Origin: Gaiellaceae bacterium | GTDB taxonomy: Bacteria > Actinomycetota > Thermoleophilia > Gaiellales > Gaiellaceae | Direction: 5' to 3' | Length of the DNA stretch: 64,000 nucleotides | Assembly: GCA_026002995.1 (NCBI GenBank) | Contig: BPGK01000001.1 | Coordinates: 1,612,001 to 1,676,000, forward strand | Part shown: positions 1 through 64,000 of the stretch, piece after piece | Layout: the number at the start of each line of letters is the position of its first letter | Position numbering within the stretch: position 1 is the first letter of the stretch | Notes under the pieces: generated by a model | What the model was told of the DNA's origin: nothing | What the model saw: the letters and a program-made list of their open reading frames with translations, nothing else | The model's database searches: none | Program-made: the position numbers and the translations under genes

Positions 1-26
1 CACGCGCGTCCCGGCTCGGTGGTCAC
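1..26 (-). CDS. gcvPB: Start of probable glycine dehydrogenase subunit 2 (partial)
   Basis: Only the first eight codons and part of a ninth fall in the window (GTG at 24-26, reading VTTEPGRA). The GTG overlaps the gcvPA stop in a GTGA, the same 4-nt coupling used by gcvT/gcvH and gcvH/gcvPA just upstream. In split P-protein systems gcvPB, which carries the PLP lysine, normally follows gcvPA. The identity is inferred from position only. Confidence 0.45.
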
Positions 27-1354
27 GCGCACACCTCTTCGAGCACCTCCGCGAGACGGTCGACGTCCTCGCGTGTGCGCTTCTCAGTCAGGGCGACGAG
101 GAGCACGTCGTCCATCCCCTCGTAGTCGCGCCCGAGGACGTAGCCGGGGTGCACGCCGCGCTCGCGCGCGCGGCGGACGACCTCGCGCGCGGGGATGGGC
201 GTGCGGAACGCGACCTCCTTGAAGGATGGCGCCTCGAAGGCCGGCTCGAGCGGCAGCCGCTCGCGCGCGTAGGCCGCGAGCGCAAGGCACGTCTCCCCCA
301 CCTCGCGCAACCCCTGCGGGCCGAGCCAGGAGAGGGTCGCGAGACCGGCGAGCGCGAGGAGCGTCTGGTTCGTCGTCATGTTCGAGGTCGCCTTCTCGCG
401 CCGGATGTGCTGCTCGCGCGTCTGGAGCGCGAGGACGAACCCGCGCCGACCGTCCACATCGACGGTCTGGCCGACAATCCGCCCCGGCATCCGCCGGAGG
501 AACTCGTCCCGTGCGGCGAAGAAGCCGTAGTGCGGGCCGCCGTACGACTGCCAGTTCCCGGCCGACTGACCCTCGCCGATCGCAAGCGCGCAGCCGTACG
601 CGCCGGGGGCTTCGAGCACGCCGAGCGAGAGGAGGTCGATGTGCGCAATCGGGAGTGCGCCCGCCTCCGCCGCGGCCGCCGCCAGCTCGGGCGCCGGCTC
701 GAGGCAGCCGAGGAAGCTCGGCTGCTGGAAGAGCACCGCCGCAGCGCCGTACGCCGCCGCTCGTACCTCGTCGGGGTCGGTGAGGCCTCCGCGGTGCGGT
801 ACCTCGACGACCTCGAGGCCGAAGCCGGGCGCGTACGTCTTCACGACCTGGCGCACCTGGGGCGAGAGGGTCTCCGCGAGGACGACCTTCGGCCGGTCGG
901 GCCGCGCGTGCTTCGCGACGAAGCACGCATCGGCCGCCACCGTGCAGCCGTCGTAGCCGGACGCGTTCGAGACGTCCATCCCGGTCAGCTCGCAGATCAC
1001 CGTCTGGTACTCGAAGATCGCCTGTAGCACGCCCTGGCTCATCTCCGGCTGGTAGGGCGTGTACGCGGTCAGGAACTCCCCGCGGGAGAGGACGACGTCG
1101 ACGACGGCTGGGACGTAGTGATCGTAGATGCCGGCGCCGAGAAAGGAGAGCTCCGCGCCCGTGTGCACGTTCCGGGCGGCGAGCTGCTCGAGGTGTCGCG
1201 CGAGCTCGGCCTCCCCGAGCGCCGGCGGCAGGTCGAGCTCCCGTCCGAGCCGAACACCCGGCGGAACCTGCTCGAAGAGCTCGTCGACGGACGCGACGCC
1301 GATCGCGGCGAGCATCGCTTCGCGGTCGGCGTCGGTGAGCGAGAGGTAGCTCAC
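23..1354 (-). CDS. gcvPA: Glycine dehydrogenase (decarboxylating) subunit 1
   Basis: 443 aa, the usual size for the alpha subunit of the split P-protein. GcvPA and GcvPB together decarboxylate glycine and pass the aminomethyl group to the lipoyl arm of GcvH. The sequence is full length, from the conserved N-terminal YLSLTDADREAML to the C-terminal domain. The GTG start at 1354 overlaps the gcvH stop by 4 nt; an upstream in-frame extension lies inside gcvH and is rejected. Subunit 1 does not carry the PLP lysine. Codon use matches the high-GC chromosome. It is the third gene of a gcvT-H-PA-(PB) operon. Confidence 0.95.
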   Translation of the reverse strand: MSYLSLTDADREAMLAAIGVASVDELFEQVPPGVRLGRELDLPPALGEAELARHLEQLAARNVHTGAELSFLGAGIYDHYVPAVVDVVLSRGEFLTAYTPYQPEMSQGVLQAIFEYQTVICELTGMDVSNASGYDGCTVAADACFVAKHARPDRPKVVLAETLSPQVRQVVKTYAPGFGLEVVEVPHRGGLTDPDEVRAAAYGAAAVLFQQPSFLGCLEPAPELAAAAAEAGALPIAHIDLLSLGVLEAPGAYGCALAIGEGQSAGNWQSYGGPHYGFFAARDEFLRRMPGRIVGQTVDVDGRRGFVLALQTREQHIRREKATSNMTTNQTLLALAGLATLSWLGPQGLREVGETCLALAAYARERLPLEPAFEAPSFKEVAFRTPIPAREVVRRARERGVHPGYVLGRDYEGMDDVLLVALTEKRTREDVDRLAEVLEEVCA

Positions 1355-1755
1355 TGCTCCGCGACGAGGGCGCGGTAGGCATCCGCGTCGAGGAGGTCGT
1401 CCGCCTCGTCCGGATCGGAGATGCGGATGCGGATCAGCCACCCCTCGCCGTAGGGGTCGTCGTTGACGATCTCGGGCTCCTCGACCGCCTTCGCGTTCAC
1501 CTCGAGCACCTCGCCCGAGAGCGGCGCGATCACGTCCGAGACCGCCTTCACGGACTCGATCTCGCCGTAGGGAGCGTCCTTGGCGACGGTCGTTCCGACC
1601 TCCGGCGGCTCGTAGTGGACGAGCTCACCGAGGGAGTCCTGGGCGAACCAGGTGATGCCGAGCACGGCTTCGTCGTCCTCGATCCGGGCCCAGTCGTGCT
1701 CGGGGTGGTAGAGGAGGTCGTCGGGGTAGCTCTCGCTCGCTGGCACGTAACTCAC
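1351..1755 (-). CDS. gcvH: Glycine cleavage system H protein
   Basis: 134 aa, the normal length for this lipoyl carrier, which shuttles the aminomethyl intermediate between P, T and L proteins. The lipoylation motif GEIESVKAVSD places the modified lysine at about residue 70. The typical HPEHDWARIEDD segment lies near the N terminus. The GTG start at 1755 overlaps the gcvT stop (GTGA), and its own TGA overlaps the gcvPA GTG. The longer open frame that runs into gcvT is a shadow. An acidic C-terminal tail (DPDEADDLLDAD) is present. Confidence 0.96.
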   Translation of the reverse strand: MSYVPASESYPDDLLYHPEHDWARIEDDEAVLGITWFAQDSLGELVHYEPPEVGTTVAKDAPYGEIESVKAVSDVIAPLSGEVLEVNAKAVEEPEIVNDDPYGEGWLIRIRISDPDEADDLLDADAYRALVAEQ

Positions 1756-2804
1756 GCTCCCTTCCGGTAGATCGGCTTGGACACGACGCGGGCACGACGT
1801 GGCTTCCCGCGCACGTCGATCACGAGCTCCGCCCCTTCGCGGGCCGAGGCGGCCGGGACGTACCCGAGCCCGATTCCGCGGTCGAGCATCGGGGAGTGCG
1901 TCCCCGAGGTGACCTCCCCGCCTCCGAAGATCGCCATGCCTTTGCGGGGAATCGCCTTCTCTTCCATGACGAAGGGGACGAGCCTCCGCTCGGGCCCGTG
2001 CTCGGCGATCCGGCGGAGCTCGGCGACACCCGTGAAGTCCGTATGGAGCGCGCACGCCCACTCGAGCCCGGCCGAGATCGCGTCGGTCTCGGGGGTGATG
2101 TCCGCGCCGTGCAGCGGATAGCACACCTCGAGGCGGAGGCTGTCACGGGCACCGAGCCCGCACGGGACGGCGCCCCGCTCGAGCACCCGGTCCCAGAGCG
2201 CCGCGGCGTCCTCGACGGCGCAGCAGAGCTCGACGCCTCGCTCGCCCGTATACCCCGTGTACGAGACGAGCACTTCGATGCCGTCGAGCTCGCCCATCCG
2301 GTGGGTAAACGGCTTCGCGTCGGGAAGACCGAGCCGCTCGAGGGAGCGAGGGCCCTGGACGGCGACGAGCGCGTACTCGTCGGAGGCGTCGCGCACCTCC
2401 GTCCCGCGCGGCTCGCGCTCCTTCAGCCACGCGTAGGCGGTCGCCCGATTGGACGCGTTCGCGATGACGAGGTACTGCCCGTAGGCGAAGCGGTAGAGGA
2501 TCACGTCGTCGACGATCCCGCCCCGCTCGTTCGTGATGAGCGTGTACTGCGCCCGGCCGTCCTCGAGCCGGTCGACGTCGTTCGAGAGGACGGACTGGAG
2601 GAAGGCGCCGGCGGTGGGTCCGTCGACGTGCAGCTCGGCCATGTGCGAGACGTCGAAGGCGCCGCAGTCGGCGCGCACGGCCCGGTGCTCGGCGATGACG
2701 CCCTCGTACTGCACGGGCATCTCGTAGCCTGCGAACGGCACCATGCGCGCCCCGAGCTCGAGGTGCCGCGCGTAGAGCGGCGTGCGCGAGAGGGTCGCCT
2801 CCAC
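1752..2804 (-). CDS. gcvT: Aminomethyltransferase (glycine cleavage T protein)
   Basis: 350 aa. It transfers the methylene group from aminomethyl-GcvH to tetrahydrofolate and releases ammonia. Seen: N-terminal RTPLYARHLELGARMVPFAGYE and the folate-pocket region ERGGIVDDVILYRF near residue 90. First gene of the gcv operon. The GTG start has no Shine-Dalgarno but has TAGAGT (2812-2817) 7 nt upstream, so a leaderless mRNA is likely. Without the restriction island, ftsZ would lie only 66 bp upstream on the same strand. Confidence 0.96.
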   Translation of the reverse strand: MEATLSRTPLYARHLELGARMVPFAGYEMPVQYEGVIAEHRAVRADCGAFDVSHMAELHVDGPTAGAFLQSVLSNDVDRLEDGRAQYTLITNERGGIVDDVILYRFAYGQYLVIANASNRATAYAWLKEREPRGTEVRDASDEYALVAVQGPRSLERLGLPDAKPFTHRMGELDGIEVLVSYTGYTGERGVELCCAVEDAAALWDRVLERGAVPCGLGARDSLRLEVCYPLHGADITPETDAISAGLEWACALHTDFTGVAELRRIAEHGPERRLVPFVMEEKAIPRKGMAIFGGGEVTSGTHSPMLDRGIGLGYVPAASAREGAELVIDVRGKPRRARVVSKPIYRKGA

Positions 2805-2811
2805 GGACGCG

Positions 2812-2817
2812 ACTCTA
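2812..2817 (-). promoter_or_regulatory. Leaderless -10 of gcvT
   Basis: TAGAGT ends 7 nt before the gcvT GTG. It lies outside the left 25-bp repeat, so it belongs to the host side of the junction and was not brought by the island. Confidence 0.5.
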
Positions 2818-2830
2818 GCCCCTTCGGGGC
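2818..2830. other. Short perfect hairpin between gcvT and the left repeat
   Basis: GCCCC-TTC-GGGGC forms a 5-bp perfect stem with a triloop, directly upstream of the gcvT -10. There is no U-tract. It could be the remnant of an ftsZ-side terminator; its role is unknown. Confidence 0.3.
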
Positions 2831-2849
2831 ACTCGAGCGCGCCTACCGC

Positions 2850-2874
2850 GGCGACCCGCCGCGACTCGGCTCAG
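2850..2874. repeat. Left 25-bp direct repeat of the R-M island
   Basis: Perfect copy of 5772-5796. Both copies read GGCGACCCGCC followed by GCGACTCGGCTCAG, and the flanking bases differ on both sides. This copy retains the ftsZ stop triplet (TCA on plus, 2871-2873) but no ftsZ sequence beyond it. It marks the gcvT-side end of the inserted unit. Confidence 0.93.
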
Positions 2875-2918
2875 CTCGACCAACACGCTCAGGTCTGTCC
2901 GACGCGGAAACTAAGGTA

Positions 2919-2932
2919 CGAACGTATGTTCC
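2919..2932. promoter_or_regulatory. SOS (LexA/DinR) box upstream of the methyltransferase
   Basis: CGAACGTATGTTCC contains GAAC-N4-GTTC and fits the Gram-positive SOS consensus CGAACRNRYGTTYC at every position. It lies 31 bp before the GTG of the methyltransferase and overlaps the proposed -35 (TTCCCA, 2929-2934). LexA binding there would block the promoter. LexA binding itself is an inference; a GAAC-N4-GTTC match can arise by chance in a window of this size. Confidence 0.55.
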
Positions 2933-2957
2933 CATCATCATCCGCGCCCTCTACGAT
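2929..2957 (+). promoter_or_regulatory. Leaderless promoter of the R-M operon
   Basis: -35 TTCCCA (2929-2934), 17-bp spacer, -10 TACGAT (2952-2957), then 6 nt to the GTG at 2964. There is no Shine-Dalgarno. The -35 overlaps the SOS box. Confidence 0.5.
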
Positions 2958-2963
2958 CACTTC

Positions 2964-4157
2964 GTGCTCTCCGGCCTAGCACATACCCGATCGTCTGCCG
3001 GGCGGGAGCAGGGCCTCTCCGTTGTCGGGTTGTTCGCCGGCATCGGCGGCATCGAGGTCGGCCTCCATCAGGCGGGACATCGAACGGAACTCCTGTGTGA
3101 GATCGATCCAGCGGCGCAGCGGGTGCTGCGCACGCACTTTCCGGGGGTCCCTCTCATCGCCGACATTCGCGAACTGGAATCGATCCCCGACGCTGGGATC
3201 TGCGCCGCGGGATTCCCGTGCCAAGACCTGAGTCAGGCGGGGCGCACGGCGGGCATTCGGGGTGCCAACTCCGGTCTCGTAGCCGAGGTCTTCCGTCTCG
3301 TCGAACGAGCAGATCCTCTCTGGCTCATCCTCGAGAACGTCCCCTTCATGTTGAGGCTCGATCGCGGCGAAGCGATGCGATTCTTAACCCGCTCCCTCGA
3401 GAGACTCGGCTTCAGCTGGGCGTACAGAGTTGTCGACACACGCGCGTTCGGACTCCCGCAGCGGCGACAGCGTGTGGTTCTCCTTGCCTCTCGCTCTCAG
3501 GATCCTCGACAAGTGCTCTTCGTGGGGAATGAGCCCGAACCCGTGTGGCCACACCACTCGGAAGTCGCATGTGGCTTCTACTGGACAGAGGGAATCCGCG
3601 GCCTCGGATGGGCTGTGGACGCCATCCCGACTCTCAAGGGCGGTTCGACGATCGGGATCCCGTCCGCACCGGCGATCAGGTTCCCGGACGGCCTGATAGC
3701 GACGCCGGATCTCCGCGATGCCGAAAGACTTCAGGGCTTCGAGGCCGACTGGACTGCGCCCGCCTCCGACAATCAACGCAGGGAGGGCTCTCGGTGGAGG
3801 TTGGTCGGGAACGCTGTCAGCGTGCCCGTCGCGTACTGGCTGGGCACCCGGCTGCGAGATCCTCAGCCGTACGACGGATCGCAAGACGAATCACTCCCTC
3901 CGGGAGCGCCCTGGCCCAAGGCAGCCTGGGGCGCAAACGGCGTCGTTTGTCGAGCGAACCTGTCCGCGTGGCCCGTCTGCCATGAGTATCACCACCTTGC
4001 AGAGTTCCTTCGCTTCGACCCACTGCCTCTCTCGGAACGCGCGACCCTGGGATTCCTTCGACGCACCCGGCGGTCATCACTCAACTTCCCTGCAGGATTC
4101 CTAGACGACGTCGCCGCCCATCTGGCAACGGTTCAACCGGAGCCGCTCTTCGCATAG
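2964..4157 (+). CDS. DNA (cytosine-5-)-methyltransferase, Dcm-type
   Basis: 397 aa. It methylates C5 of cytosine in a specific DNA site using SAM. Motif order is canonical: motif I FAGIGG (about 24-29), motif IV GFPCQDLSQ with catalytic Cys86, motif VI ENVP (124-127), motif VIII QRRQR (166-170), a target-recognition region (about 180-275), and motif X GNAVSVPVA (282-290). A C-terminal extension of about 100 residues has no recognised domain. The GTG start was chosen from the leaderless promoter. GC is visibly lower than the surroundings: a 60-base sample at 3301 is 57% GC against 78% at 1201. It protects DNA from the nuclease encoded next; recognition site unknown. Confidence 0.95.
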   Translation: MLSGLAHTRSSAGREQGLSVVGLFAGIGGIEVGLHQAGHRTELLCEIDPAAQRVLRTHFPGVPLIADIRELESIPDAGICAAGFPCQDLSQAGRTAGIRGANSGLVAEVFRLVERADPLWLILENVPFMLRLDRGEAMRFLTRSLERLGFSWAYRVVDTRAFGLPQRRQRVVLLASRSQDPRQVLFVGNEPEPVWPHHSEVACGFYWTEGIRGLGWAVDAIPTLKGGSTIGIPSAPAIRFPDGLIATPDLRDAERLQGFEADWTAPASDNQRREGSRWRLVGNAVSVPVAYWLGTRLRDPQPYDGSQDESLPPGAPWPKAAWGANGVVCRANLSAWPVCHEYHHLAEFLRFDPLPLSERATLGFLRRTRRSSLNFPAGFLDDVAAHLATVQPEPLFA

Positions 4158-4219
4158 CAGCGGCGCTCAGCGCGCGAGGGGCAGGAGCACGAGGCTCCGA
4201 GTCGTAGAGAGTTAGGGCC

Positions 4220-5059
4220 GTGGACGGGCCGGATATCATCGTGTCGAGCCTGTCCGTCCCGCAGCCGCGCGGGCCGTCGAAGACGCCGTGGCAGTACCAC
4301 TCCCGTTCCGACCTCCACAGCAAGGTCGCGTGCTGGGCGGTTCTGTTCGACCTCCTGCAGCACAGCGCGCTCATGCGCAGTCACGCCAGGAGCGGCAAGA
4401 TCGTCTTCGGTATCAACCACGAGTTGCGCGACTTCGCAACCGCAAGAAAGAAGGTGCTCGACCTCGTAGTCGCACGACCCTCGGGGCCGACTACGAAGGA
4501 AACGCTCGCCGATCTCGCTCGGCGCTACCGTGTCGTCCTCGACAGCGCACAGGCGGCGAGACTAGCGACCTTGCCAGAGCTGCGGCGCGCGCCGGTCGGC
4601 GCGGTGCTCATGGCTCTCGAAGCCAAAGCGGCGATGACCGAACACGTCAAGGCGCTCCCTCGCCTGTACGACGAGCTCAACTCAAGTCACCAGACAATCC
4701 ATGGAGCGTCACGGCAGGCGCTCGCCGTCGGACTGGTGATGATCAACGCCGCGTCGACGTTCGTGAGCCCTGATCTCAACAAGGTTCCTGGAGCGGAGGT
4801 CGTGCTGTCGAAGCACTCACAACCGGCTGCGGCCGCTGCGGTTGTTGCGAAAGTCCGCGAGATCCCTCGCCGCACAGCGAGCGCGACGGAGGGCTACGAC
4901 GGCCTCGGCATCATCGTGATCTCCGCGATCAACGATGGCACGACTCCGGTATCCCTCGTCACGGCGCCACCGGCGCCACCGCCCGGCGACATCTTCTACT
5001 ACGACAACATGATCACGCGCGTCGCAAACGAGTACGACACGACGTTCAAGTCGATCTGA
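4220..5059 (+). CDS. Putative restriction endonuclease of the R-M module
   Basis: 279 aa, lying 62 bp after the C5 methyltransferase and 24 bp before vsr, the classic slot for the cognate restriction enzyme. No named family is certain. A PD-(D/E)XK-like active site can be proposed from KKVLDLVVARP (Asp81) and ALEAKAAMTEH (Glu134, Lys136). The region ALPRLYDELNSSHQTIHGAS recalls uncharacterised phage-associated nucleases, from memory only. A proline-rich patch (APPAPPPGD) precedes a short C-terminal segment. GTG start at 4220; a GTG at 4241 is also possible. Lower GC than the host genome. No TANNNT leaderless signal is seen, so it probably shares the methyltransferase transcript. Confidence 0.6.
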   Translation: MDGPDIIVSSLSVPQPRGPSKTPWQYHSRSDLHSKVACWAVLFDLLQHSALMRSHARSGKIVFGINHELRDFATARKKVLDLVVARPSGPTTKETLADLARRYRVVLDSAQAARLATLPELRRAPVGAVLMALEAKAAMTEHVKALPRLYDELNSSHQTIHGASRQALAVGLVMINAASTFVSPDLNKVPGAEVVLSKHSQPAAAAAVVAKVREIPRRTASATEGYDGLGIIVISAINDGTTPVSLVTAPPAPPPGDIFYYDNMITRVANEYDTTFKSI

Positions 5060-5071
5060 GGTAGATCGTCC

Positions 5072-5077
5072 TAGACT
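5072..5077 (+). promoter_or_regulatory. Leaderless -10 of vsr
   Basis: TAGACT lies 6 nt before the GTG of vsr, so vsr could also be transcribed separately from the two upstream genes. Confidence 0.45.
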
Positions 5078-5083
5078 GGCGAC

Positions 5084-5521
5084 GTGGCCGAAGGAGGCAC
5101 GCCAGCCGCTTCCTCGCCGGACGCACTGCGGCGGATGAAGTCGCAGCGTCAACGCGATACCGCCTCCGAGGTTGCTCTTCGATCCCTGCTTCATCGCCGT
5201 GGGTTGCGCTTTCGGGTTCACTATCCGTTACCAGGCCTGCGACGCCGCGCCGACATTGCGTTCCCGCGACTTCGAATCGCCGTCTTCGTCGACGGGTGCT
5301 TCTGGCACGGCTGCCCTCACCACGGCACCTGGCCCAAGCGGAACGCGAACTGGTGGCGCGAGAAGATCGCAGCCAACCGCCAACGAGACGCTGACACCAA
5401 CGCACGACTGGCAGAGCAGGGATGGATTGTCATTCGCGTGTGGGAGCACGAAGCGACGGAAACGGCTGTCTGCGCGATCACGGAGGCTGTTCGAGAGCGC
5501 GCGCTCCGAGAACGCCCCTGA
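5084..5521 (+). CDS. vsr: Very short patch repair endonuclease (Vsr)
   Basis: 145 aa. It nicks 5' of the T in T:G mismatches created when 5-methylcytosine deaminates, limiting C-to-T mutation at methylated sites. Seen: RRADIAF with the catalytic Asp at about 57, FVDGCFWHGCPHH (68-80), NWWREKIAANRQRD (89-102) and RVWEHE near 119. These are the hallmarks of the family. Vsr genes usually accompany C5 methyltransferases, as here. The GTG start is supported by the leaderless -10; an internal ATG at 5135 is possible but would trim the N terminus. Last gene of the island, convergent with ftsZ. Confidence 0.95.
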   Translation: MAEGGTPAASSPDALRRMKSQRQRDTASEVALRSLLHRRGLRFRVHYPLPGLRRRADIAFPRLRIAVFVDGCFWHGCPHHGTWPKRNANWWREKIAANRQRDADTNARLAEQGWIVIRVWEHEATETAVCAITEAVRERALRERP

Positions 5522-5584
5522 CCGCCGTGTCCCACAACCTCCTCCGCCCGGCAACAGGCGACGCGGTGCGACGCTGAGGTCGGT

Positions 5585-5610
5585 GTCGTCGATCGTGCGT
5601 CATCGACGAC
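5585..5610. terminator. Inverted repeat after vsr
   Basis: GTCGTCGAT (5585-5593) and ATCGACGAC (5602-5610) form a perfect 9-bp stem with an 8-nt loop, 64 bp past the vsr stop. There is no T-tract on either strand. It could end both the island and ftsZ transcripts, or be an unrelated binding site. Confidence 0.4.
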
Positions 5611-5771
5611 CGTAGTCCTGTCATACGACGGCGATTCAGCTCAAACCGGGTCCGCTCCGTCAGGATCGGGGTGCCGTCCGATCACCTTTCGAAAAGGCCT
5701 CCGCGTTCGGCGCATCGCTGCACGCGGGTGGCTGCTAGGCATTAGTCCCGGCTCCTGACGACCTTCCCAGG

Positions 5772-5796
5772 GGCGACCCGCCGCGACTCGGCTCAG
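5772..5796. repeat. Right 25-bp direct repeat, overlapping the ftsZ stop
   Basis: Perfect copy of 2850-2874. It contains the ftsZ stop codon (5793-5795), the last base of the final Asp codon (5796) and 21 bp downstream. The inserted unit (island plus one repeat copy) is 2,922 bp. The 250 bp between vsr and this repeat hold only the inverted repeat at 5585-5610. Confidence 0.93.
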
Positions 5797-6863
5797 TCGT
5801 CGTCCTTGAGGAAGCTCGGGATGTCGATGTCGACGTCGGAGACGCTCGGGGCGGCGAAGGCGGGCGCCCGCTCGCGCTCGCCCCCCGCAGCCGACTCGAC
5901 CCGCTTCCGGCGGGGACGGCCGCCGAAGCCCGTCGCGATCGCGGTCACGCGCACGTCGTCGCCCATCGCCTCGTCGATGACGGCTCCGAAGATCACGTTC
6001 GCGTTCGGATCGGCGGCGCTCGTGACGACCTGGGCGGCCTCGTCGACCTCGGCGAGACCGAGGTCGGGGCCCCCGGTGATGTTGATGAGGATCCCCGTCG
6101 CGCCGTCGAGCGTCGTCTCGAGGAGCGGCGACGAGATGGCCATCCTCGCCGCCTCGACGGCGCGGTTCTCGCCGTGCGAGACGCCGATGCCCATGAGCGC
6201 CGATCCGGCGTCGCGCATGATCGTGCGCACGTCGGCGAAGTCGAGGTTGATGAGCCCGGGCACCGTGATCAGGTCGGTGATGCCCTGGACACCCTGGCGC
6301 AGGATGTCGTCGACCATGCGGAAGGCGTCGGTCACCGGCGTCGAGCGCTCCACGACCTGGAGCAGGCGGTCGTTCTCGATGACGATGAGCGTGTCGACGC
6401 TCTCGCGCAGCGCCTGGATTCCCTGCTCGGCCTGGTCGGCGCGAAGCTTCCCCTCGAACGCGAACGGCCGGGTCACCACCCCGACCGTGAGCGCGCCGAG
6501 CTCGCGGCCGATCTCCGCGACGACCGGAGCAGCCCCCGTCCCGGTTCCTCCACCCTCGCCCGCGGTGACGAAGACCATGTCCGCGCCCTTGAGAGCCTCC
6601 TTCAACTCGTCCCGACTCTCTTGTGCCGCGGCGAGCCCGAGCCGCGGGTCCGCGCCCGCGCCGAGCCCGCGCGTCGCCTGGGAGCCGATGTGGATCTTGA
6701 CGTCGGCGTCCGCCATGACGAGCGCCTGAGCGTCGGTGTTGACCGCGATGAACTCGACCCCGGCCACGCCGGCGTCGACCATCCGGCTCACGGCGTTCGA
6801 GCCGCCCCCGCCGACGCCGACCACCTTGATGACGGCGAGGTAGCTCCCTAGCTGATTGCTCAT
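5793..6863 (-). CDS. ftsZ: Cell division GTPase FtsZ
   Basis: 356 aa. This tubulin-like GTPase forms the division ring. Seen: [13 protein letters not shown] at the N terminus, the T4 loop GEGGGTGTG near residue 95, the [11 protein letters not shown] region, a short variable linker and the C-terminal tail peptide DIDIPSFLK that binds partners. The ATG at 6863 has a good Shine-Dalgarno (GAGGTGA); the 32-codon upstream extension is rejected. Last gene of the dcw operon. ftsA is absent, as usual in Actinobacteria. The stop codon lies inside the right repeat, so the insertion did not change the protein. Confidence 0.98.
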
Positions 6864-6976
6864 GTCTCGACTCACCTCAGGTTGAAGCTCGCATCGAGCG
6901 TCCGACTGTCTCGCTGCCCATTCGCCACCGAGAGTAGGCGTCCTCCTCGGTCTTGTCAATCGTGTTGCGAGCCATG

Positions 6977-7002
6977 AGTCTAAACCTCAACTTAAGAGTT
7001 GA
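6977..7002 (-). promoter_or_regulatory. ftsQ-ftsZ spacer: possible ftsZ -10 and inverted repeat
   Basis: The 128-bp spacer contains TCAACT-TAAG-AGTTGA (6987-7002), a 6-bp inverted repeat spanning the ftsQ stop, followed on the minus strand by TAGACT (6977-6982), a TANNNT -10 candidate with no clear -35. An extra ftsZ promoter here would be usual for Actinobacteria. Confidence 0.35.
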
Positions 7003-7810
7003 AGGTGCTCGAAACCGGCCGCTCGGGAACGCTGAGGTCGAGGTAGAGGGTTCCGGGATCGAGGAGCGGGATCACCTTCGCGGCGACCGCGAGCTTGAGC
7101 ATGACGTCGCTCGCCTCCCCCAGGCGCAGCTCGAGCCCGTTTCCGAGCACGAGCGTGAGCTGCTCGTCGACGATTCGCGCAGAAGCGATCTCCCGCCGCA
7201 GGCCCACCTCGCGCGCGAGCACGAGCGCGCGCGCCGCCGGCAGCGCCTCCGCCGGGAGCAGACGCCCGGCGGCGACGGGGACGTCCTTCGCGAGCCACAG
7301 CCGCGGCAACGAGCGCGCGGTCCCGCGCTCGAGCTCCCGAATGACCATTCCCGACGCCGCCACGAGCCACGCCGAGAGCCCCGTTCGGGCGACCGCGACG
7401 GGGCGCTCCGCGGCCACCTTGACGACGAGCGTGTGCGGAAAGGCGCGGTCGACCGCGACCCCGGCGACCGCCGGCAGCGCGCGGACATCCCGCTCGACGG
7501 CGGCGGGATCGAGAGAGACGAGGCTCGTGCCGACGAGATCGGCGGTCAGCCGCTCGACGTCACGGATGACCGGCTCGGGCGCCGTGCCCTCGACGCGCAC
7601 GGTCTCGACGGCGAAGAGCGAGGACGCGAGCGCGAGCCAGTAGACGCCCAGCGCGGCGACGAGCACTGCGAGCCCGAGCAGGAGCGAGCGGCCGGAGGGG
7701 ACGACCCGTGCGAGAGCCTGGCGAGCTCCGGCGTCACGGGGAAGCGGGACGACGACGCTTCCCGTCTGTCCGCGCCGGCGCGCCCCGCGCTCGGATCGTC
7801 CCCCGGCCAT
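6992..7810 (-). CDS. ftsQ: Cell division protein FtsQ
   Basis: 272 aa, single-pass membrane protein linking early and late divisome proteins. A basic cytoplasmic tail (residues 1-42) precedes one TM helix (about 43-66, LLLGLAVLVAALGVYWLALA), then the POTRA domain starting FAVETVRVEGT and the FtsQ beta domain. FtsQ normally works with FtsL and FtsB; FtsL is encoded upstream in this operon. It lies 57 bp after murB and 128 bp before ftsZ, and ends with TAA rather than the TGA common in this operon. Confidence 0.92.
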   Translation of the reverse strand: MAGGRSERGARRRGQTGSVVVPLPRDAGARQALARVVPSGRSLLLGLAVLVAALGVYWLALASSLFAVETVRVEGTAPEPVIRDVERLTADLVGTSLVSLDPAAVERDVRALPAVAGVAVDRAFPHTLVVKVAAERPVAVARTGLSAWLVAASGMVIRELERGTARSLPRLWLAKDVPVAAGRLLPAEALPAARALVLAREVGLRREIASARIVDEQLTLVLGNGLELRLGEASDVMLKLAVAAKVIPLLDPGTLYLDLSVPERPVSSTFNS

Positions 7811-7867
7811 GCGACCCGTTTCGCCACCCGACGCGTCGATCCTGCGATCGGCCCCGGGTGGAGCACG

Positions 7868-8761
7868 TCAACTCTCGAGCGTGAGCTCACCGACGAAGAC
7901 GACCTCCTGCTCGAGCTCGACCCCGAACTGCTCGCGAGCCCGACGCCGCGCCTCGCGCATGAGCCAGACGCAATCCGCGCTCGTGGCGCCCCCCGCGTTC
8001 TCGATGAAGTTCGCATGCTTGGGCGAGACGACCGCCCCGCCGTGCCGGTAGCCCTTGAGGCCGCAAAGGTCGAGTATCCTCCCCGCTCCGAGCTCGCCTG
8101 GCGGGTTCTTGAACACGCTGCCGAACGTTCGCGCGCTCGTCGGCTGCGTCGCCTTCCGCGCCGCGACGAGCTCGGCGACGGTCGCCTTGATCTCGGCCTC
8201 CGGGCGAGGCTCGAGTCGGTACTCGACGCTCGCGACGACCTCTCCCGGCCGGAGCGCGGACGTGCGATACGCGAGGCCGAGCTCGGCGGGCGAGCGCCAC
8301 TCGGCGCCGTCCGCGCTCACGACGAGCGCCCCCTCCAGCACATCCGCCCACTCGCGGCCGTACGCGCCGGCGTTCATGCGCACGCCGCCCCCCGCGGTGC
8401 CGGGGATCGCGCAGGCGAACTCGAGGCCCCCGAGCTCTGCGCGCCGCGCGGCGTGGAGGCAGACCGCGTTCGCCGCGCCGCCTCCTGCGACGAGACGCTC
8501 GCCGCGAACCTCGACGCGGGCGAGGTCGCCCGTCAAGCGCAGGACGAGAGCGTCGACACCCGGATCGGCTGCGAGCACGTTCGAGCCCAATCCCAGCACC
8601 ACCACCTCGAGCTCGTTCGCCCGCGCGAAGCGGAGCGCCTCTTCGAGCTCCGCCAGCGTGCGCGGCCTCGCGAAGGCTGCCGCCGGGCCGCCGGTGCCGA
8701 TGGTCGTCAGCCGCGACAGGGGCACGCCGCGCTCGACGAGGCCGCTCGACGCGCGGCTCAC
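7868..8761 (-). CDS. murB: UDP-N-acetylenolpyruvoylglucosamine reductase
   Basis: 297 aa. NADPH- and FAD-dependent reduction that completes UDP-MurNAc. Seen: the FAD-binding start TTIGTGGPAAAFARP, GLGSNVL, IPGTAGGGVRMNAGAYG, and the substrate/proton-donor serine region TFGSVFKNP near residue 215. A typical length for the short MurB type. The GTG start overlaps the murC stop by 4 nt (GTGA), so the two are translationally coupled. Confidence 0.96.
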   Translation of the reverse strand: MSRASSGLVERGVPLSRLTTIGTGGPAAAFARPRTLAELEEALRFARANELEVVVLGLGSNVLAADPGVDALVLRLTGDLARVEVRGERLVAGGGAANAVCLHAARRAELGGLEFACAIPGTAGGGVRMNAGAYGREWADVLEGALVVSADGAEWRSPAELGLAYRTSALRPGEVVASVEYRLEPRPEAEIKATVAELVAARKATQPTSARTFGSVFKNPPGELGAGRILDLCGLKGYRHGGAVVSPKHANFIENAGGATSADCVWLMREARRRAREQFGVELEQEVVFVGELTLES

Positions 8762-9972
8762 CGTGCCAGCCCCTCAACGACGGCGCGAGCGACCCGCCAG
8801 GGCTCCCCGACGCCGAGGGTCACCACGACGTCTCCCTCGCGCGCCCAGCCGAGGACGATGCGCGCTGCATCCTCGAGCGTCGGCGACCAGGCCGCACGCA
8901 CGCGCCGCGGCAGGGCGTCGAGGACGAGCTTCCCGGTGACGCCGGGCCGCGGCGCATCGCGCGCGCCGACGAGGTCGGTGACCACGACCGCATCGGCGAG
9001 GCCGAGGGCCTCGCCGAGCTCCCGGTGGAGGTGCCGCGTTCGCTCGTAGACGTGGGGCTGGTAGACAGCGACGAGCCGAGCCGGCGCCAGCGAGCGGGCG
9101 GTGCGGAGCGCGGCCTCGATCTCTCCCGGGTTGTGCGCGTAGTCGTCGTACACCCGGACTCCGCAGACGTCGCCGACGAGCTCGAAACGGCGCCCCACGC
9201 CCGTGAACCGCGCGAGCGCCCGGGCAGCCTCTTCTCGCGGCACGCCCGCGAGCTCGAGCGCCGCGAGCGCGGCAGCGGCGTTCAGGCGGTTGTGCTCCCC
9301 CGGTACGGCGAGCTCGACGTCTGCCGGCTCGAGCTCCCACCCACGAACGGCGTGCGGCGCGCGCGCGAGCCAGTCGCGGAAGAAAGCGTCGAGCTCGGCT
9401 CGGGACGCGTACACGGCGTGGTGGTCGAGGTCGACGTTCGTGACGACGGCGATGCGGGGACGGAGGGCTGCGATCGATCGATCGGACTCGTCCCCCTCGA
9501 CGACGAGCCAGCCCGCACCCGCGCCCGCGTTCCCTCCGAGCTGAGGGACGACGCCTCCCACGATCCACGAGGGATCGTTCCCCACCTCGCGGAGCACGAA
9601 TGCGATCATCGCCGTCGTCGTCGTCTTGCCGTGGGCGCCGCCGACGACGATCGACGGCCGGAGCGCAACGAGCTCCGCGAGGAAGTCCGCGCGCGAGCGT
9701 CCGTCGGCGCGGCCGACGTGCGCGGCGGAGACGACGACCTCGAACCCGGGCGGGGGCGTGGGCACGGGGCCGAGGTCGATGGTGACACCTCCGAGCGTCT
9801 CCATGAAGATCGTCTCCCGGAGATCCCAGCCGGCGACCTCGGCCCCCCACGCGCGGGCGATGTTCGCGTACGCCGAGAGCCCAGCCCCTCCGATGCCGAC
9901 GAAGTAGATGCGGCGGCCGGCGAGCGGCCCCGCGCCCCCAGGCGCGTCGCTACCGCGCTCAGGCGCGGGCAC
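8758..9972 (-). CDS. murC: UDP-N-acetylmuramate--L-alanine ligase
   Basis: 404 aa, about 50-80 residues shorter than most MurC. It adds L-Ala to UDP-MurNAc with ATP. Seen: N-terminal Rossmann start FVGIGGAGLSAYANIA, P-loop GGAHGKTTTT, VEGDESDRS, and the C-terminal domain start YDDYAHNPGEIEAALRTAR. All three Mur-ligase domains are present. The shortening appears to be in the central domain after the FFRDWLARAP segment. The GTG start at 9972 overlaps murG by 14 nt; the 30-codon upstream extension lies in murG and is rejected. Confidence 0.94.
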   Translation of the reverse strand: MPAPERGSDAPGGAGPLAGRRIYFVGIGGAGLSAYANIARAWGAEVAGWDLRETIFMETLGGVTIDLGPVPTPPPGFEVVVSAAHVGRADGRSRADFLAELVALRPSIVVGGAHGKTTTTAMIAFVLREVGNDPSWIVGGVVPQLGGNAGAGAGWLVVEGDESDRSIAALRPRIAVVTNVDLDHHAVYASRAELDAFFRDWLARAPHAVRGWELEPADVELAVPGEHNRLNAAAALAALELAGVPREEAARALARFTGVGRRFELVGDVCGVRVYDDYAHNPGEIEAALRTARSLAPARLVAVYQPHVYERTRHLHRELGEALGLADAVVVTDLVGARDAPRPGVTGKLVLDALPRRVRAAWSPTLEDAARIVLGWAREGDVVVTLGVGEPWRVARAVVEGLAR

Positions 9973-11056
9973 GGCGCCTCGCCTTCCTCGAGCGCGCGAG
10001 CGCGACGAGCTCGTCTGCGATCTCCTCCGCCGCTTCCGGACGCGCGAGCGCGCGCATCGCATCGCTCATCGCCCGAAGTCGCTCCGGGTCGGCGAGGAGC
10101 CCGGCCACGACCTCGGGCACGCGGGGAAGCTCGGACTGCGGGACGACGACCGCGCCCCCTCCTCGCTCGAAGACGCGCGCGTTGAGCATCTGGTGGTCGG
10201 CGGTCGCATGTGGGTAGGGGACGAGAACCGCAGGCGTTCCCGCCGCGGCGAGCTCCCAGACGGTTCCTCCCGCACGCGAGATCGCGAGGTCCGCCGCGGC
10301 AAGCACGTCGCCGAAGCGATCGGTGCTCGCGAGGAGCACGTACTCGGGCCGTGAGACGCGGGCTCGGAGCTCTTCGTAGTCACGCTCGCCAGCGATGTGG
10401 AGCACGGCCGGCCCCGCCTCCCCCCAGGCCTCGACGGCGAGGTCGTTCAGCGCCCGCGCGCCGGCGAGGCCACCGAAGACCGCGAGCACCGGGGCACCCT
10501 CCGGCAGGCCCAGCGCCTGTCGCGCGCTCGTGCGGTCCGCGCCGAGGTGGGCGCGCGGGATCGGTCGGCCGACGACGCGGTACTTCGGGGGCCGTCGGCC
10601 CTCGATCTCGTAGGCGAGGAAGACCCGGTCAGCGAGCGGCGCGGCGAGACGGTTGGCGAGACCGAGGTGGGCGTCCGCCTCGGTGAGCGCCGCCGGAATC
10701 CCCCGCAGCCGGGCCGCGAGAACCATCGGCCCGGCGACGTAGCCGCCTCCACCGAGAACGACGTCCGGCCGACGCCGCGCGAGGATCCTCGCGCAGGCGA
10801 ACGGGGCCCGCAGGGCGCGCAGGAGCGCCCGTGCGAGCTCGAGCCCCGGACGCCGCGGGAGCCCAGAGATGGGAAACGTGTCGAGCTCGAGCCCCGCCTC
10901 AGGCACCAGACGCGACTCGACGCGTCCGGTCGACCCGGCGAACGTCACCGTGACGCCCCGCTCCCGGAGCGCCTCGGCGACCGCGAGCGCGGGTCGGACG
11001 TGCCCCGCGGTCCCTCCCGCCGCGATGAGGCACACGAGCTCGGACGACCGTTCCAT
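9959..11056 (-). CDS. murG: Lipid II synthase, GlcNAc transferase MurG
   Basis: 365 aa, GT28 family. It adds GlcNAc to lipid I at the inner face of the membrane. Seen: AAGGTAGHVRPALAVAEAL at residue 12, GGGGYVAGP near 100, and in the C-terminal domain SRAGGTVWELAAAGTPAVLVPYPHA followed by DHQMLNA. The C terminus is basic (RSRKARRRARA). The ATG start lies inside ftsW, giving a 158-nt overlap in another frame. Confidence 0.96.
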   Translation of the reverse strand: MERSSELVCLIAAGGTAGHVRPALAVAEALRERGVTVTFAGSTGRVESRLVPEAGLELDTFPISGLPRRPGLELARALLRALRAPFACARILARRRPDVVLGGGGYVAGPMVLAARLRGIPAALTEADAHLGLANRLAAPLADRVFLAYEIEGRRPPKYRVVGRPIPRAHLGADRTSARQALGLPEGAPVLAVFGGLAGARALNDLAVEAWGEAGPAVLHIAGERDYEELRARVSRPEYVLLASTDRFGDVLAAADLAISRAGGTVWELAAAGTPAVLVPYPHATADHQMLNARVFERGGGAVVVPQSELPRVPEVVAGLLADPERLRAMSDAMRALARPEAAEEIADELVALARSRKARRRARA

Positions 11057-12134
11057 TGCCGGCGATGTTAAGGAGAACCCCCACCCCGGCGAGGAGCACG
11101 ACGAGGCTCGATCCGCCGTAGGAGACGAAGGGGAGCGGGATCCCGGTCAGCGGAGCGATCCCGAGGACCGCCGCGAGATTGACCGTCGCCTGACCGCAGA
11201 CGAGCGCGGTGATCCCGGTGGCCAAGAGCTTCCCGAACGGGTCGCGACAGCGGAGCGCGATGCGAAAGCCCATGCTGGCGAAGGTGGCGAAGGCTCCGAT
11301 GACGAGCAGCGAGCCGACGAGCCCGAGCTCTTCGCCGACGACTGCGAAGATCATGTCCGTGTGCGCCTCCGGGAGGTAGAGGACCTTCTGCACCCCCTCT
11401 CCGAGCCCGCTCCCGGTGACGCCTCCCGAGCCGATTCCGATCATCGCCTGCACGATCTGGAAGCCCGCGCCCTGCGCGTCGCTCCACGGGTCGAGGAAGC
11501 TGAAGAAGCGCGCCCGCCGGTACGGCTCGGCCCAGATCGCGGCAGCGGCGGCAACGAGAGCGAACGCGGACACGAGCGCGAGCAGGCGGAGGGACGTGCC
11601 CGCCACGAGGAGGATCGCGAGCACCATCCCGAACAGGGTGATCGTCGTGCCGAGGTCGGGCTCGAGCAGGATCAGCCCGGAGAGGAGGAGCGTGAGGAGG
11701 CCAAGCGGCTTGACGAGCTCCCCCACCGTCCGCGGCGCGCGACGCCTCGCCAGGTAGGCGGCGGCAAAGAGGCAGAGCGCGAGCTTCGAGAGCTCCGAAG
11801 GTTGGAAGCTCGCCGGGCCGAGCAGGAACCAGCGCCGCGCGCCGTTGATCTCGGGCGCGACGACGAGCACGGCGGCGCAGAGCCCGAGCGCGACGAGGAG
11901 GAGCGGGAGGGCGAGGTAGCGCAGGCGGTGGTAGTCGATGCGCGAGGCGACCGCCATGAGAGCGACTCCGAGCACCGCGTACACGGCCTGGCGCTGGAGG
12001 TACTCCATCGGGTTCCCGTTCCCGAGCGCGGCTGCTGCTGACGTCGCGCTGAACACCATCACGAGCCCGAAGGCGACGAGCCCGAGCGTCACGAGCACGA
12101 GGATCCGCTGCTCGAGGTGCCCGCTCGAGCTCAC
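10899..12134 (-). CDS. ftsW: Lipid II polymerase / division protein FtsW
   Basis: 411 aa SEDS-family glycosyltransferase with about ten TM helices, polymerising septal peptidoglycan with FtsI. Seen: GLVMVFSATSAAA, the large loop GARRWFLLGPASFQPSELSKLAL, LLEPDLGT, and the signature PFVSYGGSSLVVLLAGVGVLLNI. The membrane core ends near residue 359. The last roughly 52 residues are an Arg/Gly-rich tail read out of frame through the start of murG. That tail may be a cytoplasmic extension, or a missed or extra base may hide an earlier stop. The GTG start overlaps the murD stop. Confidence 0.95.
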   Translation of the reverse strand: MSSSGHLEQRILVLVTLGLVAFGLVMVFSATSAAAALGNGNPMEYLQRQAVYAVLGVALMAVASRIDYHRLRYLALPLLLVALGLCAAVLVVAPEINGARRWFLLGPASFQPSELSKLALCLFAAAYLARRRAPRTVGELVKPLGLLTLLLSGLILLEPDLGTTITLFGMVLAILLVAGTSLRLLALVSAFALVAAAAAIWAEPYRRARFFSFLDPWSDAQGAGFQIVQAMIGIGSGGVTGSGLGEGVQKVLYLPEAHTDMIFAVVGEELGLVGSLLVIGAFATFASMGFRIALRCRDPFGKLLATGITALVCGQATVNLAAVLGIAPLTGIPLPFVSYGGSSLVVLLAGVGVLLNIAGNGTVVRARVPHRGGRDRGARPTRARGRRGAPGAGRHGDVRRVDRTRRVASGA

Positions 12135-13396
12135 GCCAGCGCCTCCACGAGGCGACGGAACTCGTCACCTCGCTGCTCGAAGTCCCGGAACTGGTCGAAG
12201 CTCGCGCAGGCGGGCGAGAGGAGCACGACGTCGCCTGGCCGCGCCGCCTGCGCAGCCGCGGCGAGTGCGCGTTCGAGGTCGCCCGCGTGCTCGTAGGAGC
12301 GACCTGCCGCCTCGAGCGCCTCTGCCAGCTCGCCCGCCGCCTCGCCAATGAGGTATGCGCGGTCGTCCGGCCCGAGAGCCGCGGCGAGCGGCTCGTACGG
12401 CTCGCGCTTCCCGCGCCCCCCGAGGATGACGTGGCGGCGCGCGCGGGGGAACGCGGCAAGCGCCCGCAGAGCGGCGGCGACGTTCGTCGCCTTCGAGTCG
12501 TTGACGTAGCGAACGCCCCGCAGCTCGCGCACGGTCTCGATGCGATGGGGCACCCCCGGGAACGAGCGCAATCCCTCGGCGATGGCAGCGTCGGAGATCC
12601 CTGCGGCACGTGCCGCCGCGGTCGCGGCGGCCGCGTTCTCGCGGTTGTGCGGGCCCGGAATGCGCGGCTCCGCCGGAAGCGGGTCGTCACCCCCGAACTC
12701 GATCCGGCGCGCTCCGCCCGGAACCGCGCCGAAGCCCCTCGGGACGACGGCCACGTCGTCCTCGGTCTGCTGCTCGAAGATGCGGAGCTTGCAGTCCACG
12801 TACCACTCGAAGGTGCCGTGGCGGTCGAGGTGGTCGGGCTCGAGGTTGAGGAGGACGGCGACCCGCGGACGCAGCGTCTCGACGTCCTCGAGCTGGAACG
12901 ACGACAGCTCGCACACGATCCACGCGTTGCGCTCGATCGCGCCGACGAGGGAGGTGAGCGGCCGCCCGACGTTCCCGGCGACCTCCACCGGCCTGCCGGC
13001 GGCGCGGAAGATCGCCCCCAGGAGCTCGCTCGTCGTCGTCTTCCCGTTCGTGCCCGTGACGCCGAGCAGCGGGTTCGCGAGGAGCTTCGCGCCGAGCTCG
13101 ACCTCGCTCCACACGGGGATCTCGCGCTCGCGCGCGCCGCGCACGAGCGGTGTCTCCCCGGGCACTCCCGGGCTCTTCACGACGAGATCGATCCCCTGGA
13201 GCAGCGTCTCCTCCTCCTTCTCGACGTGCACTTCGACGCCGAGCTCCCCGAGCCTCCCCGCGTCGACGGCCGGATCGCGATCGAACCCGACGACGGAGGC
13301 TCCGGCGCCGACGAGCGCCTCCGCGGCCGCTCGCCCGCTTCGGGCGAGCCCGACGACGAGCACGCGCGCGCCCCGGAGCCCGCTCGATCCGCTCAC
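12131..13396 (-). CDS. murD: UDP-N-acetylmuramoyl-L-alanine--D-glutamate ligase
   Basis: 421 aa. Adds D-Glu to UDP-MurNAc-L-Ala. Seen: Rossmann start VLVVGLARSGRAAAEAL, P-loop VTGTNGKTTTSELLGAI near 112, NLEPDHLDRHG, the joint PGVPHRIE and the C-terminal VNDSKATNVAAALRAL. The GTG start overlaps the mraY stop (GTGA), and its TGA overlaps the GTG of ftsW. The much longer open frame extending into mraY is not used. Confidence 0.96.
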   Translation of the reverse strand: MSGSSGLRGARVLVVGLARSGRAAAEALVGAGASVVGFDRDPAVDAGRLGELGVEVHVEKEEETLLQGIDLVVKSPGVPGETPLVRGAREREIPVWSEVELGAKLLANPLLGVTGTNGKTTTSELLGAIFRAAGRPVEVAGNVGRPLTSLVGAIERNAWIVCELSSFQLEDVETLRPRVAVLLNLEPDHLDRHGTFEWYVDCKLRIFEQQTEDDVAVVPRGFGAVPGGARRIEFGGDDPLPAEPRIPGPHNRENAAAATAAARAAGISDAAIAEGLRSFPGVPHRIETVRELRGVRYVNDSKATNVAAALRALAAFPRARRHVILGGRGKREPYEPLAAALGPDDRAYLIGEAAGELAEALEAAGRSYEHAGDLERALAAAAQAARPGDVVLLSPACASFDQFRDFEQRGDEFRRLVEALA

Positions 13397-14409
13397 GTGC
13401 CGACGAACCGGAGGAAGTCCCGGTAGAAGAGCGCGAACCCGCAGGCGCAGAAGATGGCGCACACGACCCAGAAGCGCACCATCACCTTCGTCTCCGACCA
13501 CGCCTTCATCTCGAAGTGGTGGTGAATGGGAGCCATGAGGAAGACGCGCCTCCCGGTCCGCTTGAAGCTGACGACCTGGATGATGAGCGAGAGCACCTCG
13601 ATCACGAAGATCCCCCCGATGACGAGGAGCAGGATCTCCGTGCCCGTCACCACGGCGAACCCGGCGATCGCCCCGCCGAGCGCCATCGAGCCCGTGTCCC
13701 CCATGAAGACCTCCGCGGGGAAGGCGTTGTACCAGAGGAAGCCGATCGTCCCCCCCATCAGGGCGGCGACGAGGATCGCGATGTCGAGGTACACCTCGCT
13801 GCGCTCGCCCGGGACGCCGGAGCGGAGCCAGGAGATGCCCGCGATGGCCAGGAAGGTCAGGAGCATGATGGTCGCGACCCCGGAGGCGAGACCGTCGATG
13901 CCGTCCGTGAGGTTCGCGCCGTTCACGGTGCCCGCGATGACGAGGAAGAGGAAGGGGTAGTAGAAGACACCGAGGTCGATGTCGAGCCCGACGAGCGGCA
14001 CGTAGAGCGAGGTGTCGAAGGTCTCCGCTTCCTGGAGCAAGAGCGCCGTCACCACCGTCACGACAACGAGACCTGCCATCTTCCACCGTCCGGGGAGCCC
14101 GAGCGAGTGACGCCGGCGGAGCTTGAGGTAGTCGTCGGCGAACCCGATCGCAGCGCACGAGAGCATGAGGAAGAGCACGGTCAGCGCCTCCGCCGTGTAG
14201 CGGGAGAGAACGAGGAAGGGGAGGGTCGCGGTGGCGACGATGAGGAGCCCGCCCATCGTGGGCGTGCCCTGCTTGACGACGTGGGCTGCGGGCCCCTCGG
14301 CCCGGATCTGCTGGCCCAGGTTGCGCGCGCGCAGCGTCTCGATGAACGTCGGGCCGATCACGATGGCGGCGACCATCGCGATCAGCCCCGCGATCAGGAC
14401 CGGGACCAT
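13393..14409 (-). CDS. mraY: Phospho-MurNAc-pentapeptide transferase MraY
   Basis: 338 aa, polytopic membrane enzyme that makes lipid I from UDP-MurNAc-pentapeptide and undecaprenyl phosphate. Seen: KQGTPTMGGLL, FADDYLKLRRRHSLGL, NLTDGIDGLASG, FMGDTGSMALGG and MAPIHHHFE (the HHH motif). The catalytic aspartates of the DD and NxxxD motifs are present. The ATG at 14409 overlaps the end of murF by 16 nt. Ten or so TM segments are apparent. Confidence 0.97.
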   Translation of the reverse strand: MVPVLIAGLIAMVAAIVIGPTFIETLRARNLGQQIRAEGPAAHVVKQGTPTMGGLLIVATATLPFLVLSRYTAEALTVLFLMLSCAAIGFADDYLKLRRRHSLGLPGRWKMAGLVVVTVVTALLLQEAETFDTSLYVPLVGLDIDLGVFYYPFLFLVIAGTVNGANLTDGIDGLASGVATIMLLTFLAIAGISWLRSGVPGERSEVYLDIAILVAALMGGTIGFLWYNAFPAEVFMGDTGSMALGGAIAGFAVVTGTEILLLVIGGIFVIEVLSLIIQVVSFKRTGRRVFLMAPIHHHFEMKAWSETKVMVRFWVVCAIFCACGFALFYRDFLRFVGT

Positions 14410-15665
14410 GCTCCCGCGATGTTCGCGATCTCCTCTGCGATGCCTTCGAGCCCGACGACGCGTGAGGCCTTCACCAAGATCGCGTCTCCCGGGCGCACGA
14501 CCTCCCGGAGCACGGCGAGCGCGGACTCCGCGTCCGGCGCCCACGCGACCGGAGCGTACGCCCGTGCCGCCTCTCCTACCCCGACGACCGCGATCCCGAG
14601 CGCGCTCGCGAGCTCGCCGATCGAGCGGTGGTAGGACTCCGAGGCGGCGCCGAGCTCGGCCATCTCGCCGAGCACGGCGAGCGTGCGCCTGCCGCCGGCG
14701 CGCTCGACGAGGTCTTCGAGAGCCGCCCGCATCGAGTCGGGGTTCGCGTTGTAGGCGTCGTTCACGACGACGCCCCCGCCCGGGAGCGGGAGCTCCTCGC
14801 CTCGCCACGGCGAGAGTCGGATCGCACCCACACCCTCTGCGGCTCGCTCGAGCGGGAGCCCGAGGGCGGCGTACGCGTGCAGCGCAGCGAGCGTGTTCCA
14901 CGCGAGGTGGCGCTGCGTGAAGGGAAGCTCGAGCTCGAGCTCGCGGCCGTCGATCCGAAAGCGCCCCCGCGCGCCCTCGAGCTCGACGTCCGCGCGGTCG
15001 AACCGACGCAACGTGATGTCTCGCCGATCGAGGAACGGCTCGAGCGCCGGCGCGTGCGCCGGCACCACCGCCGTCCCCCCGGAGGGGAGGGCGGCGATCG
15101 CCTCGGCGTTCGCTTCGGCGACCCGCTCGATGCTCCCGAGGAGCTCGAGATGCTCGGGGCCGACGTGCGTCACGACGGCGACCTCCGGCCGCGCGACCTC
15201 GCAGAGCTCGGCGATCTGGCCGACGCCGCGCATCCCCATCTCCGTCACGAGCACCTCGGTGTCCGGCTCCAGGCGGAGCACGGTCAACGGAAGCCCGATC
15301 TCGTTGTTCGCGCTCCGTTCCGCCCACACGGTGCGGGCGTGCGGCGCGGCGAGGGCGCCGAGGATGTCCTTCGTCGTCGTCTTCCCCACCGAGCCGACGA
15401 TCGCGACCACCCGTGCGCGGCTACGCGAGCGGACGAGTCGCGCGAGCGTGAAGAGCGCCTCCTGCTGGTCGCTCGGGACGAGCGTCGCCGCCCCGCGAGC
15501 CGCGGCCTCGTCGACGTAGCGCACGCCGGTGTTCAGCGCAACGAAGAGGTCGCCTGGCGCGGCGACCCGCGAGTCGGAGACCACACGCTGGATCGTCTCG
15601 GAGGCCCCGGGACGGAGCTCGCCCAACGAGAGCGCCTCGACCTCGGCGAGCGCGAGCGGGATCAC
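14394..15665 (-). CDS. murF: UDP-MurNAc-tripeptide--D-alanyl-D-alanine ligase
   Basis: 423 aa. Completes the UDP-MurNAc-pentapeptide by adding D-Ala-D-Ala. Seen: VVSDSRVAAPGDLFVAL in the N-terminal domain, P-loop VGSVGKTTTKDILGAL near 100, NNEIGLPLTVL, VNDAYNANPDSMRAALE and the C-terminal LGEMAELG. Start and stop overlap neighbours (murE upstream by 4 nt, mraY downstream by 16 nt), in line with one polycistronic mRNA. Confidence 0.96.
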   Translation of the reverse strand: MIPLALAEVEALSLGELRPGASETIQRVVSDSRVAAPGDLFVALNTGVRYVDEAAARGAATLVPSDQQEALFTLARLVRSRSRARVVAIVGSVGKTTTKDILGALAAPHARTVWAERSANNEIGLPLTVLRLEPDTEVLVTEMGMRGVGQIAELCEVARPEVAVVTHVGPEHLELLGSIERVAEANAEAIAALPSGGTAVVPAHAPALEPFLDRRDITLRRFDRADVELEGARGRFRIDGRELELELPFTQRHLAWNTLAALHAYAALGLPLERAAEGVGAIRLSPWRGEELPLPGGGVVVNDAYNANPDSMRAALEDLVERAGGRRTLAVLGEMAELGAASESYHRSIGELASALGIAVVGVGEAARAYAPVAWAPDAESALAVLREVVRPGDAILVKASRVVGLEGIAEEIANIAGAWSRS

Positions 15666-17119
15666 GAGGTGCCCCCGGCCAGCTCGCGCAGCGCCTCTCG
15701 AACGACCAAGCGGTCGTCGAACGGATGGGTCACGCCAGCGACCTCCTGTCCCTGCTCATGCCCCTTCCCGGCGACGACGACCACGTCACCCGGGGCCGCG
15801 AGGCCGAGGGCGCGGCGGATCGCAGCGCGCCGGTCGGGCTCGACCTCGACCTCGCCCCCTGCCCCTTGGAGCACGTCCTCGATGATCGCGACCGCGTCCT
15901 CGGACCGCGGGTTGTCCGAGGTCACGATCACGACGTCCGCGAGCTCGCGGGCGACCTCTCCCATCGGCGCGCGCTTCGACGGGTCGCGGTCGCCGCCGGC
16001 TCCGAAGACGAGGAGCACGCGCCCCTCCGCGAAGCCGCGCGCTGCCTCCAGGACGGAGCGGAGCGAGCTCGGCGTGTGCGCGTAGTCGACGACGACGGTG
16101 AACGGCTGCCCCTCGTCCACGACCTCGAACCGACCGGGTACCTCCTCGACCGCCGCGATGCCCGCGGCGATCTCGTCCTCGGCGAGGTCGAGGAGCAGCC
16201 CCGCCGCGACCGCGCCGAGCGCGTTCTCCGCGTTGAAGCGCCCGCGGAGCGGCGTCACGATCTCGATCCCCGCCGCCCGGAAGCGGCTTCCCTGCGGGGT
16301 GAGCTCGAGCCCCTCCGCCCGCACGTCGGCGTCGGCGTCGGCGTCGAGGGCGAAGGTGACGAGCGGCGCGCGGTGCGCGTCCGCGAGGTCCCGAGCCAGT
16401 CGCCTCCCCCACTCGTCGCCCACGTTGACGGCCGCAGGCGGCGGCTTCGCTCCGACGAAGAGCCGACGCTTCGCCTGGAAGTAGCTCTCGAGGGAGCCGT
16501 GGAAGTCGAGGTGATCCTGCGAGAGGTTCGTGAAGACGAGCACGTCGAAGCGGACGCGGTCGAGACGCCGGAGCGCCGAGCCGTGCGAGGAGGCCTCGAG
16601 AGCGACGCTGCGGTTGCCTGCGGCGAGCATCTCGCGGAGCAGGCGCTGGAGGTCGATCGCCTCGGGCGTGGTGAAGGGCGCTGGACGCGCCTCGCCCCCC
16701 ACGATCCACTCGACCGTGCCGACGAGCCCCGGCGAGCGGCCCGCCGCCAGGAGCATCGAGTGCAGGAGGAAGGCGGTTGTCGTCTTCCCGTTCGTCCCCG
16801 TCACCCCCGCGACCTCGAGCTCGCGGGTCGGCTCCCCGAAGAACACGTCCGCGGCGACGGCCATCGCCGCCCGGGCGTCCGGAACGACGAGCTGCGGGAC
16901 GGGGACGGCCAGCGCGCGCTCCACGACGAGCGCGACGGCCCCGCGCTCCACAGCGGTCTGCGCGTGCTCGTGACCGTCGGCTCGAGCCCCCGGGACGCAG
17001 AAGAAGAGCGCGCCCGGAAACACCCGGCGGGTGTCGTAGGCGAGGTCGGTGACCTCGACCGGCGCCTCGCCGACTACCTCGCTCGGAGCGAGCGCGCGGA
17101 TGAGCGCGTCGAGCTCCAC
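15662..17119 (-). CDS. murE: UDP-MurNAc-L-Ala-D-Glu--meso-DAP ligase
   Basis: 485 aa. Adds the third stem-peptide residue. P-loop VTGTNGKTTTAFLLHS near 105; the diamino-acid specificity motif reads SDNPRSED, the DNPR form seen in meso-diaminopimelate ligases, so a DAP-type cell wall is predicted. Other marks are SSHGSALRRLDRV and DYAHTPSSLRSVLEAAR. The gene starts 30 bp after ftsI rather than overlapping it. The GTG is preceded by TAGCCT at 6 nt, so an internal leaderless promoter may supplement the operon promoter. Confidence 0.96.
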   Translation of the reverse strand: MELDALIRALAPSEVVGEAPVEVTDLAYDTRRVFPGALFFCVPGARADGHEHAQTAVERGAVALVVERALAVPVPQLVVPDARAAMAVAADVFFGEPTRELEVAGVTGTNGKTTTAFLLHSMLLAAGRSPGLVGTVEWIVGGEARPAPFTTPEAIDLQRLLREMLAAGNRSVALEASSHGSALRRLDRVRFDVLVFTNLSQDHLDFHGSLESYFQAKRRLFVGAKPPPAAVNVGDEWGRRLARDLADAHRAPLVTFALDADADADVRAEGLELTPQGSRFRAAGIEIVTPLRGRFNAENALGAVAAGLLLDLAEDEIAAGIAAVEEVPGRFEVVDEGQPFTVVVDYAHTPSSLRSVLEAARGFAEGRVLLVFGAGGDRDPSKRAPMGEVARELADVVIVTSDNPRSEDAVAIIEDVLQGAGGEVEVEPDRRAAIRRALGLAAPGDVVVVAGKGHEQGQEVAGVTHPFDDRLVVREALRELAGGTS

Positions 17120-17125
17120 GAGGGC

Positions 17126-17131
17126 AGGCTA
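17126..17131 (-). promoter_or_regulatory. Possible internal leaderless -10 before murE
   Basis: TAGCCT lies 6 nt before the murE GTG, in one of the few non-overlapping junctions of the dcw operon. Confidence 0.4.
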
Positions 17132-17149
17132 GACGAACGGCCTCCGCGC

Positions 17150-18841
17150 TCAGCGACGGGAGCGACGCTCGGGCAGCGCGTCCGGTGGCACCTCGAGGTA
17201 CTGCATGGCGAAGCGTGCGATCTCCCGGAAGGCGGGCGCTGCGACCACGCCTCCGTAGATCGACGCGCTCGGCTCGTCCACCATGACCATGATTACGAGC
17301 CGAGGCTTCGTCGCCGGCACGAGGCCGACGAACGAGGCGACGTAGCGGGAGGTGGAGTAGCCCCCGTTCGGGTCGATCTTCGCCGCCGTGCCCGTCTTCC
17401 CCGCGACGGTGTATCCCGGGATCGCAGCCTCCGTGCCCGTTCCCTCGAGGACGACCCCGCGGAGCATCGCGAGCAGCTCTCTCGCGACCGCGCGGGAGAC
17501 GACGCGCCGGCCCCGCTTCATCTCGACCGGCCGTCCGGCGATCCGGTCGACGAGGTGCGGGCGGACGAGGACACCGCCGTTCGCGATCGCCGCGTACGCG
17601 CGCGCCATCTGGATCGGCGTGACCGCGATCCCGTGCCCGATCGGAACCGTGCCGATCGTCGACCCCGACCACTCCTCGAGCGGGAGCACGAGACCCGCCG
17701 ACTCGCCGGGGAAGTCGATTCCGGTGGGCTTCCCGAAGCCGAACCGGTCGATCCAGGAGGCGAGGTTTCCTTCCCCGAGCCGTTGCGCGATGGTGATCGT
17801 CCCGACGTTCGAGGAGTACTCGACGATCTCGCGCACCGACCAGCGCTTCGTCGGCCGAGGGTGGGCCTCGCGGATCACGCGATCGGCGACCCTGATCGTC
17901 GGCGGGAGCCGGAAGGTGGTCTCCGGGGAGACGATCCCCTCCTCGAGCGCCGCAGCGATCGTCACGAGCTTGAAGGTCGACCCCGGCTCGTACGTGTCCG
18001 TGACGGCCCGATTCCGCCGCCGCTCGGCGGGTGTCTGCGGAAAGCGATTGGCGTCGAACCCCGGGGCGACGGCCATCGCGAGGATCGAGCCGTCGTGAGG
18101 GTCCATCACGATCGCCGAGGCGCCGCGCGCGCCGAAGCGCCGCACGGTGTCGCGCAGGACACCCTCGGCGCTCGCCTGGAGTTGGTGGTCGATGGTGAGG
18201 CGCACGGCGCGCCCGGGCGTCTCGGGCACGCTCGAGACGACGTCGAGCGCCCGTCCGAACGGGTCCTTCACGATCGTGCGCGAGCCCGGCTTCCCGGCGA
18301 GGACCTTCTCCAACGAGCGCTCGAGCCCCTCGAGCCCCACGTTGTCGAGGCCCGCGTACCCGAGGACGTGCGCTGCAACCGACCGCTGTGGGTACGTGCG
18401 AAGCTCCTCCGGGTACGAGCCGATCCCCGAGAAGCCGAGCTCCTGGAGCGCGAGCGCCGCATGGGGGTCTGCCTTCCGAGCGACGTACACGAACCCGCGC
18501 GAGCGGTCGACGAGCTGCGGGTAGAGGGTCGCCGGATCGACGCCGAGCTTCTCCGCCGCAGCGAGGGTCAGGTCCCGAGGCCGGTCGACCTGCCGGGGGT
18601 TCGCGTACACCGTCAGCGCCTGGCGGCCGATCGCGAGCGGCTCGCCGTTGCGGTCGAGGATCGTTCCCCGCGCCGCCGGCACGACGACGGTCTCGCGGTG
18701 CTGGCGAACCGCGAGCGCGGCGTACGCGTCGCCGTTGACGACCTGGAGCCAGAAGGCCCGGCCGAGGGCGACGGCGAGCACCGCCAGCACCAGGGCCGCG
18801 AGGACGACGATGCGCCGGTTCGAGGCCGAAGCTCTCCTCAC
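17150..18841 (-). CDS. ftsI: Septal peptidoglycan transpeptidase FtsI (class B PBP)
   Basis: 563 aa. Cross-links septal peptidoglycan. One N-terminal TM helix (about 9-30) precedes the PBP dimerisation domain (RGTILDRNGEPLAIG). The transpeptidase domain has the three catalytic motifs: SxxK in YEPGSTFKLVT, SxN in EYSSNVGT, and KTG in VAGKTGTAAK. The GTG start at 18841 overlaps the ftsL stop. No PASTA repeats follow; the C terminus is short and basic (PERRSRR). Confidence 0.95.
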   Translation of the reverse strand: MRRASASNRRIVVLAALVLAVLAVALGRAFWLQVVNGDAYAALAVRQHRETVVVPAARGTILDRNGEPLAIGRQALTVYANPRQVDRPRDLTLAAAEKLGVDPATLYPQLVDRSRGFVYVARKADPHAALALQELGFSGIGSYPEELRTYPQRSVAAHVLGYAGLDNVGLEGLERSLEKVLAGKPGSRTIVKDPFGRALDVVSSVPETPGRAVRLTIDHQLQASAEGVLRDTVRRFGARGASAIVMDPHDGSILAMAVAPGFDANRFPQTPAERRRNRAVTDTYEPGSTFKLVTIAAALEEGIVSPETTFRLPPTIRVADRVIREAHPRPTKRWSVREIVEYSSNVGTITIAQRLGEGNLASWIDRFGFGKPTGIDFPGESAGLVLPLEEWSGSTIGTVPIGHGIAVTPIQMARAYAAIANGGVLVRPHLVDRIAGRPVEMKRGRRVVSRAVARELLAMLRGVVLEGTGTEAAIPGYTVAGKTGTAAKIDPNGGYSTSRYVASFVGLVPATKPRLVIMVMVDEPSASIYGGVVAAPAFREIARFAMQYLEVPPDALPERRSRR

Positions 18842-19185
18842 CGGGCGAGCTCGACGTAGGAGATCGAGTCGGGATCGGCGGGTACGAGCCCGAGGTCCCT
18901 GCGTGCACGGCTCTCGATCCGCGCGCTCGCGGACACGCTCGACAGCTCGGAGCGGAGCGTCGCGATGTCTGCCTCGAGCTGGGAGCGGTCGCGCCCCGCC
19001 TGGTCGAGCTGGACGTTCAGTCGGAGAACCGCGACGTTGACCGCAACGACCCCGGCGAGCAGGACGGCGAAGACGACGATCCAGAGGATCCCGCCACCGA
19101 GCGCGAGCCGCGGGCGAGCGCGCCGGCGCGCCGCGCTCCGTCGCTCCGTCGCCTGCCGACGCGCGCCGTGGGCGAGGGTCGTCAT
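18838..19185 (-). CDS. ftsL: FtsL-like division protein
   Basis: 115 aa bitopic protein: basic N-terminal tail (residues 1-30), one TM helix (about 32-52), then a predicted coiled coil with leucine-rich heptads (LNVQLDQAGRDRSQLEADI) and a final region DLGLVPADPDSISYVEL typical of FtsL. Sequence conservation in the family is low, so the call rests on topology and on its position between rsmH and ftsI. Overlaps both neighbours by 4 nt. Confidence 0.85.
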   Translation of the reverse strand: MTTLAHGARRQATERRSAARRRARPRLALGGGILWIVVFAVLLAGVVAVNVAVLRLNVQLDQAGRDRSQLEADIATLRSELSSVSASARIESRARRDLGLVPADPDSISYVELAR

Positions 19186-20144
19186 CGGATCCTGACCGCC
19201 GCGCGCAGGCGCGCCGACGCGGCGCGCGGGTTCTCGGCGACCTCGTCCGCGGACGGACGGATCGGCTTCGGCGTGAGCATCCTCGCCTCGGGCTCGTGGC
19301 CGCAGACGCAGACCGGGAGCTCGGGCGGACAGATGCAGCCACGGGCCCGCTCGCGCAGGAACCGTTTGACGATGCGGTCCTCGAGCGAGTGGAAGGAGAT
19401 CACCGCGAGACGGCCGCCGGGGCGCAGGAGCTCGAAGGCCGCGGGCAGCCCGGCTTGAAGCGACTCGAGCTCGTCGTTGACGGCGATGCGCAGCGCCTGG
19501 AACACGCGCTTTGCCGGGTGCCCCTCGCCGAAGCGGGCAGGCGTCGGGATGGACGAGCGCACGACGTCCACGAGCTCGCCGGTCCGCTCGAGCGGCTTGT
19601 GACGACGTCGCCGGACGATCCCCCGTGCGATCTGGCGCGCGTAGCGCTCCTCGCCGAACCGTCGGAAGATCGTCTCGAGCTCCCGCTCGTCCCGGGTGTT
19701 GACGACGTCGGCCGCCGTCTCCTCCTGGGAGGGATCCATTCGCATGTCGAGCGGGGCATCCGTCGCGTAGGAGAAGCCGCGCTCCGGACGATCGACCTGC
19801 ATCGAGCTGATGCCGAGATCGAGCAGGACTGCATCCGCCCGCACGCCGTTCGCCGCGAGCTGCGCGAGGACGACGGCGTAGTCGCCGCGCAGGAAGCGGA
19901 GCTGGAGACCTCCAGCGTGGGCTCGCAGCCGGTCGACGTACGGCTTCACGGTCGGATCGCGATCGATCGCGATCAGCTTCCCCTGCCCATCCAGGTCGGC
20001 CGCGAGCAGCCGTGCGTGCCCACCGGCGCCGAAGGTCGCGTCGACCACCGTCTTCCCGGGATGGACGGCGAGGAGCTCGCGGACCTCGGCCGCGAGGACG
20101 GGAACGTGGTCAGCGGCCCGTGTTCGCGAGACGTTCGGCAACAT
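19182..20144 (-). CDS. rsmH: 16S rRNA (cytosine1402-N4)-methyltransferase RsmH
   Basis: 320 aa, SAM-dependent. Seen: HVPVLAAEVRELLA, the SAM-binding VVDATFGAGGHARLLA, LLDLGISSMQVDRPERGFSY with MRMDPSQ, and the C-terminal GGRLAVISFHSLEDRIVKRF. The ATG overlaps the end of mraZ by 35 nt, longer than the usual 4-nt coupling of this operon. A GTG or ATG further inside would remove conserved sequence, so this start is kept. Confidence 0.96.
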   Translation of the reverse strand: MLPNVSRTRAADHVPVLAAEVRELLAVHPGKTVVDATFGAGGHARLLAADLDGQGKLIAIDRDPTVKPYVDRLRAHAGGLQLRFLRGDYAVVLAQLAANGVRADAVLLDLGISSMQVDRPERGFSYATDAPLDMRMDPSQEETAADVVNTRDERELETIFRRFGEERYARQIARGIVRRRRHKPLERTGELVDVVRSSIPTPARFGEGHPAKRVFQALRIAVNDELESLQAGLPAAFELLRPGGRLAVISFHSLEDRIVKRFLRERARGCICPPELPVCVCGHEPEARMLTPKPIRPSADEVAENPRAASARLRAAVRIR

Positions 20145-20541
20145 CGGCCGCGCTCCCTTCGTTCGCGCTGGCGCGGGCCGCCCACTCGGCCCGATCCCAG
20201 ATCTCGATGCGGTCGTGCACGCCTGCGACGACGACGTCCTTGCTGAGACCGGCGTGCGCGACGAGGTGAGGAGGCACGAGGATCCGCCCCTGCCGGTCGA
20301 GCTCGGCCGGCGAGGCCCCGGCGAAGACGTGACGCTTCATCTCCCGCGCCTCCCGGGAGAGCGAGTCGAGCTCGGCGATGCGAGCGACGCTCGCGTCCCA
20401 GCTCTCGCGCGGGAAGACGTCGATGTTCCGCTCGAGGCCGCGGGTGAGGACGACGCCGCCCGCGAGCGCATGCCGAAACCGAGCCGGAAGCGTGAGCCGG
20501 CTCTTCTCGTCGAGGGTGTGCTCGTACTCGCCGTAGAACAT
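20110..20541 (-). CDS. mraZ: Transcriptional regulator MraZ
   Basis: 143 aa with two AbrB-like half-domains: MFYGEYEHTLDEKSRLTLPARFR at the start and DRQGRILVPPHLVAHAGL in the second half. MraZ assembles as a ring and binds direct repeats upstream of its own operon, usually repressing it. The ATG at 20541 gives the canonical start; an in-frame GTG 11 codons earlier lies within the operator repeats and is rejected. First gene of the dcw operon. Any Shine-Dalgarno (GGAGG) is unusually far, about 15 nt. Confidence 0.96.
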   Translation of the reverse strand: MFYGEYEHTLDEKSRLTLPARFRHALAGGVVLTRGLERNIDVFPRESWDASVARIAELDSLSREAREMKRHVFAGASPAELDRQGRILVPPHLVAHAGLSKDVVVAGVHDRIEIWDRAEWAARASANEGSAADVAERLANTGR

Positions 20542-20559
20542 CGGGTGTCGTGGGCACCT

Positions 20560-20594
20560 CCCACGATGCCCCACCTTACTCCACTATCTTCCAC
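20560..20594 (-). promoter_or_regulatory. MraZ operator: four direct repeats at 10-bp spacing
   Basis: On the minus strand the repeats are GTGGA (20590-20594), GTGGA (20580-20584), GTGGG (20570-20574) and GTGGG (20560-20564), each exactly 10 bp from the next. They match the known MraZ-box design of short GTGG/TGGG repeats with 5-nt spacers. They cover the spacer and -10 of the mraZ promoter, so MraZ autorepression is expected. Confidence 0.85.
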
Positions 20595-20601
20595 TTTGCA
20601 A
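20573..20601 (-). promoter_or_regulatory. Promoter of the dcw operon
   Basis: -35 TTGCAA (20596-20601), 17-bp spacer, -10 TAAGGT (20573-20578), all within the MraZ operator. The transcription start would fall about 25-30 nt before the mraZ ATG. Confidence 0.65.
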
Positions 20602-20673
20602 CCCCAGCGCCCCAGCACGGACCACGCAGCCTCTGAACCCCGAGCGGCCGCCGCGGTGCGCGCTCGTCGCAGG

Positions 20674-21519
20674 TCAGCCGAGGGCCGGCGGCGGGCTCGC
20701 CGGCGGCGAGAGCTCGACGCGCTCCGCGTGGACGCCTCGACCGACGAGCGCCCCCGCCCCGCAGCGCGCGGCGAACTCGATCGCGCGAGGGCGGTCGGCT
20801 CCGGCGGCGAGCGCGAAGGCGAGCCCGGCCGCGAAGCAGTCGCCAGCGCCGTAGGCGTCGACCACCGGGCCCGGCGGCGTCGCAGCGGTGTAGGGGCCTC
20901 CCGGCTGCGCCCAGCCGCCGAGCGCGCCGGAGGTGCTCACGACGAGGAGGGGCTCCGGCTCGAGCTCGCCCGCCCGGTAGAGCTCGGCCTCGTCTTTCGC
21001 GCTCGCGACGAGCGCGTCGAGCTCCACGGCGCCGAGACGCAGCGTCCCGAGCTCGCGAGCGGTCGCGACGAGCACGCGCCCCCGCCGCGCCGCGTACAGC
21101 GCGTCCACGTCGCCTGCGCAGAAGTACACGGCGTCGCAGCGAGCGAGCTCGTGCCAGGGAAGGACGACGTCGTGCCCTCGGGGGTGGAGCTTCGGGCCGA
21201 TCGTGGCGATCGTGCGCTCGCCGGTCGCGTCGACGAAGGTGACCGCACGCCGCTGGGGTCGCTCGACGAACGACGCGCGCACGTCGATCCCCCGCTCCTC
21301 GAGCTCCCGCTTCGCCCTCCGCCCGAGCTCGTCGTCGCCGAGCGCCGTGTAGAACGCGACGGAGTCGGCGAGGAGCGAGAGCTGGAGCGCCGCGACCGCG
21401 CCTCCGCCCCCCGCCTGCTCCCACGACTCGGTCACGCCCACGATCTCGCCGGGGCGCGGTACGGCCTCGACGGCCAGGAACTCGACCCACTCGACGTGAC
21501 CGACGACCGCCGCGCGCAC
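20674..21519 (-). CDS. PfkB-family carbohydrate kinase
   Basis: 281 aa ribokinase-like protein. Seen: VVGHVEWVEF at the start, the glycine-rich EQAGGGGAVAALQLSLL with FYTALGDDELGRR, and the catalytic anion-hole motif DAYGAGDCFAAGLAFAL near residue 225 with the general-base Asp. Substrate unknown; fructokinase, ribokinase and adenosine-kinase members look alike at this level. The GTG start lies 6 bp from the first possible start of the divergent sigma factor, so the promoters must overlap the coding sequences. Transcription runs toward mraZ but stops 132 bp short. Confidence 0.85.
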   Translation of the reverse strand: MRAAVVGHVEWVEFLAVEAVPRPGEIVGVTESWEQAGGGGAVAALQLSLLADSVAFYTALGDDELGRRAKRELEERGIDVRASFVERPQRRAVTFVDATGERTIATIGPKLHPRGHDVVLPWHELARCDAVYFCAGDVDALYAARRGRVLVATARELGTLRLGAVELDALVASAKDEAELYRAGELEPEPLLVVSTSGALGGWAQPGGPYTAATPPGPVVDAYGAGDCFAAGLAFALAAGADRPRAIEFAARCGAGALVGRGVHAERVELSPPASPPPALG

Positions 21520-21525
21520 GCACCC

Positions 21526-22026
21526 ATGCTCACAGATCGCGTGGCCGGCGCGTTGACCGCGATGATGGCGGGCGTGCAGATCCCCCCGTTCGAGCGCTTC
21601 TACGCCGAGCACCGATCCGAGGTCCTGCGCTTCCTTCGCCGTCGGGTCGGCCCCGATCGCGCCGAGGACGCCTTCCAGGAGACCTTCCTCCGCGCGCTCC
21701 AGGCCTACCCGCGGCTCGACCACGCCGAGCACCTGCGCGCGTGGGTGTTGACGATCGCGCGCCACGTCGCGATCGACGTCGCCCGCAGGGCGCGCCCGTC
21801 GGGCGAGCTGCCCGAGGACGGAGCGGAGGACGTCCGGCCGGCGTACGAGGAGCTCGCCGAGCTCACGGACGGCCTCTCTCCTCGGGAGCGAGCCGCCATC
21901 GTGCTCCGCTACGGCTACGACCTCGGCTACGACCAGATCGCGGCCGTGCTCGCCTCGAGCCCGGAGGCGGCCCGTCAGGCCGCCTCGTCGGGCGTACGCA
22001 CGCTCCGAAGGAGGATGGCCCGATGA
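21526..22026 (+). CDS. ECF-type RNA polymerase sigma factor
   Basis: Up to 166 aa. Region 2 (FERFYAEHRSEVLRFLRRRVGPDRAEDAFQETFLRAL) with the typical WVLTIARHVAIDVARR, and region 4 (LSPRERAAIVLRYGYDLGYDQIAAVL) are clear. Start uncertain: ATG at 21526, 21562 or 21565; the later ones leave a typical short N terminus. No anti-sigma gene is next to it. Its TGA overlaps the ATG of the alkyltransferase gene, so these two are made together. Region 4 ends without extra domains. Confidence 0.88.
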   Translation: MLTDRVAGALTAMMAGVQIPPFERFYAEHRSEVLRFLRRRVGPDRAEDAFQETFLRALQAYPRLDHAEHLRAWVLTIARHVAIDVARRARPSGELPEDGAEDVRPAYEELAELTDGLSPRERAAIVLRYGYDLGYDQIAAVLASSPEAARQAASSGVRTLRRRMAR

Positions 22027-22604
22027 CGTTCTCTGCGGATCTCGACCGGCGCTTCCGCGAGGCGGCGCACGCGCTCCGACTCCTCGACGTCGGCTTCGAC
22101 GTGCTCGCGTCGCCGGTTGGCGATCTCCTCGTCGCCGCCTCCGAGAGCGGTCTGGCCTGGATCACGTTCGACCCCGAGCCGGAGCGCGACCTCGAGCGGC
22201 TGGCCCGCATCGCGGGGCCGCGGGTGCTCCGCTCGCCCCGCAGCGTGAGCGTCGTCCACCGCGAGCTCGACGAGTACTTCGCACGCAGCCGGCGGTCGTT
22301 CGATCTCCCTCTCGACCTCCGCGCCCTGCCCCCGTTCACGGTCTCCGTGCTCCGCGAGCTCGCCCGTGTGCCCTACGGGCAGACGGTGACCTATGCCGAG
22401 CTCGCAGCCCGCGTCGGTCGGCCGCGGGCGGCCCGTGCCGTGGGGACGGTGCTGAACCGCAACCGGATGCCGATCGTGCTCCCCTGCCACCGTGTCGTCG
22501 GCTCCTCGGGAGGCCTCGTCGGCTACGCCGGCGGGCTCGAGCGCAAGGTCGCGCTCCTCGAGCTCGAGGGCGCCCTCGACGCCGGCGACCGGCTACTCGA
22601 GTAG
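22023..22604 (+). CDS. ogt: Methylated-DNA--protein-cysteine methyltransferase
   Basis: 193 aa. Removes alkyl groups from O6-alkylguanine by suicide transfer to cysteine. The active-site motif is PCHRVV in IVLPCHRVVGSSGGL near residue 160. The DNA-binding helix region PYGQTVTYAELAARVGRPRAARAVG and the Asn-hinge LNRNRMP are conserved. An N-terminal stretch of about 25 residues before the Ada-like domain is not part of the usual fold. Overlaps the sigma factor by 4 nt, and converges with the next gene, overlapping it by 12 nt. Confidence 0.93.
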   Translation: MTFSADLDRRFREAAHALRLLDVGFDVLASPVGDLLVAASESGLAWITFDPEPERDLERLARIAGPRVLRSPRSVSVVHRELDEYFARSRRSFDLPLDLRALPPFTVSVLRELARVPYGQTVTYAELAARVGRPRAARAVGTVLNRNRMPIVLPCHRVVGSSGGLVGYAGGLERKVALLELEGALDAGDRLLE

Positions 22605-23261
22605 GCGATAGCCGACACCCCAGACGTTGACGACGAACGAGTCGGCCGGATCGAGCCGCAGCTTGCGGCGAATGCGGGACGCGTGCGACTCGAGCGTCCT
22701 CGTCCGCCCTCTCGAGCGGAACCCCCACACGTCGCGCAGGAGCTCCTCCTTCGTGAACACGCGGTGGGGGTCGGTCGCGAGCTGTGCGACGAGCTCGAAC
22801 TCGCGGGCCGAGAGGGCGACCGCCTTCCCTCGCACGGTGACCCGTCGCGTACGGCGGTCGACGACGATGTCACCGGCGGACAGGAGCTCCGCGCCGGCTC
22901 GCGACCGCCGCAGGATCGCGCGGATGCGCGCGAGGAGCTCCTCGTAGGCGAAGGGGCGCCCGACGACGTCGTCGGCGCCCCGGTCGAGCGCCCGCACGCG
23001 CTCGACGGGGTCGGACGAGCCGGCGAGCACGATCACAGGGACGTTGCGATCCCAGGTGCGTCCCGGCTCCCCGCTCCGGAGCCGCTGGCAGAGGTCGACC
23101 TCGCCGAGGAGGACGAGGTCGGGGCGGAACCGCTCGACGATCTCGAGCGTCTCGCTGCGACGCGCCGAGTCGAGCACCTCGAACCCGTCCTCGCGCAGGT
23201 GGTACCCGAGGTAGGCCCGCGTCTCGGGCTCGGGCTCGGCGACGAGGACGGCGTTCGGCAC
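22593..23261 (-). CDS. OmpR/PhoB-type regulator with degenerate receiver
   Basis: 222 aa. The C-terminal winged-helix domain is canonical (LSAREFELVAQLATDPHRVFTKEELLRDVWG ... VVNVWGVGYRLLE, quoted in two parts from about 125 to the end). The N-terminal receiver has lost its key residues: the phospho-acceptor position reads PDLVLLGEVD, with Gly where Asp is expected, and the conserved Lys-Pro reads RPF. Phosphorylation control is therefore unlikely. No histidine kinase lies beside it. The GTG start is supported by TAGCGT 7 nt upstream. Confidence 0.9.
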   Translation of the reverse strand: MPNAVLVAEPEPETRAYLGYHLREDGFEVLDSARRSETLEIVERFRPDLVLLGEVDLCQRLRSGEPGRTWDRNVPVIVLAGSSDPVERVRALDRGADDVVGRPFAYEELLARIRAILRRSRAGAELLSAGDIVVDRRTRRVTVRGKAVALSAREFELVAQLATDPHRVFTKEELLRDVWGFRSRGRTRTLESHASRIRRKLRLDPADSFVVNVWGVGYRLLE

Positions 23262-23268
23262 GACTCCG

Positions 23269-23274
23269 ACGCTA
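23269..23274 (-). promoter_or_regulatory. Leaderless -10 of the degenerate response regulator
   Basis: TAGCGT lies 7 nt before the GTG at 23261; no Shine-Dalgarno. The rest of the 117-bp gap to the next gene (23262-23378) shows nothing else. Confidence 0.45.
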
Positions 23275-23378
23275 GCCTCGTCGTCTGCGGCGCGCCAGGT
23301 GTCCTTTGCGGCGAATCGCCGACAACCGTTCCTCAGCCGCCAGGTCCGAACGGGCCCGTCCGGGCTCGCCGCGAGACG

Positions 23379-25046
23379 TCAGAGCCGGCCGTGGCGAGCG
23401 ATGCCCCAGACGAGCCAGAGCCCGAACGCTCCCGAGAGCACGAAGCCGAGGAAGGAGAGGAAGTGCAGGCCGGCGACGTGCGGCCCCTCGTCGGCGAAGA
23501 CGCCGATGATCGCCGACCCGACGAGCCCGCCGGCGACGACGAGCGCGACCGAGAGGCGGTTCGAGGCCTGGTCGAGATGCTCGTCGATCTCGTCGATCCC
23601 GGGGTTCTCGATCCGCACCTGCAGCGTCCCCTCCCGCATGCGCTCGAGGACGTCCGACAGCTGGTAGGGGAGGTCTCGGGCGACCGAGGCGAGGGCGAGC
23701 GCCTCGTCGCGGGTCCGTCCCGCGACGACCCGCGGCCGGAAGCGGTCGGCCAGCAGCCGACGCGCGTACGGGCGCGCGACCTCGAACACGTTGAAGTCCG
23801 GGTACACCTCCTGCGTGACCGACGCGAGCGTGGCGATGGCCTTGTCGAGCATCACGAACCGCGACGGCAGCTTCAGGTTCAGCGCGTAGATGAGCTGGAA
23901 GACGTCGCGGATCACCTGCACCGGATCGACGTCGGAGAGCCGAGCTCCGTAGTAGCGGTCGAAGAGCATCTGCAGCTCGGCCCGGAGCTCGGGCTCGCGC
24001 TCCGGCGCGTAGCGGACGCCGAGCTCGCGCAGACGGCGCGGGAGCGCCTCGACGTTCTCCGTCGCGACGTCGACGAAGAGCCGCGTCGCTCGCGCCACGT
24101 CCTCGTGGGTGAGCTTCCCGGCCTGGCCGAAGTCGACGAGGCCGAGCGCCCCCGTCGGAAGGACGAAGACGTTCGCGGGGTGTGGGTCGGAGTGGAAGAA
24201 CCCGTGCCGGAAGACCATCGTCATCCATGTCTCGGCCATCCGCTGCGCGATCGTCCGGCGCTCCTCGGCGCTCAGCGCCTCGAGCTCGAGGTCGGCGACC
24301 TTCGTCCCCTCGAGGTACTCGAGCGTCAGCACCCGCGCGCTCGAATACGCGCGCACGACCTTCGGAATGACGACCTCCTCGTCGGCGGCGAAGTTGCGCC
24401 GGAACGCCTCCGCGTTCCGCGCCTCGTGCGCGTAGTCGAGCTCGAGGCGGATCGAGCGGGCGAACTCGTCGACGATCTCGCGGGGATCCATGAACTCGAG
24501 CGCCCTCACGCGCTCGCGGAGCAGCTTCGCCGCCTGGTAGAGGAGCCCGAGGTCGGAGTCGATCCGCTCCCGAGCCCCCGGCCGCTGAACCTTGACCGCG
24601 ACGACGCGGCCGTCCGGAAGGAGCGCCCGGTGAACCTGCCCGATCGACGCGGCGGCCACCGGAGTCTCTTCGATCTCGAGGAAGGCCCGCTCCAGCGTCA
24701 GGTCGAGCTCGTTCTCGATCACCTCGCGGACGGACGCGAACGCGATCGGGCTCACGTCGTCCTGGAGACGTCGGAGCTCGGCGACGATGTCCGGCGGCAC
24801 GACGTCCGGCCGCGTCGAGAGGAGCTGGCCGAACTTGACGAAGGTCGGCCCGAGCTCCTCGAGCATCTCTCGGAGCCGGCGTCCGCGATCCGAGGGCGAC
24901 GTGTCATCCGCTCCCCGGCCGTTGCGGCCGAGCAGGTCGCCGAGGCGGTTCCGGTTGAAGACGTAGCCGAAGCCGTGACGCGTCGCGACCTGCGCGATCT
25001 CGGACAGGCGGCCGAGGCTCCCGGACGCGCGCTGCTCGATGGGCAT
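23379..25046 (-). CDS. ABC1/UbiB/AarF-family protein kinase-like protein
   Basis: 555 aa. Family hallmarks: LGPTFVKFGQLLSTRPDVVP (the KxGQ motif near 72), AAASIGQVHRALLPDGRVVAVKVQ (alanine-rich loop and ATP-anchoring Lys), and the catalytic FFHSDPHPANVFVL followed by GLVDFGQ (metal-binding). Two TM helices sit at the C terminus (about 495-515 and 525-550), so the protein is membrane attached. In other bacteria relatives support quinone or lipid metabolism; the target here is unknown. The 86-aa gene lies 50 bp upstream and is probably co-transcribed. Confidence 0.9.
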   Translation of the reverse strand: MPIEQRASGSLGRLSEIAQVATRHGFGYVFNRNRLGDLLGRNGRGADDTSPSDRGRRLREMLEELGPTFVKFGQLLSTRPDVVPPDIVAELRRLQDDVSPIAFASVREVIENELDLTLERAFLEIEETPVAAASIGQVHRALLPDGRVVAVKVQRPGARERIDSDLGLLYQAAKLLRERVRALEFMDPREIVDEFARSIRLELDYAHEARNAEAFRRNFAADEEVVIPKVVRAYSSARVLTLEYLEGTKVADLELEALSAEERRTIAQRMAETWMTMVFRHGFFHSDPHPANVFVLPTGALGLVDFGQAGKLTHEDVARATRLFVDVATENVEALPRRLRELGVRYAPEREPELRAELQMLFDRYYGARLSDVDPVQVIRDVFQLIYALNLKLPSRFVMLDKAIATLASVTQEVYPDFNVFEVARPYARRLLADRFRPRVVAGRTRDEALALASVARDLPYQLSDVLERMREGTLQVRIENPGIDEIDEHLDQASNRLSVALVVAGGLVGSAIIGVFADEGPHVAGLHFLSFLGFVLSGAFGLWLVWGIARHGRL

Positions 25047-25096
25047 AGAGGCAGTGTGGCACGGCCGGCGCGCCCGCGGAGCTTGCCTCGCAGCGG

Positions 25097-25357
25097 TCAG
25101 CCCGAGGAGCGCTCGAGGAGCCGTACGCGATGCTCGAGCTGCGCGACGCGCAGCTCGAGCTCCTCGAGCTCGCGTCGCCCGCCGCCGAGCGCCTCGCGGA
25201 GGGCGGCCAGGACGTCCTCGCGGTCGGCGCCGAGCCTCGCCGCGATCTCCTCGGCCAGCTCGTCGATCCGGTCGGCGGCGAGCACAAGGGCCCCGATCCC
25301 AGCGAGCGCGAGCGTCCCGAGCGGTCCCCGCTCAGGGTCGCTAGCGCGGTCGGCCAT
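25097..25357 (-). CDS. Small helical protein, phasin-like
   Basis: 86 aa. A hydrophobic stretch (TLALAGIGALVLAADRI, about 15-31) is followed by an acidic helix and a heptad-rich coiled coil (ELEELELRVAQLEHRVRLLE). It resembles small phasin-like proteins often found next to ABC1-kinase genes; this is a family resemblance by eye only. The ATG overlaps the end of secDF by 17 nt. Function unknown. Confidence 0.7.
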   Translation of the reverse strand: MADRASDPERGPLGTLALAGIGALVLAADRIDELAEEIAARLGADREDVLAALREALGGGRRELEELELRVAQLEHRVRLLERSSG

Positions 25358-28088
25358 GCGGCCTCGCGGCGCGGCGCTGTCGCCGGCGCTCGCGTTTCGA
25401 CGTCGTCGCAGCGGGGCCGGGCGAGGCGGGCACAGGCGCAGGCGCCGTCTCCGGAGCCGGCTCGTCCGCCGGCTCGGTTTGCTCGACCACGGCCTGCGAG
25501 CGCTCGGCGACGGTTCCTCCGACCGTAGTCACGCCCTCGAGGACGCCGAGATCGTCGCGACGACGGGCGAACTCGGGCTCGCGCTCCTTGATCCAGGCGA
25601 GCAGCGGCGCAGCGACGAAGACCGAGGAGTACGACCCGGCCGCGATCCCGACGAGGAGCGCGAACGCGAAGTCGCGCAGCGTCGCACCTCCGAAGAAGTA
25701 GAGCGCCGCGACCGGGAGCAGCGTCGACAGCGTCGTCGCGAGCGAGCGTGGCAGCACCTCCCACAGCGACACGTTCCCGATCACACGGAAGGACGCGCGC
25801 CGCATGAGCGGGATGTTCTCGCGTATGCGGTCGTAGATGATGATCGTGTCGTAGATCGAGTATCCGAGCACTGTGAGCACGGCGGCGATCGTCGCCGTCG
25901 TCACCTCGCGGAAGGTGAGCGCGTACACGCCGACCGTGATCACGATGTCGTGCGCGAGCGCGACGACGACGCCGATCGAGAACTTCCACTGGAAGCGGAA
26001 GGAGATGTACGCGACGATCAGCAGGAGGCTCACGAAGATCGCGAGCAGCGCGGCGTTCAAGATCTGACGGCCGAAGCTCTCGGAGACGCTCGTGGCTCCG
26101 AACGAGCGCGCCTCGACCGTGCGCGCGAGCTCGCGCTGGAGCTCGTTCTGCTCGGACTGGGTCAGGGTCTCCGTGCGGATGGAGAAGCTCGTGTAGCGAC
26201 CGTTCACGGCCTCGCCGCGACCCTGGATGACGGCGCCCGCCTGCCCGATCTTCGCCGCCTCGGCCCGCACCTCCTCGAGAGCCGCCGGCCGCGGCGTCTC
26301 GAAGGTGATCTGCGTGCCGCCCTTGAAGTCGATCCCGAGGTTGAGGCCGTTCACGGCGAGCGCGCCGACGGAGATCGCGACCACCGCGCCCGAGACCGCG
26401 AACCAGAGCCGGCGGCGGCCGATGAAGTCGATGCGCGCCCAGCGCGGGAGGCCCTTGCCCGTGGCGCCCATCAGCTTCGGGTTCTCGATCCACCCCATTC
26501 CGGCGAGCAGGCCGAGGATCGCGCGCGTCGCGAGGATCGCGGTGAGCATCGAGAGCGCGATGCCGAGGAGCAGCATGAGGGCGAAGCCGCGCACGCTCGC
26601 CGTCGCGACGGCGAAGAGCACCATCGCCGTGATCGCCGTCACGACGTTCGCGTCGAGGATGGTGGCGAAGCCCTTCCGATAGCCCTGAGTGATGGCCGCG
26701 CGCACGGATCGCCCCGCGCGCACCTCTTCCTTGATGCGCTCGAAGATGACGATGTTCGCGTCCGCCGCAACGCCGAACGTGAGGACGAGGCCGGCGAACC
26801 CGGGCAGAGTGAGCGTGACGTTGAAGACGAGGATGGTCGCGTAGAGGAGCGCCGCGTAGATCACGAGGCCGGCGACGGCGACGAGCCCAAGGAAGCGGTA
26901 GAGGACGAGCAGGAAGATCGCGACCGCGACGAGACCGCCGAGCGCCGCCCGCCACGCCTCGGCGAGCGAGTCCTTCCCGAGCGTAGCCGAGATGTCCGTT
27001 CGCTGGAGGACTTCGAACTCGACCGGCAGGGCGCCCGTCTGGAGGACGAGCGCGATGTCGCGCGCCTCCTGATAGGACTCGAGTCCCTGGATCTGCGCGC
27101 GACCGCCCCCGATGCCGCCGGAGAGCGAGTTGTCCGTGAAGTCGATCTGCGGGAACGTCTTGATCTCGCGGTCGAGGACGATCGCGAAGTGCTGCGGCAC
27201 CTGCCGGAGCTTCCCGCGGATCCAGAGGTTGCGGGTGATCTCCTCGAACTTCTTCCCGCCGGCGTCCGTGAACTCCATCGTCACGATCGGGCGGTTGCCG
27301 CCACCCGGGCTCGTGTCGAAGTCGGCCCGAGTTCCGTCGAGCTTCAGATCCTCGCCGGTCAGCTGCGGGACGTCCGGTGGCTTGTACGTGAAGAGGTAGT
27401 AGTACGTCTCGGTCGGGGGTAGTCCGCTCCCCTGCGGACCGCCGGGGCAGACGACGGCACCCTCACCGCAGGTGATGACGACTGTGCCCTCGGGAACGGC
27501 GAAGAGCTCGCGGCCCGCGGGCAGCGTGCCGCCGTACTGCTCGAGGGCGGCCTTCTCGGTCGGATGAGGACCGCTGACAACGCGCTTCGCCTTCGGGTTG
27601 ACGACGTAGAACGCGGACGGCTTGCCCTCCCTCGCTCGGGACTGCACCCGCGAGAGCAGCTCGTACAGCGACCGGTGCTCGACCGGGAACCCTCGCGCGG
27701 AGATCGACGGCCCGGTCAACGACGTCTCGAGGTCGTAGAGCTCGAGCTGGGCGGTCGTGCCGATGATCTCCGCGGCCGTCTCCGGGTCCTTCACCCCGGG
27801 GAGCTGGATGACGATCTGATCCGAGCCCTGCTTGCGGATCTCCGGTTCGGTGACGCCGAGCTTGTCGACCCGGTTCCGCATGATGTCGACGGAGCGGTCG
27901 AGGTCCTCCTCGGTCAGCTCCCGGTCGGCGGGCGGGACTGCCTGGAGCGTGACCTCGAGCCCGCCCTGGAGGTCGAGGCCGAGCGTCGGCGAGCGGTGGA
28001 ACGGCGACGACGGGAGCGCGACGAGCGCCACCGCGACGAGCGCTGCGAGGAGTGCGAGGACGACGACGAGGGAGGTGCGACGGTTCAC
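25341..28088 (-). CDS. secDF: Protein translocase subunit SecDF (fused SecD-SecF)
   Basis: 915 aa RND-type membrane protein that uses the proton gradient to help pull proteins through SecYEG. The SecD half (about 1-530) has LGLDLQGGLEVTLQ, the periplasmic P1 region and RPxA-like TM domains (FGVAADANIVIFERIKEEV). The SecF half (about 555-850) has LGIDFKGGTQITFE and YSIYDTIIIYDRIREN. Each half has six TM helices. The C-terminal 80 residues are a Pro/Ala/Glu-rich, then very basic, cytoplasmic tail. secD and secF are more often separate in Actinobacteria. Start GTG at 28088. Confidence 0.95.
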   Translation of the reverse strand: MNRRTSLVVVLALLAALVAVALVALPSSPFHRSPTLGLDLQGGLEVTLQAVPPADRELTEEDLDRSVDIMRNRVDKLGVTEPEIRKQGSDQIVIQLPGVKDPETAAEIIGTTAQLELYDLETSLTGPSISARGFPVEHRSLYELLSRVQSRAREGKPSAFYVVNPKAKRVVSGPHPTEKAALEQYGGTLPAGRELFAVPEGTVVITCGEGAVVCPGGPQGSGLPPTETYYYLFTYKPPDVPQLTGEDLKLDGTRADFDTSPGGGNRPIVTMEFTDAGGKKFEEITRNLWIRGKLRQVPQHFAIVLDREIKTFPQIDFTDNSLSGGIGGGRAQIQGLESYQEARDIALVLQTGALPVEFEVLQRTDISATLGKDSLAEAWRAALGGLVAVAIFLLVLYRFLGLVAVAGLVIYAALLYATILVFNVTLTLPGFAGLVLTFGVAADANIVIFERIKEEVRAGRSVRAAITQGYRKGFATILDANVVTAITAMVLFAVATASVRGFALMLLLGIALSMLTAILATRAILGLLAGMGWIENPKLMGATGKGLPRWARIDFIGRRRLWFAVSGAVVAISVGALAVNGLNLGIDFKGGTQITFETPRPAALEEVRAEAAKIGQAGAVIQGRGEAVNGRYTSFSIRTETLTQSEQNELQRELARTVEARSFGATSVSESFGRQILNAALLAIFVSLLLIVAYISFRFQWKFSIGVVVALAHDIVITVGVYALTFREVTTATIAAVLTVLGYSIYDTIIIYDRIRENIPLMRRASFRVIGNVSLWEVLPRSLATTLSTLLPVAALYFFGGATLRDFAFALLVGIAAGSYSSVFVAAPLLAWIKEREPEFARRRDDLGVLEGVTTVGGTVAERSQAVVEQTEPADEPAPETAPAPVPASPGPAATTSKRERRRQRRAARPHGRPR

Positions 28089-28178
28089 GGTCGGCGCCTC
28101 AGAGTACCCGCGGCGAGCGGCGCCCCTCCGGGCCGCGACCGGCCCCTAACTCGATCTTCGCGGCGCGCAACGCACGCT

Positions 28179-29857
<1,679 letters not shown>

Positions 29858-30799
29858 TCAGAGCGCGAGCATCGCATCGCCGAAGGAGTAGAAGCGGTAC
29901 CGCTCGGCAATCGCGAGCCGGTAGAGCTCCCGCGTCTCCTCGATCCCTACGAAGGCCATCACGAGGGCGAGGAGCGTCGAGCGCGGCAGGTGGAAGTTCG
30001 TGAGCAACGCGTCAACGCGCCGGAACTCGAACCCGGGGGTGACGAAGAGCTCGGTTCGCCCGGTGAGCTCGCCCGTCCGCGCCACCGTCTCGAGCACCCG
30101 CACCGTCGTCGTCCCGACCGCGAGGACGCGCTCGGCCGCCTCGATTCGTCGCCACTCTCCCGGCTCGACGCGGTAGCGCTCGCCGTGGAGCTCGTGCTCC
30201 TCGACCCGCTCGGCCTGCACGGGGCGGAAGGTGTCCAGGCCCACGTGCAGCGTGACCCGCGCCGGAGCCAGACGAGCGAATAGCTCCGGGGTGAAGTGGA
30301 GACCGGCTGTCGGCGCGGCGGCGGAGCCCGGCTCGTCCGCGTACACGGTCTGGTAGCGCTCCGGGTCGCCGAGCGGCCTGTGAATGTAGGGCGGCAACGG
30401 GAGCTCGCCGTCCGGCTCGCCGACGAGCCGCACGAGCCAACGCCCTCCGCCGAGCGCCCGCACGAGCTCGACAGCGCCGACCCGCTCCCCCGCTCGTAGC
30501 CGGCGGCTCGGCCGGACGAGCGCCTCCCACGTCTGCGGGTGGTCCGTGCGCTCGACGAGGAGCACCTCGACGGCCCCGCCAGTCGCACGCGTCGCCCGCA
30601 GTCGCGCGGGGACGACGCGCGTGTCGTTGACGACGACGAGCTCTCCGTCGAGGAGCTCGGGGAGCTCCGAGAAGCGACGGTGCTCGACCCGACCGGCGGC
30701 GCGGCGGTACACGAGGAGCCGCGACTCGTCGCGTCGTGGCAGCGGCTCCTGCGCGATGAGCTCCTCGGGGAGCTCGTAGTCGAGGAGCGCCGTGTCCAT
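29858..30799 (-). CDS. queA: S-adenosylmethionine:tRNA ribosyltransferase-isomerase
   Basis: 313 aa. Converts tRNA-bound preQ1 to epoxyqueuosine using the ribosyl part of SAM. Seen: YELPEELIAQEPLPRRDESRLLV at the start, VVNDTRVVPARL, AAPTAGLHFTPELFARL, HVGLDTFRPV and TNFHLPRSTLLALVMAF. Slightly short (typical 340), through a compact middle region. The ATG at 30799 is supported by TACTCT 9 nt upstream. With tgt and the separate queG at 46578, the last three steps to queuosine are encoded in this window. Confidence 0.95.
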   Translation of the reverse strand: MDTALLDYELPEELIAQEPLPRRDESRLLVYRRAAGRVEHRRFSELPELLDGELVVVNDTRVVPARLRATRATGGAVEVLLVERTDHPQTWEALVRPSRRLRAGERVGAVELVRALGGGRWLVRLVGEPDGELPLPPYIHRPLGDPERYQTVYADEPGSAAAPTAGLHFTPELFARLAPARVTLHVGLDTFRPVQAERVEEHELHGERYRVEPGEWRRIEAAERVLAVGTTTVRVLETVARTGELTGRTELFVTPGFEFRRVDALLTNFHLPRSTLLALVMAFVGIEETRELYRLAIAERYRFYSFGDAMLAL

Positions 30800-30808
30800 C
30801 CGGCGCGC

Positions 30809-30818
30809 AGAGTAGCCT
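30809..30818. promoter_or_regulatory. Symmetric -10 shared by queA and the divergent coiled-coil gene
   Basis: AGAGTAGCCT reads TACTCT toward queA (9 nt to its ATG) and TAGCCT toward the plus-strand gene (8 nt to its ATG). The central TA (30813-30814) serves both. The 27-bp gap leaves no room for separate leadered promoters. Confidence 0.55.
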
Positions 30819-30826
30819 CGCTTCCC

Positions 30827-31300
30827 ATGGACGAGACGGCCCTCGAGCGCGCGGCGCAGCGGATCGCCGCCGCCCGCTCTGGACGAGTGGAGTACGGGCG
30901 CGTGGAGGCGGCGCTCGAGCGCTCCCGCGCGCAGATCGAGTCCCTCGCGGCGGCGGCGGCGGAGCTCGAGGCCTCGATCCCGGCTCAGGTCGGCGCAGCC
31001 GTTCGCGACGGACTGCGAGCCGAAGTGCTCCCCGTGGGGCGTCACATCGCCGAGATCCGCGGGCTCCTGAACCACGTCATTCGGCGGCTCGAGCGCATCG
31101 AGAGCGAGCTCCTGGCGGAGCGCCGGGCGCGCGTCGAGGACCTCGCGCTGCTCGTCGACCTCGTCAGCTCGGGCTGGCACGGCGTCGATCTTCGACTCCG
31201 GAGCCTCGAGAGTGCGCAGCGCGGGACGGCGCCGGCGGTCGAGATGGCACCGGTGGACGACGAGGACGGAGCCCCCGTCGAGCACGCGGCCGCGGCCTGA
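30827..31300 (+). CDS. Coiled-coil protein of unknown function
   Basis: 157 aa, almost entirely helical with heptad patterns (ALERSRAQIESLAAAAAEL; LLNHVIRRLERIESELLAER) and no TM helix or signal peptide. The C-terminal 25 residues are acidic and alanine-rich. I do not recognise the family. It is divergent from queA through a shared -10 and converges on the sensor kinase gene, ending 7 bp from its stop. Confidence 0.7.
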   Translation: MDETALERAAQRIAAARSGRVEYGRVEAALERSRAQIESLAAAAAELEASIPAQVGAAVRDGLRAEVLPVGRHIAEIRGLLNHVIRRLERIESELLAERRARVEDLALLVDLVSSGWHGVDLRLRSLESAQRGTAPAVEMAPVDDEDGAPVEHAAAA

Positions 31301-31306
31301 GGCCGC

Positions 31307-32704
31307 TCAGGCCGCGCGCTCGAGCGGGAGCACGAGCCGGAAGCGACTCCCGCTCCCGTGGGAGTGAACCTCGACGCGACCGCCGAGCGCCCGCGCGAGC
31401 TCGCTCGCGATCGGCAAGCCGAGACCCGTGCCGTCCGCGTCCTGCGAGACGAAGGGCTCGAAGATCCGCGCCTGCCGCTCCGGCGGGATGCCGGGCCCGC
31501 TGTCCACGACGTCCACGTGGAGCTGCCCGTTCTCCACGCCAAGCCTCAAGGCGACGCGCCCGCCGTCGGGGGTCCAGCGAAACGCGTTCGAGAGCAGGTT
31601 CGAGATGACCTGTAGCACGCGATCGCCGTCCGAGACGACGACCGGCGGGTCGTCGACCGACTCGAGCGCGTAGTCGATCGCGCGTCGCCTCGCCTCCTCG
31701 GCGAAGGCCCCGTACGCCTGGTCGAGGAGCCGACCGACGTCGACCTCCTCGCTTCGCACCGTGAAGCGATGAGCCTGGAGCTTCGCGAGGTCGAGCACGT
31801 CCCCGACGAGCCGCTCGAGCCGTCCGGCCTCCGCGGCGATGACGTCGAGCGAGGTCCGAACCTGCTCCGGCTCGGTCACGACCCCCTCGCGCAGCGCCTC
31901 GACGTGCCCCCGGATCGCGGTGAGCGGCGTGCGGAGCTCGTGCGAGACCGACATGAGGAAGGAGCGCTTCAGCTCCTCGGCCTCCGCCAGCCGCTCGACC
32001 ATCACCTTGAAGCGATCGCTGAGGAGCGAGATCTCGTCACTGCCTCGCGCCTCGGGAACCGCGATGTCGTACCGGCCGGCGGCGACCTCCTGCGCGGCCC
32101 GTGTTAGCGCGAGGACCGGCTCGGTCAAGCGCCGGGAGAGCCAGAAGAAGAGCAGCCCGGCGAGCAAAAGGCCGACTGCGAGCGCGAGCGCCAGTCGGCG
32201 GAGGAGGGTCAGCACCTGCGCGCGCAGCTCCGCCGCCGGCTTCGCGACCACGAGCCACCCGAACGGCTCGGTCCCGGGCTCGAGCTGCACGGGTTGAGCG
32301 GCGGCGACGAGCCGTCGGTCTTCTCCCGGCGGCGTGAACTCGAAGGTCACGAGCTGATCGCGGTCGAGCTCGACCGCGCCCAGGTCGGCGCGAGAGAGGC
32401 GGCGGATCCCGAACTGCTCGCCGGGGAAGAGCGAGGCTCCGACGTAGAACAGCTCGTCGCCCGTCGCGAGCTCGAGCGTCTCCGCGGCGAACTCGGGTGC
32501 CGGTCGATCCTCGTCCGTCGAGCGGAGCGCCGCGGCCACGTACAGGGCGGTGATCCCTCGGGCCTCGCGGCGCAGCTCCTCCAACGACTGCGTCCGCGTG
32601 ACGTCCTGGAACAGGCGAACCGCGAGGGCGATCGAGACGAGCCCGAAGACGAGCACCGCGAGCAGGAAGAGCGCCGTGAAACGGAACCGGAGCGTCCCGA
32701 GCAT
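31307..32704 (-). CDS. Two-component sensor histidine kinase
   Basis: 465 aa. TM1 (about 10-30), a periplasmic sensor region (31-165), TM2 (about 170-192), a HAMP domain (RRLTEPVLALTRAAQEVAAG), HisKA with FLMSVSHELRTPLTAIRGH, and HATPase_c with NLLSNAF, DSGPGIP and GTGLGLPIA. It should phosphorylate the regulator encoded just upstream. TACGCT lies 8 nt before the ATG, so it may also start its own leaderless transcript. Signal unknown. Confidence 0.94.
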   Translation of the reverse strand: MLGTLRFRFTALFLLAVLVFGLVSIALAVRLFQDVTRTQSLEELRREARGITALYVAAALRSTDEDRPAPEFAAETLELATGDELFYVGASLFPGEQFGIRRLSRADLGAVELDRDQLVTFEFTPPGEDRRLVAAAQPVQLEPGTEPFGWLVVAKPAAELRAQVLTLLRRLALALAVGLLLAGLLFFWLSRRLTEPVLALTRAAQEVAAGRYDIAVPEARGSDEISLLSDRFKVMVERLAEAEELKRSFLMSVSHELRTPLTAIRGHVEALREGVVTEPEQVRTSLDVIAAEAGRLERLVGDVLDLAKLQAHRFTVRSEEVDVGRLLDQAYGAFAEEARRRAIDYALESVDDPPVVVSDGDRVLQVISNLLSNAFRWTPDGGRVALRLGVENGQLHVDVVDSGPGIPPERQARIFEPFVSQDADGTGLGLPIASELARALGGRVEVHSHGSGSRFRLVLPLERAA

Positions 32705-32712
32705 GGGGCTCC

Positions 32713-32718
32713 AGCGTA
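32713..32718 (-). promoter_or_regulatory. Leaderless -10 before the sensor kinase
   Basis: TACGCT lies 8 nt before the ATG at 32704, in the 19-bp gap after the response regulator gene. Confidence 0.4.
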
Positions 32719-32723
32719 GACCG

Positions 32724-33431
32724 CTACGAGGTCGGAGCCGGAGCCCGCTCGGAGGCGACCTTGTAGCCGACGCCCCACACGGTGACGATCGGCGACGCGT
32801 CGCCGAGCTTGCGCCGAATCTGGCGCACGTGGACGTCGACGGTTCGCGTGTCTCCCGCGAACGTGTACCCCCACACCCGCTCGAGGAGCTGGTCTCGCGT
32901 GAGGACGATCCCGCGGTGGTCGAGGAGCTCCCACAGGAGGTCGAACTCCTTCGGAGCGAGACGGATTTCCTCGTCGCCGACGTGCACCTCCCGCTTGCCG
33001 GCGTTGATCACGAGGTCGCCGTGGCGCAGCTCCTCGGACGCGCGCACGCGCCGATCGGGAACCGCGCGCCGGAGGACGCTCTTCACGCGAGCGACGAGCT
33101 CGCGCGGGTTGAACGGCTTCGTCATGTAGTCGTCGGCCCCGACCTCGAGGCCGATGATCTTGTCCACGTCGTCGTCGCGGGCGGTGAGCATGAGTATGGG
33201 GACGTCGGAGGTCTTGCGGATGCGCCGGCAGAGCTCGACGCCATCGCCGTCGGGGAGGTTCAGGTCGAGGACGACGAGCGCGGGCTGCGCCGCCGCGAGC
33301 TCGTTCACGGCATCCCGCACGCTCGCGGCTGTGCGGACGGCGTACCCCGCGTTGCGCAGGTAGGCCGCGATGAAGGTGGCGATCGAGGTCTCGTCCTCGA
33401 CGACGAGGATCGTGTGCTGGTCCGGTCTCAT
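32724..33431 (-). CDS. OmpR/PhoB-family response regulator
   Basis: 235 aa. Complete receiver: acidic pocket VVEDET, phospho-acceptor Asp in VVLDLNLPDGDG near residue 56, LTARDDD and the Lys in MTKPFNP. The winged-helix effector follows (LAPKEFDLLWELLDHRGIVL ... TVWGVGYKVA). Overlaps the stop of the secreted gene by 4 nt and precedes the kinase by 19 bp. It is intact where the regulator at 22593 is degenerate. Confidence 0.94.
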   Translation of the reverse strand: MRPDQHTILVVEDETSIATFIAAYLRNAGYAVRTAASVRDAVNELAAAQPALVVLDLNLPDGDGVELCRRIRKTSDVPILMLTARDDDVDKIIGLEVGADDYMTKPFNPRELVARVKSVLRRAVPDRRVRASEELRHGDLVINAGKREVHVGDEEIRLAPKEFDLLWELLDHRGIVLTRDQLLERVWGYTFAGDTRTVDVHVRQIRRKLGDASPIVTVWGVGYKVASERAPAPTS

Positions 33432-33955
33432 CGCGTGAGCTCGTCCCCCTCATTCTGACGCGGCCGAATCGGATACCGCTCGGGCGTGCTCGGCAGCGGC
33501 AGACAGAGCTCGCTCTGCTCGCTGCAGTCGGCCTCGAGCGAGTAGACGCCGGCGTCGTCCGTGGGAAGCCGTCGGTCGCCGACGAGGACGACGCTCCCGC
33601 GTCCGACGGCGGAGAGCGAGAGTCCCTCGCCGCGGATGACGACGCGATAGCCGCCTCCCACGAGTCGGAAGCGGAGCCCGAAGCCCCGGTACACGACCTG
33701 GCTCGGGCCGATGCGCTCCTGCGTCAGCTTCCGGCCGAGCACGATCGGCTGGAAGCGGTCCCGAGGAGTCGTATCGACGACGCGGACCGTGCCGCTCGCG
33801 AGCCGCCCGAGCACCGACCCCCGGAGCTCGAGCACGACGAGACCCCTTCCCCGCTCGATGGAGAGCGTTCCGGTGCTCGGCTCAGCGGCAACGACCGCAC
33901 CGCCGAGCACCGCGGCGAGGGCGAGCGCGCAGCCGACGAGCGCGAGAGTCCGCAT
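33428..33955 (-). CDS. Secreted protein encoded with the two-component system
   Basis: 175 aa with a clear Sec signal peptide (hydrophobic LALVGCALALAAVLGGAVVAA, residues 4-24, cleavage near AAEPS). The mature part is beta-rich with repeated GxVxV patterns and two cysteines (DCSEQSELCLPL) near the C terminus. No family recognised. The ATGA overlap with the response regulator suggests it is co-expressed and might be the sensed or regulated envelope component; that is an inference. A degenerate -10 (GATACT) lies 7 nt upstream. Confidence 0.75.
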   Translation of the reverse strand: MRTLALVGCALALAAVLGGAVVAAEPSTGTLSIERGRGLVVLELRGSVLGRLASGTVRVVDTTPRDRFQPIVLGRKLTQERIGPSQVVYRGFGLRFRLVGGGYRVVIRGEGLSLSAVGRGSVVLVGDRRLPTDDAGVYSLEADCSEQSELCLPLPSTPERYPIRPRQNEGDELTR

Positions 33956-34036
33956 GGCTCTCAGTATCGGCCCCCGGGGTGTGCCGAGGGTGAGAAGCCT
34001 GTAAGGAGACCGTTAGCTCGGCGTGTCGCGGGAGGA

Positions 34037-34042
34037 TAGGCT
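34037..34042 (+). promoter_or_regulatory. Leaderless -10 of the permease gene
   Basis: TAGGCT lies 8 nt before the ATG at 34051. Confidence 0.45.
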
Positions 34043-34050
34043 CGCGCTTC

Positions 34051-35310
34051 ATGGAGGCGGTTGCGACTCTCGTCTTCGTCGTCGCGCTCATCGCGATCGC
34101 CTTCGACTGGGCTCACCGGACGAAGATCGCGCTCGGCGGGGCCGCGATCATGGTCGTGGTCGGGATCATCGACGAGGAGCACGCGATCGAGGCGATCGAC
34201 TGGCCGACGATCGGCCTCCTGACGGGGATGATGATCATCGTCGCGCTCTCCGAGCCAACGGGGATCTTCACCTACCTCGCGCTCCGGGCGACGCAGCTCT
34301 CGCGCGGGAACCCGGTGGCGCTCGTCCTCCTGCTCGCCTTCGTGACGGGCTTCCTCTCGGCATTCCTGGACAACCTGACGTCGATCTTGCTCGTCGTCCC
34401 GATCACGCTCCTCATCGCGGACATCCTCCGGCTCCCGCCCGTCCCGCTCGTCATCGTCCAAATCCTCGCGAGCAACATCGGCGGCACGGCGACGCTCATC
34501 GGCGACCCGCCCAACATCCTCATCGGCGCATCGCAGCCCGAGCTCTCGTTCATGGACTTCATCGTCAACCTCGCGCCCGTCTCGTTCGTGACGCTGCTCG
34601 TCGTCTCCGGTCTCCTCGCCTTCATCCACCGGGGGTCTCTGCGCGCGGATCCCGAGCGACGCAAGGAGATCGCGAGCCTCGACCCCGCACGCGACATGCG
34701 CGAGGCGAAGAACGTGAAGCGCATCCTCGCCGTCCTCGTGGGGACGATCGTCGCCTTCTTCGCCCACTCGGCGATCGGCGTCGAGCCCGCCGTCGTCGCG
34801 ATGGTCGGGGCGACTGTCATGCTCTTCGTCGCCGCCGACGACATCGACGACGCGCTCGGACGCGTGCAGTGGGCGACGCTTCTCTTCTTCATCGGCCTCT
34901 TCGTCATGGTCGGTGGGCTCGTCGAGCAGGGGGTCATCGCGGACATCGCCGACCGGCTCGCGTCCGTGACCGAAGGCTCTGCGACGGCGGAGGCGATGGT
35001 CGTGCTCTGGAGCGCCGCCGCGGGCTCCGCGCTCGTCGACAACATCCCCTTCACGACGGCCATGATCCCCGTCGTGGAGGAGATCCAAGGGGGCGAGTTC
35101 GACGACGGCCTCTGGTGGGCGCTCGCGCTCGGCGCGTGCTACGGAGGCAACGCGACGATGATCGCCGCGGCCGCCAACGTCGCCGCCACCGGTATCCTCG
35201 ACCGAACCGGGAATCCGGTCTCCTTCCTCCGCTTCCTCGCGATCGGGCTGCCGATGACCATCGTCTCGCTCCTCATCGCGACCGTCTACATCCTCCTCTT
35301 CCACGTCTGA
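34051..35310 (+). CDS. ArsB/NhaD-like ion transporter (IT superfamily)
   Basis: 419 aa with about 11 TM helices. Family marks: FLSAFLDNLTSILLVVPITL, ASNIGGTATLIGDPPNILIG in the first half, and the matching SALVDNIPFTTAMIPVV and GACYGGNATMIAAAANVAATGI in the second, the inverted-repeat helix-hairpin signatures of this superfamily. The substrate could be an oxyanion such as arsenite, a dicarboxylate, or Na+/H+; no ars gene is near, so arsenite is not favoured. Coupled to the CBS-domain gene by a TGATG overlap. Confidence 0.85.
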   Translation: MEAVATLVFVVALIAIAFDWAHRTKIALGGAAIMVVVGIIDEEHAIEAIDWPTIGLLTGMMIIVALSEPTGIFTYLALRATQLSRGNPVALVLLLAFVTGFLSAFLDNLTSILLVVPITLLIADILRLPPVPLVIVQILASNIGGTATLIGDPPNILIGASQPELSFMDFIVNLAPVSFVTLLVVSGLLAFIHRGSLRADPERRKEIASLDPARDMREAKNVKRILAVLVGTIVAFFAHSAIGVEPAVVAMVGATVMLFVAADDIDDALGRVQWATLLFFIGLFVMVGGLVEQGVIADIADRLASVTEGSATAEAMVVLWSAAAGSALVDNIPFTTAMIPVVEEIQGGEFDDGLWWALALGACYGGNATMIAAAANVAATGILDRTGNPVSFLRFLAIGLPMTIVSLLIATVYILLFHV

Positions 35311-35768
35311 TGCCGCTGCGAGAAGTCACCCTCATCGATGCCTCCGTACCGGAGACGGCGACGTTCGCCGAGGCGGTCGAGGCACTCTCAGCCACGAGAG
35401 CCCCCGCGCTCGCAGTGCTCGACGACGAAGGCCACGTGCTCGGGGTGTTCTCCGAGGGTGACGTCCTGCGGGCGATCTTCCCCGGCTACCTCGACGAGCT
35501 CAGGCACACGGCCTTCCTCCCCGACGACGCCGCCTCGCTCGACCGCCTGGCGAGCGAGGTTCGTGACCGGCCCGTGCGGGAGTTCGCCCGCGCCACGGAG
35601 ACGCTCTCGATCGACGACAGCCAGATCCATGCCGCCGAGCGCTTTCTGCACAGCGGTGGCGAAGACGCGCTCCCGGTCGTCGAAGACGGTCGCTTCCGCG
35701 GGATGCTCACGGTGTCGGAGCTGTGCCGGGCGCGCCTCGCACGCGTCGCCGAGGGCTCTCAGTCGTAG
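35310..35768 (+). CDS. Two-CBS-domain protein
   Basis: 152 aa. First CBS: TFAEAVEALSATRAPALAVLDDEGHVLGVFSEGDVLRA; second: RATETLSIDDSQIHAAERFLHSGGEDALPVVEDGRFRGML (each quoted only to show extent, about residues 17-56 and 94-133). CBS pairs bind adenine nucleotides and gate partner proteins. The start codon overlaps the permease stop, so it probably regulates that transporter. Its 3' end converges on the dehydrogenase gene with a 10-bp overlap. Confidence 0.85.
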   Translation: MPLREVTLIDASVPETATFAEAVEALSATRAPALAVLDDEGHVLGVFSEGDVLRAIFPGYLDELRHTAFLPDDAASLDRLASEVRDRPVREFARATETLSIDDSQIHAAERFLHSGGEDALPVVEDGRFRGMLTVSELCRARLARVAEGSQS

Positions 35769-36610
35769 CGGTAGAAGCCGCGTCCGCTCTTGCGACCCAA
35801 GAGCCCCGCGTTCCGCATCGCGACGATCCGCGGCGGTGGCGCCATGCGGGGCTCGCGCAGCTTTTCGTAGAGCGCCTCCGAGGCGTGGACGTGCACGTCG
35901 ATGCCGACGAGGTCGACGAGGGTGCAGGGCCCCATCGGCCACCCGGCCCCGGCGGTCATGGCCGTATCGAGCACCTCGGGGGTGACGCGCGCCTCGTCGA
36001 GCGCGCGGATGCAGTCGTTGAGGAGCGGGATGAGGATCCGGTTGACGACGAAGCCCGGGGTGTCGTGGCAGCGAATCGGCCGCTTCCCCATCCGCTCGGC
36101 CACGCCGTACGCTGTCTCCACCGCCTCCTCCGCGGACAGCTCGGCCCGCACGATCTCGACGAGCGGCATGAGCGGCGCCGGGTTGAAGAAGTGCATGCCG
36201 ACGACGCGCTCGGGCGTCGAGGTCGCGGCCGCGATCTCGGTCACCGAGAGGGCCGAGGTGTTCGTCGCGAGGATCGCCTCGGGCCGGACGATCCGCTCGA
36301 GCTCACGGAAGAGCTCGAGCTTCGCCCCGAGATCCTCGACGATCGCCTCGATCACGAGGTCGCAGTCGGCGAGGGCCGAGAGGTCTGTCGTGAGCGTGAG
36401 CCTGGCGAGCGCGTCCTCGCGCTCCTCGGCGGCGAGCTGATCCTTCTCGACCTTGCGCTCGAGGAAGTGCGCGATCCGCTCGCGCGCGCGCTCGCCGAGA
36501 TCCGCCGAGATCTCGCGGCCGACGACCGCATAGCCGGCCTCGATTCCGAGCTGCGCGATGCCGGCGCCCATCGCGCCGAGCCCGACCACGCCGATGCGCC
36601 GGATCTCCAC
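35759..36610 (-). CDS. 3-hydroxyacyl-CoA (3-hydroxybutyryl-CoA) dehydrogenase
   Basis: 283 aa, the short single-function form. NAD-binding GVVGLGAMGAGIAQLG at the N terminus, DLVIEAIVED, and MHFFNPAPLMPLVEIV with the catalytic His near 140; then NRILIPLLNDCIRALDE and GWPMGPCTLVDLVG in the C-terminal domain. It oxidises 3-hydroxyacyl-CoA or the reverse. Gene order with a thiolase 300 bp upstream on the same strand suggests fatty-acid or butanoate metabolism. GTG start with TAGGAT 7 nt upstream. Confidence 0.94.
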   Translation of the reverse strand: MEIRRIGVVGLGAMGAGIAQLGIEAGYAVVGREISADLGERARERIAHFLERKVEKDQLAAEEREDALARLTLTTDLSALADCDLVIEAIVEDLGAKLELFRELERIVRPEAILATNTSALSVTEIAAATSTPERVVGMHFFNPAPLMPLVEIVRAELSAEEAVETAYGVAERMGKRPIRCHDTPGFVVNRILIPLLNDCIRALDEARVTPEVLDTAMTAGAGWPMGPCTLVDLVGIDVHVHASEALYEKLREPRMAPPPRIVAMRNAGLLGRKSGRGFYRYD

Positions 36611-36617
36611 GGCGCGG

Positions 36618-36623
36618 ATCCTA
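36618..36623 (-). promoter_or_regulatory. Leaderless -10 of the 3-hydroxyacyl-CoA dehydrogenase
   Basis: TAGGAT lies 7 nt before the GTG at 36610, downstream of the 36-aa ORF. Confidence 0.45.
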
Positions 36624-36667
36624 CTGGGGTCGCCTCGACGGCGTCGCCGGCTTCGGAGATCCGCGCG

Positions 36668-36778
36668 TCAGCGGCCGAGCCGTCGGCGCTCGCGCTCGTC
36701 GAAGCGCGAGTCGACCCCTGCGATCGCCGCGAGCGGGCCGCTGACGGCGAGGAGGGTGAGCAGGACGAATCCGATCAT
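36668..36778 (-). CDS. Small putative membrane peptide
   Basis: 36 codons: one hydrophobic helix (MIGFVLLTLLAVSGPLAAIAG) followed by a charged tail (DSRFDERERRRLGR). The hydrophobic-then-charged plan and codon use look like a real small gene; I recall similar mini-proteins in related genomes but cannot verify it. A 7-bp inverted repeat (GATGGCG-T-CGCCATC, 36787-36801) lies just upstream. The rest of the 130-bp gap to the thiolase shows nothing clear. Confidence 0.45.
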   Translation of the reverse strand: MIGFVLLTLLAVSGPLAAIAGVDSRFDERERRRLGR

Positions 36779-36908
36779 GCGCCCATGATGGCGTCGCCAT
36801 CGTGATCAGCACAAGTCGTGTTAATCGTGGAATCGATGCACAAGACTTATCGACTCGCTCGACGCAGGAGCCGTGTTCGAGGAGCCGCTGAGCCCGGCAG
36901 TCGCCCGC

Positions 36909-38078
36909 TCAGAGACGCTCGACGACGCCGGCGATCGCCTGACCCTGGCCGATGCACATCGTCGCGATCCCGTAGCGAGCGCCTCGCCGCTCGAGCTCGT
37001 TGAGCAAGGTCGCCGTGATCCGCGCGCCGGTCGCGCCGAGCGGATGGCCCAGCGAGATGCCGCCTCCGTTCGGGTTCACGTCGCCGGCCTCCCAGCGCTC
37101 GTGGAGCCCGGTGTCGGCGAGGAACTGCAGCACGACCGACGCGAAGGCCTCGTTCACCTCGATCACCGCCACGTCGTCCCAGCGGAGCCCGGCCTTCGCG
37201 AGCGCGCGCTCGCACGCCTGTGGATTGCCGTGCAGCATCCGGTACGGGTCGACTCCCGAGAGGCCGAACGAGACGAAGCGCGCGCGCGGCGTGAGCCCGA
37301 GACGCTCGACCGCGGCCTCGCTCGCGAGCAGCATCGCCGCCGAACCGTCCACGATCGAGCTCGAGTTGCCCGCGGTCACGACGCCGTCCGGCTTGAAGGC
37401 CGGCGCGAGCGACGCCATCTTCTCGAGCGAGGTATCGCGACGCGGCGTCTCGTCGACGGCGAAGAGCACGGCCGCGCCGGCGGCGCCCACCTCGACGGGC
37501 ACGATCTCGTTCTCGAAGCGGCCCTCGTCGATCGCGGCGACCGCCCGGCGGTGCGACTCGAGCGAGTACGCGTCGAGCTCCTCGCGCGTCAGCCCCCACT
37601 CCTCCGCGATCACCTCGGCCGAGATGCCCTGGGGGACGATCGGCCAGCGCTCGCCGATCTTCGGGTTGACCGCGCCCCAGCCTGCCTCGCCGAGGTTGGA
37701 GCCCATCGGCACGCGCGTCATGTGCTCGACCCCGGCGGCGACGACGAGGTCGAGGTGGCCGGCCTGGATGGCCGCGGCGCCGTTGAACGCCGCCTGGAAC
37801 GACGATCCGCACTGCCGGTCGACCGTGGTCGCGCACACGGTCTCGGGCCAGCCCGCGACGAGCACGGCGACCCGGCCGACGTTGAGCGCCTGCTCTCCGA
37901 CCTGCGTGACGCAGCCCATCTGCACGTCCTCGATCTCGCCCGGCTCGAGCCCGATCCGGGCAACGAGCCCGTTCAGCACCTGCGCTGCGAGCTCGTCAGC
38001 GCGGAGCTCGGCGAGCGACCCCCCGCGCTTGCCGATCGGCGAGCGGACGGCGTCGACGATGTACGCCTGTGAGGCCAT
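36909..38078 (-). CDS. Thiolase (acetyl-CoA C-acyltransferase family)
   Basis: 389 aa. Nucleophile Cys in TVDRQCGSSFQAAF near residue 88, substrate-binding NEAFASVV, catalytic His in NPNGGGISLGHPLGATGAR and the second Cys in MCIGQGQ near the C terminus. It cleaves 3-ketoacyl-CoA or condenses acetyl-CoA. The ATG at 38078 gives MASQAYIVDAVRSPIG. Divergent from the aldehyde dehydrogenase, whose start is 27 bp away, with a shared symmetric -10. Confidence 0.94.
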   Translation of the reverse strand: MASQAYIVDAVRSPIGKRGGSLAELRADELAAQVLNGLVARIGLEPGEIEDVQMGCVTQVGEQALNVGRVAVLVAGWPETVCATTVDRQCGSSFQAAFNGAAAIQAGHLDLVVAAGVEHMTRVPMGSNLGEAGWGAVNPKIGERWPIVPQGISAEVIAEEWGLTREELDAYSLESHRRAVAAIDEGRFENEIVPVEVGAAGAAVLFAVDETPRRDTSLEKMASLAPAFKPDGVVTAGNSSSIVDGSAAMLLASEAAVERLGLTPRARFVSFGLSGVDPYRMLHGNPQACERALAKAGLRWDDVAVIEVNEAFASVVLQFLADTGLHERWEAGDVNPNGGGISLGHPLGATGARITATLLNELERRGARYGIATMCIGQGQAIAGVVERL

Positions 38079-38088
38079 GTCTCCCCGC

Positions 38089-38098
38089 AATCTACACT
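38089..38098. promoter_or_regulatory. Symmetric -10 shared by thiolase and aldehyde dehydrogenase
   Basis: AATCTACACT reads TAGATT toward the thiolase (10 nt to ATG) and TACACT toward the aldehyde dehydrogenase (6 nt to GTG). The TA at 38093-38094 is common to both. Confidence 0.55.
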
Positions 38099-38104
38099 GA
38101 CGCC

Positions 38105-39532
38105 GTGGCGACGACGGCGGTCGAGCGCAGGCTCCTCATCGGAGGCGAGTGGGTCGAGACCGGCGCGTGGATCGACGTCCGCTCGCCGTACGACGGGACG
38201 CTCGTCGGCCGCGTGCCGAAAGCGGGGGCGGTCGAGACGCGTCGCGCCCTCGACGCCGCCGAGGCGGCGATGCGCGAGCCGCTGCCGGCACACCGGCGCG
38301 CGGCGATCTTGGATCGGGTCGCCGCAGCGCTCGGTGAGCGCCAGGACGAGGTCGCCAGGACGATCTGTGCGGAAGCGGGGAAGCCGCTGAAGGCCGCGCG
38401 CGTCGAGGCCTCGCGTGCCGTCTCGACCTTCACCATGGCAGCTGTCGAGGCGCGCAAGCTCGCCGGCGAGACCGTGCCCATGGACGCGACGCCGGCCGGA
38501 GAGGGGAAGCTCGCCCTCACGCTCCGCCTGCCGATCGGGATCGTCGGCGCGATCTCGCCCTTCAACTTCCCCCTCAACCTCGTCGCGCACAAGGTCGCGC
38601 CCGCGCTCGCCGCCGGCTGCGCCGTCGTCCTCAAGCCCGCGTCGCAGACGCCGCTGTCGGCGCTCCTCCTCGCGGAGATCGAGTCCGAAGCCGGGCTCCC
38701 TGCTGGATGGCTCAACGTCGTCTGCGGCCCCGCAGCCGAGATCGGCGACGTCCTCGTCGAGGACGCGCGTGTCAAGCTCATCACCTTCACCGGCTCATCC
38801 GGCGTCGGCTGGGCGCTCCGCGAGCGCGCCGCGCGCAAGCGGGTGAGCCTCGAGCTCGGGAACGCGACTCCCGTGATCGTGGCCGCCGACGCCGACCTCG
38901 ACGACGCGGCCGCGCGCCTGGCGGCGAACGCCTTCTCCTTCGCCGGCCAGAGCTGCATCTCGGTGCAGCGGATCTACGTCGAGCGCGACGCGTACGACGG
39001 CTTCCTCGAGCGCTTCCTCCCGCTCGTCGAGTCGCTCGTGGTCGGCGATCCCGCGGACGAGGCGACCGACGTCGGGCCGCTCATCACGCGCGGGGAGCGG
39101 GATCGCGTCCTGGCCTGGATCGAGGAAGCTCGGGCCGGCGGCGCGGAGATCCTGGCTGGAGGGACGCTCGAGGGCGACCTGCTCCGGCCGACCGTCGTCG
39201 CGCGTGCTCCCGCGGACAGCAAGCTGTCGTGCGAGGAGGTCTTCGGCCCGGTCTGCACGGTCGCCCCGTACGACACGCTCGAGGAGGCGATCGCGCTCTG
39301 CAACGCAACGCGCTTCGGGCTCCAGGCAGGCGTATTCACGACGAGCACGGCAACCGCCTTCGCTGCCGCGCGCGCCCTCGAGTTCGGCGGCGTGACGGTG
39401 AACGAGGCGCCGACGTTCCGAGCCGACCAGATGCCCTACGGGGGAGTGAAAGACTCCGGAAACACGCGCGAGGGGCCCGCGTACGCCGTCCGCGAGATGA
39501 CCGAGGACCGCCTCGTCGTCCTCCACGTCTAG
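38105..39532 (+). CDS. NAD(P)-dependent aldehyde dehydrogenase
   Basis: 475 aa. Family marks: GAISPFNFPLNLVAHKVAPALAAG with Asn, LKPASQTPLSA, ITFTGSSGVGWA, catalytic Glu in SLELGNATPVIV and catalytic Cys in FAGQSCISVQRIYV near 281, and EEVFGPVCTV. The ELGNATP form (not ELGGK) and FAGQSCIS resemble lactaldehyde, glyceraldehyde-3-phosphate and succinate-semialdehyde groups; the exact substrate is unclear. The GTG start is supported by the leaderless -10. Confidence 0.93.
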   Translation: MATTAVERRLLIGGEWVETGAWIDVRSPYDGTLVGRVPKAGAVETRRALDAAEAAMREPLPAHRRAAILDRVAAALGERQDEVARTICAEAGKPLKAARVEASRAVSTFTMAAVEARKLAGETVPMDATPAGEGKLALTLRLPIGIVGAISPFNFPLNLVAHKVAPALAAGCAVVLKPASQTPLSALLLAEIESEAGLPAGWLNVVCGPAAEIGDVLVEDARVKLITFTGSSGVGWALRERAARKRVSLELGNATPVIVAADADLDDAAARLAANAFSFAGQSCISVQRIYVERDAYDGFLERFLPLVESLVVGDPADEATDVGPLITRGERDRVLAWIEEARAGGAEILAGGTLEGDLLRPTVVARAPADSKLSCEEVFGPVCTVAPYDTLEEAIALCNATRFGLQAGVFTTSTATAFAAARALEFGGVTVNEAPTFRADQMPYGGVKDSGNTREGPAYAVREMTEDRLVVLHV

Positions 39533-39535
39533 CCT
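39530..39535 (+). promoter_or_regulatory. Leaderless -10 of the zinc-ribbon gene
   Basis: TAGCCT lies 6 nt before the GTG at 39542 and includes the aldehyde dehydrogenase stop codon (TAG). Confidence 0.4.
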
Positions 39536-39541
39536 GACGCC

Positions 39542-39910
39542 GTGGCGACGTCGGACGACACTGCCGCGCCAGAGCCCGCGAGGTACGTCGCCCCACCGCC
39601 GAGGGAGCTCAAGCGCGAGCGCAAGGCGCTCCTCGCCGTGCGCGAGGAGCGGCTGCGCGACCTCGGCGGCCTCACCCTCGAGATGTACAAGCGGGACCGG
39701 TTCGTCGCGGAGCTCGTCGTCGAGCGGTGCGCCGAGCTCGTCGCGATCGAAGCCCGCGTCCAGGAGATCGACGCCCTGCTCGCCGGCACGGCGGGGCTCC
39801 GCGGCGGCGCGACCTGCATCTGCGGGGCACCGCTCCTCCTCGGAGCGCGGTTCTGCGCGACCTGCGGGCGCTCGGTCGACGGCTCCCGGCCGGCAGAGGC
39901 CCGCGCGTGA
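39542..39910 (+). CDS. Zinc-ribbon protein, first of a pair
   Basis: 122 aa. A basic, helical N-terminal half (PPPRELKRERKALLAVREER) is followed by a C-terminal four-cysteine ribbon: CICG and CATCG (ATCICGAPLLLGARFCATCG, about 90-109). No TM helix. Function unknown. Overlaps the next gene by 4 nt (GTGA), and both encode zinc ribbons, which suggests partner proteins at the membrane. Confidence 0.75.
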   Translation: MATSDDTAAPEPARYVAPPPRELKRERKALLAVREERLRDLGGLTLEMYKRDRFVAELVVERCAELVAIEARVQEIDALLAGTAGLRGGATCICGAPLLLGARFCATCGRSVDGSRPAEARA

Positions 39911-40470
39911 GCGCCTGCCCACGGTGCGGAACGCACGTCGAGCCGGGCCAGGAGTACTGCCTCGGGTGCGGCTCCCGGCTGCCGGGCCCCGGCCTGCCAC
40001 CGGGTCGGCGCGACTCCACCGGCTGGGCGCTCCGCGCGCTCGTCGCCCTCCTGGTCGCGGCGGTCGGCGCCGCGGTTGCGGTCGCGACCGGTGGTCGCTC
40101 GGCCGGAAGCGATCGGCTCGTGACCGCGACGGGGGGCTTCGTCACCGTGCCGACGACCACGACCCTGCCGTCCGACGTGCCGGCCGCGGAGAGCGCGGGC
40201 TGGCCGGGCGCCGAGGACGGGTGGACGATCGTCCTCGCCTCGTTCCCACAAGCAGAGGGTCGCCGCGGCGCGGCGCTGAAGGCCCGAGAGGCGAGGCGTC
40301 GGGGCCTCCGCCGTGTCGGCGTCCTCGACTCCTCGGGCTACGCGAGCCTCCACCCCGGCTACTGGGTCGTCTTCACCGGCATCTACGGCTCCGAGGCCGA
40401 GGCGAGGAGCGAGCTCGCGCGCGCGCGGCAGGTCGTGCGCACCGCGACGGTGCGTCGCATCGTCCGCTGA
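39907..40470 (+). CDS. Zinc-ribbon membrane protein with SPOR-like domain
   Basis: 187 aa. N-terminal ribbon (CPRCG and CLGCG, residues 4-22), one TM helix (about 40-60), a Thr/Pro linker, then a C-terminal domain that reads like SPOR (WTIVLASFPQAEG, LHPGYWVVFTGIYGSEAEAR), about residues 100-180. SPOR domains bind denuded septal glycan, so a cell-envelope or division role is possible. GTG start, coupled to the upstream zinc-ribbon gene. Confidence 0.75.
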   Translation: MSACPRCGTHVEPGQEYCLGCGSRLPGPGLPPGRRDSTGWALRALVALLVAAVGAAVAVATGGRSAGSDRLVTATGGFVTVPTTTTLPSDVPAAESAGWPGAEDGWTIVLASFPQAEGRRGAALKAREARRRGLRRVGVLDSSGYASLHPGYWVVFTGIYGSEAEARSELARARQVVRTATVRRIVR

Positions 40471-40502
40471 CGTTGTCTTTCGAGACGACGATCGTCCAGA
40501 CT

Positions 40503-40531
40503 TTGTAACACGCTGGGAAAGTCGCTACACT
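40503..40531 (+). promoter_or_regulatory. Strong promoter of the 150-aa gene
   Basis: -35 TTGTAA (40503-40508), exact 17-bp spacer, -10 TACACT (40526-40531). Transcription would begin near 40538, leaving a leader of about 70 nt with a Shine-Dalgarno, unlike the leaderless genes around it. The local sequence is AT-richer than its surroundings. Confidence 0.7.
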
Positions 40532-40606
40532 GAGTGGGTACAGCGTCGTCTTCACGCACTTTTTCGGCCCGGCGAGAGGATCTCGACAGGAGAGACGAGA
40601 GACGGA

Positions 40607-41059
40607 ATGGACGATCACGCCGCGCAGCTACGCTCCTGCATGTATCAATACTCGCGAGCGATCTACCGCTCGATCAAGGACCTCGTCGACCCGTACGCGG
40701 ACGCAGCGACCCGGCTTTCGTACCGACGGGCGATCCTCGCCGAGTGCGAGCGCACGATGGAGCGCCTCGCCGACGACCCGCACTACTTCGCCCAGCCGGA
40801 CCGCACGCTCTTCGCGGACATTCGCCGCTACTTCCCGATCACCGCGCAGGCGCAGGTCGCGTGGGCCGTGCGTGAGGGGGTCGGCGCTGCGATCGCGTTC
40901 ATCGAGCAGCAGATCGAGGCGGGGCTCCTCGACGGCGGCGTCTCCCGCTGCCACGCGACGACGCGCAAGGGGAAGGCGTGCCAGCGGACGCCCCTCCCCG
41001 GCCGCGACTACTGTCCGTCGCACCAGCACCTCGAGCGCGCGACGATCGCCGCCGCCTGA
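40607..41059 (+). CDS. Conserved hypothetical with C-terminal Cys/His zinc motif
   Basis: 150 aa. A helical N-terminal domain (YSRAIYRSIKDLVDPYADAA, then ERTMERLADDPHYF) is followed by a small C-terminal motif CHATTRKGKACQRTPLPGRD then YCPSHQ, with Cys-x8-Cys-x10-Cys-x2-His spacing, similar to short zinc motifs of the DUF5763 type. ATG preceded by AGGAGAGACGAGAG. It has its own promoter and a 70-nt leader. Function unknown. Confidence 0.8.
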   Translation: MDDHAAQLRSCMYQYSRAIYRSIKDLVDPYADAATRLSYRRAILAECERTMERLADDPHYFAQPDRTLFADIRRYFPITAQAQVAWAVREGVGAAIAFIEQQIEAGLLDGGVSRCHATTRKGKACQRTPLPGRDYCPSHQHLERATIAAA

Positions 41060-41093
41060 GGCGCCCGCGCCCTCTCGCTCGAGCCACGGCCGC

Positions 41094-41099
41094 TAAGCT
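41094..41099 (+). promoter_or_regulatory. Leaderless -10 of the PafBC-like gene
   Basis: TAAGCT lies 9 nt before the ATG at 41109. Confidence 0.45.
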
Positions 41100-41108
41100 C
41101 GCGGACGG

Positions 41109-43118
41109 ATGTCGCACGACGCCGACAAGCTGATCCGGCAGCTCTCGCTCGTTGCGTACCTCATGGCGGAGCGACGTCCGCTCACCGCCCGCGACGTGAA
41201 GTCGAACGTCGAGGGCTACAGCGAGATGTCGGACGAGGCGTTCGCGCGCCGCTTCTACAGCGACCGGGCGGAGTTGACCGCGCTCGGCGTGCCGCTCTCC
41301 TCCCAGCGCGACGAGTTCACCGGCGAAGAGCTCTACACGCTCCGCTCCGAGCACTACTTCCTCGACCGCCTCGACCTGGACGACGACGAGCTCGCCGCTC
41401 TGCAGACGGCGCTCTACTACCTCGAGGGCAAGTTCGCGTACGCCGAGCCGCTCCGGCTCGCGCTCCAGAACCTCGCGCTCGGCCGTTCCGGGTTCAGCGA
41501 GCCCCCGACGGCGACCGCCGAGCGCGTGCGCGTGAGCGCGCCCGACTACTCGCCCGAGCTCGCGGGCCGTCTCTCGAAGCTCGAATCGGCGATCTCGAAG
41601 CAGCGAACAGTCCGATTCGGCTACTGGAGCCCGAGTAGACCGCGTCCGACCGAGCGGGTGTTGAACCCCTACGCGCTCCGCCTCGACGACGGCAACTGGT
41701 ACGTCATCGGCCACGACCTCGAGCGCGATCTCGTACGTACGTTCAAGGTCTCCCGCATCCGCGGGGACATCCGCTTCGCGACGCGCCGCGAGCGGGACTT
41801 CCGAACGCCCCCCGACTTCGATGTGGAGGAGCATCGCGTCCCGCGCCCCTGGCAGATCGGCGAGATCGTCGGGACGGCGCGCATCGCGGTCTCGGAGGAC
41901 ACCGCGTGGTGGGTCGCTCGAACCCTCGCCGACGCCGGCACCGTCGAGGACGGCGTCTTCGAGACCGACTACGCGTCCGTCGAGCTCCTCGCAGGCTGGG
42001 TGCTCCGCCAGAACGGCCGAGCGACCGTCCTCGAGCCCGACGAGCTGCGGACGGCGGTCACGGACGCGCTCACGCGCCTTGAGGAGACGCATACGGGCCC
42101 GGCCCCGGAGCCGGCCGGCCCGAAGCGCCGCGATCCGCGCCAGCCGCTCCCGGAGCGGCCGGCCGGCCCGGTGGCGCCCGAGCGCTTCGGCGTGCTGCAA
42201 GCGCTGCTCGCGCACCTGCTGGCTGCGTGCGGCGACGAGCGCACGGCCGTCCTCGACGCGGCCGAGCTGGCGACACGCTTCTCCATCCCGCTCGAGGAGC
42301 TTGGAGAGCACCTCTCGCTCCTCAACCTCGTGAACTTCGGCGGCGGCTGCTACGCGGTCTACGCCGAGCTCGACGGAGACGTCGTGCGGGTCGAGAAGGA
42401 GCTCTACGGCGACGTCTTCCGGCGCCCCCCGAAGCTCACCCCGCTCGAGGCCCGTGCGATCCGGCTCGCGATCGCGTACGTCGGCCCGACGATCGCGGCC
42501 GAGGCGCACACGCCGCTCGAGCGGGTGCGCAAGAAGCTCGAGGAGACGTTCGGCCGCTTCGACCTCGCCGGCACGCCCGAGCCTCGGGTCGCCTCGGACG
42601 AGGAGGCGCTCGTCAAGATCCTGAGCGAGGGGGCCGAGCGTCACCTGCTCGTCGAGCTCGAGTACCTCAAGGAGGGCGACGAGCGCCCGACGCGAAGGCT
42701 GGTCGAGCCGTATACGATCGAGCGCGAGCTCCCCGTCTGGCGCGTGCACACCTGGGATCGCACGGTCGACGGCGCGCGCACGTTCCGCCTCGATCGCATG
42801 CGCTCCGCCCGCCTCACGGACGAGCCGTTCGAGCCCCGGGACGGCTTCGATCCCTCGTACCTCCGAGACCCGAGGGTCGCCCGGCTCCTGCACTCCCCCG
42901 CGATCGCGCGCTGGAAGCTCGAGCGCGGCGCGCAGCCCCTCACCGACGGCTCGGCGCTCGCCGACGTGCCGTACAAGACCGAGGAGTGGCTCCTCTCCGA
43001 GGTCTTCGCCGACCGCGGAGAGACGGTCGTGCTCGGGCCTGCCCGGCTCCGCGACCTCGTCGCGCGCCGTGCCCGGCGGCTCCTGCGGGAGGTCGGGGGC
43101 GTGCCCGCTCGTCGCTGA
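41109..43118 (+). CDS. WYL-domain transcriptional regulator, PafB-PafC fusion
   Basis: 669 aa, twice the size of one PafB or PafC protein. Each half has an N-terminal winged-helix region and a WYL domain: LNPYALRLDDGNWYVIGHDLE with SRIRGD (about 180-220) in the first, and VEPYTIERELPVWRVHTWD with LDRMRSARL (about 535-565) in the second. A Pro/Arg-rich linker (about 325-360) joins them. In mycobacteria the PafB-PafC pair activates RecA-independent DNA damage genes. In this window it coexists with an SOS box, so both damage pathways may operate. Confidence 0.9.
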   Translation: MSHDADKLIRQLSLVAYLMAERRPLTARDVKSNVEGYSEMSDEAFARRFYSDRAELTALGVPLSSQRDEFTGEELYTLRSEHYFLDRLDLDDDELAALQTALYYLEGKFAYAEPLRLALQNLALGRSGFSEPPTATAERVRVSAPDYSPELAGRLSKLESAISKQRTVRFGYWSPSRPRPTERVLNPYALRLDDGNWYVIGHDLERDLVRTFKVSRIRGDIRFATRRERDFRTPPDFDVEEHRVPRPWQIGEIVGTARIAVSEDTAWWVARTLADAGTVEDGVFETDYASVELLAGWVLRQNGRATVLEPDELRTAVTDALTRLEETHTGPAPEPAGPKRRDPRQPLPERPAGPVAPERFGVLQALLAHLLAACGDERTAVLDAAELATRFSIPLEELGEHLSLLNLVNFGGGCYAVYAELDGDVVRVEKELYGDVFRRPPKLTPLEARAIRLAIAYVGPTIAAEAHTPLERVRKKLEETFGRFDLAGTPEPRVASDEEALVKILSEGAERHLLVELEYLKEGDERPTRRLVEPYTIERELPVWRVHTWDRTVDGARTFRLDRMRSARLTDEPFEPRDGFDPSYLRDPRVARLLHSPAIARWKLERGAQPLTDGSALADVPYKTEEWLLSEVFADRGETVVLGPARLRDLVARRARRLLREVGGVPARR

Positions 43119-43190
43119 CGTCGCCGAGACTGCAACGACTTCGAGACAAGTCAGCGCCGGGGACGCCTCGCGCCGCCGCATCGCGCTACC

Positions 43191-43208
43191 GTTGTCGTAT
43201 CCGACAAC
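43191..43208. promoter_or_regulatory. Inverted repeat between pafBC and the secreted cluster
   Basis: GTTGTCG-TATC-CGACAAC, a perfect 7-bp inverted repeat. It starts inside a -10 candidate TACCGT (43187-43192) and ends 12 nt before the ATG at 43221. A dimeric repressor operator fits best; there is no T-tract. Confidence 0.45.
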
Positions 43209-43220
43209 GAAGGAGACGAG

Positions 43221-44618
43221 ATGCGCTCACGACCCCGCTCGATGCCCGCCCGTCCACCTCTCCCCCCGCTGCTCGCCGTCGTCCTCGGAGTGCTCTCCGG
43301 AGCGCTCCTCGTCGCGCTCGTGGGCGCGCCCATCTCCCGCTCGGACGGGCCCGACAACGCACGAGCGGCATCGAGCGTCGAGGTCACGCACGTGCCGCCG
43401 CTCCTGACGGCCCCCGGGGAGACCGTCGAGCTCGCCTACGACGCGTACTGCCTCCCCGCTGAGACAGACGACGACCTGCCCTGCCACGCCACGGGCTCCG
43501 TCCACGCTCGGACGGGCGGCCAGGGTGCGTTCATCGAGATACCGCTCCGCCGCGATCGCTTCGCGCCGGAGAGCCGGCTCGTCGCGATCCTGCCCGAGCG
43601 CATCGCGCGCTCCCCGCTCGGCTTCGAGTACTACGCCGTGATCGCGGATCCGGCCACCGGCGCCACGACGACGCTGCCCAGCGGAGGGCCGTCGAGCCCG
43701 CAGCGCAGCATCCCGCTCGGGAAGCCGATCGAGGTCGAGCTCGGACACCACTCGTTCGGTGCAACGCGGCGGGCGGACGCTCGCGTCGCCTGGGCCCACT
43801 GGGGTGACGGGCCCTTCGACGCGGGTCTCGAGCAGGGACGCAACCTGCCCCCCATCGGAGGAGCGTCGTTCGACGTCGCCTCGGAGGGCACGGTCGTCGT
43901 CCTCGACGAGGCCAACCGTCGGGCGCTGCGCTTCGAGCCCGGGCAGTCCAGGCCCAGCGCGATCCCGCTCGATATCAGCGGCACCATCGCCGATCTCGCG
44001 CTCGCGCCCGAGCGCTTGTACGTCCTCGAGACGGTTGGCGGCCGCGGGCACGAGGGGGCGCTCCGCGCCTTCACGGCGAGCGGGCGGCCTCTGAGCCTCG
44101 CACGACTGCCGGAGCGCGCCTACCGCGTTCGCATCGGGCCAGACCGTGCTCCTGTGCTCCTCTCGCAAGGCTCGAGCCAGTGGGTGCGCGCAGAGCTCCC
44201 TCGCACCGGATCCGTGGCTCGACTCCGAGGTGGGAGGGCGGGTCGCCCACTTCCCGACGGGCGCGAGGTCGTCGTCTTGCGCACGGGCGACGAGATCCGG
44301 GTCGCGCTGCTCTCCCCCGGCGGCACCGCGCGCACGTGGCGGATCCGGAGCGCGACCTCCGTGGCGGAGGTGCAGCTCGCGGAACCGCTGGGAAGCCGGC
44401 TCGTGCTCGTCGCCCGCCTGTACACCGACACCCGAGACGAGTTCCTCGTCCTCGTCCTCGGACCGACCGGAGTCGTCGAGCGCTTCACGGTTCCCGCTCG
44501 GGAGTGGGCGGAGACGGCTCCCCTCTCCCGGTTCAGACTCGCGGGCTCGTCGCTCTACCAGCTCGGCTCGATGCCGGAGGGGCTGTTCGTCGATCGCTAC
44601 GACCTGGAGGTGAAGTGA
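43221..44618 (+). CDS. Secreted/membrane-anchored beta-propeller-like protein
   Basis: 465 aa. Basic N terminus, one hydrophobic helix (about 15-36, PLLAVVLGVLSGALLVALVGA) acting as signal or anchor, then an extracellular part rich in beta-strand repeats (VVVLDEANRRALRFEPGQ; LYVLETVGGRGHEGALRAF) that suggests an NHL- or propeller-like fold. No enzyme motif. Strong Shine-Dalgarno (AAGGAGA). First of three coupled secreted proteins. Confidence 0.7.
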   Translation: MRSRPRSMPARPPLPPLLAVVLGVLSGALLVALVGAPISRSDGPDNARAASSVEVTHVPPLLTAPGETVELAYDAYCLPAETDDDLPCHATGSVHARTGGQGAFIEIPLRRDRFAPESRLVAILPERIARSPLGFEYYAVIADPATGATTTLPSGGPSSPQRSIPLGKPIEVELGHHSFGATRRADARVAWAHWGDGPFDAGLEQGRNLPPIGGASFDVASEGTVVVLDEANRRALRFEPGQSRPSAIPLDISGTIADLALAPERLYVLETVGGRGHEGALRAFTASGRPLSLARLPERAYRVRIGPDRAPVLLSQGSSQWVRAELPRTGSVARLRGGRAGRPLPDGREVVVLRTGDEIRVALLSPGGTARTWRIRSATSVAEVQLAEPLGSRLVLVARLYTDTRDEFLVLVLGPTGVVERFTVPAREWAETAPLSRFRLAGSSLYQLGSMPEGLFVDRYDLEVK

Positions 44619-45241
44619 TGCGATTCACGACCACGTTCGTCGCCACGCTCGCCGCAGTCTCCTGTCTCGGCTTCGTCGGCGCCGCGAGCGGGTATCACAC
44701 GCGCTTCGTCGCCGACAACTGCAACTACGCCGCGCCGACGCCCTCCTCGCACATCACGCGCGCTGGCTCGACGACGGTGGCGTTGCGAGCGCGTTGGGAG
44801 GGCTACCAGTGGGCAGGTGGGTGCTGGAACGACAACGACGTCGACGACTCTCCGGGCGATCCGCCGGGAACCGCGGGCACGGGCGGCGAGGGCGGAGACT
44901 GCTCCGGCTTCACCTTCAAGGTGTGGCGCGAGCCCGAAGACACCTCGAGCGCGGCGTTCCACCAGTGGGGCAGGCTGCGCTTCGTCCACGGCCCCTACAC
45001 AGCGCTCAGCTTCAAGAATGGCGTCGGTGCTCCGAACGCGACGAAGGCGAAGTCCGCCTTGATCACCATGGACGCGCTCGCGAGCGACGGCCACATCGGC
45101 CTCGTGTACGTCACGAACGCAGACGGGTCGGATCAGATCATCGAGGCGAAGGGCGAGGCGTACGGGACGAACGTCTGGACGCGGACGTACCGCGGGAGCT
45201 CGAGCTACAGCGGCGTCCAACGGCTCGGCTGGAGCTCGTGA
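44618..45241 (+). CDS. Secreted NlpC/P60-like hydrolase
   Basis: 207 aa with a signal peptide (residues 1-25, cleavage near ASG-YH). The catalytic pattern fits NlpC/P60: Cys in GGDCSGFTFKVW near residue 93, His in ASDGHIGLVYVT near 152, and a third polar region QIIEAKGEAYG. In this family the enzymes cleave peptidoglycan stem peptides. The insert between the signal peptide and the active-site Cys is Gly/Asp rich. The ATG overlaps the stop of the upstream gene, so the two are coupled. Confidence 0.7.
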   Translation: MRFTTTFVATLAAVSCLGFVGAASGYHTRFVADNCNYAAPTPSSHITRAGSTTVALRARWEGYQWAGGCWNDNDVDDSPGDPPGTAGTGGEGGDCSGFTFKVWREPEDTSSAAFHQWGRLRFVHGPYTALSFKNGVGAPNATKAKSALITMDALASDGHIGLVYVTNADGSDQIIEAKGEAYGTNVWTRTYRGSSSYSGVQRLGWSS

Positions 45242-45247
45242 GCCACG

Positions 45248-45925
45248 GTGCCGAGACGAACGCTCATCGGCGCCCGACCGATGTTCGTGGCTGTGCTCCT
45301 CCTGGCCGCGAGCGGTTGTGCGAGCGAGCCGGTCGTTGCGCCCGACACTCTCGTCGACGGCACGCCGGCGGCTGCCGCGACAGTCGCGCTCGAAGGCGTC
45401 GAGTCTCCTACGATCCTGACGAGGGTCGTCGTCGAGGATCGCATCGGCCCTCGGCAACGCTCGTGTCTCGACGAGTGGGCGCACGAGGAGCCGGTTCGAC
45501 GCTCAGTCGTGCGCATGAGCGTCTACGGAGAGAGCGTCACGCTCCTCGGTCGCTCCGGTCGGACGCTCTTCGCCTGCGACAACGCGCCGGAGCGGCGGAT
45601 GGACGACCGTCGCTGGTGCGGAGCCGCCTACGGGGTCCTCCGCCATGGGCGGCTCGTCGATCCGAGGCTCGACCTCCTCTGCTCGACGGCAGATCGGCCT
45701 CTCGCGTTTGCGTGGATCACGCCTGCTCCGCGAGCGCGGCTCGTCGTCGTCCGACAGGACGGCTGGGCGGAGCTGTACCCGGCCGTCGGCGGCGCGCCCA
45801 TCCGCGTGGCATCGACGAAGGCGGTCGATCCGGTTGCGGGCAGCGCGTCCTTCGAGGTCTCCGAGCACGCTGCGGGCGGCGCGCTCGTCCGCCGCTACGT
45901 TCTCGAGGCTCGCGTCGCCGGCTAG
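45248..45925 (+). CDS. Putative lipoprotein
   Basis: 225 aa. A lipobox (LLLAASGC, acylated Cys at about 24) follows a short basic N terminus. The mature part is beta-rich with four further cysteines that could form two disulfides (QRSCLDEWAHEE, LFACDN, RRWCGAAYG, DLLCSTADR). No family recognised. GTG start 6 bp after the NlpC/P60 stop, so it is the third gene of the secreted operon. It converges with the kinase gene at 45940. Confidence 0.7.
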   Translation: MPRRTLIGARPMFVAVLLLAASGCASEPVVAPDTLVDGTPAAAATVALEGVESPTILTRVVVEDRIGPRQRSCLDEWAHEEPVRRSVVRMSVYGESVTLLGRSGRTLFACDNAPERRMDDRRWCGAAYGVLRHGRLVDPRLDLLCSTADRPLAFAWITPAPRARLVVVRQDGWAELYPAVGGAPIRVASTKAVDPVAGSASFEVSEHAAGGALVRRYVLEARVAG

Positions 45926-45939
45926 GTACGACGAGCTAG

Positions 45940-46581
45940 TTACGACGGGCGCGGCAGCGTCACGACGAACGTCGAGCCGCCGCCGAGGGCCGACGACTCG
46001 ACGCGCACCGTGCCGCCGTGGGCCTCGACGATGGCACGGGCGATCGGGAGCCCGAGCCCAGAGCCCGGACGGTCGGAGCCGAGCCGGACGCCGGGCTCGA
46101 AGATCCGCTCGCGCTCGCGCTCTGGAATCCCGGGCCCGCTGTCGGAGACGGCGATCCACACCGACTGCCGATCTCCACCCACGGCGACGGCGACCTCGCC
46201 GTCGGCGGGCGTCACGGCGAGCGCGTTGCGAACGAGGTTGTCGAGCGCCTGACGCAGACGAATCGGGTCTGCGCGGACGACGACCGGAGCCTCGGGAGTC
46301 GAGACCGTCACCGCCGCCTGCCCCACGAGCTCCGCCGCAGCGCACACATCGCGGGCGAGACGACCGACGTCCACGAGCTCGGAAGCGGCGGGCGCGACTG
46401 CGCCGTCGCGCACCAGTCGATCGATCGCCGCGCACGCGTCGAGCGCGAGCGCGACGAGGCGCGCGCGAGCCGCGGAGTCGAGAGTACGGTCGCGAAGCGC
46501 TCCGGCGAGAGCGGCGAGCGCGGCGACGGGACTCCGAACCTCGTGGACGAGCCCCGGAAGCCGTTCGTGGTCGCCGCTCAC
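45940..46581 (-). CDS. Soluble histidine kinase, coupled to queG
   Basis: 213 aa, no TM helix and no sensor domain. HisKA-like H box in LPGLVHEVRSPVAALAALAG (His near residue 13), followed by HATPase_c with DNLVRNALAV (N box), SDSGPGIPERE (G1) and GSGLGLPIARAIVEAHGG (G2). The GTG overlaps the queG stop (GTGA). No response regulator is adjacent. It may phosphorylate a distant regulator. Confidence 0.85.
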   Translation of the reverse strand: MSGDHERLPGLVHEVRSPVAALAALAGALRDRTLDSAARARLVALALDACAAIDRLVRDGAVAPAASELVDVGRLARDVCAAAELVGQAAVTVSTPEAPVVVRADPIRLRQALDNLVRNALAVTPADGEVAVAVGGDRQSVWIAVSDSGPGIPERERERIFEPGVRLGSDRPGSGLGLPIARAIVEAHGGTVRVESSALGGGSTFVVTLPRPS

Positions 46582-47582
46582 CCCGCGCGCTCCGCCGAGC
46601 GCTCGAGCGCCCAGGCCGCGTGCTCGGCAAGGAGCTCGTCGTCGGACTCCGCGTAGCGTCGAAGGAGGGGCTGGAGGCTCGGATCCCCGTCGTTGCCGGC
46701 GGCGACGAGCGCGTTTCGACGGAGCCAGCGCGGATCCTTGCGCGGCACGTAGAGCCGATCGAGCTCGGCGACGAGCTCCCTGCCGTCTCGCTCGAGCCAC
46801 TCGCGCAGAGAGACGACCGGCGTCGCGTCCGCGGGCGGCTCGACACCTCTCCGGCGTCGTTCGACCCCCCGGTTCCAGGGGCAGACGTCCTGGCAGATGT
46901 CGCACCCGTACACCATGTTCTCGAGCTCTGGACGAAGCTCCACGGGGATCGGCTCGGGCGCTTGCGTCCAGTACGAGAGGCAGCGACTGGCGTCGAGAGT
47001 CCCGGGCTCGACGAGCGCCCCGGTCGGGCACGCATCGATGCAGAGCGAGCAGGAGCCGCAGTCGAGCTCGAGCGGCGGGGTCGGCTCGACCTCCGCGGTC
47101 GTCACGAGCGTCCCGAGCACGACCCAGCTCCCGTGGCGGCGCGTGATGGCCATCGTGTTCTTACCGTAGAAGGCGACGCCTGCCCGCACAGCCGCCTCCC
47201 GATCGACGTGGTCGTTGTCGTCGACGAGGACGCGGTAGAAGCCGCCGAGCAGGCGTCCGAGCTCGTCGAGACTCGCTCGGAGCTGCGCGTACTCGTCTCG
47301 CCAGGTGTAGCGCGCGAGCCGCCCCTCTCCCGCACTCGGCGAGGGGCCGGGCGTGTAGTAGCAGCGCGCCGCGCTGATCACGGTGCGAGCGCCGTCGAGG
47401 AGCCGCTCCGGGTGACAGGAGACGTCGGGCCGCGCCATCGTGAAGCGCATCCCCGCGAAGAGGCCGCGCGCGCGACGCTCGACGATGTGCCGCTCGGTGC
47501 TCTCGTACGGCTCCACGCGCGCCGCCCCGACGACGTCGAGCCCGACCCGCTCCGCTAGTCGGGACAGCTCCAGGCCCGTCAT
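46578..47582 (-). CDS. queG: Epoxyqueuosine reductase QueG
   Basis: 334 aa. Cobalamin- and [4Fe-4S]-dependent final step of queuosine synthesis. Seen: GLDVVGAARVEP at the start, AVRAGVAFYGKNTMAI, and two ferredoxin-like clusters CGSCSLCIDACP and CDICQDVCPWN. A HEAT-like C-terminal region follows (RYAESDDELLAEHAAWAL). It lies far from queA and tgt. The ATG is 15 bp from the GTG of the divergent oxidoreductase. Confidence 0.95.
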   Translation of the reverse strand: MTGLELSRLAERVGLDVVGAARVEPYESTERHIVERRARGLFAGMRFTMARPDVSCHPERLLDGARTVISAARCYYTPGPSPSAGEGRLARYTWRDEYAQLRASLDELGRLLGGFYRVLVDDNDHVDREAAVRAGVAFYGKNTMAITRRHGSWVVLGTLVTTAEVEPTPPLELDCGSCSLCIDACPTGALVEPGTLDASRCLSYWTQAPEPIPVELRPELENMVYGCDICQDVCPWNRGVERRRRGVEPPADATPVVSLREWLERDGRELVAELDRLYVPRKDPRWLRRNALVAAGNDGDPSLQPLLRRYAESDDELLAEHAAWALERSAERAG

Positions 47583-47597
47583 GAGAGGATTCTGCCC

Positions 47598-48587
47598 GTG
47601 AAGGCGATCCGCATCCACGAGGACGGTGGGCCGGAGGTGCTCCGCTACGAAGACGTCGACGATCCCGTGCCCGGGCCGGGCGAGGTGCTCGTCGAGCTTC
47701 GGGCGGCGAGCCTGAACCACCTCGACGTCTGGGTGCGGAGGGGCCTCCCCTCGGTGCCGAAGCCGCGCATCCTGGGCGCGGACGGCGCCGGGGTCGTCGC
47801 GGCGCTCGGGGACGGAGTCGAGGGCTTCGCAGTCGGCGACCGGGTCGTGATCAACCCCGGGATCCCGCACGGCGACCGGATCAGCGTGATCGGAGAGCAC
47901 ACGGACGGGACGCACTGCGAGCTCAAGGCGATCCCCGCGACGCAGCTCTACGCGCTCCACGAGTCGCTCGACTTCGTCCACGGCGCGGCGTTCCCGCTCG
48001 TCTTCGAGACCGCCTACCGCATGCTGGTGACGAAGGCGAAGCTCCAAGAGGGCGAGTGGGTGCTCATCTGGGGGATCGGTGGCGGCGTCGCGCTCGCCGC
48101 ATTCGAGATCTGCCGTGCCCTCGGCGCGCACACGGTCGTGACCTCGTCGAGCGCCGAGAAGCTCGCGAGGGCTCGAGCGCTCGGAGCCGACGTCGCCGTG
48201 AACCACGCGAGCGGCGACGTCGTGCAAGCGGTGAAGGACGCGACCGGCGGTCGCGGCGTGGACGTCGTCGTGGAGACCGTCGGTGAGGCGACCTGGGAGC
48301 GCTCGCTCGCGGCGGCGGCGACGGAGGGCCGGATCGTCGTCTGCGGCGCGACCTCGGGCCACAGCCCGCCTGCACGCCTCTACCGACTCTGGTGGAAGCA
48401 GCTCGTCGTGATGGGCTCGACGATGGGGCTACCGTCGGACTTCGAGGGCGCCTACGAACTGATCGCCTCCGGCCGGGCGCGGGTGCACGTCGACAGCGTC
48501 TTCCCACTCGCCGAGGCGCGGAAGGCCCACGAGCGCCTCGAGTCGGGCGCCCAGTTCGGGAAGATCGTGCTCTCGATCCCCGACTGA
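47598..48587 (+). CDS. MDR-superfamily zinc-type alcohol dehydrogenase/quinone reductase
   Basis: 329 aa. GroES-like N-terminal domain (VPGPGEVLVELRAASLNHLD, LGADGAGVVAALG) and a Rossmann domain (VLIWGIGGGVALAAFEICRA) with VDVVVETVGEATW. The catalytic-zinc ligands are partly missing: the usual Cys near residue 40 is Asn-His-Leu-Asp here and no structural-zinc cysteine cluster is seen, which points to a zinc-free quinone-reductase-like member. Substrate unknown. Confidence 0.88.
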   Translation: MKAIRIHEDGGPEVLRYEDVDDPVPGPGEVLVELRAASLNHLDVWVRRGLPSVPKPRILGADGAGVVAALGDGVEGFAVGDRVVINPGIPHGDRISVIGEHTDGTHCELKAIPATQLYALHESLDFVHGAAFPLVFETAYRMLVTKAKLQEGEWVLIWGIGGGVALAAFEICRALGAHTVVTSSSAEKLARARALGADVAVNHASGDVVQAVKDATGGRGVDVVVETVGEATWERSLAAAATEGRIVVCGATSGHSPPARLYRLWWKQLVVMGSTMGLPSDFEGAYELIASGRARVHVDSVFPLAEARKAHERLESGAQFGKIVLSIPD

Positions 48588-48598
48588 GGAGCGGAGGT

Positions 48599-49336
48599 CT
48601 ACGACGTCGTCGCGAGCGGCGTGAAGCTGAAGCTTTCGAGCACGATCTCCACCTCTCTCCCGTCCGACGGAGCGAGACCCCGGAAGAGCCAGAGGTTCAT
48701 GCGCGCGTTCTCGTCACCGGGTTCTGGCACGTCCGGACCCGTGTAGGTCCATTCAGGAACGTCCGCGTTCGTGCTCGTGAACGTGACGGAACCCGGTCGC
48801 CAAGTGAAGGACTGAGTCGAGCGCTCCGCGCCGCCGAACGTCACCCGCTGCAGGTTTCCGGGCCGGTCGTAGGGCTGCACGACGTACTGGCCGTTCGTGG
48901 GATCGCTCGCGACTCCCCAGCGCGCCGCTTCCCAGTCGATCTCGCGGTGCGCGAACGCAGGATCGTCGCTCCACGTGAAGAGCCCGAGGACGACGTTGCG
49001 GTCGAGGCCGTCGACGGGGGACGCGAGCGTCCAACTGTAGGTGCCGTAGCCGAGGCTCCGCGTGTTGATCACCTCCGCGCACGTCCACCCCTTCCTCGTC
49101 CGCGAGATGCGCAGGTGGAGACGTCCCTCCTCGTCGACCCGGACGTTCGCGGCGGAGAAGATGTTCGGGCCGGGACCGAGCTTGCGCGTGTACTCCTTCA
49201 CGACCCACTCGTACCCCGAGAAGGAGACCCGTGGTGGCTGCCCGGGGCTCGGCCTGGCTCCCTCCGCGCTCACGGGCGCGACGAGGAGCACGAGCGATCC
49301 CAACGAGAGCATGCAGCGCAGCCTCCTCCTCCCCAT
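48599..49336 (-). CDS. Secreted GH16-like protein
   Basis: 245 aa. Signal peptide (RRRLRCMLSLGSLVLLVAP, cleavage near SAEGA). The core matches the GH16 jelly roll: FSAANVRVDEEGRLHLRI, GYGTYSWTLASP, and the catalytic-type motif AHREIDWEAARWG (ExDxE) near residue 130. Family members act on beta-glucans, agar or related glycans; a non-catalytic role is possible. The ATG at 49336 is chosen from the promoter geometry; an ATG 8 codons later is also possible. Confidence 0.8.
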   Translation of the reverse strand: MGRRRLRCMLSLGSLVLLVAPVSAEGARPSPGQPPRVSFSGYEWVVKEYTRKLGPGPNIFSAANVRVDEEGRLHLRISRTRKGWTCAEVINTRSLGYGTYSWTLASPVDGLDRNVVLGLFTWSDDPAFAHREIDWEAARWGVASDPTNGQYVVQPYDRPGNLQRVTFGGAERSTQSFTWRPGSVTFTSTNADVPEWTYTGPDVPEPGDENARMNLWLFRGLAPSDGREVEIVLESFSFTPLATTS

Positions 49337-49345
49337 TGGGGGAAG

Positions 49346-49374
49346 AGGATCCTCCACGCCGCGTCCGGCGTCAA
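49346..49374 (-). promoter_or_regulatory. Promoter of the GH16-like gene
   Basis: -35 TTGACG (49369-49374), exact 17-bp spacer, -10 GATCCT (49346-49351), then 9 nt to the ATG at 49336. Leaderless. Confidence 0.55.
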
Positions 49375-49378
49375 GCGC

Positions 49379-49678
49379 CTAGCCGAAGCCGAGGATGAAC
49401 TTCGCGTCGTCCGACATCCGGTCCGGCGTCCACGGCGGGTCGAAGGTCAGCTCCGCCTCGACCGACTCGACCCCCGGGACCGACCGCGCGGCGTCGATGA
49501 TCCCCTCCTGGATGATGGGGCCCGCGGGGCAGCCCATGGAGGTGAGGCTGTACGTGACCTTCACGCTCGAGCCGTCGACCTCGACGTCGTACATGAGGCC
49601 GAGCTCGACGATGTCCATCCCGAGCTCCGGGTCCTCGACTGCGTGGAGCGCTTCGATCACGTCCTCTCGCGTCACCAT
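49379..49678 (-). CDS. SufT/MIP18-like Fe-S cluster assembly protein (DUF59)
   Basis: 99 aa. DUF59 signatures: ALHAVEDPELGMDIVELGLMY and LTSMGCPAGPIIQEGI with the conserved Cys near residue 50, then AELTFDPPWTPDRM. Relatives help mature iron-sulfur proteins. It is monocistronic here, not in a suf operon. TAGACT lies 10 nt before the ATG. Confidence 0.92.
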   Translation of the reverse strand: MVTREDVIEALHAVEDPELGMDIVELGLMYDVEVDGSSVKVTYSLTSMGCPAGPIIQEGIIDAARSVPGVESVEAELTFDPPWTPDRMSDDAKFILGFG

Positions 49679-49688
49679 GGCAAGCGAC

Positions 49689-49694
49689 AGTCTA
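49689..49694 (-). promoter_or_regulatory. -10 of the DUF59 gene
   Basis: TAGACT lies 10 nt before the ATG at 49678. Confidence 0.4.
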
Positions 49695-49702
49695 GACCCG
49701 GG

Positions 49703-50614
49703 TCAGGCGGTAGCGACGAGCTGGTCGGCCCGTCGCAGCACGAGGTCGAGCACCTCGCCGATCGCCCGTTCGAGCGAGTTGTTGACGATGACGGGGACGT
49801 CGTGCCGATGCGCGCGCTCCACGAGGTAGTCCTGGATCTGCCGGATCTGGGGAAGAGCGTCGAGGTACTTCTCGAGCGGGCGAAGCCCGTCGGTCGCGTA
49901 GTCGCGGACCCAGAAGTGGCTCCGGTGCAGGCTCTCGTCCTCGATCGCGACGAGGCACTGGACGACGAAGGCGCCCGGCACGTCGACCGCGACCATGCCA
50001 GGCACGAGGTGGACGCCCTCGAGGACGAGCGACCAGTGCTCGGTCGCCGCGCGCTCGAGCGCAGCGTGGACGCCCGTGAGGACGTTCCGGGTCTGGTCGA
50101 GGAAGCCGAGGATCGCTGCGTCGCCCGACTCCTCCTCCTCCGCCCGCGTGAGCGCGAGACGGGCCTCGAAGCTCGAGTAGTGGACGGAGGGCATGAACTC
50201 CTCGGAGAAGAAGGCGCGCATCGTCTGCCGGATGAAGTCGGTCGACGTCACGCGCGTGATCCCCAGGCGGTACGCGGCCTCGGTCGCGATGGTCGACTTC
50301 CCGGTGCCGGTCGCGCCGCCAATAAGCAGGAGCAACGGCTCGTCGAGCTTCTGGAGGGCATCGAGCCGACGCAGGCGTCGGACGGTCGTCGCCGCTTCCT
50401 CCTCTCCGACGATCTCGGCCGCGAGCTCGCCCAGACGTTCGAGGTCGAGCGAGGTGGCACCGCGCTCGACGAGATCGCGGTCCGCGCGGCGGGCCACGAG
50501 GTACGCGCGCTCCGGGTCGAGCCCGGCCACGACGAGCGCCCGCGCCATGAGCCCCTTCGAGAAGGGCACGGCGTCCCCGAGGGGGAGCGGGATCGCGTGC
50601 CGGCGCTCGCTCAC
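49703..50614 (-). CDS. 2-phosphoglycerate kinase
   Basis: 303 aa. An ATP-cone-like N-terminal region (PLGDAVPFSKGLMARALVVAG, about 11-31) precedes a P-loop kinase domain: LLIGGATGTGKSTIATEAAY near residue 100 and SVHYSSFEARLAL. It matches the plan of 2-phosphoglycerate kinase from methanogens, which makes 2,3-bisphosphoglycerate for cyclic 2,3-diphosphoglycerate. The GTG overlaps the stop of the synthetase gene, so substrate and product enzymes are co-translated. Confidence 0.82.
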   Translation of the reverse strand: MSERRHAIPLPLGDAVPFSKGLMARALVVAGLDPERAYLVARRADRDLVERGATSLDLERLGELAAEIVGEEEAATTVRRLRRLDALQKLDEPLLLLIGGATGTGKSTIATEAAYRLGITRVTSTDFIRQTMRAFFSEEFMPSVHYSSFEARLALTRAEEEESGDAAILGFLDQTRNVLTGVHAALERAATEHWSLVLEGVHLVPGMVAVDVPGAFVVQCLVAIEDESLHRSHFWVRDYATDGLRPLEKYLDALPQIRQIQDYLVERAHRHDVPVIVNNSLERAIGEVLDLVLRRADQLVATA

Positions 50615-51867
50615 GGGAGAATTCGTGCCATGTCCAGGAGCATCCCGTCAAGGTCCGGCTCTCCGGGCAGCGCGACGACGTCGTTCGCGGCGAGGACGAC
50701 CTCGACGCCCCGAGCCTGGCCGGTCTCGGCGACGACGTCGACGGCCGCCGCCTTGAGCTCGACGAGGAACGCCTCAGCGTCGATCGCCTCGAGCTCGCGA
50801 CGCAAGGTCTCGCGGTCGGCGAGGCTGCCCGAGACGTGCGCGACGCTCAAGCCGTGCCGCTCCTCGAGGTGCGCCGCCAGCACGGCGTGGGCGCTCGGCG
50901 GAGCGGTGCAGAAGTACGCCACCCGGCGTCCACGGAGATCGCGCAACGGGCGCGGCCGGAGGACGGTCGCGACCACCTCGACGCCGGGTCGGACGACGGC
51001 GCGAGCGGCCTCGCGCACCGCCTCCCACGGGGCCTCGGCCTCGGCCATCGTCACGACGACGAGGTCTGCGATGAGGAGCCGGTACGTGTTCAAGTAGCCG
51101 GCCGCAACCGCCGGGCTCTGTGTCCCACCGACGACGAGCAGCCGCTTCCGGACGTCCACGGGCGGGATTGCTGCTCCGCTCCCGTCGAATACGACGAGCT
51201 CGGGCTCGAGCGCAACCGCCGCACGGGCCCCCGCCTCGACGTTCGACACGAACACGTCGCCGGCGAGACCGCCGCCGCAGCGTCGGCAGCCGATGGTGGC
51301 GACGCCCGTCAGCGCGGCGGTCTCGAGGTGATCGGACGCGGCGTGACGCCCAGCGCGCGAGAGCTCGACGAGCGCCTCGACGGTGGGAGGGACGAGGATC
51401 GTCTCCGGCTCGCGTGGGCCCCCGCGACCCATCGCGACCACGACGAGCCGACGCTCCGCCGAGGCGAGCCGGGCGAGGTGTCCGGTGACCGCCGTCTTGC
51501 CCACCCGCTTCCCGGTTCCGATGACCGCGATCGAGGGAAGCTCGAAGGGCGCGAAGGTAGGCGGATCGAGCCGGAAGTCGGCGCCGACGTACGGCAGGCC
51601 GTGCGCGAGCACGCGACTCGCGAGCGCGAGCCGATCTACCGGCCCCAGGACGGGCTCGTCGGAGAGGTCGACGACGACCTCGGGCGCGAACCGGGCGAGC
51701 GCATCCTCGAGCTCCGCGTGCACCGGGACGCCGTAGTGCGCGCCGCCCCGGAGCTTCTCGATGCCGCCGACGAGGACCGCGGCGACCACATCGTACGGGA
51801 GCTCGGCGATTGCGTCTGCGACGACGGGCGGGTAGTGCTCCCCGTCGACGATGGCGACGGCCCTCAC
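50611..51867 (-). CDS. cpgS: Cyclic 2,3-diphosphoglycerate synthetase
   Basis: 418 aa. N-terminal VAIVDGEHYPPVVADAIAEL, then a P-loop-type GTGKRVGKTAVTGHLARLA near residue 125, a zinc-like pair GCRRCGG, DVFVSNVEAGARAAV, and VVGGTQSPAVAAGYLNTYRL. The family uses ATP to close 2,3-bisphosphoglycerate into the cyclic diphosphate, a thermoprotectant of methanogens. Family call from recalled similarity plus the adjacent kinase. The GTG overlaps the metallophosphoesterase stop. Confidence 0.78.
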   Translation of the reverse strand: MRAVAIVDGEHYPPVVADAIAELPYDVVAAVLVGGIEKLRGGAHYGVPVHAELEDALARFAPEVVVDLSDEPVLGPVDRLALASRVLAHGLPYVGADFRLDPPTFAPFELPSIAVIGTGKRVGKTAVTGHLARLASAERRLVVVAMGRGGPREPETILVPPTVEALVELSRAGRHAASDHLETAALTGVATIGCRRCGGGLAGDVFVSNVEAGARAAVALEPELVVFDGSGAAIPPVDVRKRLLVVGGTQSPAVAAGYLNTYRLLIADLVVVTMAEAEAPWEAVREAARAVVRPGVEVVATVLRPRPLRDLRGRRVAYFCTAPPSAHAVLAAHLEERHGLSVAHVSGSLADRETLRRELEAIDAEAFLVELKAAAVDVVAETGQARGVEVVLAANDVVALPGEPDLDGMLLDMARILP

Positions 51868-52670
51868 GTCCGCGCGGTGACCTCGTCCTCGATCGCGCCC
51901 GTGTACTTGCGGTACTCGAGCGTGTCCAGGGAGAAGCTCGCCAGCCGTACCTGGCCGTGGAAGGGGTGACGCCGCCAGATGTCCACAGTCCGGTCGGCGA
52001 CCTCGATCACGTTGTAACAGGGCCGTGTGTTGCCGCGGAGGCGCAGCGAGGAGACCGTGCCGGCGTTCACGACGAAGAGGTCCTCGAGTCGCCACACGTA
52101 GGGGACGTGCTTGTGCCCGGAGAGGACGAGTCGAACACCTGCGCGCTGGAGGCACTCGATAGCGTCGCCGGCGTCGTAGACGACGTTGCGCTCGCGGCCG
52201 GTACCGGGCACCGGCAGGAGGTGGTGGTGGAGGACGAAGATGCGCAGGTCGGCCGGCTCCTCCGCGAACTGCTCCTCGATCCAGCGGTAGCGCCCACGCC
52301 CGATCTGTCCGTGGTCGAGGTCGGGCTCGCTCGAGTCGATTGCGACGATCGCGCAACCGCCCTTCCGGAGGACCGAGTTGCGGTCGCCGAAGAGCTCCTC
52401 GAAGTGGACGTAGCCGACGTTCCGCGAGTCGTGGTTCCCGGGGACGACCACGATCGAGTCGCACTGGATCCGGTCGAGGTACTCGCGCGCGGTCAGGTAC
52501 TCGTGCCGGAATCCGAACGTCGTCAGATCGCCCGAGCAGACGACGACGTCGGGCTCGAGCTCGTTGATCTCGCCGATCGCGCGCTCGAGCAGGCTCGCCT
52601 CGAAGTACGGGCCGCCGCAGTGGAGGTCGGAGATCTGCGCGATCCGAAAGACGCCGTTCGACGCGGCCAC
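51864..52670 (-). CDS. Calcineurin-like metallophosphoesterase
   Basis: 268 aa. All five metal motifs are visible: DLH in AQISDLHCGGP, GD in VVCSGDLTTFG, GNHD in VVPGNHDSRN, HHH in FVLHHHLLPVP and GHKH in LVLSGHKHVPY. First gene of the operon with the cyclic-diphosphoglycerate enzymes, so it may hydrolyse that compound or a phosphoglycerate; the family alone does not tell. TAGACT lies 6 nt before the GTG. Confidence 0.9.
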   Translation of the reverse strand: MAASNGVFRIAQISDLHCGGPYFEASLLERAIGEINELEPDVVVCSGDLTTFGFRHEYLTAREYLDRIQCDSIVVVPGNHDSRNVGYVHFEELFGDRNSVLRKGGCAIVAIDSSEPDLDHGQIGRGRYRWIEEQFAEEPADLRIFVLHHHLLPVPGTGRERNVVYDAGDAIECLQRAGVRLVLSGHKHVPYVWRLEDLFVVNAGTVSSLRLRGNTRPCYNVIEVADRTVDIWRRHPFHGQVRLASFSLDTLEYRKYTGAIEDEVTART

Positions 52671-52676
52671 GCCGAC

Positions 52677-52682
52677 AGTCTA
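52677..52682 (-). promoter_or_regulatory. Leaderless -10 of the cyclic-diphosphoglycerate operon
   Basis: TAGACT lies 6 nt before the GTG at 52670. Confidence 0.5.
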
Positions 52683-52711
52683 GAGGCGTCATCGCCGTCC
52701 GAGCCTGCTGC

Positions 52712-52717
52712 TACCGT
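52712..52717 (+). promoter_or_regulatory. Leaderless -10 of the nuclease-like gene
   Basis: TACCGT lies 7 nt before the GTG at 52725, which supports that start over the in-frame GTG at 52716. Confidence 0.4.
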
Positions 52718-52724
52718 GGCGCCG

Positions 52725-53093
52725 GTGCGGGTCGAAAGCCCCGTTTTCCAGGCATATCGTGGATCCGAGCCCCCGCGCTTCGTCAACCGAAGCGAGCTCG
52801 AGTGCGCGAAGATCCTCGACTTCTACGGGATCCCCTGGGAGTACGAGCCACGCTCGTTCGTCCTCGAGCGCGACGAGGACGGGCGCGTGGTGAGCGCGTT
52901 CACGCCCGACTTCTACCTCCCCGAGCAGGATCTCTACATCGAGGTCACCGTGATGAAGCAGTCGCTCGTGACCCGCAAGAACCGGAAGATCCGAGAGGTG
53001 CAGCGCCTCTACCCGGACGTTCGGGTGAAGCTCTTCAACCGGCGGGACATCGAGCGGCTCGCCCAGCGGCTCCGTCTCCGGCTCGCCTCGTAG
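52725..53093 (+). CDS. PD-(D/E)XK-like nuclease-fold protein
   Basis: 122 aa. SELECAKILDFYGIPWEYEP is followed by FTPDFYLPEQDLYIEVTVMK (Asp and Glu near residues 67 and 77), a pattern like small PD-(D/E)XK nucleases, and then a basic KNRKIREVQRLYPDVRV stretch. The final Lys of the motif is not certain (EVT in place of ExK). It sits 2 bp upstream of Hpt and is probably co-transcribed. Function unknown. Confidence 0.6.
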   Translation: MRVESPVFQAYRGSEPPRFVNRSELECAKILDFYGIPWEYEPRSFVLERDEDGRVVSAFTPDFYLPEQDLYIEVTVMKQSLVTRKNRKIREVQRLYPDVRVKLFNRRDIERLAQRLRLRLAS

Positions 53094-53095
53094 CT

Positions 53096-53671
53096 GTGGA
53101 TCGACACGCGACGTCCTCGGAGTACGGCGAGGTCGGTGAGGTCTACCTCTCGCGCGCGGAGATCGCCGCCCGCGTCGCGGAGCTCGGCGCCGAGCTCGCT
53201 GCCGACTACGAGGGGCTCGACCCGCTCCTCGTTGCGCCTCTCAAGTCGAGCGTCGTCTTCCTCGCCGACCTGAGCCGGGCGCTCCGGATCCCGCACGCGT
53301 TCGACGTCATCGAGATCGCCCCGTACACCGGGGGCGGCGAAGGGATCCGACTCTTGAAGGACGTCGACGTGCCGCTCGCCGGCCGGCACGTCCTCGTCGT
53401 CGAGGATGTCGTGGACACCGGCCTCACGCTCCACTTCCTGCGGCGGACGTTCGCGGTCCGGGAGCCGGCGAGCCTCGCCGCCGTGACGCTCCTCGACCGC
53501 CCGTACCGGAGGCTCGTGGAGGACGTTCCCCTCCGCTACGTGGGATTCACGGTGCCGGACGAGCTCTTCGCCGGGTACGGCCTCGGGCTCGACGAGCGGT
53601 GGCGGTCGTTCCCCGATCTCCGGCTCGTGCGCGGGAACTCCCTGCCCGACGCCGTCGGCGAAGCGGCGTAA
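53096..53671 (+). CDS. hpt: Hypoxanthine phosphoribosyltransferase
   Basis: 191 aa. PRPP-binding loop VLVVEDVVDTGLTLHFLRR near residue 100, the flexible-loop/base region VAPLKSSVVFLADLSRAL near 48, and YVGFTVPDELFAGYGLGLDERWR at the hood. It salvages hypoxanthine and guanine. GTG start 2 bp after the upstream stop. It converges with the M23 gene, with 8 bp between stops. Confidence 0.93.
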   Translation: MDRHATSSEYGEVGEVYLSRAEIAARVAELGAELAADYEGLDPLLVAPLKSSVVFLADLSRALRIPHAFDVIEIAPYTGGGEGIRLLKDVDVPLAGRHVLVVEDVVDTGLTLHFLRRTFAVREPASLAAVTLLDRPYRRLVEDVPLRYVGFTVPDELFAGYGLGLDERWRSFPDLRLVRGNSLPDAVGEAA

Positions 53672-53679
53672 GGCTCGGC

Positions 53680-54894
53680 TCAGAGGTAGAGGAGCGGATC
53701 GACCGCAGCGCCGTTGATCCGCACCTCGAAGTGCAGGTGCGGCCCGGAGGAGTTCCCGGTCGAGCCGACGAGCGCGATAACCTCGCCCTGGGCGACCCGC
53801 TGCCCCTGGCGCGCGATGAGGGCGGAGGCGTGCGCGTAGACGGTCGAGAGGCCCCCTCCGTGATCGATGATGACCGCGTTCCCGTAGCCGCCTCGCCACC
53901 CCGACCAGATCACGGTCCCGGCTGCGGCGGCGCGGATCGGCGTGCCCGTCGAGGCGGAGATGTCGATCCCCTCGTGCATGCGTCCCCACCGCATACCGAA
54001 ACCGCTCACGACGACCCCGCTCACGGGCCAGACGAACCCCGTGGCGGACGGGGCGGACCCCGTCGAGCCCGCCGAGCCAGCGTCCGACGAGCCCGCCGAC
54101 GACCCTGCCTGCGCAGCGCGGATCGCCTCCGCCAGGGCAGCGCTCTCGGCAGCGAGCGCCTCGACCTCCGCCAGGTACTCCTCCCGGGAGTGGCGCGCGT
54201 CCGCGAGCGCCTGCTGCTTGAGGCTCTGCGCCGCGGCGAGCGTGTCGCGGCTCGCGGCGAGCCGGTCGCGCACCGTCCGCGCCTCGGCCGTCCGTGCTGC
54301 GATGACGGACACCGTCGCCGCCTGCAGCACCCGCGTGCGCTTCGTCGCCTCGCGCTCCTTCGCCGCGCGAGCTCGCGCGGCCTCGACCTGCGCTGCGATG
54401 CGCTTGTCCTGGAGGCCGATGCGCTTCATGAGGTCGAACGTATCGACGAGCTCGTCGAAGCTCGACGCCTCGACGAGGAACGAGAGGAGATCCGGCGTCT
54501 CCTCGATGTAGATCTGACGGACGCGCCGCTCGAGGATCGACACCGCGCGCCGGTGCTCCGCCTCGAGCCGCTCGAGCCTCCGGGTCTGCTCGGCGAGGAG
54601 GGACGTGAGCTCGTCGAGCCGGCTCCGCTCGGCGGCGAGCTGTCCCTCGAGCGCGGAGAGGCGCCCCTGCGCCTCGTCGACCGCGGACTGGGCCTCGCGA
54701 AGCTCGGCTGCGACAGCAGAGAGCTGCGAGGTGAGGACGCCTTCCTGCTCCTTCGCCTTCGCGATCGCCGCCTGGAGCAAGGCGATGCGCTTGTCCACCG
54801 CGGCCTTCTCCTCCTCTGGGCTCTGGGCGGCCGCCGGCGCCGCCAGCGAGAGCACGAGCGCGAGCGCGCCGACGATCGGAGCTCGGCGTCCCAT
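53680..54894 (-). CDS. Murein hydrolase activator / M23 peptidase, EnvC-like
   Basis: 404 aa. Signal peptide (residues 1-23), long coiled coil (about 25-265), a Ser/Gly linker, and a C-terminal M23/LytM domain with the zinc motifs HEGIDISA near 310 and HLHFEVRING near 383. Both zinc ligand sets are complete, so it may be catalytic rather than only an activator. By family it works on septal peptidoglycan. Its ATG overlaps the CcmI-like stop by one base. Confidence 0.9.
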   Translation of the reverse strand: MGRRAPIVGALALVLSLAAPAAAQSPEEEKAAVDKRIALLQAAIAKAKEQEGVLTSQLSAVAAELREAQSAVDEAQGRLSALEGQLAAERSRLDELTSLLAEQTRRLERLEAEHRRAVSILERRVRQIYIEETPDLLSFLVEASSFDELVDTFDLMKRIGLQDKRIAAQVEAARARAAKEREATKRTRVLQAATVSVIAARTAEARTVRDRLAASRDTLAAAQSLKQQALADARHSREEYLAEVEALAAESAALAEAIRAAQAGSSAGSSDAGSAGSTGSAPSATGFVWPVSGVVVSGFGMRWGRMHEGIDISASTGTPIRAAAAGTVIWSGWRGGYGNAVIIDHGGGLSTVYAHASALIARQGQRVAQGEVIALVGSTGNSSGPHLHFEVRINGAAVDPLLYL

Positions 54895-55253
54895 CAGGTG
54901 GAGGTTCGCGCGCGCACCGGCTGTCCCTCCTCCTCGGGCGGACGAGGCACGTCCTCGGTCGTGATCTCCTCGAGCGCCTGGAGCGCGCTCGCAACGTCGC
55001 GGCGCAACGGGCCCACGAGGGAACGATAGTCCTCATCGGTCAACGCGCCAGTGCGATGGTCGAACTCGACCTCCTTGAGCGCGGCGAGCGCCCGGTCGCG
55101 GCGCTCGAGGAGCTCGAGCCGCCTGCGTTCCCGCTCGTCGAGCTCGACGAGGGCGTCCGACTCCGGCTCGGGCTCGCGCAGGAACGGGAGCGCGACGTAC
55201 ACCACCACCGCGACGGCGAGGAAGACTGCGATCGCGAGCGCAACCGCCGTCAC
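54894..55253 (-). CDS. CcmI-like membrane protein
   Basis: 119 aa. One TM helix (about 4-26, VALAIAVFLAVAVVVYVALPFL), an acidic segment, then a helical domain ERRRLELLERRDRALAALKE and EFDHRTGALTDEDYRSLVG, the pattern of the CcmI/CcmH N-terminal region. In the Ccm pathway it would help deliver apocytochrome. The GTG overlaps the ccmF stop by 4 nt. No TPR half follows. Confidence 0.7.
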   Translation of the reverse strand: MTAVALAIAVFLAVAVVVYVALPFLREPEPESDALVELDERERRRLELLERRDRALAALKEVEFDHRTGALTDEDYRSLVGPLRRDVASALQALEEITTEDVPRPPEEEGQPVRARTST

Positions 55254-57244
55254 CGCGCCGCGGGAACGCCGATCTCGTAGGCGCGCGCGGCGAGACGCCT
55301 CTGCTCGCGAGCGTCCGGCCAGAGGGCGATGACCGACCCGAGGACGAAGACGCCTCCCGCGATCCAGATCAGGTTCACGAGCGGCTTGACGAAGACGCGG
55401 AACTGGACGGATCCGTCGGGATCGATCTGCTCCGCGATCACGAACAGGTCCTCCCCGGTCAGGGGGTCGCTCCGAATGCCGACCTCGTTCGAGACCTGCG
55501 CCTCCACCGTGTACGCGTTCTTCCCGGCCTCGAGCGTGCCGAGCTCGCGCCCGCCGCGCTGGACGTCGAGAACGGCGCGCTGCTCGGTCGCGTTCTGCGT
55601 CTGGCGCTCCTCGAGCGAGCGGTAGGTGAGCGTGTACGCGCCGATCGTCATGGACTCCCCCGGCGCGAGCCGAGCCTCGGCGACGGAGTCGAACGCGCTC
55701 GACCCGGCGATCCCGATCGCGAGCAGGACGATCGCAGCGTGGACGACGTAGCCTCCATACCGGCGACGGTTCCGCGCGACGAGAGACGCGAACGCGCCGG
55801 GCCAGCTCGTCGCACCGAGGGCCTTGCGCGCACGGGTCCCGCGGACGAACTCGAGGACGATGGTCGTCGCCACGAACGCCGAGAAGGTGTACGCGACGAG
55901 ACCCGGGATGGACGAGCCCGCACCGAGGGCGAGGAGGATCACGCCCGAGGCGAGAGCGACGAGCGTCGGCCAGCGGAAGGTCGTGACGAGGCTCCGAAGC
56001 GACGCGCGTCGCCAGGCGACGAGGGGCCCGATCCCCATCAAGAGCAGGAGCGGCAGGCCGAAGACGCGGAGGAAGAAGTCGTAGTACTCCCGCCCGAGCA
56101 CGACCGCCTCGCCGCGGAGCGCCTCCGAGACGAGCGGGTAGACGACGCCCCAGAGGATCGTCAGGCAGAGAGCGAGGAGGAGGAGGTTGTTGTAGAGGAA
56201 CGCTGCCTCCCGCGAGACGACGGACTCGAGCTTCGTCGGCGAGCGGAGCAGGGGCAGCCTCCAGAAGACGAGCGCGAGGGAGACGGCGACGACGAGCACG
56301 ATGAACCCGAGGAACCAGGGCCCGATCGCGCCCTGCGTGAACGAGTGGATCGAGTTCACGACTCCCGAGCGGGTGAGGAAGGTCCCGAACAACGAGAGAG
56401 AGAAGGCGAGGATGACGAGGAGGACGTTCCAGATGCGGAGCATTCCTCGCTTCTCCTGGATCATCACCGAGTGGAGGAACGCAGTCGCGGCGAGCCAGGG
56501 CATGAGCGCCGCGTTCTCGACCGGGTCCCAGGCGTAGTAGCCGCCCCAGCCCACCTCGACGTACGCCCAGTGCGCGCCGAGGAGCTGGCCGACGCCGAGC
56601 GCGGCCCAGGCGAACAGCGTCCAGCGCCGAGTCGCGACGAGCCAGCGCTCGTCCGTACGACCGGAGAGGAGCGCAGCGAGCGCGAACGCGAACGGGATCG
56701 CGAGGCCCACGTAGCCGAGGTAGAGCGTCGGCGGGTGCGCGAGCATGTAGGGGTTCTGGAGGCTTGGCGTCATCCCGGCGCCGTCCGCCGGCGCGACCTG
56801 CGTCGCGAACGGCGAGGCGACCGCGACGAGGAGGAACGCGAAGAACGCGCAGATCGCACCGAGCACAGGGGTGACCCAGGCGACGAGCTCGCGCTCCCAC
56901 CTGCGCTTCGTCGCGACTGCGAAGGCGGCGAACCCGGTGAGCACGAGCAGCCAGAGGAGGAGCGAGCCCTCCTGACCACCCCAGAAGGCGGAGATCGTGT
57001 ACGGGGTCGGGAGCGCGCGGCTCGTCGTCTTCGCGACGTACGTGAACGAGAAGTCGTTCCGGAGCAGCGCGACGAGGAGGACGACGGACGCGACCAGGGT
57101 CGTGCCGAACGCAGCGACGAGCGCGTTCTGCGCCGACTGTGCGAGGCGCCGCTTTCCCTGCGCGGCTGCCGCCCAGCCCGCGCCGAGCGCGTACAACGAC
57201 AGGCCGAAGGTGACGAGGAGGGCTGCGCTACCCAGCTCGGGCAT
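55250..57244 (-). CDS. ccmF: Cytochrome c heme lyase subunit CcmF
   Basis: 664 aa with about 15 TM helices. It attaches heme to apocytochrome c. Family marks: FSFTYVAKTTSRALPTPYTISAFWGGQEGSLLLW (about 70-103, quoted for extent), the WWD-like loop region GYYAWDPVENAALMPWL with SVMIQEKRGMLRIWN, and the periplasmic beta-rich domain GESMTIGAYTLTYRSLEER. Upstream ccmE and downstream CcmI-like genes form the same operon. ABC subunits CcmA and CcmB are not in the window. Confidence 0.94.
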   Translation of the reverse strand: MPELGSAALLVTFGLSLYALGAGWAAAAQGKRRLAQSAQNALVAAFGTTLVASVVLLVALLRNDFSFTYVAKTTSRALPTPYTISAFWGGQEGSLLLWLLVLTGFAAFAVATKRRWERELVAWVTPVLGAICAFFAFLLVAVASPFATQVAPADGAGMTPSLQNPYMLAHPPTLYLGYVGLAIPFAFALAALLSGRTDERWLVATRRWTLFAWAALGVGQLLGAHWAYVEVGWGGYYAWDPVENAALMPWLAATAFLHSVMIQEKRGMLRIWNVLLVILAFSLSLFGTFLTRSGVVNSIHSFTQGAIGPWFLGFIVLVVAVSLALVFWRLPLLRSPTKLESVVSREAAFLYNNLLLLALCLTILWGVVYPLVSEALRGEAVVLGREYYDFFLRVFGLPLLLLMGIGPLVAWRRASLRSLVTTFRWPTLVALASGVILLALGAGSSIPGLVAYTFSAFVATTIVLEFVRGTRARKALGATSWPGAFASLVARNRRRYGGYVVHAAIVLLAIGIAGSSAFDSVAEARLAPGESMTIGAYTLTYRSLEERQTQNATEQRAVLDVQRGGRELGTLEAGKNAYTVEAQVSNEVGIRSDPLTGEDLFVIAEQIDPDGSVQFRVFVKPLVNLIWIAGGVFVLGSVIALWPDAREQRRLAARAYEIGVPAAR

Positions 57245-57253
57245 GCGTGCGAC

Positions 57254-57664
57254 CTACGAGCGGACGTCGCTCTCGGCGGGCGCGTACTTCGAGGGGCACT
57301 TCGTGATCATCGAGCCGGGCTCGGCCACGAAGACGCCGTCCACGAGCCGCCCTTGCACGACGATGTGCCGCCCGACCTTGAACAGGTCGGGCACCGACCC
57401 CGTGTAGCTAACCGGGACGCGCGCTGTGGCGGGACCGTCGATGTCCTTCAGCGCGAACCGCAAGCCGCCGGCGTGGGCGTCGCCGCGGACGGGGCCGACC
57501 ACGAGCCCCGCCAGGTGCACCTTCTCCGTGCGGCCGCCGAGCTCGCTCGGCGAGATCGACGGGTTCCCGCCTCCCGCGATGGAGGTGTACAGGAGGAACA
57601 CAGCGAGGACCGCGGCCACCGAGAGGGCGATCACGAGACGGGCGGGGCTCGCCTTCCGGGCCAC
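57254..57664 (-). CDS. ccmE: Heme chaperone CcmE, Cys-type
   Basis: 136 aa. N-terminal TM helix (about 11-32), then the OB-fold: GLVVGPVRGDAHAGGLRFAL, GSVPDLFKVGRHIVVQGRL and VFVAEPGSMITKCPSKYAP. The heme-binding His of the usual HxxxY motif is Cys here (CPSKY), as in the CxxxY class known from some archaea and sulfate reducers. Start GTG at 57664 with TACACT 6 nt upstream. It ends 9 bp before the ccmF start. Confidence 0.88.
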   Translation of the reverse strand: MARKASPARLVIALSVAAVLAVFLLYTSIAGGGNPSISPSELGGRTEKVHLAGLVVGPVRGDAHAGGLRFALKDIDGPATARVPVSYTGSVPDLFKVGRHIVVQGRLVDGVFVAEPGSMITKCPSKYAPAESDVRS

Positions 57665-57670
57665 GCGGAC

Positions 57671-57676
57671 AGTGTA
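57671..57676 (-). promoter_or_regulatory. Leaderless -10 of ccmE
   Basis: TACACT lies 6 nt before the GTG at 57664. Confidence 0.5.
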
Positions 57677-57702
57677 GACGGGCGCGACGTCCCGAGAGGG
57701 CC

Positions 57703-57942
57703 CTAGGCGGCGTCGCGCTCGGGGACGCGCTCCGGCATGCGGTAGCCGTGCTCGACGCACAGCGAGCCCGGCGACTCCTCGGTCAGGGCGTCGCAGTACC
57801 CCTTGCCGTAGGCGGCGCGGATGAAGGCGGCGACGACGTCGAGGCTCCACTCCTCGACGTCCACGGCCTCACGCCAGAGGTCGGCGAGGCGGAGGTCGAT
57901 GTCGAGCTCGAGGAGCTCGATCCGGGAGGGGTCTCGGCGCAT
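57703..57942 (-). CDS. Small conserved hypothetical protein
   Basis: 79 aa, soluble. Acidic helical N terminus (RIELLELDIDLRLADLWREA) followed by VVAAFIRAAYGKGYCDALTE and LCVEHGYRMPERVP, with two cysteines. No family recognised. The ATG at 57942 has TACCCT 6 nt upstream. Confidence 0.7.
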   Translation of the reverse strand: MRRDPSRIELLELDIDLRLADLWREAVDVEEWSLDVVAAFIRAAYGKGYCDALTEESPGSLCVEHGYRMPERVPERDAA

Positions 57943-57948
57943 GACCCG

Positions 57949-57954
57949 AGGGTA
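57949..57954 (-). promoter_or_regulatory. Leaderless -10 of the 79-aa gene
   Basis: TACCCT lies 6 nt before the ATG at 57942. Confidence 0.45.
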
Positions 57955-58012
57955 CGCAGCGAGCCGGACGGACTCCGGTCGGCGCGGCCCCACGTCGCAC
58001 GTGACGGGCCGC

Positions 58013-58450
58013 TCAGGCCTCGTCGCCGCGCACCGTGAAGGGCAGCGTCCAGTCCTCGCGGCCCTGCCCGTCGATCGTCAGCCTCCACTCGTAGCGGCCG
58101 GGAGCGAGCGGCAGCGGCGTCGAGTTCACGGCGACGGGAAAGTCGAGGGGTGTGCCGGGCTTGAGCCCCGGCGGGCGACCGACTTCGAACTCGCCGCCGA
58201 AGGCGACGGGTTGCTGCTCCCCCTCCTCGGTCTCGAAGGCCACGGGGTTGCCGTCCGCGTCGAGCAGCTCGACCGAGAACGTGTGCCGGGTGTTCGCCTG
58301 GTCCCACGGAACCTGGATGAGCAGCCCGATCCCGAACGCGGACGGGTCGGGTCCCGTCTGTGACCACCCTCCTCCCACCACCGTCAGCTTGCCGTCCGAG
58401 ACGACGGCGTAGTCCGCGAGGATGAGCGTCGCCTTCACGCCGAGAGCCAA
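58013..58450 (-). CDS. Conserved hypothetical beta-rich protein
   Basis: 145 aa from TTG at 58450 or 141 from GTG at 58438; the start is not settled. ILADYAVVSDGKLTVVGGGW at the N terminus, then FGIGLLIQVPWDQANTRHTF and PGRYEWRLTIDGQ suggest a beta sandwich. It recalls DUF6941-type proteins of unknown function common in Actinobacteria; not verified. It has no signal peptide. Confidence 0.7.
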   Translation of the reverse strand: MALGVKATLILADYAVVSDGKLTVVGGGWSQTGPDPSAFGIGLLIQVPWDQANTRHTFSVELLDADGNPVAFETEEGEQQPVAFGGEFEVGRPPGLKPGTPLDFPVAVNSTPLPLAPGRYEWRLTIDGQGREDWTLPFTVRGDEA

Positions 58451-58463
58451 TCACATCCGCCAC

Positions 58464-58469
58464 TAGCAT
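58464..58469 (+). promoter_or_regulatory. Leaderless -10 of the endonuclease IV gene
   Basis: TAGCAT lies 6 nt before the GTG at 58476. Confidence 0.45.
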
Positions 58470-58475
58470 GCGGAC

Positions 58476-59324
58476 GTGGCGCCCCGGATCCGCGTCGGCC
58501 CGGCTCGCCTCCCCTCGCGCGAGTCGCCGGAGGAGGCGGTCGAGCTCCTCCTCGAGCGCGGCTACACGGCCTGCGAGATCGACTTCGAGAGCGGCTTCTG
58601 GATGGACTACCCGTTCGCGGAGCGACTCGGCGAGCTCGCGCGGGAGCACGACATCGCGCTCTCCGTCCACGCCCCGCTCTTCGGATTCATGGGCCACCTC
58701 GAGCCGAGCGGCCGGAAGTTCACCTCGGCGGTCGGGGCGCTCGACCGCAGCGCCGGAATCGCCGCCGCGAGCGGAGCGGCCCTCGTCGTCTTCCATCCGG
58801 GCTTCTTGCTCGGGCGCGAGCGGGAGGAAGCGCTCGACGCGGTCGTCGAGCAGCTCGGCCTGCTGCGCGAGCGACTCGAGCGCAAGGGACGCGCCGTTCC
58901 GTTCGGTGTGGAGGTGATGGGACGCGTACGCGACCTCGGGTCGCTCGACGACGTCGTCGAGATCTCGCGTCGCACGCGCTGGGTGCGGCCCGTGCTCGAC
59001 TTCGCACACCTGCACGCGACGAGCGACGGGGCGTTCGTCGTGGTCGACCCGTTCGTCGAGGCGCTCTCGCTCGTCGACGGAGTCCTCGAGCCGGGCGCTC
59101 CCTTCCACATCCACTTCTCGGACATCGCGTTCGCGAACCGCAACGAGACGAAGCACCTGCCCTACGGCGAGGGGACGCTGCGCGCCGAGCCGCTGCGCGA
59201 GGCGCTCGCGCGCTTCGAGCGTCCCGCGACGGTCATCTCCGAGTCCCCGGACGAAGCGTCTTCTCAGGCGATTCGCGCGGTGCTCGAGGCGAGCGCCGCG
59301 AGCTCGTCGAGCCGCGCGACGTAG
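58476..59324 (+). CDS. Endonuclease IV-like (AP endonuclease family 2) protein
   Basis: 282 aa TIM barrel. Metal ligands in order: HAPLFGF (His near 67), VVFHPGFLLGRER (His near 109), VEVMG (Glu near 147), DFAHLHA (Asp and His near 178-181), HIHFSD (His-x-His near 212) and a final Glu in ISESPDE near 259. It would nick DNA at abasic sites; sugar isomerases of the same fold are the alternative. GTG start is leaderless. Its last 61 bp overlap the 3' end of the opposite-strand cyclase gene. Confidence 0.8.
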   Translation: MAPRIRVGPARLPSRESPEEAVELLLERGYTACEIDFESGFWMDYPFAERLGELAREHDIALSVHAPLFGFMGHLEPSGRKFTSAVGALDRSAGIAAASGAALVVFHPGFLLGREREEALDAVVEQLGLLRERLERKGRAVPFGVEVMGRVRDLGSLDDVVEISRRTRWVRPVLDFAHLHATSDGAFVVVDPFVEALSLVDGVLEPGAPFHIHFSDIAFANRNETKHLPYGEGTLRAEPLREALARFERPATVISESPDEASSQAIRAVLEASAASSSSRAT

Positions 59325-62227
59325 GGCGTCGCGTCGCCCTCGCGTCCGTGAGCCCGGAGGAAGCCCACGTAGCGCTCGAGCGGCTCGAGCTCGAGCACCG
59401 GGAGACGGCTCGCGCGCGCGCTCCCGACGGCCACGCGGAAGAGCTCGTCGGCCTCGTCCATGCGCCCCTGCGCGGCTCGGACGACCGCGAGAGCCTCTAT
59501 CGCCTCCACCGCGCTCGCGACGTCGTGCGGGCCCGTGTTCGCGCGCGCCTCGAGAGCCAGCCGCTCCGCGTCGTCTACCTTGCCGGCGTCGGCGAGGGTC
59601 GTCGCCAGCGCCGCCTGTAGATCGGGCAGCAGGCCGCGATCGCCGCGCGCCTCGACGATTCGGAGGGCCTCGCGGAGGAGCTTCTCGGCATGCTGTCCGT
59701 CTCCGCGGCGGCGGGCGATCCAGCCGAGCTTCGCGAGCGCCGTAGCGGTCACGGGCTCGATTCCGAGATCCGACCCCATCTTGCGGACCTCCTCGAGCAG
59801 TGTCTCGGCGGCCTCGAGCTCGCCCTCGACGATCAGTAGCCACGAGTACGCGAGCGCGGCGCCGGCGCGAGCCCGAAGACTGCCGCTCTCGCCGGCGAGC
59901 TCGAGGGCGCGCGCGAGGAGACGGCGCGCCTCGTCGAGCTCGAGTCGGACGATGTGGGTCTGCGCGAGCGCCTGCGCCCCGAGCGTCTGGAGATCTTTGC
60001 GCTGAGCATCGACCGCGCTCGCGAGCCCCTGCTCCATGAACGTCACCATCTCGTCGATGTCGCTCTCCCACGCGGCGATCGTCGCCCTGACCGCGAGCGC
60101 GTCGAACCGGGCGACCGGCTCGTCGAGCTCCTCGAGCAGCGCGAGGGCCTCGTCGACGAGGCCCTTCGCCGTGGCCGAGTCACCGTCGCGCTTGAGCCTC
60201 GCCTCGCCGAGTCCGGTGAGGGCGAGCGCCTCGAGGACGCGCTCGCCGTCACGACGTGCGAGATCCCGGATCATCGCCATCTCCTGCTCGACGGCAGACC
60301 AGTCCTGAAGCCGCCAGGCAGCGCGGGCAGTGACCCAGCGGGCAGCGAGCGTGGGACGGAGCTCGACCGCGCGCACGCCGAGCGCTCGTGCGCTCGCGTA
60401 GGCCTCGCGTGCGATCGCGCGCTTCGCCGCTGTGACGAGCGCCGCGCCCGTCTCGTCCGCCAGCGCCACCGGAGGCGCGCCGTCGAGCTCCGTCAAGTAG
60501 TCGACGGCCCGCTCGAGATGGTAGGCACGGATCTCGACGAGCTCGTCGCCGGTACGGTCGGCCAGCCACTCCGCGAACCGCGCGTGGTGCTGCGCGCGAG
60601 CTGCCTTCGCGAGCCCGCCGTACGCGACCTCGCGGATGAGGAGGTGCTTGAAGCGATAGGCGGTCTCGCCCGAGATCGACGAGCGCGCCTCCCGGAGGAC
60701 GAGATCGCGAAGGAGGAGGTCGTCGAGAAGGGCATCGGTGTCCCCGAGGTCGGGCGCCAGGTGCTCGAGCGCTCCCTTCCAGAAGACCCTGCCGATGACC
60801 GATGCGCGTTGGAGCAGGGCCTTGCCATCGGGGGCGAGCTGGTCGATGCGCGCCGCGATGAGCGCATGCAGCGTGTCCGGGACCCGATCCGAGGCGGCGT
60901 CGGGAGTGCCCGTCTCCACGAGCATGCGGATCGTCTCCTCGACGAAGAGCGGGTTCCCCTCGGCCCGCGCGAGGAGATCCTCGGGGAGCTCCGGGGTAGG
61001 CTCGTCCCCGCTCGTCGCGAGCTGGGAGACGAGCGTCCGGACGAGGAGCTCGCTCTCGTCGCGCGAGAGCGGCTCGAGCTCGATCGCGGTCGAGCGGACC
61101 CGCCCACCGCCCCAACCGGGACGGGTGTCGAGGAGCTCGGGACGCGCGAGGCAGAGCACGAAGAGCGGAGCGCGGACGCGGTCGGCGAGGAGCTCGACGA
61201 GGTCGAGCAGGGGGGCTTCGGCCCAGTGCACGTCCTCGAAGACGAGCACGAGCGGCTGGACGTCGGCGATCCGCTCGAAGACCTCCGCGGCCGCCCAGGC
61301 GATCTCCTGCGCGCCCCGCTCACCCTCGAGCGCCTCCATGAGTCCGGCCGCGAGCGCCAGCACGTCGGCGACCGACTCCTCCGCACAACACTCGCGCAGC
61401 TTGGCGAACGCTTCCTCCAGGGGATCGTCGTCCGAGATCCCGGCGGCGGCCTTGACCATCTCCCCGAGCGGCCAGTAGGTCACCCCCTCGCCGTAGGGAA
61501 GCGCTCGGCCGATGAGCGAGCTCGCGCGCTCGAGGCCGTCGACGAACTCCCGCGCCAGGCGGCTCTTGCCGACCCCGGGCTCCCCGAAGATCGTGAAGAG
61601 GTGCGCGCGGCGGTCGCGAACCAGCCGGCTAAAGGTGGCGTGGAGCAGCTCGAGCTCGACCTCCCGCCCCACGAGCGGAGCGCGAAGCCCTGGCGAGCGG
61701 ATCGACTCGACGGCGATGTCCACCACGCGCCAGGCGCGGAGGGGCGCCTCCACGCCCTTCAGCTCGAGCGGCCCCGCTTCTTCGGCCACGAGGCTCGCGC
61801 CCGCGAGCCGATGCGCCGTCGGCCCGACGAGGATCTCGCCCGGCCGCGCTGCCTGCTGGAGCCGCGCCGCGAGGTTCACGGCCTCGCCGGTCGCGAACGT
61901 CGACTCCGAGCTCTCGACCACGAGCTCGCCCGCCTCGATCCCGATGCGGGCCTCGAGCTCGAGCCCGGCGACCTCCTCCCGCATCGCGAGCGCCGCCCGC
62001 ACCGCTCGCTGCGCGTCATCCTCGTGCGTCTGCGGGACGCCAAAGGCGGCCATCACGGCGTCCCCTGCGAACTTCTCGACGATCCCTCCGTGGAGCTCGA
62101 CGCAGCGCGCCACGCGCTCGAAGAACGCGCTCACGCGCCGGCGCACGACCTCCGGATCGGCCGCGGCCACGAGCCCCGTCGAGTCGACGAGGTCGACGAA
62201 GAGGACGGTTGCGAGCTTCCGCTCCAT
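59264..62227 (-). CDS. Adenylate cyclase-domain / AAA ATPase / TPR regulator
   Basis: 987 aa. Class III cyclase domain at 1-170: LATVLFVDLVDSTGLVAAAD (metal Asp), EKFAGDAVMAAFG (second Asp) and GEAVNLAARLQQAARPGEI. AAA_16-type ATPase from about 185: FTIFGEPGVGKSRLAREFVD (Walker A) and LVLVFEDVHWAEAPLLDLVE (Walker B). A long TPR-like array fills 560-960. Large cyclase-ATPase-TPR proteins are frequent in Actinobacteria and are probable signal sensors; cyclase activity is likely but unproven. TACACT lies 6 nt before the ATG. Confidence 0.9.
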   Translation of the reverse strand: MERKLATVLFVDLVDSTGLVAAADPEVVRRRVSAFFERVARCVELHGGIVEKFAGDAVMAAFGVPQTHEDDAQRAVRAALAMREEVAGLELEARIGIEAGELVVESSESTFATGEAVNLAARLQQAARPGEILVGPTAHRLAGASLVAEEAGPLELKGVEAPLRAWRVVDIAVESIRSPGLRAPLVGREVELELLHATFSRLVRDRRAHLFTIFGEPGVGKSRLAREFVDGLERASSLIGRALPYGEGVTYWPLGEMVKAAAGISDDDPLEEAFAKLRECCAEESVADVLALAAGLMEALEGERGAQEIAWAAAEVFERIADVQPLVLVFEDVHWAEAPLLDLVELLADRVRAPLFVLCLARPELLDTRPGWGGGRVRSTAIELEPLSRDESELLVRTLVSQLATSGDEPTPELPEDLLARAEGNPLFVEETIRMLVETGTPDAASDRVPDTLHALIAARIDQLAPDGKALLQRASVIGRVFWKGALEHLAPDLGDTDALLDDLLLRDLVLREARSSISGETAYRFKHLLIREVAYGGLAKAARAQHHARFAEWLADRTGDELVEIRAYHLERAVDYLTELDGAPPVALADETGAALVTAAKRAIAREAYASARALGVRAVELRPTLAARWVTARAAWRLQDWSAVEQEMAMIRDLARRDGERVLEALALTGLGEARLKRDGDSATAKGLVDEALALLEELDEPVARFDALAVRATIAAWESDIDEMVTFMEQGLASAVDAQRKDLQTLGAQALAQTHIVRLELDEARRLLARALELAGESGSLRARAGAALAYSWLLIVEGELEAAETLLEEVRKMGSDLGIEPVTATALAKLGWIARRRGDGQHAEKLLREALRIVEARGDRGLLPDLQAALATTLADAGKVDDAERLALEARANTGPHDVASAVEAIEALAVVRAAQGRMDEADELFRVAVGSARASRLPVLELEPLERYVGFLRAHGREGDATPYVARLDELAALASSTARIA

Positions 62228-62233
62228 CGGTCA

Positions 62234-62239
62234 AGTGTA
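62234..62239 (-). promoter_or_regulatory. Leaderless -10 of the cyclase-ATPase gene
   Basis: TACACT lies 6 nt before the ATG at 62227. Confidence 0.5.
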
Positions 62240-62274
62240 GAAACGTGGATCCCCAGGCCCGTCGTCCCGTCGCG

Positions 62275-62280
62275 TAGCAT
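62275..62280 (+). promoter_or_regulatory. Leaderless -10 of the phosphomannomutase gene
   Basis: TAGCAT lies 7 nt before the GTG at 62288. Confidence 0.45.
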
Positions 62281-62287
62281 CGGCGCT

Positions 62288-63637
62288 GTGCTCGAGCCGT
62301 CCGTGTTCAAGGCGTACGACGTCCGCGGGATCTACCCCACCGAGCTCGACGAGGAGGGCGCGTACCGGATCGGCCGCGCGACGGTCGAGCACTTCGAGCC
62401 GCGCTCGATCGCCGTCGGCCGCGACATGCGCCTCTCCTCGCCGGCGATGGCGCAGGCGGTGATCGAGGGCGCCGCCGACGGCGGGGCGGACGTCGTGGAC
62501 ATCGGCCTCGTCGGAACGGAGATGCTCTACCACGCCGTCGCCTCGCTCGAGCTCGAGGGCGGCATCTGCGTGACGGCCTCCCACAACCCGGCCGCGTACA
62601 CGGGCATGAAGATCGTGCGCCGGGGAGCGCTGCCGGTCGGCGGCGACTCCGGCCTCGGCGACATCCGGACGCGCGCGCTCGCGGAGCTCGGCCCTCCCGC
62701 TTCCGCTCGCGGGACGATCCGGGAGGCCGACGTCTGGCCGAGCTTCATCGAGAAGGTGCTCTCATTCGTCGACCCGTCCGCGATCCGGCCGCTGCGGGTC
62801 GTCGTCGACGCCGCGAACGGGATGGCCGGGGTGATGCTGCCGCCGATCCTCGAGCGGCTGCCGCAGCTCGACGTCAGGCGCTACTTCTTCGAGCCCGACG
62901 GGAGCTTCCCGAACCACGAGCCAAACCCGCTCCTTCCCGAGAACCGCGAGTTCATCGTCCGCGCGACGCGCGAGGAGGGCGCCGACCTCGGCGTCGCGTT
63001 CGACGGCGACGCCGACCGCTGCTTCTTCGTCGACGACGCGGGCGAATTCGTCCCCGGCGACTTCGTCACCGCGCTGCTGGCTGAAGCGATGCTCGAGCGG
63101 GAGCCGGGCGGGAAGGTCGTCTACGACGTTCGGGCGAGCTGGGCCGTGCCCGAGACGATCGAGCGGGCGGGCGGCGTTCCCCTCGTCAACCGCGTCGGGC
63201 ACGCCTTCATCAAGCACCGCATGCGCAAGGAGGACGCGGTCTTCGCCGGCGAGGTCTCGGCGCACTACTACTTCCGCGACTTCTCGTACGCGGACTCTGG
63301 CGTCATCCCGTTCCTCCTCATGCTCGAGCTCCTCTCCCGGCGCGGGGAGAGGCTCTCGTCGATCCTCGAGCCCTACCGCTCGCGCTTCTTCCTCACCGGC
63401 GAGATCAACACGCCGGTCGCCGACGTGCCGCTCACGCTCCAGGAGCTCAAGGAGCGCTACGCCGCCAAGGGCGGACGGATCTCCCATCTCGACGGCCTCT
63501 CCGTCGACTTCGACGACTGGCACTTCAACGCACGCCCGTCGAACACCGAGCCGCTCCTCCGACTCAACCTCGAGGCGCTCTCCCCCGAGCTCATGGAGCG
63601 CAAACGAGACGAGGTGCTCGCGCTCATCCGCTCCTGA
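62288..63637 (+). CDS. manB: Phosphomannomutase/phosphoglucomutase
   Basis: 449 aa of the alpha-D-phosphohexomutase family. Start FKAYDVRGIYPTELDEEGAY; phosphoserine loop CVTASHNPAAYTGMKIV near 98; metal loop FDGDADRCFFVDD near 240; sugar-binding loop GEVSAHYYFRD near 322; phosphate-binding RPSNTEPLLRLN near 416. It interconverts hexose 1- and 6-phosphates and feeds nucleotide-sugar synthesis. Divergent from the cyclase gene, 60 bp between starts. Confidence 0.93.
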   Translation: MLEPSVFKAYDVRGIYPTELDEEGAYRIGRATVEHFEPRSIAVGRDMRLSSPAMAQAVIEGAADGGADVVDIGLVGTEMLYHAVASLELEGGICVTASHNPAAYTGMKIVRRGALPVGGDSGLGDIRTRALAELGPPASARGTIREADVWPSFIEKVLSFVDPSAIRPLRVVVDAANGMAGVMLPPILERLPQLDVRRYFFEPDGSFPNHEPNPLLPENREFIVRATREEGADLGVAFDGDADRCFFVDDAGEFVPGDFVTALLAEAMLEREPGGKVVYDVRASWAVPETIERAGGVPLVNRVGHAFIKHRMRKEDAVFAGEVSAHYYFRDFSYADSGVIPFLLMLELLSRRGERLSSILEPYRSRFFLTGEINTPVADVPLTLQELKERYAAKGGRISHLDGLSVDFDDWHFNARPSNTEPLLRLNLEALSPELMERKRDEVLALIRS

Positions 63638-63660
63638 GCGACGCGCCGACAGGGGCTCGC

Positions 63661-63691
63661 TAGCATCGCGTGAGCCGAGCACGCTTGGAGG
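63661..63691 (+). promoter_or_regulatory. Leadered promoter and Shine-Dalgarno of the YdhR-like gene
   Basis: -10 candidate TAGCAT (63661-63666) and Shine-Dalgarno GGAGG (63687-63691) 6 nt before the ATG at 63698. The spacing favours this ATG over the one at 63692. Confidence 0.4.
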
Positions 63692-63697
63692 ATGACG

Positions 63698-64000
63698 ATG
63701 CCGACACTGCTGCAGATCGACTTCCCGCTCTCCGGCCCCTGGGGAGAGGAGATGGCCGAGGCGTTCGCCGACCTCGCGCGCCTCATCGCCGACACTCCGG
63801 GGCTTCGCTGGAAGGTGTGGACCGAGAACGAGGCGACGGGAGAGAGCGGTGGCATCTACCTCTTCGACGACGAGGCGTCTGCGCGCGCCTACCTCGACGA
63901 GCACACACGCCGACTCGAGGGCTTCGGGATCACCGGCATCCGGGCGCGCATCTTCGACGTCAACGAGCCGCTCACCGCGATCACGCGCGGCCCGCTCTCG
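63698..64000 (+). CDS. YdhR-like putative monooxygenase (3' end beyond the window)
   Basis: 101 codons are visible with no stop before the window edge; E. coli YdhR is 101 aa, so the gene is probably nearly complete. Ferredoxin-like alpha+beta fold: LLQIDFPLSGPWGEEMAEA, GLRWKVWTENEATGESGGIY and FGITGIRARIFDVNEPLTAI. The reaction is unknown for the family. Not coupled to the upstream gene. Confidence 0.85.
   Translation, partial: MPTLLQIDFPLSGPWGEEMAEAFADLARLIADTPGLRWKVWTENEATGESGGIYLFDDEASARAYLDEHTRRLEGFGITGIRARIFDVNEPLTAITRGPLS

Follow-up and report, generated by a model that had tools for sequence, protein, structure and literature searches.

Restriction-modification (R-M) units that enter a chromosome by what Kobayashi called "insertion with long target duplication" have reportedly been found mainly in Helicobacter. 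PluTI, which Khan et al. are said to have described in 2010, is reportedly a putative mobile R-M element, a small unit without a recombinase of its own. In Bacillus subtilis, ydiO-ydiP, which encode the BsuMI methyltransferases, belong to the LexA regulon. R-M units inserted in this way, with a long duplication of the target, were reported by Nobusato et al. in 2000 (cited in PMC3031569 and PMC3874152) and by Furuta et al. in 2010 (cited in PMC3874152). In the cases as these citing papers relate them, an R-M complex lies between direct repeats of the target, there is no transposase, and the insertion was seen by comparison of related genomes. The vsrA gene of Caulobacter crescentus, a solitary gene for a Vsr-like nuclease, has a GTTCN7GTTC-type LexA box and is induced in DNA-damage conditions (PMC12907096).

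The stretch of DNA analyzed here, 64 kb from a Gaiellaceae bacterium (the window), contains an R-M/Vsr insertion with a 25-bp target duplication and no recombinase of its own (Table 1). It belongs to Kobayashi's kind of insertion and has the three features listed above in common with the published cases, as far as the citing papers describe them. It differs from those cases in its host, an actinobacterium with Ku, in its position at the ftsZ stop codon, and in carrying Vsr and a putative LexA operator. We regard the insertion as a clean case of recombinase-free R-M movement with long target duplication in an actinobacterium of uncultivated type, and we consider the promoter of the unit more interesting than the insertion itself.

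Table 1. Features of the insertion locus, with positions counted from the first base of the window
Feature	Position	Strand	Support
gcvT, intact; adjoins ftsZ in the uninterrupted state	1752..2804	-	PF01571, PRK00389
Left copy of the duplicated 25-bp target, on the side of gcvT	2850..2874	+	
Inserted unit, 2,897 bp	2875..5771	.	Not present between ftsZ and gcvT in 7 same-genus genomes
Predicted LexA (SOS) box CGAACGTATGTTCC, core GAACN4GTTC at 2920-2931	2919..2932	.	
-10-like hexamer TACGAT; 20 nt separate it from the preceding LexA box and 6 nt from the following GTG	2952..2957	+	Sequence comparison
M: C5-cytosine DNA methyltransferase, 397 aa, GTG start	2964..4157	+	Pfam PF00145 1.1e-45, TIGR00675
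R: candidate type II restriction endonuclease, 279 aa	4220..5059	+	Invariant D81, E134-A-K136
Vsr: T:G mismatch nicking endonuclease, 145 aa	5084..5521	+	TIGR00632 9.6e-35; PDB Vsr 2.3e-16
Right copy of the duplicated 25-bp target; spans the ftsZ stop codon (5793-5795, - strand) and the 21 bp that follow it	5772..5796	+	
ftsZ, intact	5793..6866	-	TIGR00065 2.7e-129

The repeat, GGCGACCCGCCGCGACTCGGCTCAG, is perfect over 25 bp, and since the bases differ on all four flanks, the duplication is exactly 25 bp long. Among the exact direct repeats of the window it is the longest, the runner-up having 19 bp, and chance would provide about 1e-6 such pairs in a 6-kb region of the same composition. With up to 3 mismatches allowed, the 25-mer is confined to these two places in the single-contig 2.62-Mb genome. 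The right copy begins, on the ftsZ strand, with the last base of the final ftsZ codon, followed by the TGA stop codon and the downstream bases. The original prediction had described identical copies with different flanks, the right one covering the ftsZ stop codon, around a cargo of a C5 methyltransferase, a putative nuclease, and Vsr that runs opposite to ftsZ and gcvT and includes no recombinase. All of this was borne out when both copies were re-read and the coordinates, strands, and genes of the unit were compared, and the 25-mer is not the common dispersed repeat that had been considered as a counterargument. The lower GC content was right in direction (64.7% in the unit versus 71.3% in the window), but the quoted figures of 57% and 78%, taken from small samples, did not hold. 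GC3 is also lower in the unit than in ftsZ and gcvT. Direct alignment of the left and right inner border regions ranked at the top of 200 shuffles, but with many gaps.

Among the same-genus genomes with a readable ftsZ 3' side, ftsZ adjoins gcvT and the unit is absent in 7 of 7, which argues for insertion with target duplication and makes the window the derived state. These genomes are from other species of the genus, and the empty site with one copy of the repeat is a reconstruction, not an observation. The gap between the two genes is 50 to 181 bp in six of them; the seventh, G009, has a gap of 734 bp, occupied by an unrelated GrpB-like frame of opposite orientation that is not flanked by repeats. 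When one unit is deleted in silico together with one repeat, a gap of 66 bp remains, as had been predicted, which is within the range of the six and can be aligned with the same-genus gaps. The expectation that relatives would have an uninterrupted junction with one copy of the 25-mer held for the junction. The spacer differs in every same-genus species and is too diverged to reveal a single 25-mer there, and in the other same-genus genomes searched, no match with up to 3 mismatches was found. Genome G046 has a single 3-mismatch match, not near ftsZ or gcvT. The suggestion that a cell-division gene had been the target was overstated; the FtsZ protein is unchanged, and the same gap also took up the GrpB-like gene in G009.

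As a whole, the locus is best explained, with a probability of roughly 60%, by capture of the unit that was not site specific, together with an M promoter repressed by LexA. A self-contained type II R-M/Vsr unit without a recombinase would have arrived by horizontal transfer and become part of the chromosome in the short ftsZ-gcvT gap, which tolerates insertions. There, the target would have been opened by a staggered break, or by two opposed nicks 25 bp apart, and would not have been selected by its sequence. Once the single-stranded ends were filled in, their ligation to the incoming DNA, for which Ku-dependent end joining is plausible, would have given the 25-bp duplication and left the FtsZ protein as it was. 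Since the genome encodes Ku, a staggered break could have been filled in and its ends joined in this way; both the mechanism and the role of Ku are inferred. The unit would then be retained because R would cut cells that lose methylation.

One point against capture is that 25 bp would equally fit the core site of a recombinase. The unit could have been integrated at an att site formed by the ftsZ 3' end, with the 25-mer as the attL/attR core, by a tyrosine recombinase that acted in trans or has been lost since then; integration in trans at such a site had also been proposed in the original prediction. The repeat is perfect, has a typical core length, and overlaps the stop codon of a gene, and the genome has three tyrosine-recombinase matches elsewhere, about 0.77 to 0.96 Mb distant. 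However, just 4 of the 25 bp lie in the conserved gene, while the other 21 lie in a spacer that is not conserved within the genus. Integrases that target gene ends depend on conserved sequence, and so the 25-mer is weak as a target of this type. By our own estimate, a random 25-bp duplication that spares the genes would overlap the stop codon about one-quarter of the time (approximately 25 of 90 permitted positions). An integrative element would be expected to contain an integrase and to have a conserved att core that is reused by other cargo. The unit contains no integrase, the 25-mer has no further copy in the genome, no other cargo bracketed by it was found, and the closest homologous unit is not at ftsZ. 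We therefore consider integration by a recombinase unlikely and the att proposal unsupported, whereas insertion of an R-M unit with long target duplication is upheld by the perfect repeat, the uninterrupted relatives, and the lack of a recombinase.

That closest homologous unit (locus L038) is found in JAHDVS010000004.1 of Thermoleophilia ACT1 (G037), from the same family but another genus. The gene order is the same, with identities of 76% for M, 85% for R, and 75% for Vsr, and the locus, which follows a tRNA-Asp gene, is unrelated to that in the window. Two palindromic repeats of about 58 bp (GGGTCAGGTCTTGCATC...GATGCAAGACCTGACCC) bracket the G037 unit, the right one providing the end of the vsr frame, and no further exact copy of them was found in the G037 genome. 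This palindrome-flanked unit resembles PluTI. As the nearest homolog is flanked by palindromes and not by a plain target duplication, the modes of insertion differ, which also counts against our reading. Other homologs (L039, L040, L041, L043, L063 to L065, and L076 to L078) have as flanking direct repeats only 10- to 11-bp matches at chance level. After the example of the G037 homolog, the window unit could be a passenger between small palindromic (REP or MITE-like) repeats, moved by a transposase in trans, but the borders in the window have no such palindrome. No terminal inverted repeats above shuffled controls were found at the ends of the unit, which also sets it apart from PluTI, and the nearest member of the palindrome family in its own genome is one half-site with a single mismatch, nearly 1 Mb away. 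We think it improbable that the unit moved in this way.

M falls within the Dcm/HhaI superfamily of C5 methyltransferases (PADLOC MTase_II, 2.6e-143; HhaI family by phmmer). The gene for Vsr is linked to that for M in the unit and is present in many, not all, of the homologous loci. R has no match in the Pfam, NCBIfam, or PADLOC families; it aligns over its full length with homologs at 49 to 85% identity and adjoins a homologous M in 25 loci. Its invariant residues include a PD-(D/E)XK-like set (Table 1). When the AlphaFold model of R (mean pLDDT of 81) was compared with the PDB, the top fold match was SgrAI, with Bse634I also near the top, both weak (Foldseek E value of 0.025, TM score below 0.3). 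These CCGG-type enzymes are similar to R in size and in the PD-(D/E)XK-like motif, whereas sequence similarity was not detected. Because the fold matches are weak and there is no family match, we regard R as a candidate and not as an established restriction endonuclease. It is also a candidate for a restriction-enzyme family that has gone unannotated. Its homologs are labeled "hypothetical protein" in RefSeq plasmids, and our search found none in phages.

A putative LexA operator at the promoter of the unit had not been noticed in the original prediction. The only GAACN4GTTC in the window is in the box upstream of M, which matches the Gram-positive/actinobacterial LexA box, CGAACRNRYGTTYC, and has 14 consecutive bases, ACGAACGTATGTTC, in common with the box that precedes lexA in this genome. 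Genome-wide, there are 23 such cores versus 9 for the reversed control, and they include boxes directly upstream of lexA, uvrA, a UvrC-like exonuclease gene, and imuB. At L038, the box is followed by 20 nt, TAGGAT, 6 nt, and GTG, which is the spacing of the window, while the sequences surrounding the two boxes cannot be aligned. This layout makes a leaderless M transcript likely, and the distance between box and promoter would place LexA over the -35 region.

We found a LexA-type box shortly upstream of M in 15 of 25 related loci, some of which are not independent, L063 being closely related to L064 and L078 to L112; near M, the other 10 lack a canonical LexA box. Where GAACN4GTTC is present in the first 14 loci that have M, the window included, it is found exclusively in the 150 bp upstream of M. 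Five loci (L043, L044, L063, L064, and L065) have a GAACN7GAAC direct repeat, of the GTTCN7GTTC type, 37 to 112 bp before M. L065 is an IMG/VR contig; the other four come from Caulobacteraceae or Rhizobiaceae, among them Sinorhizobium mexicanum strain ITTG R7 (L063) and Rhizobium phaseoli strain N841 (L064), so that at least four are alphaproteobacterial, and the repeat is exactly the LexA consensus of C. crescentus (PMC12907096). In a test set of 11 further actinobacterial homologs, GAACN4GTTC was present shortly upstream of the M homology in 6. The boxes of seven actinobacterial loci, five from the test set (L105, L107, L110, L111, and L112) and the earlier L077 and L078, are within a stretch that looks like a conserved extension of M at its N terminus, and for this reason we treat them as ambiguous. 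Changes in this stretch are at third positions; GAAC and GTTC are invariant, and the changes within the box fall in its central 4 bases.

It could be argued that the boxes are fortuitous and that this is a common R-M system with constitutive expression, since the 8-bp core is short, 10 loci are without a box, and seven boxes are in apparently coding sequence. However, a canonical box of the right type has a chance of approximately 0.15 to 0.7% per 150-bp upstream region, and fortuitous boxes would account poorly for 15 occurrences in 25 loci, for the confinement of every GAACN4GTTC of these first 14 loci to the region before M, for the Caulobacter form in alphaproteobacterial loci, and for a promoter spacing that is identical in the window and L038 despite unalignable upstream DNA. 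We judge such an origin of the boxes to be improbable as well. An assembly artefact, in which the 25-mer joined a unit from another replicon or organism to the chromosome, is highly improbable: the assembly is probably metagenomic and the GC content of the unit is below that of its surroundings, but the genome is a single contig, 97% complete with 0.15% contamination, the GC content of the unit is still high, and a homolog at 75 to 85% identity exists in the same family.

An R-M system must not kill its host if methylation falls behind after DNA repair, and control of M by LexA, if true, would be a simple feedback against such host killing. In the proposed scheme, LexA represses the M promoter of the unit, and DNA damage, in the form of lesions or of cutting by R at unmethylated sites, would inactivate LexA and raise M, followed by R and Vsr. 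In relatives where R and Vsr-M are convergent, M alone is preceded by the box, and for that reason we think that it would serve mainly to restore methylation and stop self-restriction. We therefore favor a chiefly protective box, through which DNA breaks would raise M and Vsr, over an SOS program that increases restriction under stress. In the window, R may rise too, as M, R, and Vsr are consecutive in one direction. Both SOS induction of the unit and this purpose are inferred.

Partial precedents for a LexA-controlled R-M/Vsr unit are B. subtilis ydiO-ydiP and Caulobacter vsrA. The B. subtilis genes resemble the unit in being an R-M C5 methyltransferase under LexA (putatively so in the unit); they differ in that the R gene is unrelated, the phylum is another, the location is a prophage, and there is no Vsr. 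C. crescentus vsrA shares with the unit a Vsr-type nuclease and a LexA box, but it is solitary with the box inside the gene, whereas the box in the window is at the promoter of an M-R-Vsr operon (PMC12907096). Our literature search found no description of a LexA operator on this R-M/Vsr family, which suggests that its putative SOS control is new, and the recurrence of the box in many relatives suggests a family that answers to DNA damage. A broader generalization is possible but tentative: an R-M/Vsr family with an undescribed R family, in Actinomycetota and Pseudomonadota, would be tied to the SOS response by host-type LexA operators before M, so that breaks, including those made by R, would raise methylation and stop suicide, and its units would move without a recombinase via staggered breaks. 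As LexA-type boxes are present across phyla, and in alphaproteobacteria are of the type known there, the proposed control is testable in culturable Rhizobium and Phenylobacterium relatives.

A homologous C5-cytosine DNA methyltransferase (M) accompanies R in 25 loci from at least two phyla. R is a candidate restriction-enzyme family, with members in the window and at loci L039 to L043, L063, L064, and L102 to L112; it is an unannotated protein family, and its homologs on RefSeq plasmids are labeled "hypothetical protein." Distant R homologs with 35 to 39% identity were found at L066, L079, L080, and L081, and no M homolog was detected near them.

In actinobacterial loci L077, L078, L105, L107, L110, L111, and L112, TGTAGTTT is invariant upstream of M and lies about 7 nt ahead of an internal M start. 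It is possibly an internal leaderless promoter or an alternative start of M; the stretch holding it can also be read as conserved coding sequence.

The Rhizobium and Sinorhizobium plasmid units have a 2,981-bp block in common, with 90% identity and sharp boundaries. The plasmid contexts of the block differ, and no flanking repeats of at least 12 bp surround it.

Coordinates of R and of features at related loci
Feature	Location	Position	Remark
R	Window	4220-5059	
Shared 2,981-bp block	L063/L064	4877-7857	
Palindromic repeats (~58 bp), GGGTCAGGTCTTGCATC...GATGCAAGACCTGACCC	L038, G037	4593-4650 and 7287-7345	Either side of homologous R-M unit
GrpB-like frame	L082, G009 contig C36	About 9375-10140	Opposite orientation

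In the Thermoleophilia genome G037, the vsr frame end is supplied by the right-hand palindromic repeat. These palindromes have no further exact copies in G037, and genome G007 carries a related one.

In G009, another species of the window's genus, an unrelated GrpB-like (nucleotidyltransferase-type) reading frame occupies the ftsZ-gcvT gap, with no flanking repeats around it. The gap therefore tolerates inserts.

Follow-up and report, generated by a model that had tools for sequence, protein, structure and literature searches.

A probable cyclic 2,3-diphosphoglycerate operon with a candidate hydrolase gene in an actinobacterium

Three overlapping genes and their products

The window, which is the whole stretch of 64,000 nucleotides analysed, is part of a 2.62-Mb single-contig genome and contains an operon of three genes on its minus strand at positions 49703-52670. 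The first gene (51864..52670) encodes a calcineurin-like metallophosphoesterase (MPE) of 268 amino acid residues, a candidate hydrolase of cyclic 2,3-diphosphoglycerate (cDPG) or of 2,3-diphosphoglycerate (2,3-DPG). It is followed by the gene for cDPG synthetase (cDPGS; 50611..51867, 418 residues) and by the gene for a 2-phosphoglycerate kinase (2PGK) homologue (49703..50614, 303 residues). The stop codon of the MPE gene overlaps with the start codon of the cDPGS gene in the sequence GTGA (51864..51867), and the stop codon of the cDPGS gene overlaps with the start codon of the 2PGK gene in the same manner (50611..50614). A first-pass annotation of this DNA had reported a cDPG operon with a GTGA junction between the kinase and synthetase genes. 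The gene coordinates that it gave are exact, and this junction is confirmed to be a 4-nt overlap, as is the MPE-cDPGS junction. Judged from the sequences, the homology of the gene products is far beyond chance and the three-gene unit is conserved across the class.

cDPGS matches the solved structures of Methanothermus fervidus cDPGS (8ORU and 8ORK) over nearly its full length (residues 3-401) with an E value of 8e-86. It also matches 9SXB, the aligned sequence of which is 95% identical to that of a Thermococci locus. A Pfam search detects no model for cDPGS above the cut-off. The residues of M. fervidus cDPGS that contact 2,3-DPG, magnesium or ATP are E45, K46, K145, R146, K149, T150, D208, E305, T353, E404 and K406 (PMC10690619). 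According to the alignment, all 11 counterparts in the window protein (E37, K38, K120, R121, K124, T125, D179, E276, T321, E370 and K372) are identical, where the 11 contacts are those that were mapped and the placement of the published P335 is uncertain. E45, K46, K145, R146, K149, T150, D208, E404 and K406 (M. fervidus numbering) are near-invariant among 110 sequences. The 2,3-DPG-binding lysine and arginine are located in the Walker A motif GTGKRVGKT (51493..51519, minus strand).

The kinase gives its highest NCBIfam scores with both 2PGK models, PRK12337 (277 bits) and PRK04220 (253 bits), as compared to only 82 bits with the mevalonate-3-phosphate 5-kinase model. These scores are lower than the curated cut-offs of 603 and 343 respectively, and the protein is therefore termed a 2PGK homologue. 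The cDPGS-linked kinases of haloarchaea and Acidimicrobiia are also below the cut-off, and two Thermococci kinases pass that of PRK04220. At 44 positions, including the P-loop, residues are conserved in at least 95% of 97 bacterial and archaeal 2PGK homologues, and none of the 44 is altered in the window kinase. The gene adjoins that of cDPGS. Thus, conservation of the sequences and of the active sites gives strong support to the reading that this pair of enzymes would synthesize cDPG.

MPE belongs to the Pfam family Metallophos (E = 2e-20). As the first-pass annotation had claimed, all of its metal motifs are present (D15/H17, D48, N79/H80, H148-150 and H186/H188), and these motifs are invariant across 35 relatives. 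The TGRERN loop (residues 157-162; 52185..52202, minus strand), in which the residues are at least 90% conserved, the DSxxPD motif (residues 112-117) and R212 are likewise invariant or nearly so across these relatives. Conservation of these residues would suit a substrate that is small and highly anionic. TGRERN is a subfamily signature common to MPEs of the operon, unlinked MPEs and the catalytic domains of Thermococcal MPEs. An AlphaFold model of MPE has a pLDDT of 89.5, and its nearest solved folds are those of Rv0805 and GpdQ (Foldseek E values of about 4e-15 to 2e-14). A membrane segment is not apparent in the sequence. In the MPE tree, the operon and archaeal MPEs cluster apart from the unlinked copies of Acidimicrobiia and of the f9/f11 genomes (99/99), and the deeper joins are weakened by long branches, namely those of the archaeal C domains and the outgroup.

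Distribution and neighbours in Actinomycetota

Of 41 closely related genomes, the window genome counted, 32 encode cDPGS, as do 63 of 120 genomes from the class Thermoleophilia (one weak match left out) and about 133 of 297 Actinomycetota genomes sampled across the phylum (two weak matches left out), where the genomes counted are not phylogenetically independent. The assignment of the operon to an actinobacterium in the first-pass annotation is correct for the host, but is too narrow, because the pathway is widespread in the phylum. A close MPE (at least 58% identity) is encoded in 61 of the 63 class genomes with cDPGS and in none of the 57 without it, and its gene adjoins that of cDPGS where contigs allow. 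The two cDPGS-bearing class genomes without a close MPE (G060 and G144) both keep 2PGK. G144 is seemingly the genome that contains locus L064, since both have the same best MPE place, and at this locus the place of the MPE gene upstream of the cDPGS gene is taken by genes for a PhoU-like protein and a phosphate permease. In Acidimicrobiia, the cDPGS-2PGK pair is present without an adjacent MPE gene, and each sampled genome encodes an MPE with 49-59% identity elsewhere. An MPE relative is also encoded elsewhere in all ten sampled bacterial genomes that have cDPGS in a setting not of the Gaiellales type and without an adjacent MPE gene (Acidimicrobiia-like genomes and one of Thermoleophilaceae). 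A contig labelled Acidobacteriota (L071) contains a Gaiellales-type operon with an MPE of 72% identity, probably because of a binning error. The f9/f11 genomes (L175-L180) have MPE copies of about 50% identity away from cDPGS, and in f9 they adjoin genes that encode a heavy-metal P-type ATPase and a rhodanese.

The gene for GlpX (fructose-1,6-bisphosphatase) is located directly 3' of the 2PGK gene in 17 of 67 loci. A gene for a PiT-type phosphate permease is located just upstream of the operon in 8 loci (L038, L040, L042, L044, L045, L051, L063 and L064), 7 of which also contain a gene for a PhoU-like (DUF47) protein. The neighbours of the operon in the window include no phosphate gene, and the GlpX, PiT and PhoU-like genes are not adjacent to it. 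The gene divergent from the operon (52802-53671, plus strand) encodes a protein with a phosphoribosyltransferase domain, the N-terminal part of which is unmatched and contains the stretch TPDFYLP...YIEV, which resembles a PD-(D/E)xK nuclease motif; in about 42 loci, homologues of this protein are encoded next to the operon. In Acidimicrobiia (L055, L057, L058, L065, L066 and L074), the cDPGS-2PGK pair is located within a lysA-hom-thrC-(apgM or homoserine kinase)...rho run. The apgM-like gene that precedes the cDPGS gene in this class was dropped as evidence for the pathway, because it lies in this run and its product scores near "proposed homoserine kinase".

The genome encodes a 2,3-DPG-independent phosphoglycerate mutase (iPGM) and no 2,3-DPG-dependent enzyme (dPGM) above the cut-off. 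A role of 2,3-DPG as a cofactor of phosphoglycerate mutase is therefore rejected. The G+C content of the 16S rRNA gene is 59.9%, which is not hyperthermophile-like. Because the host is a Gaiellales-like actinobacterium, with named relatives among Gaiellaceae/Thermoleophilia MAGs, heat is unlikely to be the reason for the presence of the pathway.

Archaeal loci and phylogeny

In the Thermococci group, cDPGS is encoded in 82 of 100 genomes, and MPE in 81 of these 82. The MPE gene is located within 5 kb of the cDPGS gene in 69 of the 82 genomes, in the opposite orientation in 52 and in the same orientation in 17; the other 12 MPE genes are unlinked or on split contigs. The presence of this link in two orientations argues for repeated association. 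The Thermococci MPE is typically a fusion protein of about 505 residues, the N-terminal half of which is 38-47% identical to the window MPE and keeps all metal ligands. The C-terminal half is about 32% identical, and most of its metal ligands are changed (DxH, GNHD, the third histidine of HHH, and GHxH), with part of the surrounding loop kept. At L125, L132, L142 and other Thermococci loci, this half, which is deficient in the metal motifs and retains part of the substrate-side loop, is possibly a pseudo-enzyme. A gene for a protein with two CBS domains, possibly an energy-state regulator, is paired with the Thermococcal MPE gene, even where the latter is unlinked from cDPGS (L181, 7094-7528; L188, 5914-6327). 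At L188 (Thermococci group, G257), a gene for an archaeal-type phosphoglycerate mutase, which scores as true ApgM, is located between the MPE/CBS pair and the cDPGS gene, and 2PGK is not found at this locus.

The link between MPE and cDPGS is strong, but it is not absolute. A Haloferacaceae locus (L067) contains the cDPGS and 2PGK genes and lacks a close MPE gene, as do G060 and G144 described above. Conversely, six Thermococci-group genomes without cDPGS (G162-G164, G175, G176 and G255) carry MPE homologues.

In a tree of 67 cDPGS sequences, the bacterial sequences form one side of a branch that separates them from the archaeal ones (99/96). This split argues against a recent import of the gene, and a transfer from archaea, for which the first-pass annotation had proposed a phylogenetic check, is thus disfavoured as a recent event.

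Proposed cDPG cycle and comparison with known systems

These results suggest that the operon probably encodes a cycle in which cDPG is made and broken down as a reserve of phosphate and carbon, with MPE as the likely cDPG hydrolase. The cycle would leave glycolysis/gluconeogenesis at 2-phosphoglycerate, which 2PGK would phosphorylate to 2,3-DPG. cDPGS would then close the two phosphate groups into the anhydride ring of cDPG in an ATP-driven reaction. MPE, as a binuclear-metal enzyme, would most likely open this ring, or else remove phosphate, such that carbon and inorganic phosphate return to central metabolism; ring opening is preferred to dephosphorylation of 2,3-DPG as the step catalysed. 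Degradation of cDPG by the phosphoesterase had been suggested from the window sequence, and this suggestion is strengthened by the co-occurrence in Thermoleophilia and the linkage in two orientations in Thermococci, the context from which we infer the substrate. The location of its gene next to this pathway in distantly related archaea as well makes MPE a good candidate for the enzyme of the missing breakdown step.

The mesophile Methanobrevibacter smithii likewise accumulates cDPG. In Methanothermobacter thermautotrophicus, the regulation of cDPG fits a store of carbon and phosphate (PMC1224877). Together with the cDPG hydrolase activity of the latter organism, the GlpX and PiT neighbours and the presence of iPGM without dPGM, these observations favour storage over heat protection as the likely use in these bacteria. 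Of the two roles named in the first-pass annotation, that of thermoprotectant is therefore unlikely here, and phosphate/carbon storage better fits the neighbours of the related operons.

Alternatively, the pair may produce cDPG while MPE is a 2,3-DPG phosphatase, cDPG being consumed by reversal of the cDPGS reaction. The M. fervidus enzyme is reported to be reversible (PMC1224877), the nearest solved relatives of MPE hydrolyse phosphoesters, and the evidence from gene context holds equally for either substrate. However, a dedicated hydrolase activity for ring opening is known in M. thermautotrophicus (PMC1224877), and we regard the phosphatase reading as unlikely. That MPE merely neighbours the pathway and is a phosphodiesterase of general or unrelated function, acting for example on cyclic nucleotides, is improbable. 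Such an activity is favoured by weak matches of MPE to profiles of cAMP and 2',3'-cNMP phosphodiesterases and by the copies away from cDPGS in the f9/f11 genomes, but the almost complete co-occurrence with cDPGS in the class, the recurrence of the archaeal linkage in different orientations and the clustering of the operon and archaeal MPEs are against it. A change in substrate of the bacterial cDPGS and 2PGK homologues to another phosphoanhydride or phosphorylated metabolite is likewise improbable. The identity to the characterised enzymes is about 40%, the kinase scores below the curated cut-offs, and no assay of a bacterial enzyme was found in open-licence papers, but all mapped contacts with 2,3-DPG, magnesium and ATP are identical, the cDPGS-2PGK pair is kept together across bacteria and archaea, and the GlpX neighbours point to sugar-phosphate metabolism. 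Recent acquisition of a thermoprotectant system from a thermophilic archaeon, as might be supposed from the best-known role of cDPG in hyperthermophilic methanogens (PMC10690619), is hardly credible in view of the cDPGS tree, the spread of the gene over many actinobacterial families and the G+C content of the 16S rRNA gene.

The synthesis enzymes of the proposed make-and-break cycle belong to a known pathway. Its occurrence in bacteria and the candidate hydrolase seem not to have been described before. In agreement with the first-pass annotation, no report of cDPG or of such an operon in bacteria was found in open-licence PMC papers. A structural study published in 2023 describes cDPG as exclusive to hyperthermophilic methanogens (PMC10690619), whereas the genes for its synthesis occur commonly in Actinomycetota. 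Provided that these abundant, mostly uncultured bacteria make cDPG, it would represent a new phosphate store. MPE also provides a named gene for the breakdown step, which would close the cycle in archaea as well. Somewhat more tentatively, the MPE family may be the cDPG hydrolase of both bacteria and archaea, and cDPG a widespread, hitherto overlooked phosphate and carbon reserve of Actinomycetota that a single operon fills and empties.

MPE shares its fold and metal site with the class III cyclic nucleotide phosphodiesterase-like enzymes Rv0805 and GpdQ, but is only about 20-24% identical to them, and its family is distinguished by a conserved pathway neighbourhood and by TGRERN and DSxxPD motifs of its own, which are nearly invariant. 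The cDPG hydrolase of M. thermautotrophicus would carry out the step proposed for MPE. This activity, for which no gene is named in a review (PMC1224877), is membrane-bound and inhibited by K+ and inorganic phosphate, whereas the window MPE is without an obvious membrane segment. The cDPGS-2PGK locus of Thermococci consists of the same gene pair, with an MPE gene of the same subfamily nearby in most genomes, but the Thermococci MPE is fused to a metal-ligand-deficient second domain, paired with the two-CBS-domain gene and often encoded in the opposite orientation. The cDPG biosynthesis system of M. fervidus (8ORK/8ORU) consists of the same two enzyme families, and the mapped contacts of its cDPGS are kept in the window protein. 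The window system differs from it in that the host is a bacterium and not a hyperthermophile, that an MPE gene is joined to the pair by overlaps, and that it is known here from its genes.
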